Below, in pieces: positions 1-39,713 of a DNA stretch of 39,713 nucleotides; position 1 is the first letter of the stretch; each line of letters begins with the position of its first letter. This DNA comes from Ferruginibacter sp. GTDB lineage: Bacteria; Bacteroidota; Bacteroidia; Chitinophagales; Chitinophagaceae. The translations under genes were made by a program, and so were the position numbers. The DNA lies in assembly GCA_025352525.1 (NCBI GenBank), contig JANXTG010000052.1, positions 1 through 39,713 of the forward strand, in the 5' to 3' direction. A model generated the notes under the pieces. The model was not told the origin of the DNA, did no database searches, and saw nothing but the letters and a program-made list of their open reading frames with translations.

Positions 1-1
1 A

Positions 2-142
2 ACCGTTGATTATTTTTTAAATAACAGGGTTAATTTAAAGTTCTATTTTGATCAGCGAAAAGTAAAACCTTACATATCATCCAGTGCACCAACAACAAAT
101 ACGAGAGCAGGCGTGCAGGTACGAATTTCATTGGCTCAGTAA
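2..142 (+). CDS. sprA: C-terminal end of SprA-like T9SS translocon protein (5' part outside window)
   Basis: Reading frame 2 is open from the left edge to the TAA at 140-142 and encodes 46 residues. They include FYFDQRKVKPYISSS, then PTTNTRAGVQVRISLAQ at the very end. From memory, SprA/Sov proteins, the giant outer-membrane translocon barrel of the type IX secretion system, end in the same way: a 'FFD' strand, an S-x-S-x-P-T-x-N-T segment, and a last strand closing in R-x-S-L-x-Q. The alternating hydrophobic pattern fits a final beta-strand of an outer-membrane barrel. Only the tail is visible, so the assignment rests on about 46 residues. A different large barrel with a similar last strand is possible. 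Other T9SS-related genes in the window (the cargo at 1870-4485 and the PorE-like protein at 9583-11511) fit the call. Confidence 0.6.
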   Translation, partial: TVDYFLNNRVNLKFYFDQRKVKPYISSSAPTTNTRAGVQVRISLAQ

Positions 143-261
143 GTATGTATTAAGAGGTGAACTTTAATGAACATATAGATGTGAATTCGAAGAAATAAAT
201 CATAGCATTTTTTGATACATAGCTCTCAACATTTTAAAAAGTAACATTGTATTTATTATAA

Positions 262-304
262 ATCCAATTGATGCTAAAATAAAACTGTAAAATTTTAGTT
301 GGAT
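262..304 (+). other. Bulged stem-loop downstream of the sprA-like gene
   Basis: ATCCAA (262-267) pairs with TTGGAT (299-304), and CTAAAAT (74-80 of the 200s, i.e. 274-280) pairs with ATTTTAG (292-298). The two helices stack on the right side and are separated by a 6-nt bulge on the left; the loop is about 11 nt. It could be a processed 3' end or a weak terminator. No U-run follows it. Confidence 0.3.
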
Positions 305-400
305 CGCCGTAATGTTTGTTTTTATTAAATTGTTTTAGAGGCAAATAAATATTTAAGAATTGATGAATTATCCAATCTAATCCTAAAATATTGTACATAA

Positions 401-436
401 AAAAAGAGACTGTTTCTACTGAAACAGTCTCTTTTT
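401..436. terminator. Bidirectional rho-independent terminator
   Basis: A perfect 16-bp inverted repeat (401-416 with 421-436) around a 4-nt loop TACT. It begins with A5 and ends with T5, so each strand gives a hairpin followed by a U-tract. It sits between two convergent genes and should end both transcripts. Confidence 0.92.
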
Positions 437-465
437 AATCTATTAATGTTAGAAGAAAGTATTTT

Positions 466-945
466 TTAAGGTTTCACTATTTTTTTAAATATCATAAAAT
501 AGCCACAGAGTTCTTTTTTCTTTTTATTGATTTGCACAGGTTTTATCATATGGTATTCAGTAAACTGAGGTATGTAATCATAGTTAATAATATTACCATC
601 GACATCACCCCACATTTTGCGTTGGAATACCACCTGCTTTTCGTTCCAGTCAAACATGCGCACCTCATAAACCCTCGATGTAATATCTCCTATAAAAATT
701 ACTCTGTACCATGTTCCCTGTTTTAAAGGAACAACAACAGGAATTTCATAATCACTTTCCATTGGCATACTAGCTTCTTTTGCAAGTATAAAACCCTGCT
801 TTTCAAATTCTTTCTTTAAGCTGTCAACTTGTTGTAGTATGGCTATATTATCGCAAGTTGTTTGCTTTGCCATCGGCTGTGCGGTTACTTTTGTTTGTAA
901 CCCAATGAATAACATTATAGAAATAATGGTAAAGCGGTTTTTCAT
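466..945 (-). CDS. Hypothetical secreted protein
   Basis: A 159-residue protein starting at the ATG at 945. This start is preferred over an upstream TTG because it begins a clean signal peptide: MKNR, then a hydrophobic stretch IISIMLFIGL, then a cleavage region ending TAQP. Export to the periplasm or outer surface is therefore expected. The mature part contains one Cys (TTCDN), a predicted helix (LQQVDSLKKEFEKQGF), and a mixed beta region with aromatic residues (GTWYRVIFIGD, VRMFDWNEKQVVFQRKMW). I recognise no catalytic motif or named domain. It stands alone, convergent with the sprA-like gene, and shares the terminator at 401-436. The function is unknown. Confidence 0.75.
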   Translation of the reverse strand: MKNRFTIISIMLFIGLQTKVTAQPMAKQTTCDNIAILQQVDSLKKEFEKQGFILAKEASMPMESDYEIPVVVPLKQGTWYRVIFIGDITSRVYEVRMFDWNEKQVVFQRKMWGDVDGNIINYDYIPQFTEYHMIKPVQINKKKKELCGYFMIFKKIVKP

Positions 946-1073
946 TTGAGACGTATAAATAGGATTTTTTTGGACTTGAAAACACAATTAATTTACAAAC
1001 GGAAATCTAGATCAGTTATTGTGCTTGAAACGTAGATTTGTATATGTTGTTTTGTAGTTTAAGTACTACTATC

Positions 1074-1826
1074 TTAATTTTTATTAAATAGAGTTGCATT
1101 TGCCTGTTGTAAACAGGTAATAGTTAAGTCATTAATGCATACATGATCTGGTAACGAAGCACAATAAAAAATGGTTTCTGCAACATCTTTTGCTGTTAAT
1201 GGAATGTAATTTTTATAAGCAGCTTCAGCTTTAGTTTCATCTCCTTTAAAACGAACGATTGAAAATTCTGTTTCTACAGCTCCGGGATTTATAGATGTTA
1301 CTTTAATATTGTGTTTTAAAAGATCAATACGCATAGATTTTGAAATGGCATCAACTGCAAATTTACTTGCACAATAAACATTGCCATTTTCATAAACTTC
1401 TTTTCCTGCTATTGAGCCTAAATTAATAATATGTCCTTTTGTTTTTTTTATAAAAGGAAGCAGTGCTCTACTTGTGTATAAAAGTCCATTAACATTGGTA
1501 TTCATCATGGTTTCCCAATCAGTAATGTCTGCTTCATCAAAAGCATCTCTGCCAAGAGCTAGGCCAGCATTGTTTATCAAAACATCTATAACAGTTGTGG
1601 CTGGTAAAAGTGCCACTGCATTAAAAACAGCTTCTTTATTTTGTACATCGAAACACAACGTAGTAACCTCTGTGTTGTATTTGTTTTCAAGTTCTTTTTT
1701 AACTTCCTCCAATAACCCTACACGTCTGCCTGTAATAATAATGTTGTAATTGTTTTCAGCAAATTTTTCAGCGCAGGATTTTCCTATGCCCGATGTGGCA
1801 CCGGTAATAAAAACTGTTTTATTCAT
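1074..1826 (-). CDS. SDR family NAD(P)-dependent oxidoreductase
   Basis: A classical short-chain dehydrogenase of 250 residues, the usual length. It has the Rossmann cofactor motif TGATSGIG (8-15), the NNAG motif (85-88), the structural Asn in NVNG (111), catalytic Ser138 in INLGSIAG, and catalytic Tyr151/Lys155 in YCASK. The GRR (33-35) after the second strand suggests NADP(H) preference. After the active site, NPGAVETEF matches the usual PG motif. The overall pattern resembles YdfG-type 3-hydroxy acid (serine/allo-threonine) dehydrogenases, but substrate cannot be read from sequence. It is cytosolic. The gene follows the T9SS cargo gene at 1870-4485 by 43 nt on the same strand. Co-transcription is possible, but no functional link is evident. 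Confidence 0.9.
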   Translation of the reverse strand: MNKTVFITGATSGIGKSCAEKFAENNYNIIITGRRVGLLEEVKKELENKYNTEVTTLCFDVQNKEAVFNAVALLPATTVIDVLINNAGLALGRDAFDEADITDWETMMNTNVNGLLYTSRALLPFIKKTKGHIINLGSIAGKEVYENGNVYCASKFAVDAISKSMRIDLLKHNIKVTSINPGAVETEFSIVRFKGDETKAEAAYKNYIPLTAKDVAETIFYCASLPDHVCINDLTITCLQQANATLFNKN

Positions 1827-1869
1827 ATTGTTTTTGGTTTTTTAAATAAGGCCTTCTAAAAGCTGTTGA

Positions 1870-4485
1870 TTATCTTATTAAAATTACTGAGCCTTTTCTA
1901 AATATTTTTTTGTTTTTATAATCTGTTGCATTTGCCTGCCATACGTAAGTACCTGGGTCTTGTGCTATTCCTTTATACATCCCATCCCAACCGTCATTAA
2001 TTTTACTCGTTCTATATAACATAACTCCATAACGGTTGTAAACGCTAAAAGATTCCAATGATTTTATGCCGAGGGGGATCGGTCTGAAAATATCATTTTT
2101 TGCATCTCCGCCAGGTGTAAATGCCGATGGTACATAAATATCAGGAGGAAGAAAAAATACTTTTACATTAATTGTATCCATAGCAACACAACCAAAAGCA
2201 TTACTTACTGATACTGTATAGGTGATATTATTTTGTGGAATTGATATGGGCGTTGCAATATTTGGGTTGTCAAGATAAGTTGCAGGATTCCATAAATAAT
2301 TAATGCTGCCGGTTGCATTTAATTGCAAAGGCTGGCCTAAAACCACTGAAGTATCTGAAGGGCCGGCATCTGCAATAATTCTTATAACATTTACTTTAAA
2401 CATATTTAAAACAGGTTTTGGGCAGCCAAAAGTATCCTTTACTGAAACTGTATATGTTATTGATTTTTTAGGAAAAACAGCTATTGGATTCGGAATATTA
2501 ATATTGTTTAAGTACAATGATGGCGACCATAAATAGATACTTCCACCGGTTGCATTAAGTTTCAGATTGCTTCCAAAGCAAATAGAATCCTTACCTAAAA
2601 TTGTAGCCAAAGGATAGGGCACAGTTTTTACAACAACATCGGCCTCTTTAAAACATTTATTAGAAATAGAGGCAAATACATGAAAGGTTGTGACTGAATC
2701 TGTAGGAAATATTACTGGATTTTGTACTTTAGGATTTAAGATAACACTTGATGGTGTCCAGTTAAAATAAAGTGCATCACTATTTAAAATAAGCTTGGTA
2801 GTGTCAGTTCTGCAAATGGTCGTATCATTTGCAGATAATAGGGTTACTTCATTAACAACTTTTACTAAAACACTCGCCGTATTATTACAACCTTTAGGGT
2901 TTTCGTAGAAGGCTGTGTATCTCGTTGTAACATCTGGACTCACCAATGGATTATAACTGCTGGTATCATTTATCATATACCTGGGTGACCAAATAACTTT
3001 GCCAATTGAAGCACTGCTTCGAAGCTGGATTGTATCAACGGTACAGATCAATGTATCTTTTGAAATAGAAAAATCTGGGATATCTACAATTTTTACAGGT
3101 ACGGAAAGTGTAGCTCTACAACCCTTGCTGGTGCCAACTATTAATTGTGCCAGATAATTACCTGCAGTTGCATAAGTATATGTCGGGCTTTTTATGTGGC
3201 TTGTATCTGCTGTTGTGGTTTGGTCTCCAAAATCCCATAACCAATAATTAACTGCGGGGTAGGTAGCAGTTGTAATATCATTAAATTGCGCAGGCACCCC
3301 CTTGCAGGTACTGGTGACAGTATCTGTTGCAGGAAAAAAACCTGGATAAACCTTTACAATCGATGTATCGCTTGCTGCGCAAGGAGTACCTGCATTCACC
3401 GTTAAAATTAACCGGTAATCTCCTGCTGCTGAGTATTTATGCTTTGGCATTTCTTCATTGGAAGTGTTTGATGCACCCGTTGAAGGATCGCCAAAGTTCC
3501 AGTCGAATGTTAGGTTAAGTGCAGAATTACTTTCATTTTTAAACTTCACTGTTAGACTATCGCAGTTTACATAACTGGTTTGTAGTTCAGAACTCGCAAA
3601 ATCACATGGGGCAACGGTTACAATAAAATCTTTTCTATGATCTGATATAAATACGCCATTGCGGTATTCTTTTACCAAAACGCATACAATATATTTACCT
3701 GCAGCTGGTGCGGTGCCGGAGATAAACCCTGTTGATGTGTTTATAACTGCTAACGGCCCAAGCGGCTGAATACCCGAATAAGGTGAGGAATAAGGTACAG
3801 ACCCATAGGGAGGAGGAGCGGGGTCTCTAAAACTTGCATCTACAGCTTCACCACCGTTATATGCATCTGTTGTCGAATAAACCAAAGAATCCCCATCAGC
3901 ATCTGTGGCACTAAAATCGAGTAAAAATTTATTTGCCTGGCAAATAACTGAAATACCTGTTTGAAACTGAGCACTGCTGTTATTCCCCAATAGTAAACTT
4001 TTTGTTCCGGGAATAGAGCCTACATAAGTTGAACCAACACCTGGTGCATTGCCTACGTTTACTATGTTGGCCACCCTGCAACAAGTTTGGTAAGTAACAG
4101 TATATCCCTGAGTATTATTTGGCAACTCCACTTCAAATGTGTAACTGCCCACACTGTAATTAAATAAAGGAGGATTGGTTAAGCAGGAAGGTGAAGAGAC
4201 AATTCCTACAGAAGTCTCTGAATCCCGCTGTTGATTTCTAATTCCTCCAATAAGAGCGTTATTGCTATTATCAAAAATTGCTATCGGTGCAAATGCAGGC
4301 ATAGACGCACAAGGGGGCGGGCAATTGTTGTCTCTAAAAAGTCTTAAGGTAATTCTATAAATTTTTGCTGATGGGCTTGCACCAGGACCGACATAACTAT
4401 AAATAATTTCGCCCCCAGTAACATGGGCTGCCAAAACTGTAAAAAAACTGCCTATTAAAAATATTATGGATAGAAGTTTTTTCAT
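1870..4485 (-). CDS. PKD- and Ig-repeat surface protein with T9SS type B (CHU_C) sorting domain
   Basis: 871 residues, starting at the ATG at 4485. The signal peptide (about 1-19) ends LAAHVTGG. Residues 20-295 form an N-terminal module (GGEIIYSYVG, ITLRLFRDNNC) common to gliding-motility-associated surface proteins. Two PKD domains follow: one around 313-378 (FDWNFGDPSTG) and one around 398-465 (WLWDFGDQTTT). Then come four tandem Ig-like repeats of about 70-80 residues, each with a 'W.P..Y/L..N' core and a late GC. The best matched pair contains LNATGGSIYLWSP and LNATGSINYLWNP. Residues 790-871 are a type B sorting domain (VPSAFTPGGDAKNDIF, YNRYGVMLYR, WDGMYKG, PGTYVW). The protein is expected to be exported by Sec, secreted by the T9SS and displayed or released. 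Its role could be adhesion or gliding; the sequence alone does not say. Confidence 0.9.
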   Translation of the reverse strand: MKKLLSIIFLIGSFFTVLAAHVTGGEIIYSYVGPGASPSAKIYRITLRLFRDNNCPPPCASMPAFAPIAIFDNSNNALIGGIRNQQRDSETSVGIVSSPSCLTNPPLFNYSVGSYTFEVELPNNTQGYTVTYQTCCRVANIVNVGNAPGVGSTYVGSIPGTKSLLLGNNSSAQFQTGISVICQANKFLLDFSATDADGDSLVYSTTDAYNGGEAVDASFRDPAPPPYGSVPYSSPYSGIQPLGPLAVINTSTGFISGTAPAAGKYIVCVLVKEYRNGVFISDHRKDFIVTVAPCDFASSELQTSYVNCDSLTVKFKNESNSALNLTFDWNFGDPSTGASNTSNEEMPKHKYSAAGDYRLILTVNAGTPCAASDTSIVKVYPGFFPATDTVTSTCKGVPAQFNDITTATYPAVNYWLWDFGDQTTTADTSHIKSPTYTYATAGNYLAQLIVGTSKGCRATLSVPVKIVDIPDFSISKDTLICTVDTIQLRSSASIGKVIWSPRYMINDTSSYNPLVSPDVTTRYTAFYENPKGCNNTASVLVKVVNEVTLLSANDTTICRTDTTKLILNSDALYFNWTPSSVILNPKVQNPVIFPTDSVTTFHVFASISNKCFKEADVVVKTVPYPLATILGKDSICFGSNLKLNATGGSIYLWSPSLYLNNINIPNPIAVFPKKSITYTVSVKDTFGCPKPVLNMFKVNVIRIIADAGPSDTSVVLGQPLQLNATGSINYLWNPATYLDNPNIATPISIPQNNITYTVSVSNAFGCVAMDTINVKVFFLPPDIYVPSAFTPGGDAKNDIFRPIPLGIKSLESFSVYNRYGVMLYRTSKINDGWDGMYKGIAQDPGTYVWQANATDYKNKKIFRKGSVILIR

Positions 4486-4507
4486 GTTACAAATGGAATA
4501 CTAAATT

Positions 4508-4535
4508 AAGCATTTATGCCTTATTCCTAATGCTT
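4508..4535 (-). other. Short stem-loop between hydrolase and cargo genes
   Basis: AAGCATT (4508-4514) pairs with AATGCTT (4529-4535), a 7-bp stem over a 14-nt loop. It lies in the 54-nt gap between the alpha/beta hydrolase stop and the cargo gene start. No U-tract follows, so termination is uncertain. Confidence 0.25.
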
Positions 4536-4539
4536 TGCT

Positions 4540-5334
4540 TTAAGACAAACGTAAAAATTCTTCCATAAAATTATTTACCAAATCAGGTTCTTCTTTCATA
4601 CCCATATGACCGGTATTACGCAAGATATGTATGTATGCAATTTGTGGCAGATGTGATTGTTGTAAGCTGTGTTCAAATGGGATTGCCTTATCATGCTCAC
4701 CCATAATAAAGAGTATTGGATGCTTAAAAGTTTTTAAAATAGAAGTTGTATCGCGTCTTGTAATCATTGCATTGTATTGCTGAATCAATACTTCGGGCGC
4801 AAAAGAATTTCCCTTCTCGATAAGGATTTTTTTATCATCTGTGCTTTTCTCTTGATTGTAAAAAAGATTTGGGATTGTTGTTTTAAAAAAAGCCGCAGTG
4901 CCGTTTTGTTCTATAAATAAAATGGCTTTTTTTCTGGTAGCAATTTTTGCTTCATCATCTGCATATGCACTGCTGTGAAATAAGCCAAACCCATTTAAAG
5001 TTTCTGGATATTTATCTGCATAGGCAAGAGTTATATAACCACCCATGCTATGCCCAATAAGTGTAAAGCTGTTTATTTTTTCTTCATCAATAATTGCTTT
5101 TAAAATTGCTGCATAATTTGATAGTTGTACGTTTTCTTTTGCAAGTATTTCTGATTTGCCGATACCGGGTAAATCAGGAACAATGACAAGGTATCTTTCT
5201 TTTAAGTAATTTACCTGTACACTAAAAATACTGCTGTCTTCTGCAAAACCATGCAGTAACATTACAGGTTTGCCACTGCCACAAATGCTGTAATGAATAT
5301 TGGTATTTTGGTAAGAAATGTTTTTGTGTACCAT
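4540..5334 (-). CDS. Alpha/beta-fold hydrolase
   Basis: 264 residues starting at the ATG at 5334. It has the lid-and-core layout of the alpha/beta hydrolase superfamily: oxyanion region LLHGFAEDSS (about 27-36), DLPGIGKS (54-61), and the nucleophile elbow GHSMGG with Ser96. The acid follows in FIMGEHDKAIP and the base His in NTGHMGMKEEP near residue 240. So the full Ser-Asp-His triad is present. There is no signal peptide, so it is probably cytosolic. Substrate is not predictable; esterase, lactonase or MhpC-like C-C hydrolase are all possible. It starts 10 nt after the stop of the DUF4105 gene, which suggests co-transcription. Confidence 0.88.
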   Translation of the reverse strand: MVHKNISYQNTNIHYSICGSGKPVMLLHGFAEDSSIFSVQVNYLKERYLVIVPDLPGIGKSEILAKENVQLSNYAAILKAIIDEEKINSFTLIGHSMGGYITLAYADKYPETLNGFGLFHSSAYADDEAKIATRKKAILFIEQNGTAAFFKTTIPNLFYNQEKSTDDKKILIEKGNSFAPEVLIQQYNAMITRRDTTSILKTFKHPILFIMGEHDKAIPFEHSLQQSHLPQIAYIHILRNTGHMGMKEEPDLVNNFMEEFLRLS

Positions 5335-5344
5335 TCTGTTAGAT

Positions 5345-6526
5345 TTATGTATTCTGCAATTCAGTTGTTTTTTGTTTTGTTTTAATTGAAGAGGCTGCTC
5401 TCCAGATCATAAGTACAATTAATGGCAAAAGTGCATTGTTCATTTTTTGGGCAAGAAAAAACCAGGAGCATAGAAGGAGGACAAGAAAAATGCACAAAAG
5501 CATTGAATAAGTTTTTACGCCCCTGGAGCTTTTATATATAAAAAATGCATAGACAATATGAATTGGCCATGCCCATAAAAGATTGTAATTATTTTTTGTC
5601 ATTATGTGAGCTGTACCAACCCACATAAATACCAATAATAGTCCAAGTAAACCAACTGAAAAAAAGAGAAAGCTATCCAATAGTTTTAAAATATTTTGTG
5701 TAATTGTATTTTTAAACAGGCTTAATAAAACAAACACTAATAAGACTGAAGCAAATAAAACCAATGGAGTAAAAAATGATTTTTTAGTATTGCTTTCACC
5801 TAATACATAAAGGTTTTTTGAGGAGGAAACTAATTCAGTATTTTTTGTGGAATCAACAGCCTTCATTAAGTTTTCCGGCAAAAATTGTTGCTGCGAAATT
5901 GTCATTACAGCATCGGTAGGTGCACCTAATAAAATATCAATTCCAAATTTACTCCACAACATATTATTACCATCAAGGTATTGATGTATGGCATTGCGAA
6001 AGGTATATGTGGTGGGCATTACGGCGGGCAGCAAAGGTTTTGGCTGATGGTATTTTACAAGGATATCTCTTAACCTTGTTGTACAATTATCAAAAAAGAA
6101 ATCGTACATATAAAACTTATTTTCTTCTTTTTTATTTTCGATAAGTGCACGGTGTATAATTATTTTTTCGGCAGCGGTAAAATTTAAATCCTGTTCAGTA
6201 ATGCCTCTGTTTTCTGCTATATATCCAAACTTAAAATCCTGAAATTCTTCTACGTTTACATAATACCTTAAATGCCCACGTACAAATTTTAAATAGAAGC
6301 CTGCATCATCAAAATTAAAAGTGCCAAAGTTGTAAACATGGTCCGTTACACTGTTGCTGTCTATAACTCTTAAAGCGCTGTGGCCAAAAGTTGAATACAA
6401 TTCTTCGCCGGGTGTGCAGGTTAGTAAAGAGATCTTTATGCGGGAACTATCCTGCGCAGCAGCACTGCTTATTTGAAAAATTGTTGTTATGCTGATAAAT
6501 AAAAAACGAAGAAAAATATTTTTCAC
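5345..6526 (-). CDS. DUF4105 / Lnb-type membrane protein (candidate lipoprotein N-acyltransferase)
   Basis: 393 residues from a GTG start at 6526; the following MKNIFLRF-like start opens a signal peptide ending AAAQD. The periplasmic domain (about 30-235) carries the DUF4105 landmarks: TPGEELYSTFGHSALRV with His49, YNFGTFNF, and FFFDNCTTRLRDIL with Cys148. The His-then-Cys order is what a permuted NlpC/P60-like thiol enzyme would show. Residues 250-385 contain about four hydrophobic helices (for example LVLFASVLLVFVLLSLF and LLLCIFLVLLLCSWFFL). This Pfam family includes Lnb, reported as the lipoprotein N-acyltransferase of Bacteroides. Assigning that reaction here is by family. The gene leads the alpha/beta hydrolase gene by 10 nt. 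Paralogues are common in the phylum, so this may not be the dedicated Lnb. Confidence 0.8.
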   Translation of the reverse strand: MKNIFLRFLFISITTIFQISSAAAQDSSRIKISLLTCTPGEELYSTFGHSALRVIDSNSVTDHVYNFGTFNFDDAGFYLKFVRGHLRYYVNVEEFQDFKFGYIAENRGITEQDLNFTAAEKIIIHRALIENKKEENKFYMYDFFFDNCTTRLRDILVKYHQPKPLLPAVMPTTYTFRNAIHQYLDGNNMLWSKFGIDILLGAPTDAVMTISQQQFLPENLMKAVDSTKNTELVSSSKNLYVLGESNTKKSFFTPLVLFASVLLVFVLLSLFKNTITQNILKLLDSFLFFSVGLLGLLLVFMWVGTAHIMTKNNYNLLWAWPIHIVYAFFIYKSSRGVKTYSMLLCIFLVLLLCSWFFLAQKMNNALLPLIVLMIWRAASSIKTKQKTTELQNT

Positions 6527-6610
6527 AATTGTTGTTTAAATCTTTATTTCATTATGAATTTGATTCTTATTATCTATTGCATAAAAAAAGATCAATAAAG
6601 GTATGCGGTA

Positions 6611-6679
6611 CAAGTGAGTGACACAACGATGATGACCAAAGCTGTGTTTTAGCCGGGCCAAAAGCAACGCTTTTGGCTC
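6611..6679. repeat. Possible structured or dispersed intergenic element with stem-loop
   Basis: The intergenic region after guaB contains a hairpin, GCCAAAAGC (6657-6665) with GCTTTTGGC (6669-6677), extendable by two pairs including a G-U. It is preceded on the plus strand by a less AT-rich stretch from about 6611 (GTGAGTGACACAACGATG). On the guaB strand no U-run follows the stem, so it is not a classical terminator. Its composition differs from the surrounding DNA and suggests a dispersed element; this is a guess. Confidence 0.35.
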
Positions 6680-6724
6680 CAAGAAAAAACATCCATATCT
6701 CTACACTTGAGAAAGAAGGTGCTT

Positions 6725-8218
6725 TTACCTGCTGTAATTAGGGGCTTCTTTTGTGATGGCAATATCATGTGCGTGGCTTTCTCTCATACCGGCGTTGGTA
6801 ATTTTTACAAACTGTCCGCTCACCTGCAATGCCTTTATATCTGCGGTGCCGCAATAACCCATGCCGGCTTTTAAACCCCCTGTATATTGGTGAACCACTT
6901 CCTGCAGGCTGCCTTTAAACGGTACACGACCTTCAATTCCTTCGGGCACGAATTTTTTAATATCATCTTCTACATCCTGAAAATATCGATCGCTGCTGCC
7001 CTGCGCCATAGCACCAAGCGAACCCATACCACGGTATTGTTTAAACTTACGTCCTTCATAAATAATTGTTTCGCCGGGGCTTTCTTCTGTGCCGGCAAAA
7101 ACATTACCCATCATAACGCAGGTAGCTCCTGCTGCAATTGCTTTTACCATGTCGCCGGTGTAGCGAATTCCACCATCACTTATGATACCAATATTTTTAT
7201 TTTTAAGAACAGATGCTGCTTCCAATACTGCGGTAATTTGTGGTACACCTGTGCCTGCAACAATTCTTGTGGTGCAAATTGAACCCGGACCTATGCCAAC
7301 TTTTACTGCATCGGCTCCTGCATCTGCCAAGGCTTTTGCTCCCGCGGCTGTCGCAATATTGCCCGCAATTACATCCATGTGTTTGTAAGATTTTTTGATA
7401 GCCTTCAGCATATCTATTACCCCTTTTGTATGACCATGTGCACTATCCAAACAAATTACATCTACACCTTCTTTATATAATGCTTCTACCCGCAACATCG
7501 TATCTGAAGTAATACCTACTCCTGCGCCAACGAGCAATCTGCCAAAGGAATCTTTAATGGAATTGGGGTAGCTTTTAAGTTTTAAAATATCACCAAATGT
7601 TACAAGACCAATTAATTTACCTTGTTTATTTACAACAGGTAATTTTTCTATTTTGTTCTTTCTGAAAATGAGTTCTGCCTTTTTTAAATCGGTGCCTTCC
7701 GGAGCAGTAATGAGGTTTTCTTTTGTCATTACCTCGCTTACTTTTAGTTTCTTATCTATATCAAAACGAAGATCTCTGTTTGTTAAAATACCTACGAGTT
7801 TATGCTGCGCATCTACAATAGGAATACCACCGATTCTGTTTTCCTTCATCAAACGCAAAGCCTCGCCAACTGTGGCATCGGGCAATAAAGTTACGGGATC
7901 AAGTATCAAACCGTTTTCACTTCTTTTTACTTTTCTAACCTGCTCGGCTTGCTGCTCTATGCCCATATTTTTATGAAGAATTCCAAGTCCGCCTTCTCTT
8001 GCCAATGCAATAGCAAGTTTAGCCTCGGTTACGGTATCCATAGCTGCACTAAGCATGGGCACATTAAGCATAATTTTTTTGGTGAGCATTGTCTGTATGT
8101 TTACATCTCGTGGTAATATCTGCGAGTATGCAGGTACAAGAAGTACATCATCAAACGTAAGGCCTTCGCCGAAAAATTTATTAGGAATGTTTGTTGCGGG
8201 AGATTTTTTTATTGCCAT
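6725..8218 (-). CDS. guaB: IMP dehydrogenase
   Basis: Converts IMP to XMP with NAD+, the committed step of GMP synthesis in the cytosol. 497 residues from the ATG at 8218; an in-frame TTG two codons earlier is rejected. The N-terminus has [17 protein letters not shown], then a barrel half, a CBS/Bateman pair at about 106-215 (with IGGIPIVD and IEKLPVVN), and the second barrel half. It has the substrate motif [10 protein letters not shown] and the active-site loop GPGSICTTR with catalytic Cys at about 315. The flap region is [12 protein letters not shown]. All key residues are intact and the length is normal. A TATCTTTG -7 element ends three bases before the ATG. The gene follows dprA on the same strand but is separated by the heptad repeats. 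Confidence 0.97.
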
Positions 8219-8221
8219 GGG

Positions 8222-8229
8222 CAAAGATA
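8222..8229 (-). promoter_or_regulatory. TAnnTTTG -7 element of guaB
   Basis: TATCTTTG on the minus strand matches the Bacteroidota sigma-A consensus TAnnTTTG exactly. Only CCC separates it from the guaB ATG, so the transcript would have little or no leader. No clear TTTG -33 box lies 17-20 bases upstream; that stretch is T-rich and then runs into the repeat block. Confidence 0.55.
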
Positions 8230-8247
8230 GAGAAAAATATTTTTGGA

Positions 8248-8453
8248 GGGCACGGACGACGGACTATGGACGACGGACGATGGACCGCAGACCGAAGACG
8301 ACGGACGACTGACCGCAGACGACGGACGACAAACGACTTACGAACGAGTTTTTATTTTACGAAAAAAAGGTTTCTAAATTCTGTGAACCCTCCGTAGTCT
8401 GTCGTCCGTGGTCCATGGTCTGCAAGTGGTCCTGTCGTCCATCGTCCGTGGTC
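8248..8453. repeat. Heptanucleotide (GACNNNN) tandem repeat block, two opposed arms
   Basis: Left arm 8255-8345: about 13 consecutive 7-bp units beginning GAC, consensus GACGACG (variants GACTATG, GACGATG, GACCGCA, GACGACT). Right arm 8393-8453: seven units in the opposite orientation (CGTAGTC, TGTCGTC, CGTGGTC, CATGGTC, then a 12-nt break, TGTCGTC, CATCGTC, CGTGGTC). The arms can pair imperfectly around an AT-rich centre (8346-8392). The block is far more GC-rich than the surrounding DNA. It fills the dprA-guaB spacer and abuts the guaB promoter. Open frames across it are low-complexity and not genes. Confidence 0.9.
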
Positions 8454-8461
8454 TCTTAAAC

Positions 8462-9559
8462 TCAACTCAACTTAAATACCTTACCCGGCATCATAGAAAC
8501 TACTCCCTGCATTTCCAGCATTAATAATGCATTTGCAACGGCACTGCTGCTTAAGCCGCTTTTTAAATAAAGTTGGTCTATTTGGATGCTGTCCTGTTGC
8601 GAAAGAATGTCCGTAATAATTTTTTCATCAGGGGTTAATTCTATAAAAAGTTCACGCTGTTTTTTTACTTTTTTGGGTTCCTCTTTCCAGTTCATTAAGT
8701 GAAGTAAATCATCTGCGCAGGTAATTAGTAAAGCTTTGTTGTTTTTTAAAAGATAATTGCAGCCTTCGCTACGCAGATCATTAACCCTGCCGGGGATGGC
8801 AAATACATCTTTATTGTAACTGTTTGCTAATTCAGCAGTAATAAGGGAACCACCTTTCTTACTGCTCTCAATAACAATGAGTGCGTCGCAAATGCCCGCC
8901 ACTATTCTGTTTCGTCGTGGAAAATTTTGTTTATCAGGGTTTGTACCGCTCATAAAATCTGTAAGCAAACCCCCTTGTGTAAGCATTTCTTTTGCCAGAG
9001 GTTTATTTTGTGCGGGATAAATTTTATCAAGACCATGTGCTACTACTCCAACCGTTTTTAGATTATTTTTTAATGCGGCTTTGTGTGCAATGCTGTCAAT
9101 ACCAAAAGCGAGCCCGCTAATAACCAAAATGTTCAATTCTGAAAATTCCTCTATTAATTTATCGCAAATATTTTTGCCATAATCTGTATTGTTTCTTGTA
9201 CCAACAACAGAAATAATTTTATTTGTATTTAAATCTGCATTGCCTTTGTAATATAAAAGGGTAGGGCTATCATAACAGTTTAGCAAACGCTGTGGATATT
9301 CCTTTTCGGTTATAAAGAGTGTAGTTATTTTATTTTTTTCAATAAACTTTATTTCATCTTCGCATAGTTTAAAATCATTAAAATATTTAATGGAATTTGC
9401 TGCAATGGTACCAATACCGTCTATTGCTTCTAAATACTTTGTGGGTGTTTTAAAAACAGTTTCAGCATCACCAAAAGTTTCTATTAATGCTTTTGCCCGT
9501 ACATCTCCAATATTTGGAACAAGCGTCAGTGCTATTTGGTAGAGTAAATCTGGTTGCAT
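8462..9559 (-). CDS. dprA: DNA-processing protein DprA
   Basis: 365 residues starting at the ATG at 9559. DprA binds incoming single-stranded DNA and loads RecA during natural transformation; it acts in the cytosol. An N-terminal HhH/SAM-like region (DVRAKALIETFG, IDGIGTIAANSI) is followed by the extended Rossmann fold: SVVGTRNNTDYG, SGLAFGIDSIAHKAAL, VVAHGLDKIYPAQN, NFPRRNRIVAGI and GGSLITAELA. The C-terminal 65 residues form the winged-helix domain (QIDQLYLKSGLSSSAVANALLMLEMQGVV). Length and motifs are standard. It starts 23 nt after the stop of the PorE-like gene on the same strand, so the two may share a transcript. The heptad repeat block begins directly after its stop. Confidence 0.96.
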   Translation of the reverse strand: MQPDLLYQIALTLVPNIGDVRAKALIETFGDAETVFKTPTKYLEAIDGIGTIAANSIKYFNDFKLCEDEIKFIEKNKITTLFITEKEYPQRLLNCYDSPTLLYYKGNADLNTNKIISVVGTRNNTDYGKNICDKLIEEFSELNILVISGLAFGIDSIAHKAALKNNLKTVGVVAHGLDKIYPAQNKPLAKEMLTQGGLLTDFMSGTNPDKQNFPRRNRIVAGICDALIVIESSKKGGSLITAELANSYNKDVFAIPGRVNDLRSEGCNYLLKNNKALLITCADDLLHLMNWKEEPKKVKKQRELFIELTPDEKIITDILSQQDSIQIDQLYLKSGLSSSAVANALLMLEMQGVVSMMPGKVFKLS

Positions 9560-9582
9560 AAAATAAAAACAATGTTATGCAA

Positions 9583-11511
9583 CTAATTTGAAATAACCGT
9601 TAATTCTGTCCTTCTGTTTTGCGATTTACCGGCTTCTGTTGTGTTTGGTGCAATTGCATTTGATTCACCAAAACCCTTACCTGTAAGTCTTTTACTATCT
9701 ATGTCTTTGCTTTGCAAATAAGTTATCACCGCTTTTGCTCTGTTGATACTGAGTAAAAGATTGTCTGCCGGTTTGCCGACATTATCGGTGTAACCACTTA
9801 TCTGTATTGTTAGTGCGGCGTTTTCTTTTAATAGTTCTGCTACCTTATTGAGTTCAGTAAAAGAAGTCGTTTGCAATTCGAATTTTTTTGATTCGAAGAA
9901 AATGTTTTTTAAAATAATTGATGATCCTTTTTCTAAAGGCTGCAAACCAATATTTACCACAAGTGGCGAATCATTTACGTTATCCTTCAAAGTAAAATTT
10001 TCAGAATAAAAGAGATAACCTTTTCTGTTTACTGAGAATGCGTAACTTTTTCCCAACGGTAATGTTGTAAGGTAATTTCCCTCTTCGTCGGTTCTAAGTT
10101 TTGATAGCACATAACCCGAATCTATCGTTGTTAATTCTACAGAAGATGGAAGGCCGGCATTTGTTTTTTTATCGTAGATTTTACCCTTTACCCAAAATGT
10201 TTTTTGCGCCCGGATGTCTTCTCTCAGTTCAAAAGTATAAAGGTCCAGACCATTTTTAAAATCACCTTTGTCGCTTGCATAAAAAGCTGTCTTTCCATCT
10301 GCCGAAACAATCAGCGAACCCTCGTCATCAATGGTATTAATTGGATAACCAAGATTGGTTGGAGTCTGCCATTCGCCCTTTTCATTTTTACGGCTCACAA
10401 AAAGATCGCTAAGACCGTAACCTGCATGACCATTGCTGTTAAAGTAAAGTGTCTGATTATCTGCATGTATAAAAGGGCAGCCATCATCGCCACTTGTATT
10501 AATTGTTGGGCCAAGGTTTTCAGGCTTTTGCCAACGGCCATTTTCTGTTCTGTGCGATACCCAGATGTCAGATCCCCCAAAGCCACCGGGGCGTGTACTG
10601 GAAAAATATAGATCTCTTTTATCAGGAGATAAAGACGGGGCAGATTCCCAAGCATCTGTATTAATAGTTCTCCCCATGTTTTCCGCTTCGCTCCATTCAC
10701 CATTTTTGTTTTTGTAAGAAATATAAAGGTCACAACTACCTAGACCTTCGGGATAATTACAACCTGTAAAAATGAGCCATTCGCCATCCTGCGAAATATT
10801 TTGTGCACCCTCATTAAAGTTTGTATTTAGTTTGCCTGCAAGGGGTTTTGCATTTTGCCAAACGCCATTTATTTTATTACTCTCATAAAAATCTTCATCA
10901 CCATTTATGCGCCTGTTAAAAATCATTTTATTTCCATCAACTGTTAATGAGGGCAAATATTCCAGGGCCGTTGAATTAATGCTGTCACCCATATTTTGTG
11001 GGTTAAACAAATAGTTTTTTATTGCTGATTTTTTTTTGTACTGCAAAGCAAATTCATATGTACTTTTTCTATAGTTGCCGGCTTTAATACTCTGCTGGTT
11101 TAATTTGGGAGTTGTCAAAAAACTATTTACTTTTTCAAGTGCTTTTTCAAAATTACCAATGCCTGCAAGCGAGATTGAATAGGGCAATAAAAATGTGCTG
11201 GAGTAAAGAGAATCTTTAGCAAAGGCAGTTTCAAAATCAGTAACAGATGCCTGATAATTTTTCATGTTTGCATAAATACCCGCACGGGAAAGATATACAT
11301 CGAGGTATTTAGGATCTGCCTTTAAAGCATCTGCAAGATGAGCAACAGAAGCAGCATATTTACCATCTATTGCTTCCTGGTATGCAGTTTCATAAAAACC
11401 CACTGCTTTTTTATTTACTTTTTCAGGATTGTACCATTGTGCATTAACTGAGTTTACTATTAAAATAAACATTACAAATAAGCATACCCTAAATATCTTT
11501 TTATCTTCCAT
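9583..11511 (-). CDS. TPR-PD40-OmpA family protein, PorE-like
   Basis: 642 residues, ATG at 11511, with a signal peptide (hydrophobic VCLFVMFILIVNSVNAQ) and no lipobox Cys. Order of modules: TPR-like helices (about 35-165); a PD40/WD40-like propeller (about 185-425) of five blades with repeated 'LYFSSTRPGG.GGSDIW' and 'GEW..P.NLG..INT' signatures; a carboxypeptidase-regulatory-like fold (about 436-520); and an OmpA C-terminal peptidoglycan-binding domain (about 535-642) with GYTDNVG and NRRTEL. This is the architecture of PorE (PG1058), the T9SS component that links the outer-membrane machinery to peptidoglycan. PorE is a lipoprotein, whereas this protein appears to be cleaved by signal peptidase I, and paralogues are frequent. 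PorE-like is therefore an architectural statement, not a proven orthology. Confidence 0.88.
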   Translation of the reverse strand: MEDKKIFRVCLFVMFILIVNSVNAQWYNPEKVNKKAVGFYETAYQEAIDGKYAASVAHLADALKADPKYLDVYLSRAGIYANMKNYQASVTDFETAFAKDSLYSSTFLLPYSISLAGIGNFEKALEKVNSFLTTPKLNQQSIKAGNYRKSTYEFALQYKKKSAIKNYLFNPQNMGDSINSTALEYLPSLTVDGNKMIFNRRINGDEDFYESNKINGVWQNAKPLAGKLNTNFNEGAQNISQDGEWLIFTGCNYPEGLGSCDLYISYKNKNGEWSEAENMGRTINTDAWESAPSLSPDKRDLYFSSTRPGGFGGSDIWVSHRTENGRWQKPENLGPTINTSGDDGCPFIHADNQTLYFNSNGHAGYGLSDLFVSRKNEKGEWQTPTNLGYPINTIDDEGSLIVSADGKTAFYASDKGDFKNGLDLYTFELREDIRAQKTFWVKGKIYDKKTNAGLPSSVELTTIDSGYVLSKLRTDEEGNYLTTLPLGKSYAFSVNRKGYLFYSENFTLKDNVNDSPLVVNIGLQPLEKGSSIILKNIFFESKKFELQTTSFTELNKVAELLKENAALTIQISGYTDNVGKPADNLLLSINRAKAVITYLQSKDIDSKRLTGKGFGESNAIAPNTTEAGKSQNRRTELTVISN

Positions 11512-11817
11512 TATTTTGTATTAATCATGTTGAAGTTAATTTTTAAATTAATAAGGTAATGTGAAAATTTGTTAGAATAGTCTGTAATTATTTTTGTAGA
11601 ATTTTACAATCTCGTAGATTAAAACAATAATAATTTTATAGAAAGGATTTTTCCACTTTTGTCAAATAAAATTTAATTAGTAAAGATTTTTAAATGGTAA
11701 ATGTTTAAGTAGTAAAGAGCCTAAGGTTTATATGTGGTACTCATAAAGAAACCACGGGTTTACTTCCCTATAACTTCCCTATAAGTTCCGTATAACTCCG
11801 CTAAAACTTACTATAAA
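11512..11817. other. Intergenic region with AT-rich DNA and an 11-bp tandem repeat
   Basis: 306 bases between the start of the PorE-like gene and the stop of queE, both on the minus strand. The left two-thirds is AT-rich and presumably contains the promoter of the PorE-like gene; I cannot see a good TAnnTTTG match near its ATG. The right end is the 11-bp repeat annotated separately. No gene or RNA was recognised. Confidence 0.6.
11762..11816. repeat. Five degenerate 11-bp tandem repeats
   Basis: Units read on the plus strand: ACTTCCCTATA (11762-11772), the same again (11773-11783), AGTTCCGTATA (11784-11794), ACTCCGCTAAA (11795-11805) and ACTTACTATAA (11806-11816). The array touches the queE stop codon. 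An 11-bp period places every unit on about the same face of the helix, which would suit cooperative protein binding. It could equally be a slippage-generated spacer. Confidence 0.8.
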
Positions 11818-12438
11818 TTATGGAACGTTTATGTACTTATGCAATTGTAAACTCAGTTCCCACTTCGGGTTGTCTTTAATGTATTCAACAATAAGGGGTG
11901 TAATTTCCTGGGATTTGCTCCACTCTGGTTGTAAATAAAGTTTACAATTTGGCGAAACCAAAGCTGCGAATTCTTCGCCCCATTTAAAATCTGTTTTATT
12001 AAAAACAATAACTTTTAACTCGTTTGCAAAAGGGACTACTTCCGGCAAAGGAGCTTTAAATTTTTTAGGCGAAAGGCAAATCCAGTTCCAAGAGCCGGAT
12101 AATTTTGAAGACCCGGAAGTTTCAATGTTCGTTTCCAGGCCTGCAGACTGCAATGTTTTTGTAAGTAGGCTGAGGTCGTGCATTAATGGCTCTCCGCCCG
12201 TTATTACCACCATTTCAGCAGGAGTATTCTGTATTTGTTTTAGCAAATTATCTATGGCTATAAGCGGATGTTTAGTAGCATCCCAACTGTCTTTTACATC
12301 GCACCAAACACATCCAACATCACAACCGCCAAGCCTTATAAAATAAGCGGCTCTGCCCTGGTAAAAACCTTCGCCCTGTATGGTGTAAAAACTTTCCATT
12401 ACAGGTAATTGTGTACTAATCGTCTTTAAAATTTCCAA
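11818..12438 (-). CDS. queE: 7-carboxy-7-deazaguanine synthase (radical SAM)
   Basis: Converts 6-carboxytetrahydropterin to 7-carboxy-7-deazaguanine in the pathway to preQ0, queuosine and related deazapurines. The 206 residues contain FYTIQGEG, then the cluster motif C39-x3-C43-x2-C46 (GGCDVGCVWCDVK), the GGEP motif (ITGGEPLM), and a late LYLQPEWSKS. The first possible start is TTG at 12438, 8 nt after the folD stop. The first ATG is at 12399 and would leave only MESFYTIQGEG before the core. I prefer TTG because QueE proteins usually have a few residues (here LPVME) before FYTIQGEG, but this is not certain. It is co-oriented with folD and probably in one operon. Confidence 0.93.
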   Translation of the reverse strand: MEILKTISTQLPVMESFYTIQGEGFYQGRAAYFIRLGGCDVGCVWCDVKDSWDATKHPLIAIDNLLKQIQNTPAEMVVITGGEPLMHDLSLLTKTLQSAGLETNIETSGSSKLSGSWNWICLSPKKFKAPLPEVVPFANELKVIVFNKTDFKWGEEFAALVSPNCKLYLQPEWSKSQEITPLIVEYIKDNPKWELSLQLHKYINVP

Positions 12439-12446
12439 AACAAATA

Positions 12447-13322
12447 TTATTTTTTAGTACTTGCTGCAGCAAGTGTATTTTTTAAAAGTGCTGCTATCGT
12501 CATTAAGCCTACGCCACCAGGTACAGGTGTTATAAAACTACATTTTGGTGCTACGTTTTCAAAATCGACATCACCCTTAAGTGCAAACCCTGATTTTTTA
12601 GAACTGTCTGCAACTCTTGTAATACCAACATCAATTACAACTGCACCGGGTTTAACCATATCGGCAGTTAAAAAACCGGGAATACCCAATGCTGCAACTA
12701 TAATATCTGCACCTGCACAAATTTTTTCTAAATCTTTTGTTCTGCTGTGGCAAAGTGTAACGGTACAATTTCCGTACTGTGTATTTTGGCTTAATAAAAT
12801 GCTCATTGGCCTGCCTACAATATTGCTGCGGCCTATTACTACGGCATGTTTACCCGATGTTTCAATCTGGTAATGTTCCAACATGAGCATAATTCCCAGT
12901 GGTGTGGCGGGTACAAAAGTTTCTAAGCCCTGCACTAGTTTGCCCACACTTATCGGGTGGAACCCATCAACATCTTTTGAAGGATTAATCAGGTTTATTA
13001 TAGAGGCTTCGTTGATGTGTTTAGGCAATGGCAATTGCACAAGAATTCCATTAACATCTTCATCTTCATTTAATTTAATCACTGCTTCGGTAATCTCCTG
13101 TTCCGTAGCATTTTCATCGAACCTTATTAATGTGCTTTTAAAACCAACATCAGCACAATTTTTAATTTTACTTGTTACATACGTTTCGCTTGCACCATTA
13201 TTTCCAATCAATATTGCTGCGAGATGGGGGGTGTGGCCATTGCCATTTTTATGCTCAATGGCATCAGCAATTACTTTTTCTTTTACGGCATTTGCCACTA
13301 TTTTACCGTCTAAAATTTGCAT
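12447..13322 (-). CDS. folD: Bifunctional methylenetetrahydrofolate dehydrogenase/cyclohydrolase
   Basis: Interconverts 5,10-methylene-THF, 5,10-methenyl-THF and 10-formyl-THF using NADP in the cytosol, supplying one-carbon units. 291 residues from the ATG at 13322 (MQILDGK, the normal N-terminus); a TTG two codons upstream is rejected. Catalytic Tyr48 and Lys52 lie in ETYVTSKIKN, and the motif GILVQLPLPKHI follows. The Rossmann motif is VIGRSNIVGRP, and the C-terminal signature is TPVPGGVGLMTIAALL. The -7 element TACTTTTG ends three bases before the ATG. It leads queE by 8 nt. Confidence 0.97.
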   Translation of the reverse strand: MQILDGKIVANAVKEKVIADAIEHKNGNGHTPHLAAILIGNNGASETYVTSKIKNCADVGFKSTLIRFDENATEQEITEAVIKLNEDEDVNGILVQLPLPKHINEASIINLINPSKDVDGFHPISVGKLVQGLETFVPATPLGIMLMLEHYQIETSGKHAVVIGRSNIVGRPMSILLSQNTQYGNCTVTLCHSRTKDLEKICAGADIIVAALGIPGFLTADMVKPGAVVIDVGITRVADSSKKSGFALKGDVDFENVAPKCSFITPVPGGVGLMTIAALLKNTLAAASTKK

Positions 13323-13325
13323 CTG

Positions 13326-13333
13326 CAAAAGTA
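13326..13333 (-). promoter_or_regulatory. TAnnTTTG -7 element of folD
   Basis: TACTTTTG on the minus strand, an exact consensus match, separated from the folD ATG by CAG only. The geometry is the same as at guaB and predicts a leaderless or near-leaderless mRNA. There is no good -33 TTTG at 17-20 bases. Confidence 0.6.
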
Positions 13334-13370
13334 TAAAACTATATCCATTATTTATTTATTGATAGATCTG

Positions 13371-13399
13371 TTTGATTTTCACAATTTTATTTATCTTTC
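13371..13399 (+). promoter_or_regulatory. Promoter of the PorV-like/HhH operon
   Basis: TTTG at 13371-13374, exactly 17 bases, then TATCTTTC at 13392-13399. This is the Bacteroidota -33/-7 pair with a single mismatch in the last base. It predicts transcription starting a few bases after 13400, and so helps place the start codon at 13420. Confidence 0.6.
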
Positions 13400-13419
13400 G
13401 ACAACAAACAAGAATTGCT

Positions 13420-14256
13420 TTGAGAAAATTATTACTACCAATAATTTTATTGTTTTTAGAGGTGCTGCAAAGTTATTTTGCAACAGGTCAATCACTCAGG
13501 TATTCAACAGGAATGCCTTATTTAAACCTAAGTGCATATTCTACAAAACAAACAGATCCATTTTCATTTACAGGCAACCAGGCCGCATTAGCAAAAACAA
13601 ATTCAGCCGGTGTTGGCATTTATGGAGAACGTAGATTTTTACTTGCTGAGAATAGTTTGTTTGGTATTGCTGCAACTGTGCCTACCAAGTTGGGTAATTT
13701 TGGTTTACAGGTAAATTATGCCGGGTTTCAAAACTTCAATGAACAAAAAGCAGGACTTGCATATGGCAAATCTCTTGGTGACAAAGTAGATATTGGCATA
13801 CAGTTTAATTATTATGGGTATAAAATTCCTGCATATCAAAATGGCTCTTCTGTCAACTTCGAAGGAGGTGCCATTTTTCATTTTTCTGAAAAATTAAATG
13901 TTGGCCTTCATGTTTACAACCCTGTGGGAGGAACCATTGACAAAACAAATAATGAAAAACTTGCAGCGGTTTATAAATTTGGATTAGGTTATGATGCCTC
14001 GGAAGATTTTTATGTGAGTACAGAAATCGTAAAAGAAGAAGACCAGCCAATAAATGTTACAGGTGGGTTTCAATACAGATTTAAGCAGCAATTTTTTACA
14101 AGGGCCGGTTTTAGAAGTGATAATAACACAGGTTATGCCGGCGTTGGTTTTTTGTACAATAAATTAAGAATTGATGTTGCTGCAAGTTTTCATCCACAAC
14201 TCGGCGTTTCTCCGGCGCTTCTACTGATTTATAATTTTAAGGAAATGAGTAAATGA
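13420..14256 (+). CDS. PorV/PorQ-like outer-membrane beta-barrel protein
   Basis: 278 residues from a TTG at 13420. The frame is open further upstream (another TTG at 13372), but that start lies inside the predicted promoter. The 13420 start also gives a clean signal peptide (RKLLLPIILLFLEVLQ, then ATGQS). The mature chain alternates hydrophobic strands and turns: GNQAALAKTNSAGVGIYGER early, then many amphipathic strands (VDIGIQFNYYGYKIP, LNVGLHVYNPVGGT), closing with ALLLIYNF. The 'N.A.LA....A' entry and FadL-like pattern resemble PorV/PorQ-family proteins, some of which are T9SS shuttle or barrel accessory proteins. The last codon region overlaps the next gene by 4 nt (ATGA at 14253). Function unknown. 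Confidence 0.75.
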   Translation: MRKLLLPIILLFLEVLQSYFATGQSLRYSTGMPYLNLSAYSTKQTDPFSFTGNQAALAKTNSAGVGIYGERRFLLAENSLFGIAATVPTKLGNFGLQVNYAGFQNFNEQKAGLAYGKSLGDKVDIGIQFNYYGYKIPAYQNGSSVNFEGGAIFHFSEKLNVGLHVYNPVGGTIDKTNNEKLAAVYKFGLGYDASEDFYVSTEIVKEEDQPINVTGGFQYRFKQQFFTRAGFRSDNNTGYAGVGFLYNKLRIDVAASFHPQLGVSPALLLIYNFKEMSK

Positions 14257-16337
14257 AAAAATGTATCATCACTTTAATCTTTTATTTTCTTCTAATAATT
14301 TGTAAAGCACAAATTCCCGAGTCGCCCACTAGGCCGTTGACACAACCCAACAGCAATGTAGAGCAGCAGTTGGAGAATATTACGGAAAACAATGCTGATT
14401 CTGAAACGGAAGATGATTCTTATTTACAGGAAATGATGCAGTACCAAAAACATCCTATAAACATAAATACTGCGAGTACATCAACGTTATCAGCGCTTCG
14501 TTTTTTATCACCCATTCAGATTCAAAACATTTTTAGTTATAGAAATCTACTTGGTAATTTTATAAATATTTATGAGTTACAAGCTGTGCCCGGTTTGGAT
14601 ATAAGTATTATTCAAAGGTTAAAGCCATATATTACTGTTACCGAAAATGCAGATTTGTTTGCATCATTAAATGACAGGCTAAAAAATGGCGATAAAACCA
14701 TTTTATTAAGGGTATCGCAAATTCTTGAACGATCAAAAGGATATGCTGTTGATCCAAATTCTGGCAAGAACTTTTATAAGGGTTCACCGCAAAAGCTAAT
14801 GTTAAGGTACAGATACAATTATAAAAACACTTTGCAGTATGGGGTTGTGGGTGAAAAAGATGCTGGTGAACAGTTTTTTAAAGGAGCTCAAAAGAACGGA
14901 TTTGATTTTTACTCTTTTCATTTTTTTGTCAAAAATATAGGAGTTATAAAATCACTGGCATTCGGCGATTATACCGTAAACATGGGGCAAGGTCTTACAC
15001 AATGGATGAGTCTGGCTTTTAAAAAAAGTCCTGATATTTTATCCGTTAAAAGGCAGGCAGATGTTTTACGACCTTATAATTCAGCTGGAGAAATAAATTT
15101 TCACCGAGGCCTGGGTATTACGCTTGCGAAAAAGAACTGGGAAGGAACTTTTTTTGCATCTTACAGAAATGTTGATGCAAATTTTTCAGCAGGAGACAGC
15201 ACACAAACACAGGATGATTTTATAACATCCCTGCAAATTTCAGGTTTTCATCGAACCAAAAGTGAAGTTGCGGATAAAGGCATACAAAAGCAATTGGCTC
15301 TTGGTGGAAATGTGGCCTACCAATTAAAAAGTTTGCATGTAGGTTTAAATGCCATTCAATACAGTTTAAAATTTCCGCTACATAAACAGCCGGAACCTTA
15401 TAATCTATTTGCATTGGCAGCTAAAAGCTTTGGCAATTACAGCACTGATTATAGTTATACATTTAAGAATTTGCATTTTTTTGGAGAAGCAGCACTTACA
15501 GATAAAAAATATACCGGTTTTATTAACGGTTTGCTGATTAGTACTGCGGCAAATGTAGATATGAGTTTTGTATATAGGAATATAAGCAAAGGATATCAAT
15601 CACTTTATACAAATGCATTTACCGAAAACAGTCTACCAACAAATGAGAAAGGTTTTTTTTCAGGGATTACAATAAAACCAACAGATGCATGGAGAATTGA
15701 TGCATATGCAGATATATACGAGTTTCCGTGGTTAAAGTATAGAGTAAATGCACCCTCTACAGGATCAGATTATGTTGGACAAATAACTTACAAACCAAAC
15801 AAATTAGTTGAAATTTACACGAGGTTTAAGTCTGAAAAAAAATCTATTAATTATAATCCTTCAGATTTAACGCTGAACCCTGTTATTGCACAGCCGAAAC
15901 AAAACTGGAGGACACAATTTTCTTATAAATTAAACAGCATATTTGCCTTTAATAGCCGTGTTGAAGCTGTTTGGTTTGACAAAAATGGCAAATCCTCAGA
16001 AAAGGGGTTTTTAATGTATGCTGATGTTTTGTTCAGTTCGCCATTAAAAAGTTTGTCAGGCAATATCCGATTACAATATTTTGAGACTGGTGGTTATAAC
16101 AGTAGAATATATGCGTATGAAAGCGATGTATTATACAGTTTTTCAATTCCGGTTTTTTATGGCAAAGGTTACCGGTATTATTTAAATTTAAATTATGATA
16201 TTACCCGAAAGCTAACAGTATGGGTAAGAGCTGCACAATATATATATCCAAATGAAATTAAAATCGGTTCTGCATTAGATGAAATTAATAAAAAACAAAA
16301 AACTGATGTGAAACTACAAATGTTATATAGATTTTAA
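14253..16337 (+). CDS. Helix-hairpin-helix domain outer-membrane beta-barrel protein
   Basis: 694 residues. A signal peptide (IITLIFYFLLIICKAQ) is followed by an acidic linker. Residues about 68-129 form a ComEA-type tandem helix-hairpin-helix: ININTASTSTLSALRFLSP, SYRNLLGNFINIYEL, VPGLDISIIQRLKPYI. The remaining ~560 residues look like a large beta-barrel with many aromatic-rich strands, and the chain ends in LQMLYRF with a terminal Phe typical of outer-membrane barrels. In ComEA the HhH binds transforming DNA in the periplasm. Here the hairpins read LSPIQ and PGLD rather than GIG, so DNA binding is doubtful and a protein contact is possible. It overlaps the PorV-like gene by 4 nt, so the two are translated together. 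Confidence 0.82.
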   Translation: MKKCIITLIFYFLLIICKAQIPESPTRPLTQPNSNVEQQLENITENNADSETEDDSYLQEMMQYQKHPININTASTSTLSALRFLSPIQIQNIFSYRNLLGNFINIYELQAVPGLDISIIQRLKPYITVTENADLFASLNDRLKNGDKTILLRVSQILERSKGYAVDPNSGKNFYKGSPQKLMLRYRYNYKNTLQYGVVGEKDAGEQFFKGAQKNGFDFYSFHFFVKNIGVIKSLAFGDYTVNMGQGLTQWMSLAFKKSPDILSVKRQADVLRPYNSAGEINFHRGLGITLAKKNWEGTFFASYRNVDANFSAGDSTQTQDDFITSLQISGFHRTKSEVADKGIQKQLALGGNVAYQLKSLHVGLNAIQYSLKFPLHKQPEPYNLFALAAKSFGNYSTDYSYTFKNLHFFGEAALTDKKYTGFINGLLISTAANVDMSFVYRNISKGYQSLYTNAFTENSLPTNEKGFFSGITIKPTDAWRIDAYADIYEFPWLKYRVNAPSTGSDYVGQITYKPNKLVEIYTRFKSEKKSINYNPSDLTLNPVIAQPKQNWRTQFSYKLNSIFAFNSRVEAVWFDKNGKSSEKGFLMYADVLFSSPLKSLSGNIRLQYFETGGYNSRIYAYESDVLYSFSIPVFYGKGYRYYLNLNYDITRKLTVWVRAAQYIYPNEIKIGSALDEINKKQKTDVKLQMLYRF

Positions 16338-16483
16338 CTTTTTTTAAAAAATTATGCAGCGTTAGTTATTCTTGACTTGTCTTTTAGTTGTTGACTTTCT
16401 CCAAATGAAGTCTAATTAACAATTTCTTTACATAAAAAAAATATCCTTATTTTTACTTTTCAATCAAATTTAACAAATTGCTC

Positions 16484-19400
16484 ATGACAAGAATTCTATC
16501 ACTGTTTGTGATGTTTATGCTCTTTGGGGTGTTGGCATTTGCACAAAACCGGGTGGTGACCGGAACAGTAACCGATGAGAAAGGTAACTCAGTAGAGGGT
16601 GCTTCTATTAGAGTTGTGGGTACAAAGCTAGGAACTGCATCAGATCAAAACGGTAACTATCGGCTTTTAAATGTTGCGCCTGGAGCAACGTTACGTGTAT
16701 CGGGGGTTGGTATACCGCAACAAGATTTATTGGCTTCAACTAATGTAACTAATTTTTCTGTGAAGCGTACTGAAGGAACTGAACTAAATACAGTTGTTGT
16801 AACCGCTTTAGGTATTCGCAGACAACCGAAAGAGTTAGGATACGCTACCACTACCATAAATACTACTGAGCTAAACCAAGCTAAAGTTGTTAATGTGGCA
16901 ACAGGGTTAGCTGGTAAAGTATCCGGGTTACAAATAAATCTTGTAAATAATGGTGTTAAACCATCTGTGCGTGTCACTTTACGAGGTAATCGTTCAATTC
17001 TTGGTAATAATCAGGCTCTGCTCGTTGTAGATGACATACAGTTGCCTATTTCTTATTTTGAAAAAATAAACGGAAATGACGTTGAGAATGTTACAGTACT
17101 AAAAGGTGCTTCTGCTTCTGCTTTATATGGTTCTTCTGCTTCAAATGGGGTTATAATTGTAACTACTAAAAAAGGCAGTAGAGGAAAACCTCAAATAAAG
17201 TTAAGTAGCACAGTAAGTTTTGAGAAACTTGCTTATGCTTCTAAATTCCAGAATGAATTTGGTCAATCAAGTGGTGAAGGTGTTATAAGCTCACCGGGTG
17301 GTGGTTCAGATCCTGCTTGTCCAGGATGTGTATACATTCCGGGTAATCCATATGTGCAATATGTACCTTACGAGAACCAAAATTATGGTCCCCGTTTTAA
17401 TGGTCAACGAGTTCCTTTGGGAGCTCCTATCAGAATTTATAAGCCTGATGGTACTTTTGTAATAGGTCAAGATTCCACTACATATTCTGCTGCAAAAAAT
17501 GCACGTGAAAATTTCTTCAATACAGGTGTAACTACACAAAATGATGTATCTTATTCTGCAGGTGATGATAAAAGTAGATTTTATTTGTCTTTTCAAGATG
17601 TTAATACAAAAGGTACAGTCCCTAATGATGTAAGTAGGAGAAATTCTATCCATCTAAATGGTTCAAGGGAGTCAGGAATTTTCCGTGCAGATGTAAACAT
17701 TAATTATACCTTAACACACACAAACACTACTCCGGGTCAAAACGTTCCATTTGACTGGCAGGTTGGTGGTGCTCAAGGTGGTTATGGTGGTTCAGGTGGT
17801 TCTTATTTTCAAAACAGACCTGTATATTATACTGTTATCAATAGCCCTGCAAGTATTGATTTAAGACGTTTTAAAAATTGGAAGACAGATCCATTTTCTA
17901 ATCCTGACGGTTATTTTAACGCATATTATGGTAATCCATGGTGGGCAATTGATCAATCCCGCTTTGACGAAAAAAGTAATGATATCCTTGCAAGTTTAGC
18001 ATTCACAGTAACTCCGAGCAGTTGGTTAAGCTTTAAATATAAAGCTGGTATAGCTAGAACTGATTACGTTAACAAATACACACGAGTGGGTTATAATTTT
18101 GCTCCATGGGCAATCGCAGACACTTTAGGTGCAGGTAATATTCCAAGTGGTGTCAAAATTTTGGCACCACAAGTTGGAGATGGCAGAAGTTATAATCAAA
18201 GATTAACCAGCGATTTATATGCAACTATAAAAAAAGATTTTGCCAAAAATTTTGATTTGAATTTGATTCTAGGTACTTCATTGATAGTGAATAGGTATCA
18301 ATTATCTTCTGCAAATGCTACTGCACTTGTGGTACCTAACTTTTATAATATTTCAAACCGTGTTGGTGAGGCTGTATTAAATGACAGATTTGAGGAGAGA
18401 AGAAATCTTGGTGTTTTCGGAGATTTAACCTTAGGATATAAAAAATTCCTTTTCTTACATTCCTCTTTGCGCAATGACCAAACGTCTTTATTGTCACCGG
18501 CAAACCGTTCATTCCTTTATCCTGCGGCAGATTTAGCTTTTATTTTTACAGATGCCTTTGAAGGTTTAAAGAGAAATGACGTTTTTAGTTTTGGTAAATT
18601 AAGAGGTGCTTACAGCAGAACAGCTCAGGTAAGTATAGGAGCTTATTCTTTACAGAATACTTTTAATGCCGCTCAATTCGGGAGCACTCCTGGTTTTACA
18701 GTAAATAATAGCTACGCTAACCCCGATATTAAACCGGAAATTAGTAGAGATCGTGAAGTTGGTTTAGAATTAGGGTTTCTTAAAAACAGAATATATTTCA
18801 CAGGTGCATACTATAGTGTATTAACTACAAATCAAACAATTCCTATTGCTATTACACCAGCTACAGGGTTTACAAATGCTTTTGTAAATTCCGGTTCTAT
18901 GAGTAATAAGGGTTATGAATTGGATTTGAAAGTAACTGCCATTTCTCCAAAAAGTGAAGATGGGCTTAAAGTTGACTTAGGGGCTAATTATTCTCATAAT
19001 GATAACAAGGTAGTTTCTTTAGGTTTTGGTCTAGATGAAGTACCGCTTGGAGGAAATTCTTATGCGTCTGTGGGCAAGCCTTATCCATCGATAAAAGTTG
19101 ATGATTGGAAAAGGGATCCTCAAGGCAGAATTATTGTTGACAAAAATTCAGGATATCCAACATTAGACCCCACTCAAAAATTTGTTGGAACTGCAAACCC
19201 TCCTGATAAGGTTGGTCTTACTACCTCAATAAAATATAAAGGTTTGACTCTTGGAATTGTCGCAGACGGGCGGTTTGGAGCAATAATTTATAATGCTTTG
19301 GGAACTGACCTTGATTTTACAGGTGTCTCAGCATACAGTGCAAGTTCAGGTCGTCAACCATTTGTTATACCAAATAGTGTAATAGATGCAGGGGGAGGAA

Positions 19401-19741
19401 AATATGAAACCAATACAAGCACGATAACAAGAGATGGTAATTTAGGTTTTTGGTCCAGTGTTTGGAATCAGGGAAATATAAATTACGTAAATAGTGCTGA
19501 TTTTTGGAAAATAAGAGAAGTTTCTTTGGGTTACGAATTCCCTAAAAGTCTTATGAACAAAGCAATAAAAGCTGTAAGTTTCCAGATCTCTGCACGTAAT
19601 ATTTATACTAGGAGAGCAAAACAAAATGTTTGGTCAGATCCTGAATTTGCAAACACAACAGGTAATGGAACAGGTACAACAGACATCAATCAAACACCTC
19701 CAACTCGTTTTATTGCAGTTAGTTTAAATTTAACTTTTTAG
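16484..19741 (+). CDS. SusC/RagA family TonB-linked outer-membrane protein
   Basis: 1,085 residues from the ATG at 16484; an in-frame TTG at 16478 is rejected. The signal peptide ends FGVLAFAQN. Next is a carboxypeptidase-regulatory-like domain (about 23-95: VTGTVTDEKGNSVEGASIRV, GTASDQNGNYRL), the SusC junction motif VVVTALGIRRQPKELGY, and a plug (GLAGKVSGLQI, VTLRGNRSI, VLKGASASALYGSSASNGVIIVTTKKG). A long 22-strand-type barrel ends in FIAVSLNLTF. It forms the TonB-dependent channel of a nutrient importer with its SusD partner 40 nt downstream. No glycoside hydrolase or regulator lies nearby, so the substrate cannot be inferred. A TACTTTTC at 16454-16461 is a possible but imperfect -7 box. 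Confidence 0.95.
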   Translation: MTRILSLFVMFMLFGVLAFAQNRVVTGTVTDEKGNSVEGASIRVVGTKLGTASDQNGNYRLLNVAPGATLRVSGVGIPQQDLLASTNVTNFSVKRTEGTELNTVVVTALGIRRQPKELGYATTTINTTELNQAKVVNVATGLAGKVSGLQINLVNNGVKPSVRVTLRGNRSILGNNQALLVVDDIQLPISYFEKINGNDVENVTVLKGASASALYGSSASNGVIIVTTKKGSRGKPQIKLSSTVSFEKLAYASKFQNEFGQSSGEGVISSPGGGSDPACPGCVYIPGNPYVQYVPYENQNYGPRFNGQRVPLGAPIRIYKPDGTFVIGQDSTTYSAAKNARENFFNTGVTTQNDVSYSAGDDKSRFYLSFQDVNTKGTVPNDVSRRNSIHLNGSRESGIFRADVNINYTLTHTNTTPGQNVPFDWQVGGAQGGYGGSGGSYFQNRPVYYTVINSPASIDLRRFKNWKTDPFSNPDGYFNAYYGNPWWAIDQSRFDEKSNDILASLAFTVTPSSWLSFKYKAGIARTDYVNKYTRVGYNFAPWAIADTLGAGNIPSGVKILAPQVGDGRSYNQRLTSDLYATIKKDFAKNFDLNLILGTSLIVNRYQLSSANATALVVPNFYNISNRVGEAVLNDRFEERRNLGVFGDLTLGYKKFLFLHSSLRNDQTSLLSPANRSFLYPAADLAFIFTDAFEGLKRNDVFSFGKLRGAYSRTAQVSIGAYSLQNTFNAAQFGSTPGFTVNNSYANPDIKPEISRDREVGLELGFLKNRIYFTGAYYSVLTTNQTIPIAITPATGFTNAFVNSGSMSNKGYELDLKVTAISPKSEDGLKVDLGANYSHNDNKVVSLGFGLDEVPLGGNSYASVGKPYPSIKVDDWKRDPQGRIIVDKNSGYPTLDPTQKFVGTANPPDKVGLTTSIKYKGLTLGIVADGRFGAIIYNALGTDLDFTGVSAYSASSGRQPFVIPNSVIDAGGGKYETNTSTITRDGNLGFWSSVWNQGNINYVNSADFWKIREVSLGYEFPKSLMNKAIKAVSFQISARNIYTRRAKQNVWSDPEFANTTGNGTGTTDINQTPPTRFIAVSLNLTF

Positions 19742-19781
19742 CTGTAATAATAGTTTTAATTTTTTAAAAAATAATTCTGAC

Positions 19782-21239
19782 ATGAAAAAAATCACAATAA
19801 TCACCCTCATTTCAATCAGCATTTTTGCATTGAACGGGTGTAAAAAAGATTACTTCGATTTAAGTGCCAACCCTAATGCTTCATCCACTGCTACTCCTGC
19901 GCTTGTACTTACAAATGCCATGGCTACAACCGGTACATTTCCAATCCTTAATTTCACATTTGCATCTGGTTGGGTAGGTTATTGGTCACCAAGTGGCAGC
20001 TATGCTGTAAGTGCTACAGATGTAGCGAGTTACCAGCAAACAACCGCTTTTGGCGATGGTTTATGGAGATCTGTATATGATAACCTTGAAGATTATGCAT
20101 TTGTAGAATCGGAGGCAACAAAAACAGGTGCTTCTTTTTATGTTGCCTGTGCAAAAGTTATGAAAGTATATGACTATCAGATTTTGGTAGATGTTTTCAA
20201 CAATGTACCTTATACTGAAGCTTTGAAAGGCACAAGCAATTTGCTTCCTAAATATGATAACGGTCAACTTATTTACGAAGATTTAACCAAGCAACTCGAT
20301 GCCGCTGTGGTTTTATTTCAACGTTCAGACGCTATAGGAGCACCGGAAAGTGATATTATGTTTGCAGGAGATAATTCTCAATGGATAAAGTTCGCAAATA
20401 CTTTAAAACTGCGCTTGTTAATTCACCAAACGCAAATTTCAGGTCGTTCTACTTACATTCAAACTGAAATTAATAAAATTATAGCAAATGGTGGTGGCTT
20501 CTTAACTACAGATGCAGGTGTTAATCCTGGTTATTCAGCATCTACAGGAAAACAAAACCCTTTCTGGAGTTTAAATTACAATACAGCCGGAACTTACGTG
20601 GGCGATTATTGGAAAGCGAGTAAATACGCCATAGACTTTGGCAACTCCACTAACGATCCACGTACCGAAAGAATTTATTCAAGAATAGGAGGAAATTTAG
20701 TGGGCGGAAAGCTTGGATCCACTAACAATCCAGTAGGAAGCGCAATTTCAGGCTTTGGGCCAGGTGTATTAAAATCTGTAGCTCAACCATCATTATTAAT
20801 TAGTGCTGCTGAAAGCTATTTCTTACAAGCGGAAGCTACTTTCAGAACATTTCTCCCTGGTAACGTACAAACTTTATTTAACTCAGGAGTGCAAGCGTCC
20901 TTTGATTACTTAGGTGCCTCAGGAGCTGTAGCTTATTATAGTCAGGCTAATAAAAATACAAATTATGCAGCTGCCACTAACCCTGCAGAACAATTAGCTG
21001 TGATAATCAGACAGAAATGGGTGGCAAATAACACAGTTATGCCTTTAGAAGCTTTTAATGATTACAGGAGATTGGGTTTGCCAAGTGATATTCCGCTTTC
21101 TGTTTCAACATTTGTAGACGTAAGAACGATACCTACGAGATATCTTTACCCTACAGTAGAGTATAGCACAAATGCAGCTAATGTTGCTGCTCAGGGAACT
21201 ATTAATCACCACACATCCAAAATATTTTGGATGCCATAA
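19782..21239 (+). CDS. SusD/RagB family substrate-binding lipoprotein
   Basis: 485 residues. The N-terminus has a lipoprotein signal with lipobox LNGC (Cys20), followed by KKDYFDL, so it is anchored in the outer membrane facing outward. The body is alpha-helical with TPR-like helices as in SusD: VYDYQILVDVFNNVPYTEAL, WIKFANTLKLRLLIH, and SAAESYFLQAEATFR, ending in a C-terminal 'EAFNDYRRLGLP' element that is a hallmark of the SusD-like_2 group. It forms the lid of the SusC channel and captures ligand. It lies 40 nt after the SusC gene and 31 nt before the DUF1735-like lipoprotein gene, forming one operon that ends at the 22229-22267 terminator. Confidence 0.94.
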   Translation: MKKITIITLISISIFALNGCKKDYFDLSANPNASSTATPALVLTNAMATTGTFPILNFTFASGWVGYWSPSGSYAVSATDVASYQQTTAFGDGLWRSVYDNLEDYAFVESEATKTGASFYVACAKVMKVYDYQILVDVFNNVPYTEALKGTSNLLPKYDNGQLIYEDLTKQLDAAVVLFQRSDAIGAPESDIMFAGDNSQWIKFANTLKLRLLIHQTQISGRSTYIQTEINKIIANGGGFLTTDAGVNPGYSASTGKQNPFWSLNYNTAGTYVGDYWKASKYAIDFGNSTNDPRTERIYSRIGGNLVGGKLGSTNNPVGSAISGFGPGVLKSVAQPSLLISAAESYFLQAEATFRTFLPGNVQTLFNSGVQASFDYLGASGAVAYYSQANKNTNYAAATNPAEQLAVIIRQKWVANNTVMPLEAFNDYRRLGLPSDIPLSVSTFVDVRTIPTRYLYPTVEYSTNAANVAAQGTINHHTSKIFWMP

Positions 21240-21270
21240 TTAATCAGATTTAGTACTAAAAACGATAAAC

Positions 21271-22212
21271 ATGAACTTCACTTTTAAAAACTTCCTATCA
21301 GCGGCTTGCTTAATCTTAGCGATTTTGGGTCTAAATGCATGTGTTAAGGACCGTAATCCCGGATATACTGACTTCAGTAACCTTGCACCCACAGTTTCCA
21401 TTGTAGAAGGCGGATTAGCGAAATTCAATTCTCAGACATTGCTATTTCCCGGTTCTGACCTATCTGATACTATAAGTTTTAGAATCAACTATGGTGCTAC
21501 TACTGTTGCCCCAAGAGATATTACTGTGACATTAGCATATGATGCTTCAGCGCTTGCAGCCTATAGTAACTATGTAAAATTTCCGGATAGTATTTTTGCC
21601 CCCTTTCCAACCAAGGTTGTGATTAAAAAAGGTCAAAGCTATTCTGAACTGGTTAAGTTAGTTGTATATCCAAATAAAATTGATCCATCAGCAAACTACA
21701 TGTTACCAATTTCAATCGTAGATGCAGAAGGCATTGTGATTGCCTCTAATTTTAAAACTATATATTACCATATTATTGGAAATCCTTTAGCAGGGACATA
21801 CAATTTAGTTGGTACAAGATATGGTTATGTTGGATCAATAACATGGGCAGGTTTTCCTACTCCAATTCCTCCTCCTGCAAGCACACTCAATCTGTCCCTA
21901 GGAATTCCAACTAAAGTTGCAGCAGCCATTGATGGACAAACTGTAGGCATAGATTTTTCAAATCTCGGCGGAAATGGATATCAGTATTTAGTTACAGGTG
22001 ATGCAAGTTTCAGTAGTGTTATCGTTGCATATAATAGTGCTGTACTTTCAGGTGATGTTATCAAATTTTCTATCATTAAGGATTACAGTTTTATTGGAGC
22101 TGGAACTGCAGCAAGTCCAAAGCCTACTTTTAGGATAATAACTCATTATAATAATAATGGAAGTGGTACAGGTAATGATCGTATTTTGGATGAACTCTTC
22201 ACTCATCAATAA
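21271..22212 (+). CDS. DUF1735-like surface lipoprotein of the Sus operon
   Basis: 313 residues with a lipoprotein signal (LAILGLNAC, Cys24) followed by VKDRNPGYTDFS. The middle part (about 70-165) is a beta-sandwich of the BT_3987/DUF1735 type: ITVTLAYDASALAAYSNYV, then FPTKVVIKKGQSYSELVKLVV, then NYMLPISIVDAEG. The rest is a beta-rich region (GTYNLVGTRYGYVG). Proteins of this kind are frequently encoded third in SusCD operons and sit on the cell surface as accessory glycan-binding or ligand-binding lipoproteins. There is no enzymatic motif. The gene follows susD by 31 nt and is followed by the terminator. Confidence 0.8.
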   Translation: MNFTFKNFLSAACLILAILGLNACVKDRNPGYTDFSNLAPTVSIVEGGLAKFNSQTLLFPGSDLSDTISFRINYGATTVAPRDITVTLAYDASALAAYSNYVKFPDSIFAPFPTKVVIKKGQSYSELVKLVVYPNKIDPSANYMLPISIVDAEGIVIASNFKTIYYHIIGNPLAGTYNLVGTRYGYVGSITWAGFPTPIPPPASTLNLSLGIPTKVAAAIDGQTVGIDFSNLGGNGYQYLVTGDASFSSVIVAYNSAVLSGDVIKFSIIKDYSFIGAGTAASPKPTFRIITHYNNNGSGTGNDRILDELFTHQ

Positions 22213-22228
22213 TCATATATAAAAAAGT

Positions 22229-22267
22229 ATAAAGAAGCCGTCTCATTAGAAGAGACGGCTTCTTTAT
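22229..22267 (+). terminator. Rho-independent terminator of the SusCD operon
   Basis: A perfect 16-bp inverted repeat, 22229-22244 with 22252-22267, around the 7-nt loop ATTAGAA. The GC-rich core is GCCGTCTC/GAGACGGC, and the stem's descending arm ends in CTTTAT. It lies 16 bases after the DUF1735-like stop codon. Confidence 0.88.
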
Positions 22268-22321
22268 TACCAATTTTTACGAGAGTATAAATCGAAATAA
22301 ATAAATTTTAATCATTATATC

Positions 22322-23047
22322 ATGAAAACTCTGATTATTTTTTTGGCTTGCTTTTCGATGTGCTCATTTAGTTTTTCTCAATTACCCGGCCGCCAACAGT
22401 TTCAAAGTGATGCAAGACTGCTTAGTACCAAGGATAATGGATATGCTACCATTCAAACTTATAACGAAGCTGCTAAAGGATCACAATTTTACCCTGAAGT
22501 TTGGTCTAAAGGTGTGTTACAAACTACTGATAATCTAAAATACGATTCGGGATATCTGTTTATTTTAGATAAAGTACATCAGCAATTATTTGTGCAAAAA
22601 ATAGGAACTTCAAAAATATTGAATATAGACAAAAATCAAATAAAAGAGGTAATAATAAATAAAGACGGAAAAGATCACATTTTTGGAATTTCCGATAGTT
22701 ATTTAAAACCTAAAGAGGGGAATTTTTGTGAAATTCTTGTTGATAATCCCAATAAATATTCATTTATAAAAATTATTATTACAAAATTTATTCATGCTGA
22801 TAATACGGACTTTGCCAAAATGAGGGATGGCGAATTCAGGGATGAATTTCTAGATAATATCAGCTATTACCTTATTAAACCTGATTTTTCTTTTGATAAA
22901 ATCTTACTTAACGAAAAAGGTATAAAAAAAGCTTTTCCTAAAAATGAATTAGTTTCTCAATACTTAGTACTTAATGCTTATGCAAGCATCGATGAAAATT
23001 ATCTAATCAACATGATAAATTCTCTAAACCTAAACATAAATAAATAG
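22322..23047 (+). CDS. Hypothetical secreted protein
   Basis: 241 residues with a signal peptide (IIFLACFSMCSFSFSQLPG). The mature part begins with QQFQSDARLLSTKDNGY, then a beta-rich section with YDSGYLFILDKVHQQLFVQK and IDKNQIKEVIINKDGKDHIF. It ends in a helical region (KKAFPKNELVSQYLVLNAYASIDENYL). The middle resembles the many small Bacteroidota exported proteins that read as 'value stored or displayed on a beta surface', but I recognise no family or active site. It starts after the Sus terminator and so has its own transcription; the next gene (DUF3467) follows 22 nt later. Confidence 0.7.
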   Translation: MKTLIIFLACFSMCSFSFSQLPGRQQFQSDARLLSTKDNGYATIQTYNEAAKGSQFYPEVWSKGVLQTTDNLKYDSGYLFILDKVHQQLFVQKIGTSKILNIDKNQIKEVIINKDGKDHIFGISDSYLKPKEGNFCEILVDNPNKYSFIKIIITKFIHADNTDFAKMRDGEFRDEFLDNISYYLIKPDFSFDKILLNEKGIKKAFPKNELVSQYLVLNAYASIDENYLINMINSLNLNINK

Positions 23048-23069
23048 CTTACAGTAAATATAATCAAAG

Positions 23070-23378
23070 ATGGAAAATACTTCTCCCAATCAAATCAATA
23101 TAGAAATTTCTGAAGAAACCTCAGAAGGTAATTATATAAATCTTGCAATTATTACACACAGTCACGCTGAATTTGTTTTTGATTTTGTAAATGTAATGCC
23201 GGGTGCCCCTAAAAGTAAGGTTAAAAGCAGAATCATTATGACGCCATTTCACGCAAAGCGTTTTATGAAAGCTATTGTGGAAAATGTACAAAAATTTGAG
23301 GTCGTTAATGGAACTGTACAGGATTTAGAAGCAGTAGAAATACCATTCAATTTTGGAGGACCTGCAGGTCAGGCTTAA
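23070..23378 (+). CDS. DUF3467 domain-containing protein
   Basis: 102 residues, cytosolic, with the DUF3467 pattern: EISEETSEGNYINLAII, HSHAEFVFDFVNVMPG, SRIIMTPFHAKRFMKAIVENV. This small family is widespread in bacteria and its biochemical role is not established to my knowledge. The HSHAEFVFDF segment and PGAPKSKVKSRI loop are the conserved centre. It is 22 nt downstream of the secreted unknown and convergent with radC, with a hairpin between them. Confidence 0.85.
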   Translation: MENTSPNQINIEISEETSEGNYINLAIITHSHAEFVFDFVNVMPGAPKSKVKSRIIMTPFHAKRFMKAIVENVQKFEVVNGTVQDLEAVEIPFNFGGPAGQA

Positions 23379-23398
23379 TAAAGTTTATACCATCATTT

Positions 23399-23434
23399 AA
23401 AAAAATAGCTTTTAAACTGAGCTACTTTTTTTTT
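23399..23434. terminator. Bidirectional terminator between DUF3467 gene and radC
   Basis: A7-TAGCT at 23399-23410 pairs with AGCTAC-T8 at 23420-23434 with one mismatch or bulge (C), giving an A-run, a short stem and a long T-run. It is suitable for stopping transcripts from both sides. Confidence 0.65.
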
Positions 23435-23458
23435 ATTTATTAAACGAAATTCATAAGT

Positions 23459-24160
23459 TTACAGCAAACCTTCATCTGCAAAACTGTAATGGCCTTCATC
23501 GCTAACAATGATGTGATCCAGTATTTTAATATCAAAATAAGATGCTGCCTGTTTTATTTTTTGGGTCAATTCCTGATCAGCACGACTTGGGCTAAGGTTT
23601 CCTGAAGGATGGTTATGGCTTAATACAAGGCTGGTAGCACCTTCTTCAAGTGCTTGTTTAAGAATGGAACGGGGATCTGCAACAGTACCGGTAATACCTC
23701 CCTTGCTAATAATTTTAAAGTTTTTTATTTTGTTGGCCTGGTTTAAAAATAAAACCGCAAAAACTTCATTGCTGTTGTCTTTTAAAATACTTCTTAGATA
23801 AACTGCAATCTCTTTACTGCTTGTTACTTTGGTTCGTTGTAATAGATTGCCACCACTTCTTCTTCTGCCTAACTCTAAAGCTGCGGTTATTGTTATGGCT
23901 TTTGCAATACCGATACCCTTAATTTTTTGAAAGTCTTTTATGGAAAGTTTACCAAGTTCATCCAGGTTATCATAGCCCAATTTTAAAATATCTTTTGCCA
24001 GCTCTACGGCTGATTTTTCTTTATTACCATTATTAATAATTATGGCAAGCAACTCTGCATTACTTAATACTTCAGCACCGTGGCGAGCCATTTTCTCTCG
24101 GGGACGATCATCTTCTGCCCAGTTTTTTATAGAAGTTTTAATGTTTTCAGAATTTTCCAT
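23459..24160 (-). CDS. radC: RadC family protein (JAMM/MPN+ domain)
   Basis: 233 residues, ATG at 24160. The N-terminal part has the UPF0758 pattern DRPREKMARHGAEVLSNAELL and a helix-hairpin-helix (IKGIGIAKAITITAALELGRR). The C-terminal JAB domain has the metal-binding residues Glu132, His182 and His184 in SHNHPSG, and Asp195 in PSRAD. RadC proteins carry an intact JAMM metal site, yet their original DNA-repair role has been withdrawn, so function is open; links to genome maintenance and mobile elements have been proposed. It is divergent from prs across a 70-bp gap and convergent with the DUF3467 gene. Confidence 0.93.
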   Translation of the reverse strand: MENSENIKTSIKNWAEDDRPREKMARHGAEVLSNAELLAIIINNGNKEKSAVELAKDILKLGYDNLDELGKLSIKDFQKIKGIGIAKAITITAALELGRRRSGGNLLQRTKVTSSKEIAVYLRSILKDNSNEVFAVLFLNQANKIKNFKIISKGGITGTVADPRSILKQALEEGATSLVLSHNHPSGNLSPSRADQELTQKIKQAASYFDIKILDHIIVSDEGHYSFADEGLL

Positions 24161-24192
24161 GTGTGTTACTCATTATTGATGCAAACTAAATG

Positions 24193-24200
24193 TATTTTCG
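24193..24200 (+). promoter_or_regulatory. Possible -7 element of prs
   Basis: TATTTTCG, one mismatch from TAnnTTTG, followed by CACAAAA. It predicts a leader of about 28 nt before the prs ATG. No good -33 box at the right spacing. Confidence 0.4.
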
Positions 24201-24230
24201 CACAAAATTTACCTACCTATATACCAACAT

Positions 24231-25181
24231 ATGCAGTCTAACGTAAAAATATTTTCAGGAACCGGTTCACAATATCTTGCAGAAAAAATTGCAAAAAAGT
24301 TTGGGGAACCATTAGGTAAAGTAAATGTTCAACGATTTAGTGATGGGGAAATTGGAGTTGAATTTCAAGAAAGTATAAGAGGTAGGTCTGTTTTTTTAAT
24401 ACAAAGTACGTACGCACCCTCAGATAATTTGATGGAATTGTTGCTAATGATTGATGCAGCCAAAAGAGCATCGGCATATAAAGTAATTGCAGTAATGCCT
24501 TATTATGGTTTTGCAAGGCAGGATAGAAAAGACAGGCCGAGAGTTGCAATAGGATCCAAACTTGTTGCTAATATGCTTACTGCTGCCGGTGCAGACAGAG
24601 TTGTTACTATGGATTTACATGCACCACAAATACAAGGCTATTTTGATATACCGGTAGATCATCTTGATTCATCAGCTATTTTTATACCATATATAGAAAA
24701 TTTAAACCTTAAGAATTTAACTTTTGCCGCCCCTGATGTAGGGAGCGCAAACAGAATTAGAGAAATATCTACTTATTTTGAATGTGAAATGGTTATTTGT
24801 GATAAACACAGAAAGCGTGCAAATGAAATAGCAAGTATGGTTGTTATTGGTGACGTAACGGACAGGGATATTGTTTTGATTGACGATATTTGCGATACAG
24901 GCGGTACACTTGCAAAAAGCGCAGGTTTAATGAAAGAAAAAGGTGCAAGAAGCGTGAGAGCTTTGTGCACGCACCCGGTTTTAAGCGGAAATGCCTACGA
25001 AAATATACAGAACAGTGCGTTGGAAGAACTTGTTGTCTGCGATACAATACCCGTTCGTGGAATATGCGATAAAATAAAAATACTTTCTGTAGATGAGCTT
25101 TTTGCAGTGGCTCTGCGTAATGCCTACGAAAATAAAAGCATAAACAGTTTATTTATAAGAGGAAGATTAAAAGAAAAATAA
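24231..25181 (+). CDS. prs: Ribose-phosphate pyrophosphokinase (PRPP synthetase)
   Basis: Makes PRPP from ribose 5-phosphate and ATP in the cytosol for purine, pyrimidine, histidine and tryptophan synthesis. 316 residues, the normal length for the class I enzyme. Motifs: RFSDGEIGVEFQESIRG, the ATP-binding PYYGFARQDRKDRPR, the flexible-loop VTMDLHAPQIQGYFDIPVDHL, and the PRPP-binding loop IDDICDTGGT (217-226). It ends in SLFIRGRLKEK. The gene is followed, 6 nt after its TAA and in the same reading frame, by the HNH gene. In many Bacteroidota prs is instead followed directly by rplY, so the operon appears to be interrupted here. Confidence 0.97.
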   Translation: MQSNVKIFSGTGSQYLAEKIAKKFGEPLGKVNVQRFSDGEIGVEFQESIRGRSVFLIQSTYAPSDNLMELLLMIDAAKRASAYKVIAVMPYYGFARQDRKDRPRVAIGSKLVANMLTAAGADRVVTMDLHAPQIQGYFDIPVDHLDSSAIFIPYIENLNLKNLTFAAPDVGSANRIREISTYFECEMVICDKHRKRANEIASMVVIGDVTDRDIVLIDDICDTGGTLAKSAGLMKEKGARSVRALCTHPVLSGNAYENIQNSALEELVVCDTIPVRGICDKIKILSVDELFAVALRNAYENKSINSLFIRGRLKEK

Positions 25182-25187
25182 AACATT

Positions 25188-25964
25188 TTGATAAAAAATA
25201 ATCAACAAATAAGTTTACACGGTGAAAAATGGAAAAATGTAAATTTTTCTTTTGAGTATAGCAATGAATATAGACTTGAAATATCAAATTTTGGTAGAAT
25301 CCGTTCATTCAACAAATTGTCAAACGGTAATATTTTAAATGGATCAATAACTGAAGGTTATAAAATAATAAGGTTAAAATTTTTTAAGCCCTTAGACCCT
25401 GTGAATTTAAAAAAAGCGGAAATTTTGCAAAAGAAGATTGCAAATACTATTAAAAAAATTAAGTTGTTAAAAGAAAAAGAAGAATCTCTTGCAATTGTAA
25501 AACCGATAGAACTCGATTTAAGAAAAATAAAAATTTTATATTCTAAGCGACTTGCCCAGAATACAAAGGAAAGGACAATTCATTATCATTCCCTTACACA
25601 TCGGCTTGTAGCAAATTATTTTCTATCTGCCCCATCTCTAAAAAAAACAATTGTTGCACATTTAGATTTTGACAAACTGAACAACGATGTAAAGAATCTT
25701 AAGTGGATGACGGCTGAAGAAAATTATATCCATCAGCAAAAAAGTCCATATGTAATTGAGGAAAGGGAGCGGCGGATTGTTTATGGACCAGCCATTTCAA
25801 AAAATATTAAACTAACGGTTACAAAGGTTATGTTACTAAAAAAAATGCTTAAAGAAGGTAGAAAAACTGTTACTCATTTGGCTAAACAGTTTAAAGTAAG
25901 TGATATGCAAATAATTAGGATAAGAAGAGGAGAAAACTGGAGTTTTGTAACTGCGGCAGAATAA
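25188..25964 (+). CDS. NUMOD4/HNH homing-endonuclease-like protein with C-terminal HTH
   Basis: 258 residues if started at TTG 25188; no Met codon occurs until late in the chain, so a non-ATG start is required (or readthrough of the prs TAA, as the frame is shared). Domains: NUMOD4 (about 13-70: EKWKNVNF, YRLEISNFGRIRSF, YKIIRLKF); an unusual Lys/Glu-rich coiled coil (about 75-130); an HNH_3-type core starting HRLVANYF at 138, with His158 in AHLDFDKLNN and Asn165/166, then NLKWMTAEEN to 179; and a C-terminal HTH (about 205-253: THLAKQFKVSDMQIIRIRRGENW). The catalytic His-Asn residues appear intact. Such proteins nick or cut DNA and often spread with their host genes; it sits between prs and rplY. 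Confidence 0.8.
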   Translation: MIKNNQQISLHGEKWKNVNFSFEYSNEYRLEISNFGRIRSFNKLSNGNILNGSITEGYKIIRLKFFKPLDPVNLKKAEILQKKIANTIKKIKLLKEKEESLAIVKPIELDLRKIKILYSKRLAQNTKERTIHYHSLTHRLVANYFLSAPSLKKTIVAHLDFDKLNNDVKNLKWMTAEENYIHQQKSPYVIEERERRIVYGPAISKNIKLTVTKVMLLKKMLKEGRKTVTHLAKQFKVSDMQIIRIRRGENWSFVTAAE

Positions 25965-25996
25965 TTATGGTATGATTAAATTAGAAATTAAAGGTG

Positions 25997-26025
25997 TTTA
26001 ATCTAGCTTAAAATACATACTTTTG
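25997..26025 (+). promoter_or_regulatory. Promoter of rplY
   Basis: TTTA at 25997-26000, 17 bases, then an exact TAnnTTTG match, TACTTTTG at 26018-26025. Transcription would start near 26030 and give a leader of about 18 nt before the rplY ATG. This makes rplY independent of prs and the HNH gene. Confidence 0.7.
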
Positions 26026-26046
26026 CACCTCATAAAAAATAAAATA

Positions 26047-26664
26047 ATGAAAACAATTACAATCGAAGGACAACTGAGGACCGAAAGCGGAAAAAAAGCC
26101 ACCCGCCAACTTCGCTCTCAGCAACTTGTGCCAGCTGTAATTTACGGTGGTAAAACTGAAGTAAATTTCTCTGCTCCTGCAACTGCATTTAAAAGCATCG
26201 TTTACACATCGGAATTTATGTTTGCCAACATTACAGTTGGCGGAAATTCTTACAACTGTATTTTAAAGGATTTACAGTTTGATAAGGTTACAGATGTACT
26301 TATACATCTTGATTTTCTTGAGTTGGTAGATGATAAAAAAGTTATTGCAACTTTACCTTTAAAATACACAGGTACTCCACTGGGGGTAAAAGCAGGTGGT
26401 AAACTTGTTTTAAAAATAAAATCTGTAAAAGTAAAAACGCTTCCAAAATTTCTTAAAGAAAATATTGAGGTTGATATCAATAATCTTGAATTAAATGAGA
26501 ATATTCGTGTTGAGAATATCAAAGCGGAAAACATGGAAATTATGAATTCGCCTAGAATTCCTATTGCCTCTGTAACGATGACACGTCAACTAAAACAAGA
26601 AGAAACAGCGGCAGCTAAAGCGCCGGTGGGTAAAGCCGCTCCAGCAGCAGCTGCAAAAAAATAA
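26047..26664 (+). CDS. rplY: 50S ribosomal protein L25/general stress protein Ctc (bL25)
   Basis: 205 residues from the ATG at 26047; a TTG frame extension at 26023 falls inside the promoter and is rejected. It binds 5S rRNA in the large subunit. The N-terminal L25 domain is KTITIEGQLRTESGKKATRQLRSQQLVPAVIYGG, followed by the Ctc-type beta domain (about 95-185: KVIATLPLKYTGTPLGVKAGGKL, LEVDINNLELNENIRV-like segment). It ends with an Ala/Lys-rich tail (KAPVGKAAPAAAAKK). The long, two-domain form is normal for Bacteroidota. Its own promoter and terminator surround it. Confidence 0.95.
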   Translation: MKTITIEGQLRTESGKKATRQLRSQQLVPAVIYGGKTEVNFSAPATAFKSIVYTSEFMFANITVGGNSYNCILKDLQFDKVTDVLIHLDFLELVDDKKVIATLPLKYTGTPLGVKAGGKLVLKIKSVKVKTLPKFLKENIEVDINNLELNENIRVENIKAENMEIMNSPRIPIASVTMTRQLKQEETAAAKAPVGKAAPAAAAKK

Positions 26665-26683
26665 AATTGTTTTTATAATAAAT

Positions 26684-26712
26684 AAAAATGCCTTCGTATC
26701 GGAGGCATTTTT
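26684..26712 (+). terminator. Rho-independent terminator of rplY
   Basis: AAAAATGCCT (26684-26693) pairs with AGGCATTTTT (26703-26712), with a further T-G and C-G pair inside and a GTATC loop. The T5 run ends the stem. It is 20 bases after the rplY stop codon. Confidence 0.9.
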
Positions 26713-26737
26713 AATATAGACAACCATTTAAACTTAT

Positions 26738-26745
26738 TACATTTG
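26738..26745 (+). promoter_or_regulatory. -7 element of yidC
   Basis: TACATTTG, an exact TAnnTTTG match, followed by CACCC. The transcript would begin near 26749 and have a leader of about 95 nt. No TTTG -33 box at the usual distance. Confidence 0.6.
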
Positions 26746-26748
26746 CAC

Positions 26749-26773
26749 CCTTAATGCCAAACAGGTATTAAGG
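26749..26773 (+). other. 5' leader hairpin of yidC
   Basis: CCTTAATGCC (26749-26758) pairs with GGTATTAAGG (26764-26773) through ten pairs including one G-U, with a 5-nt AAACA loop. It starts at the predicted transcription start and so would cap the mRNA's 5' end, which could stabilise it. Confidence 0.5.
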
Positions 26774-26843
26774 CTTGAATTAATGTGGTTTTTGCGAAAA
26801 AGATGTTATTGTATTCAAATATTAAATACTAAAATTAATTATA

Positions 26844-28694
26844 ATGGGAATTGATAAGAATACACTTATAGGTTTCGGACTGATTGGTGCTTTGCTTGTA
26901 GGGATGCTGGTAATAAATAATAACAGTAAGGCAACTTATGACCTTGAGCAAAAAAGAATAAACGATTCCATTGCGGCACTAAAACCTAAAGTTGATTCAA
27001 ATGCTGTAAAATTAGATCTGCAAAAAACAGACTCTTTAATTATAGCCAAACAAACGCAGGGGTTTGTTCAAGATACATTAAAGGCGGCAATGGTTTCTTT
27101 AGAGAATAATGTAATGAAAGTTACTTTTAATACAAGGGGCGCCCAACCGGCGAGGGTAGAACTTAAGAAATATAAAAAGTTTGACAGTACACAGGTTTTA
27201 TTACAAAGCGGCAATTTTAATAAAATATCCTACAATATAAATTCTGGCGCCAACACTACAGCTCAATCAGAGAATATAAATTTTACTGTGCAACCTGTAG
27301 TTGTGAACGCAGATAAAAGCCAGACCATTTCTTTTAAAACAAGAGATTCTACCGGAGGTAAAGAAATTGTACACCAATACACAATTAGGGAAGGGGAGTA
27401 CATGATGGACTTTAATATTTTGACAAAGGGTGAGAATTTGTTTACAGGTAATGTTATTAATTTGATATGGCAAATAGAAGCATCACAAATTGAAAAAGAT
27501 CATAAATATGAACTTACGCAATCGCAAATTGGATACTCAGAACAGAATAATTATGATTTTGAACATGTTGCAAAAGAAGGTACAAAAACTTTCTCCCAAC
27601 CCTTAAGTTTCATTGGGGCAAAACAACAGTTTTTTATTGCAGCAATCTTAGCAAAAGAAAAGTTTGAATCTGGTTTAGTATCCTGGAAAATACCAACTGA
27701 CAGCAATTCCTATATATTTAGATCTACAGCTAATTTGAAATTACCTGTAAAAGCCGGCAATACAAGCAATACAGCGCTTCAGTTTTATTATGGTCCAAGT
27801 GATTATAGTATTTTAAAAAGATATAATAACAAAATGGAAAACATGGTGCCGTATGGTTCCGGTATTTTTTCTTTTGTAAAATATATTAACCGTTATTTTT
27901 TATTGCCCGTATTTGATTTTTTGCAAAAGAACATTGCAAGTATGGGTATTGTTATTCTGCTTTTAACCTTGCTTATTAGGTTAATTACTTCCCCAATACT
28001 TTACAAAAGCTATTTAAGTGGTGCAAAAATGAAAGTTTTAAAGCCTGAGGTAGATGCATTGAAGGCAAAATTTACCGATAAAACCGGTCAGTTGGACCAA
28101 CAGGCATTTAGTATGGAGCAGATGAAGCTGTGGAAGACTGCAGGTGTGAGCCCACTAGGCGGCTGTCTGCCGGCGGTGTTACAGATCCCCATATTTATGT
28201 CACTATATTATTTTTTTCAAAGTAATATAGACTTACGAGGCAAGAGTTTTTTATGGTCAAATGACCTTGCTTCATACGATTCAATTCTAAAGCTACCCTT
28301 TGCCGTGCCTTTTTATGGAGATCATGTAAGTTTATTTACATTAACAGCAGTTATTACAAGCATGCTTATTTCAATTTACAGCATGAGCAATATGCAGGAT
28401 AACAGTAACCCTGTTATGAAGTATATGCCATACATATTTCCAGTTTTACTATTGGGCGTATTCAATAACTTGCCATCTGCACTTACTTGGTACTACACAA
28501 TTTCCAACAGTATTACCTTGATTTTACAAATTGTTATACAGAAGTATGTAATAAATCATGAAAAGATTTTGGTACAAATAAATGAGAATAGAAAAAAACC
28601 GGTAAAAAAATCTAAAATCGCAGAAAAGGTTGAAGCTATGCAGGAAAGTCAGCGCAAACTACAGGAATTGAAAAATAAGACGAGCAAAAACTGA
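26844..28694 (+). CDS. yidC: Membrane protein insertase YidC
   Basis: 616 residues. It inserts and folds inner-membrane proteins, alone or with SecYEG. An N-terminal signal-anchor helix (TLIGFGLIGALLVGMLVINN) is followed by a large periplasmic beta domain (about 60-345) and the conserved C-terminal core of five helices (about 355-575: ASMGIVILLLTLLIRLITSPI, the cytoplasmic helical hairpin YLSGAKMKVLKPEVDALKAKF, VSPLGGCLPAVLQIPIFMSLYYF-like segment, and SALTWYYTISNSITLILQ). The conserved Arg in the first core helix (LLIRLIT) is present. A basic tail (KKPVKKSKIAEKVEAM) reaches the ribosome side. Size and layout are typical of Bacteroidota. Confidence 0.97.
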   Translation: MGIDKNTLIGFGLIGALLVGMLVINNNSKATYDLEQKRINDSIAALKPKVDSNAVKLDLQKTDSLIIAKQTQGFVQDTLKAAMVSLENNVMKVTFNTRGAQPARVELKKYKKFDSTQVLLQSGNFNKISYNINSGANTTAQSENINFTVQPVVVNADKSQTISFKTRDSTGGKEIVHQYTIREGEYMMDFNILTKGENLFTGNVINLIWQIEASQIEKDHKYELTQSQIGYSEQNNYDFEHVAKEGTKTFSQPLSFIGAKQQFFIAAILAKEKFESGLVSWKIPTDSNSYIFRSTANLKLPVKAGNTSNTALQFYYGPSDYSILKRYNNKMENMVPYGSGIFSFVKYINRYFLLPVFDFLQKNIASMGIVILLLTLLIRLITSPILYKSYLSGAKMKVLKPEVDALKAKFTDKTGQLDQQAFSMEQMKLWKTAGVSPLGGCLPAVLQIPIFMSLYYFFQSNIDLRGKSFLWSNDLASYDSILKLPFAVPFYGDHVSLFTLTAVITSMLISIYSMSNMQDNSNPVMKYMPYIFPVLLLGVFNNLPSALTWYYTISNSITLILQIVIQKYVINHEKILVQINENRKKPVKKSKIAEKVEAMQESQRKLQELKNKTSKN

Positions 28695-28806
28695 TAACCG
28701 TTAAAAATATGTTACTAAGCTGTACTCTTTAAAGGTTCAGGTTTCTAAGTTGCGCATATTTTATAGTTTCGGCATACATTTTATTACCTTAGCTTAAATA
28801 CTAATA

Positions 28807-29478
28807 ATGATGAAACCCTTTACTTTATTTGTAATGTTTGCAATCACTATCCTTTGCAGCACAGTTTTATCTGCTCAAAAAATCTTAAAAGAAGGAATGT
28901 TGAAATACAGTATCTCCATTGAAAGTTCAAATGGTGAAAAGCAGATTTCAGGTGCTTTAAATGGTGCTACTTTAACTGTCTATTTAACAAAAGATAAAAG
29001 CCGATCAGAAATGATCAGCACTCCGGGTACAGAAACTACTGTATATGATAACAAAAGTGGAAGAGGATTTATTTTAAAGGAATATAGTGGGCAAAAATTG
29101 ATGATAACAATAACTGCTGAAAACTGGACCCAGAAAAACCAGGTTAATACAGGATTAAATTTTGAAACCCAACCTGGCACTACAAACATTGCAAGTCATG
29201 TTTGCAAGAAGGCATCAGCAAAAAGTAATAATGGTAAATTATATACAGTTTACTATGATCCATCCATTTTAATAGAGAACAAACAATACAATAATGCGTT
29301 CTCTCAATTAGGCGGGTTACCTGTACAATACGAATTATCATCAGGAAACCTGATTTTTAAATATACACTTACCGGCTTTGATATGGATATATTAAATGGA
29401 GCGAAATTTAATTCCCCAAAATCCGGGTACAGGATAATGAGTTACGAGGAAAACCAGCAATTGAAGAAAGTGGAATAA
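28807..29478 (+). CDS. Secreted protein, DUF4412-like
   Basis: 223 residues; two adjacent ATGs (28807 and 28810) are both usable. A signal peptide (PFTLFVMFAITILCSTVLSAQ) is followed by a beta-rich chain. The order LKYSISIESSNGEKQISG, LTKDKSRSEMIS, VYDNKSGRGFILKEYSG, CKKASAKSN, YTVYYDPSI, LGGLPVQYEL resembles the DUF4412 group: a periplasmic beta-domain that senses or binds something through a YYDP/GLP.EY pair. That assignment is by eye. It is convergent with the next gene, whose stop lies a single base beyond. Confidence 0.72.
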   Translation: MMKPFTLFVMFAITILCSTVLSAQKILKEGMLKYSISIESSNGEKQISGALNGATLTVYLTKDKSRSEMISTPGTETTVYDNKSGRGFILKEYSGQKLMITITAENWTQKNQVNTGLNFETQPGTTNIASHVCKKASAKSNNGKLYTVYYDPSILIENKQYNNAFSQLGGLPVQYELSSGNLIFKYTLTGFDMDILNGAKFNSPKSGYRIMSYEENQQLKKVE

Positions 29479-29479
29479 G

Positions 29480-29824
29480 TTAATGGAAACTAATAATAAG
29501 TTTTGTACCGGCAAAACCCTGATGAACATCGGCTACAAATATTTTTTGCTTGTACGGTAAGATGTAAACACTGTTACCTTTTTGGTAAGTAATAAGATTA
29601 TTGAAAGAATTTGGAGTCGGTGTAACACCGTTCATCATTAAAGAACCTGTGTATTTTAAACCATTTTTTAAATTAAAATTTAAAGCAATTTTAAAGTTGT
29701 TAGGCGTTTTAATATTTATTACGACTTTACTTTTTTTCTTACTAACACCTCTATCCGCAAACGAAATGTTCATTTGTATTGTAAATAAGGTAACAAGTGA
29801 TAATATGCGTAAGGAATTGTTCAT
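29480..29824 (-). CDS. Small secreted hypothetical protein
   Basis: 114 residues, ATG at 29824, with a signal peptide (RILSLVTLFTIQMNISFADRG) followed by a basic patch (KKKSKVVINIK) and a beta-rich tail (FKIALNFNLKNGLKYTGSLM, NSVYILPYKQKIFVADVHQG). I recognise no family. I prefer this strand over an open frame on the other strand because of the signal peptide and codon pattern. It converges on the DUF4412-like gene with a one-base gap between stop codons. It is probably monocistronic. Confidence 0.6.
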   Translation of the reverse strand: MNNSLRILSLVTLFTIQMNISFADRGVSKKKSKVVINIKTPNNFKIALNFNLKNGLKYTGSLMMNGVTPTPNSFNNLITYQKGNSVYILPYKQKIFVADVHQGFAGTKLIISFH

Positions 29825-29968
29825 TTAAATAATATTAACAAATATAATACAATAAACGAAATTCTTTAGTCTTTAGTATATAATATTTCACTTTTAGTTA
29901 ATAACTAATTTTAGGCAGCTACCAAAGTTCTTAATAAATCATTAAATTACAGGTCATAAGGCTGAAAT

Positions 29969-31390
29969 ATGAGAAACGAAAGATATAGGCAAGAAAGAGA
30001 AGAATTAAAAGAATTACTAGCGCAATATGATAATTTAAGAGCGGGTAGATCTAATTCTTTTATAGAACAGGAGGGTTTTGAACGACTAGTTGAATATTTT
30101 GATGAAAAAGATAAATTTGAAGACGCCTTAACTGTTTGTGAGTATGCTATTAATCAATACCCTAACACTGCGGCGTTGTTAATTTTAAAAGCCAATCTTT
30201 TAATTGTTACAAAAAAATACAAGGATGCATTGGAGCTGCTCGATGAAGCAGAAAAAATTGATATTTCTGACAGCAATTTATACATCTTAAAAACAGATGC
30301 ATTTTTAGCGTTGGATATGCAGTTAAAAGCAGCTGAAGTACTGGAAGTTGCTATAGAAAATTTTGAAGGAGATGAAAAGGTAGATTTACTTTTTGAATTG
30401 TGTGACGTGTATGATGATTACGAAAATTTTGAAAAAGTTTTTGACTGCCTCATTTTAATTTTAAAGCAAGACCCTGCAAACGAAGAAGCATTATATAAAA
30501 TATGTTTTTGGACAGATTTTACCGGAAGAAACGAAGAAAGTATAACTCTCCACAAACAAATTATAGAGGAGCAGCCTTTCAATGAACTAGCTTGGTTTAA
30601 TTTAGGGGCGGCTTACCAGGGTATAAAACTTCACGAAAAAGCACTTGATGCCTATGAGTATGTCGTGGCCATAAATGAGAAATTTGAAAATGCATACCGC
30701 AACATGGGTGATGCACATCTCCGGCTGCGCCAATATAAACTAGCCATAGAATCTTTGGAAAAGGTACTGGAGTTAACCATGCCGGAACCTGTACTTTATG
30801 AAGCTATAGGGCATTGTTATGACAGATTAGAAAACTTTGCACAGGCAAGGTTTTATTATAAGAAAGCAAGCCATATGGATACGGAAGACAATCGTTTGCA
30901 TTATAGAATCGCCTGCACTTATATGAATGAAGCTGCCTGGGGAAGTGCAATTAAGTGTTTAAATACTGCTCTTCGCACACAATTAATGCAACCTGATTAC
31001 AATCTTGCATTAGGTCAATGCTACATGCAGATGAATAATATTGATGAAGCACTAACCTGCTTTGGAAACGTAGTAAGGATAAGGCCCAAAAATATAAACG
31101 GATGGACAGAATTATTAAAGTGCCTATTGCATGCAGATTTTTTTACGGAAGGAATTGAGTATGCTCAATTTGCTTATGAGCAAACAGATGGAAAAACTGT
31201 TTTTCTATTCTACAAAAGCATGTTTCTGTTTGCAAATGGTCAGTCAAAAGAAGCTGCATTGCAACTTGAAAATGCTATGGCTGAAAATCCAAAACTCATC
31301 AAAAAATTTATTCAACTCGATCCCCGAATACTGAAACACCGCCAGGTGGTAGAAATTATAGCACGTTACAAAAAAAAGGGAAATAGATAA
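29969..31390 (+). CDS. Tetratricopeptide repeat protein
   Basis: 473 residues, no signal peptide or membrane helix, so cytosolic. From about residue 40 to the end it is a run of roughly eleven helix-turn-helix TPR units (for example ALTVCEYAINQYPNTAALLILKA, ELAWFNLGAAYQGIKLHEKAL and NAYRNMGDAHLRLRQYKLAI). The Ala/Gly/Tyr positions 8, 20 and 27 of TPRs recur. An acidic N-terminus (EREELKELLAQYDNL) precedes the array. It probably scaffolds a protein complex; the partner is unknown. Similar proteins are common in Bacteroidota. The ComA-like gene follows after a promoter. Confidence 0.9.
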   Translation: MRNERYRQEREELKELLAQYDNLRAGRSNSFIEQEGFERLVEYFDEKDKFEDALTVCEYAINQYPNTAALLILKANLLIVTKKYKDALELLDEAEKIDISDSNLYILKTDAFLALDMQLKAAEVLEVAIENFEGDEKVDLLFELCDVYDDYENFEKVFDCLILILKQDPANEEALYKICFWTDFTGRNEESITLHKQIIEEQPFNELAWFNLGAAYQGIKLHEKALDAYEYVVAINEKFENAYRNMGDAHLRLRQYKLAIESLEKVLELTMPEPVLYEAIGHCYDRLENFAQARFYYKKASHMDTEDNRLHYRIACTYMNEAAWGSAIKCLNTALRTQLMQPDYNLALGQCYMQMNNIDEALTCFGNVVRIRPKNINGWTELLKCLLHADFFTEGIEYAQFAYEQTDGKTVFLFYKSMFLFANGQSKEAALQLENAMAENPKLIKKFIQLDPRILKHRQVVEIIARYKKKGNR

Positions 31391-31400
31391 AGCTGAAAAG

Positions 31401-31428
31401 TTGTTTAATTTTTCTTTAAATATATTTG
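31401..31428 (+). promoter_or_regulatory. Promoter of the phosphosulfolactate synthase gene
   Basis: TTG at 31401-31403, exactly 17 bases, then TATATTTG at 31421-31428, an exact -7 match: the best Bacteroidota-type promoter in the window. The transcript would start near 31432, 30 nt before the ATG at 31462. Confidence 0.8.
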
Positions 31429-31461
31429 CGGCTTAACTTAAAGATTACTAAATATTTCACT

Positions 31462-32226
31462 ATGAATTTCAATCTTTCTCAAATGCCGGAACGTTCTGCA
31501 CAACCACGTGTTAACGGACTTACAATGGTAATGGATAAAGGCCTAAGTATAGAAGAGGCTAAAAATTTTATGAGTGTTGCTAGCCCCCATGTAGATATAG
31601 TAAAACTGGGTTTTGGTACTGCTTTTGTTACGCCAAATTTAAAAGAAAAACTGGCTGTATATGCTGCCAGCAACATACCGGTATATTTTGGCGGAACATT
31701 GTTTGAGGCATTTTTAATACGCAATCAGTTTGATGATTTTGTAGCAGTGTGTAATGATTTTGGTATAACTACTATCGAAGTAAGTGACGGTTCTATTACT
31801 ATACCACACACAGAAAAATGTGGATACATAGAAAAACTGGCAAAAAACTTTAAAGTTTACAGCGAAGTTGGTAGTAAAGATGCTGCCCATATTATTCCTC
31901 CATATAAGTGGATAGAATTGATGAGTGCCGAACTAAGTGCAGGTGCCAGTTACGTAATTGCTGAAGCCCGGGAAGCTGGAAATGTAGGTATTTACAGAGG
32001 CAGTGGAGAAGTGCGTGAAGGATTGGTACAGGAAATTCTTACACAGATACCCGCAGAGAAAATTTTGTGGGAAGCTCCGCAAAAAGCACAACAACTTTAC
32101 TTTTTAGAACTCATAGGTTGCAATGTCAATCTTGGTAATATTGCACCATCTGAAATGCTTGCTTTAGAAGCAATGCGTATTGGTTTAAGGGGAGATAGTT
32201 TTGAATTTTATCTGGATAAAAAATAA
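31462..32226 (+). CDS. Phosphosulfolactate synthase (ComA-like)
   Basis: 254 residues from the ATG at 31462; a TTG at 31426 overlaps the -7 box and is rejected. The family adds sulfite to phosphoenolpyruvate to form (R)-phosphosulfolactate, first known from methanogen coenzyme M synthesis. The TIM-barrel motifs are intact: VDIVKLGFGTAFV, PVYFGGTLFEAF, IEVSDGSITI, VYSEVGSKDA, AEAREAGNVGIYRGSGEV, WEAPQKAQQ, NVNLGNIAPSEMLALEA and RIGLRGDSF. In Bacteroidota the destination of the product is not clear; sulfolactate or another sulfonate are possible. No other sulfonate gene is visible in the window. It is monocistronic with a clear promoter. Confidence 0.9.
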   Translation: MNFNLSQMPERSAQPRVNGLTMVMDKGLSIEEAKNFMSVASPHVDIVKLGFGTAFVTPNLKEKLAVYAASNIPVYFGGTLFEAFLIRNQFDDFVAVCNDFGITTIEVSDGSITIPHTEKCGYIEKLAKNFKVYSEVGSKDAAHIIPPYKWIELMSAELSAGASYVIAEAREAGNVGIYRGSGEVREGLVQEILTQIPAEKILWEAPQKAQQLYFLELIGCNVNLGNIAPSEMLALEAMRIGLRGDSFEFYLDKK

Positions 32227-32234
32227 ATGTTTTG

Positions 32235-32336
32235 GGGCTGTAAAGTAAATATAATGAAGGGGCATTTGTTCGGGCTATTCGCTTCAATCTTTTGTTCGTT
32301 CCTCACAAAAGTATTTACGCTTCTATCCCGCAGCCC
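32235..32336. repeat. Imperfect palindromic element
   Basis: Between the phosphosulfolactate synthase gene and aroE. CTTTTGT (32289-32295) pairs with ACAAAAG (32305-32311) at the core; GGGCT (32272-32276) pairs with AGCCC (32332-32336) at the ends. A second GGGCTG at 32235-32240 can alternatively pair with CAGCCC (32331-32336). From memory it resembles the roughly 65-bp 'GGGCT..CGCT..CAAAAG..CGCT..AGCCC' palindromes scattered between genes in some Bacteroidota; copy number cannot be judged here. Confidence 0.6.
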
Positions 32337-32369
32337 TTCAACAACAAAACATCCTTAAACTTAAAATAA

Positions 32370-32399
32370 GAATATGCCGGCTGTAAAGCTGGCATATTC
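32370..32399 (+). terminator. Likely terminator-like hairpin before aroE
   Basis: GAATATGCCGGC (32370-32381) pairs with GCTGGCATATTC (32388-32399), 12 bp with one G-U and a 6-nt loop. A T-run begins 10 bases later (32411 on), not immediately, so termination is plausible but not classical. Confidence 0.5.
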
Positions 32400-32444
32400 A
32401 TTAAGATCATTTTTTAAAATATTTTTAAATAAATTGAATTTTTT

Positions 32445-33182
32445 ATGAAATTATTTGGTCTAATTGGTTATCCACTCGGTCATTCCTTTTCAAAAAAATA
32501 TTTTGATAAAAAATTTAATGATGAAAATCTGGATGACTGCATTTTTGAATTATTTGCTATAAAAGATATCAATGAATTTCATAAACTTACTGAAGAAAAT
32601 ACCAATTTAAAAGGTCTTGCAGTAACCATTCCATACAAACAAAGCATACTACCATTTATTAATTATGTGTCCGTTGCTGCAACAGAAATTGGAGCAGTAA
32701 ACTGCATAAAATTTACTGATTGTAATACAACAGGTCATAATACAGATGTTGTAGGTTTTGAAAAATCTTTGATTCCTTTACTACAACCGCATCACACAAA
32801 AGCTCTTGTGTTAGGTACAGGAGGTTCATCTAAAGCAGTACAATATGTTTTAAAACTATTGAAGATTGATTTTTTATTGGTTAGCAGAGACAAAACTAAT
32901 ACCCAAGATTGTATTGCTTACAATGATATTGACCAAAAAATAATGGCTGAATATTCTATTATTATCAATTGTACCCCGATAGGTATGACGCCAAATGAAA
33001 ATGCTATGCCTGCAATTCCTTATGAACTGCTTTCGGCAAATCACTTGCTTTATGATCTTATATACACACCTGAAAAAACGCTCTTTTTAAAAAAAGGAGA
33101 ATTGAAATACTGTACAATTAAAAATGGTTTTGAAATGCTTATAATACAGGCAGAAGAAAACTGGAAAATATGGAATGCCTAA
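32445..33182 (+). CDS. aroE: Shikimate dehydrogenase
   Basis: Reduces 3-dehydroshikimate to shikimate with NADPH in the cytosol (chorismate pathway). 245 residues, on the short side as usual in this phylum. Motifs: IGYPLGHSFSKKYFD (substrate-binding Ser-x-Ser retained; the common PxxHN is replaced by KKYFD), LAVTIPYK with catalytic Lys65, INCI-like AVNCIKF (Asn86), HNTDVVGF with Asp101, the Rossmann GTGGSSKAV, NCTPIGMTPN, and the C-terminal NGFEMLIIQAEENW. The last 4 bases overlap the stop of the convergent thioesterase gene (33179-33182). Confidence 0.94.
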   Translation: MKLFGLIGYPLGHSFSKKYFDKKFNDENLDDCIFELFAIKDINEFHKLTEENTNLKGLAVTIPYKQSILPFINYVSVAATEIGAVNCIKFTDCNTTGHNTDVVGFEKSLIPLLQPHHTKALVLGTGGSSKAVQYVLKLLKIDFLLVSRDKTNTQDCIAYNDIDQKIMAEYSIIINCTPIGMTPNENAMPAIPYELLSANHLLYDLIYTPEKTLFLKKGELKYCTIKNGFEMLIIQAEENWKIWNA

Positions 33183-33616
33183 TTTATAAAACTTAAAAGC
33201 TGAGCAAATTTTTCAGGTATTTCACGAACTTTTTTTTCTTCGTAATTGAAACAAACCATTCCAGTTTTGGCTTTCGCTATCAATATATTATTTGCGTTTC
33301 TGTTTACATGAATGATATAATATAATTCAAAGCCCGCTTTGCTAATTTCTCCTACAGCAATTTCAATTATCAATAAATCTCCATAAAAAGATTCTCCTTT
33401 ATATTCCACAGCAAGGTCAGCCATTATTAGTGAGGCTCCTTCAATATTTAATTCTGTGTAATTTTTGGAAGTAAGCCATTGTACTCTGGCTTCGTGTAAT
33501 ATGCGCACGAGAGCATCATTACCTACATGGTTGCCATAATTAATATCAGTTATTCTAACTGCAATTTCTGTGGAAAAGATTTTGCGTTCAGGTATTAATA
33601 ATTTAACTCTCGCCAT
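33179..33616 (-). CDS. Acyl-CoA thioesterase, hot-dog fold
   Basis: 145 residues, ATG at 33616. The 4HBT-type pattern is VRITDINYGNHVGNDALVRILHEARVQWL, with Asp/Asn (DINYGNHVGND) at the position of the 4HBT active-site residue, followed by the beta-sheet (ADLAVEYKGESFYGDLLIIEIAVG) and GMVCFNYEEKKVREIPE. It is probably a cytosolic acyl-CoA or acyl-ACP thioesterase with unknown substrate. Its start overlaps the 3' end of rdgB by 14 nt, so the two are translationally coupled. It also overlaps aroE tail to tail. Confidence 0.82.
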   Translation of the reverse strand: MARVKLLIPERKIFSTEIAVRITDINYGNHVGNDALVRILHEARVQWLTSKNYTELNIEGASLIMADLAVEYKGESFYGDLLIIEIAVGEISKAGFELYYIIHVNRNANNILIAKAKTGMVCFNYEEKKVREIPEKFAQLLSFIN

Positions 33617-34190
33617 TGTAATTATTTAAAAATTTAATTAATTTTTGCAGTGCTTTTTTTCTATGGCTGTACTTACTTTTTTCGTCCATGCTCATATCGG
33701 CAAAACTTTTATCTGCGCCATCAGGCATAAAAACCGCATCGTAACCAAACCCCATACTTCCTGTTTCTTTGCTGTTTATTTTGCCTGTGCAGATACCGGT
33801 GAATAAATATTCTTTGTTGTTTAACAGCAAACAAATGACTGTTTTAAATTGTGCATTTCTTTCATCTATTCCTTCCATATTTTTTAAAAGCAATGCAATA
33901 TTTTTTTTGTTGTCGGCCTCATCGCCTGCATAGCGTGCACTTTTTACACCCGGTTTTCCATTCAATGCAATCACTTCAAGGCCTGTATCTTCACTAAAGC
34001 AATCTTGTTTTGTAATACCAAATATTACTGTAGCTTTTTCTCTTGCATTTTCTTCCAAAGTATCAAATGGTTCATCAATTTCAATGTTAATTCCCGCCTC
34101 GATTAACGTTACAATTTCTAATCCTTGGGTTAACGCCGCTTTAATTTCAGCAATTTTATTTTGATTGTTTGTAGCGAATATTAATTTCAT
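33603..34190 (-). CDS. rdgB: XTP/dITP diphosphatase (RdgB/HAM1)
   Basis: Hydrolyses dITP, XTP and ITP to monophosphates, keeping deaminated purines out of DNA and RNA. 195 residues. Motifs: FATNNQNKIAEI with the T-N-N-x-x-K start (Thr7, Asn8, Asn9, Lys12); FDTLEENAREKA; FSEDTGLEVIALNGKPGVKSARYAGD with metal-binding Asp68; GSMGFGYDAVFMPDG; and SHRKKALQKL at the C-terminus. All are intact. It is the middle gene of a three-gene operon: 9 nt after the psi-like gene, and overlapping the thioesterase gene by 14 nt. Confidence 0.96.
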   Translation of the reverse strand: MKLIFATNNQNKIAEIKAALTQGLEIVTLIEAGINIEIDEPFDTLEENAREKATVIFGITKQDCFSEDTGLEVIALNGKPGVKSARYAGDEADNKKNIALLLKNMEGIDERNAQFKTVICLLLNNKEYLFTGICTGKINSKETGSMGFGYDAVFMPDGADKSFADMSMDEKSKYSHRKKALQKLIKFLNNYNGES

Positions 34191-34199
34191 AAAAGGTTA

Positions 34200-34745
34200 T
34201 CAGATTGAAAATATTTTTTTTAATGCAACCCAAAGTTGTTTTTTCTCTTCTTTGTCAGCCGACAATTTTTGCAAAGACGGGGTACATAAATATTGTTGTT
34301 TGTTGTAAGCCTGCACCTGGTACATTGGTATTTGTACAGGAAAACCAAGTGCTTGTGGCTCTGTACCGATAAATAGTATGGTTGATGGTGTAAAGGTTTT
34401 AATCAGTTTTTCATAAACAATATTATCATTACCATAACTGTTTACCAATGCTGCATCTGCCATCGTTACATTGCAGGCGCTAAGTATATTCATTAAAAAA
34501 CTCAGTTCATCATCTCCCAAAAATTTATGGTCTTTTTCATCTACAACTATTAAAATATTCCTGTTATTTTTTCCTAAATATTTAATTGAATATTCCTCAT
34601 TTGTATAGGCCGCAATACTTTTTTCAGAATCAATGTTTTTTACAATTTGTGCTTTTTCATCATTAGCGAAGGATGATATAACCAATGTTTTTTCATACAT
34701 TTTTTTTACTAAAAAAGGAGATAGTTTTATATCGTCTAAGCTCAT
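34200..34745 (-). CDS. Psi-subunit-like protein (HolD-like), otherwise hypothetical
   Basis: 181 residues, ATG at 34745, no signal peptide. From memory, its layout matches E. coli HolD: an N-terminal tail LDDIKLSPFLVKKMY (compare psi LQQLGITQWSLRR), a strand NRNILIVVDEKD, a helix DELSFLMNILSACNVTMADAALV (compare VSDVLRALTVSPDQVLQL), a later FIGTEPQALGFP (compare LGTDEPLSL), and a C-terminal TPSLQKLSADK (155-165) then LWVALKKIF (171-179), compare SPALTDLRANP and ALWQQI. Psi bridges DnaX of the clamp loader to chi/SSB. If correct, this protein would bind the clamp loader. It is the first gene of the operon with rdgB. An unrelated Rossmann-like protein is the alternative. Confidence 0.6.
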   Translation of the reverse strand: MSLDDIKLSPFLVKKMYEKTLVISSFANDEKAQIVKNIDSEKSIAAYTNEEYSIKYLGKNNRNILIVVDEKDHKFLGDDELSFLMNILSACNVTMADAALVNSYGNDNIVYEKLIKTFTPSTILFIGTEPQALGFPVQIPMYQVQAYNKQQYLCTPSLQKLSADKEEKKQLWVALKKIFSI

Positions 34746-34783
34746 AATACGTGCTTTTGCAGGTTATTTTTCGTTTCTTTGCA

Positions 34784-34791
34784 CAAAAATA
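34784..34791 (-). promoter_or_regulatory. -7 element of the psi-like/rdgB/thioesterase operon
   Basis: TATTTTTG on the minus strand, an exact TAnnTTTG match. It predicts a start near 34780 and a leader of about 35 nt. It overlaps the ilvE upstream region (ilvE ATG at 34799) in a 53-bp divergent spacer, so the two promoters may interfere. Confidence 0.55.
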
Positions 34792-34798
34792 AACGATT

Positions 34799-35863
34799 AT
34801 GATTGCTGCTGCAGATTTTAATATAACCAAGATGGAGAGAAGTAAGCTAAACGATATCAATCTTGATAATATTCCTTTTGGAAAATACATGACAGATTAC
34901 ATGCTTGAAGTAGACTATGAGAACGGCAAATGGCAAACACCGGAAATTAAGCCTTACCAACCGTTGTTAATGGCTCCGTCTCTTGCAGCTATACACTATG
35001 GACAATCTATTTTTGAGGGCGTAAAAGCTTATAAAAATGCTGATGGTGAGCCATATATTTTTAGACCGTTAGATAATTTTAAAAGATTTAATAAATCTGC
35101 TGAAAGGATGCAGATGCCTACGATACCTGAAGAGATTTTTATAGATGGTATGAAGCAACTTATTAAACTTGATATTAACTGGATACCTGCAAAAGACGAA
35201 CATTCTCTTTACATCCGTCCTTTTATGTTTAGTACCGATGAGACTATTGGTGTTAAACCAAGCGAAAATTATAAGTTCATGATTATTCTTAGCCCAACAG
35301 GACCTTATTATTCAACCCCAATGCGTATTTATGTAGAAGAACAATATGTGCGGGCAGTACCCGGTGGAATTGGTTTTGCCAAAGCAGCCGGCAACTATGG
35401 AGGATCTATGTTCCCTACAGCACAAGCCAAATTAAAAGGTTATGACCAGGTTTTATGGACTGATGCTTTTGAACACAAATATGTGCAGGAGTGTGGTACT
35501 ATGAATGTGGTATTCATCATTGGCAATACGGCAGTTACACCCGATTTATCTACCGGAACAATATTAGACGGCGTAACAAGGGACAGCGTAATAGTGTTGC
35601 TCAAAGAAATGGGTTTAACTGTAGAAGAGCGGCCATTGAATATTGACGAAGTTATTGAAGCACATAAAGCAGGAACATTAAAGGAAGTTTTTGGTACGGG
35701 AACAGCTGCAACTGTTTCTTTGATAAAAGAGTTGCGTTATAAAGATTATGTAATGGATTTTGAAGTTGAGAAATGGGAGGTTGCACCGAAAGTTAAAAAG
35801 ATGTTGAACGATATTCGTTACGGTAAAACAGCAGATAATAATGGTTGGATGATGAAATTGTAA
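34799..35863 (+). CDS. ilvE: Branched-chain amino acid aminotransferase
   Basis: Transfers the amino group between glutamate and the 2-oxo acids of valine, leucine and isoleucine, PLP-dependent, cytosolic. 354 residues of the longer, class II-like bacterial/mitochondrial-type form. Motifs: FEGVKAYKNADGEPYIFRP; SLYIRPFMFSTDETIG; GGIGFAKAAGNYGGSM with PLP-Lys195; QVLWTDAFEHKYVQECGTMNVVF; and GVTRDSVIVLLKEMG, ending with a GTGTAATVSLI segment. The ATG at 34799 sits close to a TTTCTTTG (34774-34781) that is one base away from the -7 consensus. It is divergent from the psi-like operon. Confidence 0.95.
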   Translation: MIAAADFNITKMERSKLNDINLDNIPFGKYMTDYMLEVDYENGKWQTPEIKPYQPLLMAPSLAAIHYGQSIFEGVKAYKNADGEPYIFRPLDNFKRFNKSAERMQMPTIPEEIFIDGMKQLIKLDINWIPAKDEHSLYIRPFMFSTDETIGVKPSENYKFMIILSPTGPYYSTPMRIYVEEQYVRAVPGGIGFAKAAGNYGGSMFPTAQAKLKGYDQVLWTDAFEHKYVQECGTMNVVFIIGNTAVTPDLSTGTILDGVTRDSVIVLLKEMGLTVEERPLNIDEVIEAHKAGTLKEVFGTGTAATVSLIKELRYKDYVMDFEVEKWEVAPKVKKMLNDIRYGKTADNNGWMMKL

Positions 35864-36029
35864 AAGGAAATATTAGACATAAAATTTTAGATACAAGAGA
35901 AAGTCAAATAGTATTTTTCATTAATAATTGAGTGCAAAGGAAAACTAGGTTTATGAAACGCTGATTTTAGGATCAAATAAGAAAAAAGACAATTTTTTAA
36001 TTAGTTGAGTTTTTTAAAACATAAATTCC

Positions 36030-36037
36030 TACCTTCG
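36030..36037 (+). promoter_or_regulatory. Possible -7 element of rpsL
   Basis: TACCTTCG, one mismatch from TAnnTTTG, followed by CCCTCC. TTG at 36005-36007 is 22 bases upstream, a little long. It would give a leader of about 20 nt for the rpsL transcript. Confidence 0.4.
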
Positions 36038-36062
36038 CCCTCCGAAAAAAAAGGTTATATAA

Positions 36063-36437
36063 ATGCCAACAATAAATCAACTGGTAAGAAAAGGAAGAGA
36101 AATTATCAAAGCGAAAAGCAAATCCAGAGCACTGGATGCTTGTCCTCAACGTCGTGGTGTATGTACAAGAGTATATACAACTACCCCTAAAAAGCCAAAC
36201 TCAGCACTACGTAAAGTAGCAAAAGTTCGTCTTACAAACAAAATCGAGGTTATCGCTTACATTCCAGGTGAAGGTCACAACCTGCAAGAGCACAGTATCG
36301 TTTTGATACGTGGCGGTAGGGTAAAGGATTTGCCGGGTGTACGTTATCACATCGTTCGTGGATCTTTGGATACTGCGGGTGTGAAAGACCGTAAGCAAAG
36401 CCGTAGCAAATACGGAACTAAAAGAGCTAAAAAATAA
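36063..36437 (+). CDS. rpsL: 30S ribosomal protein S12
   Basis: 124 residues. It sits at the decoding centre and controls translational accuracy. Both loops that carry streptomycin-resistance mutations are wild type: [13 protein letters not shown] (Lys43/Lys44) and [17 protein letters not shown] (Lys88). It has the N-terminal [11 protein letters not shown] and the C-terminal [12 protein letters not shown], with normal length. It leads rpsG by 111 nt. Confidence 0.98.
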
Positions 36438-36548
36438 AATCCGATTATCTGATTTTATACAGATTATAAAAAGTAACTACACAAACAGGGTTGAGTAAAG
36501 TTTTAAATCTTGAAGAAATTCAGCCCACAAATTAAAAATTAAATAACA

Positions 36549-37016
36549 ATGCGTAAAGCACAAGCCAAAAAACTTCCTTTAGCACCTGATCCCAAGTTTA
36601 ACGATAAACTTGTTACACGTTTTGTAAATAACTTAATGTGGGAAGGTAAAAAAAGTGGAGCTTACAATATTTTCTATAACGCTCTAGATAAAGTAGCAAA
36701 AACAACCGGTGAAGAAGGTTATGAGGTTTGGAAAAGAGCCTTGACCAACATTACTCCGGGTGTAGAAGTAAGAAGTCGCCGTATTGGTGGTGCTACCTTT
36801 CAAATACCTGCTGAGGTTCGTCCTGACAGAAAGGTTTCTCTTTCAATCAAATGGATGGTTCGTTATAGTCGTGAAAGAAACGGTCGTAGCATGGCAGATA
36901 AATTAGCAAATGAAATAGTTGCAGCAAGTAAAGGTGAAGGTGCATCTTATAAGAAAAAAGAAGATACACATCGTATGGCTGAAGCTAACAAAGCTTTTGC
37001 TCACTTCAGAATCTAG
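36549..37016 (+). CDS. rpsG: 30S ribosomal protein S7
   Basis: 155 residues, the usual bacterial length. It nucleates assembly of the 30S head by binding the 3' domain of 16S rRNA. Motifs: [18 protein letters not shown] at the start, [43 protein letters not shown], and the C-terminal [20 protein letters not shown]. It is followed by a strong terminator, so fusA is not transcribed with it here. Confidence 0.98.
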
Positions 37017-37040
37017 TTGATGTAACCCAAATTATAATAT

Positions 37041-37069
37041 GCCACTCTTGTTAGAGTGGCTTTTTTTTT
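37041..37069 (+). terminator. Rho-independent terminator of rpsL-rpsG
   Basis: GCCACTCT (37041-37048) pairs with AGAGTGGC (37053-37060), loop TGTT, followed directly by nine T (37061-37069). A textbook intrinsic terminator 25 nt after the rpsG stop. Confidence 0.95.
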
Positions 37070-37267
37070 GCAGTTTATCTTTTCAAAGGGGCTTCAAAAG
37101 AGGTTTTTAAAATTATAAGCAGGAAAAAAATTGTTTTATAACAAAATTCCATGAATGATGTCGATAATAATATCTATTATAAACGATTTCTACATTTCAA
37201 AAAAATAAGAAAACTTATCAATATAAGTAAATTACGGTTTGATCAATAATCTAAATTGATTTTTATC

Positions 37268-37313
37268 AAAAAAGGGATCTATGAGTATTTATTTTCTCAT
37301 AGATCCCTTTTTT
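37268..37313. terminator. Terminator of the His-rich gene
   Basis: A perfect 18-bp inverted repeat, 37268-37285 with 37296-37313, with a 10-nt loop. The stem carries A6 on one end and T6 on the other and has a GGGATC core, so it works in both directions. It lies 18 bases after the stop of the His-rich gene on the minus strand. Confidence 0.93.
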
Positions 37314-37331
37314 ATAAGTTCTTTTAAAAAC

Positions 37332-37544
37332 TTACTTAGTTCCATGCATTTCAGCATGTTTCTTACTTGCATTTTTAGAAGCATCTGCAGCATGAGATGT
37401 GTGTCCTGCTGCTACCTGAGCATGATGAGCACCTTTTTCATGGTTACCTGCTTCGTGTTCTTTTGATGCTGCTTTGTGATGCATTGCTGCATGTTCATGA
37501 TGTGTTGATGCATCCATATGATGCTTTGCTACTTCTTTCGACAT
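37332..37544 (-). CDS. Small His/Ala-rich protein
   Basis: 70 residues, ATG at 37544, with 15 His and many Ala, Lys and Glu but no Cys, Trp, Phe, Tyr, Leu, Ile, Pro or Arg. His occurs in pairs (KHHMDASTHHEHAAMHHK) spread along a helix-forming sequence of about seven-residue rhythm, so it could be a long amphipathic helix binding metal through His clusters. There is no signal peptide. The narrow composition resembles histidine-rich proteins that buffer nickel, zinc or copper, but this is inference. Its own strong terminator and a 364-bp upstream gap suggest an independent, well-expressed transcript. Confidence 0.8.
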   Translation of the reverse strand: MSKEVAKHHMDASTHHEHAAMHHKAASKEHEAGNHEKGAHHAQVAAGHTSHAADASKNASKKHAEMHGTK

Positions 37545-37908
37545 TTTTTTAGTTTTTTAATGTGAATTTATTAAGTAAAACCTATCACATTGTATGCCAA
37601 TAAAATGCTTTTAAAATTATATTTGTCTAAATATTGCAAAAATATTCAAGATTCTGCTCTCTTTGTTCTGCGCACTATTATTTGCAAATTTGTAATCTGC
37701 AGAATATAAAAATTAACTTGTTATTGTGTATATATTTTAAAATTTATCAGCTCCCGAAATTTAATCTCGATTACAGCATTTATTTGGATTTAAAATAAGC
37801 CAGGAATTGTAACACATCGTTCTCCCAATAAATATTTAAATACTAATAAGGGTTTAAGAAAATTGACAAAGTAACATATGGTTAAGATTAAGTTGAATAT
37901 TTTCAGCA
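37545..37908. other. Intergenic region upstream of the His-rich gene
   Basis: 364 AT-rich bases between the His-rich gene start and the mgtC stop, both on the minus strand. It should hold the promoter of the His-rich gene and the 3' end of the mgtC transcript, but I see no exact TAnnTTTG on the minus strand near the ATG and no strong hairpin. No gene found. Confidence 0.55.
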
Positions 37909-38538
37909 TTAATAACCAAACCTTATTATAGATTGGTCTTTTAAAACAATTTCTACAAACATTTCATGCCCTTTTGCATGCCCCTGAACTTCGTAAACCA
38001 GCGATAGCTCGCTGCCGTCTTTTAATTGCCTAATGAGTACATATTTTAACCCATACCGGTTCATCAGTTGCTCATAATGTTGGGTTGCATTATCGAAGAA
38101 AGAACACTTGATGGAATACTCTTTTGTTTGGTTAAGTTTGTCTATCCATCTTTCTATACGTGGTAAAATAATAAGAACAATCATGATGAGCATTGAGGCA
38201 AAACCCGCAGCAAAATAATAACCGGCACCAATTCCCATCCCCACAGCAGCAACCGCCCATACAGTAGCTGCAGTTGTTATACCGTTTACATGGCTATCTC
38301 CTCTAAAAATTACACCGGCTCCTAAAAAACCAATGCCGGTTACAATGTTAGAGGCAATCCGGTCTGGGTTAGCATGGCCTCCAATTTGTGCGGACATAAT
38401 AGTAAAAAAGCAAGACCCTATAGAAATCATTATCACTGTGCGGAAACCCGCAGATTTCCCCCGATATTGTCTTTCTATGCCAACAATCCCTCCCCACAGC
38501 ACAGCCAGTAAAAAGCGTATGAATATTTCATAATCCAT
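37909..38538 (-). CDS. MgtC/SapB family membrane protein
   Basis: 209 residues, ATG at 38538. About four membrane helices are visible in the N-terminal 130 residues, carrying the MgtC signature: LLAVLWGGIVGIERQYRGKSAGFRT, GFLGAGVIFR and GITTAATVWAVAAVGMGIGAGY. A C-terminal ACT-like cytoplasmic domain follows (about 140-209: IERWIDKLNQTKEYSIKCSF, LKYVLIRQLKDGSELSLVYEV). Members are linked to Mg2+ limitation and to inhibition of the F-type ATP synthase in some pathogens, but roles vary. It starts 11 nt after the stop of the DUF2252 gene and is probably co-transcribed with it. No Mg2+ riboswitch is evident. Confidence 0.93.
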   Translation of the reverse strand: MDYEIFIRFLLAVLWGGIVGIERQYRGKSAGFRTVIMISIGSCFFTIMSAQIGGHANPDRIASNIVTGIGFLGAGVIFRGDSHVNGITTAATVWAVAAVGMGIGAGYYFAAGFASMLIMIVLIILPRIERWIDKLNQTKEYSIKCSFFDNATQHYEQLMNRYGLKYVLIRQLKDGSELSLVYEVQGHAKGHEMFVEIVLKDQSIIRFGY

Positions 38539-38549
38539 GATGTTATATG

Positions 38550-39713
38550 TTATATTTTAAAATAGCCCGCTTTCCAGGCATTATAATATTCATTGTAGTT
38601 TTGCTGAACAATTTCAGCGTAATGAAGGCTCCATTCTGTTAACGGCTTTATCCAGTTTTCATTTAAAGCAAATTCTTTTAAATTATCAGCCGTTGCAGAT
38701 TGCAATCTTCCGCTGCTTCTTAATTGTGCAGAGGCCGTAACCATGGCTAAATCTTTTACATAATTGAGCATACTTCCATTTTGACGAGTATTTTTTTGTA
38801 TAATTATTTTATCGCTTGTAGGTTGTAATTGTTTCACTATATACACATTATTATCAAAATTAAAAGCTGATAAAAAAGCCGGTGATACATGCTGCATCAT
38901 TTGTTGTGTTTTAACCACACGGTCTGCTTCGTTTTGCCAAACAGGCTGTTCTAGTTTTGTATAATTTAATATGCAGCTTGGTGCTGCTTGTTTTATATCG
39001 ATGAGTTTTTTTTGTTTTGGATTTTTTTCGTTTTGCAAAAGGCACAAATATCTTTGTATGCCAATACTCCCTGTGCCTGCTATACGAAATCCTGCGTCTG
39101 TAACCTTAAATCCTTTATGATGATTAGTTGTAAACCAAGGAGCAAATTCTGTTACTAATTGTTTTTTTTTATCAGCTTCTATTGGCAGTAAGTTATCGGT
39201 TATTAAAAGTTTTGCGTTATTTAATTTATTGTTTGTACGGGTAATTATTAGCATATTTTTTCTTTCTGCTACTTTATCAATCAGCTTTTTTATCAATCCG
39301 GTTGCAGTTTCCTGCTCAACAACCTGCGATTTATTATTAATGAGTTCATTTCTGTATTGTTGTAACAGTTTTGCTATTATTTCCTTTTTTTGTTCAGTAG
39401 AATATTTTATCTGTGTACATTTTATTTCTACAGATACCACCAATCTTGCTATTTCAAATAATATTGGGGCAAGTATTGATTCATCAAAATCATTCATATC
39501 AAAATACAACAAACGATTTTCACCTTTATACGAGCCAAAATTTTCAATATGAAGGTCGCCGCAAATCCAACTGAGAGGAGAAAAATCAAAAGGATAATTT
39601 TTTAGTAGATCTTGATAAAATAAGTGGCAGGTACCTCGCAGAAAGCAAAATGGATTTTGTGCCATAATGTTGTACTTTAGTGGCAACACGGATTGATTTC
39701 TATCCGCATTAAA
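38550..39713 (-). CDS. DUF2252 family protein (5' end outside window)
   Basis: The frame is open to the right edge of the window (upstream codons read FNADRNQSVLPLKYNIMAQ), so the true start is beyond it. A GTG at 39689 and an ATG at 39665 are internal candidates, but the RNQ...LKYNIMAQNPFCFLRGTCHLFY context fits the family's conserved start. Motifs: ICGDLHIENFGSYK and RLLYFDMNDFDES, which resemble the catalytic HGDxHxxN and DFD metal loops of phosphotransferase-like kinases. A kinase-like fold is therefore likely; the substrate is unknown. It precedes the MgtC gene by 11 nt. Soluble; no signal peptide visible. Confidence 0.9.
   Translation of the reverse strand, partial: FNADRNQSVLPLKYNIMAQNPFCFLRGTCHLFYQDLLKNYPFDFSPLSWICGDLHIENFGSYKGENRLLYFDMNDFDESILAPILFEIARLVVSVEIKCTQIKYSTEQKKEIIAKLLQQYRNELINNKSQVVEQETATGLIKKLIDKVAERKNMLIITRTNNKLNNAKLLITDNLLPIEADKKKQLVTEFAPWFTTNHHKGFKVTDAGFRIAGTGSIGIQRYLCLLQNEKNPKQKKLIDIKQAAPSCILNYTKLEQPVWQNEADRVVKTQQMMQHVSPAFLSAFNFDNNVYIVKQLQPTSDKIIIQKNTRQNGSMLNYVKDLAMVTASAQLRSSGRLQSATADNLKEFALNENWIKPLTEWSLHYAEIVQQNYNEYYNAWKAGYFKI

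Follow-up and report, generated by a model that had tools for sequence, protein, structure and literature searches.

In the passages of a 2012 review on which we draw (PMC3290774), chi is given for alpha-, beta- and gammaproteobacteria and the clamp-loader subunit psi (HolD) for gammaproteobacteria only, which is in line with the remark of a first-pass annotation, made from the DNA sequence alone, that psi is not known to be reported in Bacteroidota. The part of a 2011 study used here (PMC3197488) describes genomes that encode chi with an apparently conserved psi-binding site and have no detectable psi; it also reports that Pseudomonas psi binds single-stranded DNA (ssDNA), a property attributed partly to the N-terminal region of the protein. 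Among the matches listed in a search of the open-access literature, no title or beginning of an abstract connects psi with Bacteroidota or with a glycosylase.

The window (the whole stretch of DNA analysed, a 39,713-nucleotide contig of Ferruginibacter sp.) carries a small gene for which the first-pass annotation had proposed identity with psi. We conclude that this gene probably encodes a psi-superfamily protein which is a dead descendant of a family 4 uracil-DNA glycosylase (UDG4) and would most likely serve as an accessory subunit of the clamp loader. By sequence comparison and structure prediction, the protein is composed of a short N-terminal segment, a variable linker and a core that is homologous to both psi and UDG4, with the glycosylase positions lost. 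We regard it as a variant within the psi superfamily; the origin of psi itself from UDG4 is the bolder claim.

The gene and its neighbourhood

The 181-amino-acid ORF is a real, conserved gene, with matches at E <= 0.001 in 61 of 149 genomes from its order, a figure that includes the genome of the window itself. The features of the gene, of its product and of its neighbours are listed in Table 1. The gene rdgB, which the first-pass annotation had named as operon partner, follows on the same strand after a gap of 9 bases and is found inside the fetched flanks at 36 of 50 order-level loci. The divergent aminotransferase gene, for which we assume the name ilvE, is found there at 39 of 50 (the window's own locus is counted in both figures). 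Adjacency to rdgB weakens at the class level, where it was seen at 2 of 8 loci outside the order. Beside the Bacteroidota relatives of the gene, rimI was seen at 0 of 50 loci and dnaB at 0 of 58. A clear ComA-type phosphosulfolactate synthase gene also lies in the window, in a Bacteroidota genome.

Table 1. Positions of the gene, the parts of its product, neighbouring genes and related proteins (window coordinates unless a locus is named)
Feature	Position	Strand	Remarks
psi/UDG4-superfamily gene	34200..34745	(-)	181 aa, intact ORF, ATG start
N-terminal segment, residues 1-28	34662..34745	(-)	model; short helices, block pLDDT 57-78
Linker, residues 29-60	34566..34661	(-)	mostly low confidence; length varies among relatives
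Alpha/beta core, residues 61-181	34203..34565	(-)	uracil-DNA-glycosylase-like fold without catalytic motifs
Helix and strand, residues 78-102, containing FLMNILSACNVTMADAALVN	34440..34514	(-)	core match to psi and UDG4
GTEP loop, residues 127-130	34356..34367	(-)	after strand TILFI; aligns with psi GTDE
C-terminal helix K..LW..LK, residues 165-179	34209..34253	(-)	
rdgB (Ham1 family)	33603..34190	(-)	downstream neighbour, same strand; PF01725 9.9e-59
Thioesterase-like gene	33179..33616	(-)	overlaps rdgB end; PF13279 1.1e-19
Aminotransferase class IV gene (ilvE-like)	34799..35863	(+)	divergent neighbour; PF01063 2.8e-28
ComA-type phosphosulfolactate synthase gene	31426-32226	(+)	PF02679 6.3e-89
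UDG4-like proteins, motifs lost	L280 2455-3174, L281 2498-3217, L282 2455-3198	(-)	f38, one genus

Likeness of the family to psi

Of 50 frames of the family, 36 were aligned (A1); the other 14 (L010, L012, L017, L022, L028, L172, L173, L175, L176, L178, L180, L182, L183 and L186) were left out because of long linkers, lack of an in-frame ATG or near-duplication, or because they were judged too divergent. Psi sequences were fetched best first and 20 weaker ones were added; 10 of the 56 psi frames lie outside A3 (L116, L139, L140, L145, L147, L149, L154, L155, L163 and L164).

The top match of the window protein among 24736 Pfam models was psi (PF03603, E 0.0086), with a score of 16.7 bits that falls below the cut-off of 22.2 bits, and no NCBIfam model was matched at E <= 1. 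The profile search proposed by the first-pass annotation thus gave psi as best hit, but not, for the single sequence, a passing one. Across the family, PF03603 was matched at E <= 1 by 20 of the 36 aligned members (the window protein counted; best 4.3e-5) and by 6 of the 14 others (best 2e-4), that is by 26 of 50, the remaining 24 having no such match. Any other family was matched by at most two members: the other Pfam families listed for the aligned set have one member each, and outside it two of 14 match PrpR_N, while L028 also matches LpxB (4.7e-4). The three NCBIfam families matched by more than one of the 36 members are all psi models (7, 3 and 2 members), and a fourth psi model gave the best E-value (4.3e-4). 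In a scan of the phylum, in which the PF03603 control was positive only in E. coli, a single one of 296 genomes (G081) has a relative above the PF03603 cut-off (22.9 bits, E 1.1e-4); it is the orthologue beside rdgB and the ilvE-like gene. Separately, a contig titled Chryseobacterium sp. 18061 (L069) was seen to carry a holD of the Enterobacteriaceae kind, whose product shares 73% identity with psi of E. coli; this record is probably mislabelled or contaminated.

Comparison of profiles by hhalign gave 97.9% for the family against 25 psi sequences and 97.7% against 46, over 92-93 core columns, and 97.65% in a separate comparison of trimmed cores. Reversed profiles in four pairings did not exceed 0.33%, and when the columns of the psi profile were shuffled 100 times the highest value was 0.92%. 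The alignment pairs LMNILSACNVTMADAALVN over VSDVLRALTVSPDQVLQLT, FIGTEPQ over RLGTDEP, and TPSLQKL...KKQLWVALK over SPALTDL...RAALWQQI. The line-up of core residues with psi that had been drawn by eye is therefore reproduced, except that the window has TPSL and not SPSL, and that its GTEP loop pairs ungapped with GTDE rather than in the form GT(D)EP. In the C-terminal helix, all 36 aligned members have K168 and W172. When 95 rows were aligned jointly, the Trp was present in 36/36 family members, 26/26 psi and 27/30 UDG4, and the Lys position held K in the 36 members, K or R in the 26 psi and K in the 30 UDG4.

Might this similarity be mere coincidence, a short motif arising by chance in a small protein that evolves fast? 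The weak single-sequence scores, the members without a match and the shortness and divergence of psi as a family speak for such a reading, which is nevertheless highly improbable: psi recurs as top match across members, and the clean controls by shuffling, by reversal and with unrelated families (see below) largely refute it. Psi also diverges fast where it is known: at E <= 0.001, PF03603 detected it in no more than 7 of 143 genomes from the class of E. coli and in 65 of 119 from the order. Sequences in the PDB were searched with an HMM of the 36 members, and E. coli psi was not found at E <= 10. The TALE repeats that make up 28 of the 30 PDB-sequence matches listed were rejected as relatives; these matches add up many repeats that lie below the threshold, and none passes as a single stretch.

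The N-terminal part behaves differently from the core in these comparisons. The first-pass annotation had read a psi-like tail there; the psi tail motif (L..MGI..W type) is present in 0 of 36 members and the two tail profiles match at 0.5%, which is noise, so that the resemblance of the tails is not supported. The tail profile of the family against those of Bacteroidota UDG4 gave 13.8%, within noise (up to 15.4%). No chi exceeded the PF04364 cut-off in 148 Bacteroidota genomes; two weak sub-cut-off matches, from one genus, were discarded because they lie inside long frames that resemble DEAD-box helicases by eye.

Compared with HolD (PF03603; 1em8_B, 3sxu_B), the family is thus alike in the helix-strand-strand-helix order of the core, the GT(D)E loop, the C-terminal K/R..LW helix, the N-terminal segment followed by a linker of variable length, and the small size. 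It differs in lacking the psi-type tail motif, in the lack of chi over the cut-off in the phylum searched, in a core about 20 residues longer than that of E. coli psi and closer to glycosylases in fold searches, and in its neighbours, which are rdgB and the ilvE-like gene rather than rimI. The psi reading therefore stands for the core and does not for the tail, the chi partner and the rimI neighbourhood. The evidence supports placing the core with PF03603 psi and so bears out the first-pass proposal in part; the window protein is better called a psi-superfamily relative than strictly HolD.

Kinship with family 4 uracil-DNA glycosylases

The AF2 model of the window protein (pLDDT 85.9) was compared with known structures by Foldseek. 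All 17 matches at E <= 0.001 were UDG4/UdgX-type uracil-DNA glycosylases (against the UDG4 1ui0, E 5.7e-6 with a TM of about 0.5), and no psi chain was among the best 50 of 981 rows. A model of an E. coli-type psi retrieved three psi chains, the matches after these having E-values of 0.2 or more, with no UDG among the best 50 of 487 rows. A confident match to another family, which the first-pass annotation had counted against psi, was hence found in part, the model having the fold of family-4-type glycosylases; because UDG4 itself is related to psi, as set out next, this match widens the psi reading and does not refute it.

UDG4 sequences were fetched with TIGR00758, taking the best-scoring 30 each from other Bacteroidota groups and from E. 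coli's class, and were trimmed to the core, tail excluded. By hhalign, the core of the window family matched UDG4 of Bacteroidota at 94.1% and UDG4 of E. coli's class at 88.7%; for psi the two values were 92.1 and 88.6%. Unrelated controls (UNG, RdgB, thioesterase, IlvE and RimI) stayed at or below 1.73% against all these sets. Column shuffles, which covered three of the four family/psi-UDG4 pairings, reached 3.6% for the window family with Bacteroidota UDG4, 1.7% for psi with Bacteroidota UDG4 and 19.1% for psi with UDG4 of E. coli's class, in the last case with a score of 25.9 against 40.9 observed. Since the core profiles of psi, window family and UDG4 all match, the psi and the glycosylase readings of the window protein are one. 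On these profile comparisons we take psi to be related to UDG4, with the window family lying with psi, and psi looks like a dead UDG4.

The family resembles UDG4 (TIGR00758; 1ui0, 1l9g, 4zby) in fold, in the motif LL..ILKA..L..EDV.I.N (LL..ILKA..L..EDVYI.N in the form common to residues 78-102, psi and UDG4) and in K...W..L. It differs in the loss of GE.PG..ED, of HP and of two Fe-S cysteine positions: in one automatic alignment of 95 rows the family has the aligned D column of GE.PG..ED empty in 36/36 members and A, S, T or P in the HP His column in at least 31/36. Fe-S scoring covered two of the cysteine columns, other than those of the first two cysteines, and in both the four commonest letters are other residues. 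TIGR00758 has no match at E <= 0.001 in the window's genome, nor is it among the NCBIfam families listed for the 36 members.

These data could also be read in terms of a dead UDG4-like protein that stays outside the clamp loader: a factor that binds DNA or bases and acts with RdgB on non-canonical nucleotides, and whose likeness to psi would merely reflect a shared glycosylase ancestor. The close and recurrent association with rdgB within the order, a fold search that returns glycosylases and not psi, and the lack of a psi-type tail and of chi over the cut-off all fit such a factor. We consider it unlikely, given that the profile similarity of the trimmed core to psi exceeds that to either UDG4 set, that the catalytic and Fe-S positions are lost, and that adjacency to rdgB is weaker at class-level loci.

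In Bacteroidota, too, the window family and UDG4 alternate among genomes. The family was found in 35 of 296 genomes, none of which is among the 106 of 148 over the UDG4 cut-off; of the 35, 12 appear in the UDG4 scan without a match and two (G253 and G271) with a sub-cut-off match, the rest lying outside the genomes listed. Bacteroidota UDG4 (L250-L279) is near dnaB at 22 of 30 loci, near coaBC at 11 and near rpoZ at 8, the window family instead being near rdgB. These UDG4 begin with a conserved segment of their own (..Q.E.FGD.L..), possibly a tether peculiar to them. In the three f38 genomes (G271, G179 and G160), a UDG4-like protein without the motifs lies beside dnaB, coaBC and rpoZ (3/3; gene identities by Pfam in L280). 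Its matches to TIGR00758 have E-values between 2e-9 and 1e-8 and miss the cut-off by far; those to PF03167 score 18.3, 24.5 and 24.1 bits, at or under the cut-off of 24.3, and it is matched by the window-family profile in G271 alone (6e-4). This protein looks like an intermediate, and it may be an independent step toward a psi-like protein.

The strongest evidence for a link between psi and UDG4 comes from E. coli's class, where UDG4 were picked for an intact GE.PG..ED motif. These enzymes start with the clamp-loader peptide of psi (e.g. LQRQYLKEMGIDVWQRRE in L306). The psi tail motif was found in 26 of 30 UDG4 and 41 of 46 psi, where shuffles predict about 0.1. Among 754 heads of other ORFs it occurs in 6, five of these being psi genes outside the set (UDG4 heads ran from the beginning of the open frame up to the first motif; psi heads covered 40 residues, and those of other ORFs 60 residues from the first M). 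A match of 98.2% between psi and UDG4 tail profiles is given no weight as evidence, since the motif itself had served to choose the UDG4 segments. The gene rimI, which is beside holD in E. coli record annotations and encodes an acetyltransferase by Pfam, adjoins psi at 34 of 37 loci (the better-scoring ones) and UDG4 at 23 of 30; it was beside UNG, MUG and other UDG at 0 of 29. In all loci checked (33/33 psi, 23/23 UDG4) it is downstream on the same strand, and it was also present at 18 of 20 further, weaker-scoring psi loci with short flanks. Among 114 genomes of the class, 82 have UDG4 over the cut-off, 92 have chi and 75 both, so that 75 of the 82 UDG4 genomes have chi; five genomes are PF03603-positive, three of them with chi, and 0 of the 82 UDG4 genomes is among these. 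From the genome, tail and rimI counts together it follows that a single locus holds either psi or a live UDG4, both with one kind of tether, and that the genomes concerned usually have chi. On sequence grounds, the tethered UDG4 is therefore a candidate for the 'missing' psi. Within the 114 genomes (class of G429), 14 were noted that have chi without PF03603 psi or UDG4 over the cut-off; these may have either a further-diverged psi or chi without psi.

Descent and possible role

The descent of psi was analysed in trees of 95 rows (36 family members, 26 of 46 psi, 30 of 60 UDG4 and 3 bridge proteins). With all psi constrained to stay together, the best tree found exceeded the unconstrained quick tree by 7.3 log units (p-AU 0.644). 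Trees in which each psi was joined to its local UDG4 scored worse, but the AU test does not reject them (p-AU 0.17 and 0.125). When the quick tree was rooted at its midpoint, three psi (L119, L120 and L121) fell on its UDG4 side. Between one and several origins of psi the tree and AU tests do not decide. That psi arose repeatedly, the Bacteroidota family and the psi of E. coli's class being separate dead ends of two local UDG4 lineages that converged on one shortened core, is possible if somewhat doubtful: the f38 protein would be a third motif-less UDG4-like form, at the Bacteroidota UDG4 locus, tails match inside E. coli's class and not across phyla, and the placement of the three psi points the same way. 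The better score of the tree that unites psi argues against repeated origins, although long branches could pull psi together and the alternative trees stand. Because this question concerns descent, either answer is compatible with a psi-superfamily protein derived from UDG4.

As to mechanism, residues 1-28 are, by position only, a candidate tether to the clamp loader. This segment would bind DnaX at the collar, as that of psi does in E. coli, and the core would act as an adaptor bridging the clamp loader to a partner at the fork, SSB or ssDNA. With no chi over the cut-off in 148 Bacteroidota genomes, contact with SSB, ssDNA or another partner would fall to the core itself. For Bacteroidota the tether is the weakest step. 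Binding of ssDNA by Pseudomonas psi, despite its partial attribution to the N-terminal region, fits a glycosylase ancestry. In E. coli's class, one scaffold is seen in two states at the same rimI locus, as an intact UDG4 or as psi, either of them with the psi-type peptide. We are inclined to think, on balance, that a replisome equipped with its own uracil-scanning enzyme gave rise to psi by loss of the chemistry, perhaps several times and once in the Bacteroidota line of the window.

The uracil-DNA glycosylase D4 of vaccinia, which we take not to be a family 4 enzyme, offers a parallel to the window family for which no homology is claimed. In the A20-D4 processivity factor, according to the passages of PMC1936997 used here, a glycosylase fold is a structural part of a replication complex independently of catalysis; D4 differs from the window protein in being viral, in binding A20 and in having kept its enzyme activity.

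If the proposed relationship is true, psi gains an origin and the glycosylase-like core of a clamp-loader subunit is explained, and psi would extend to Bacteroidota. A UDG4 with a psi peptide at the psi locus would be a concrete candidate for the missing partner of chi, and a physical link between uracil repair and the clamp loader would be predicted for many bacteria.
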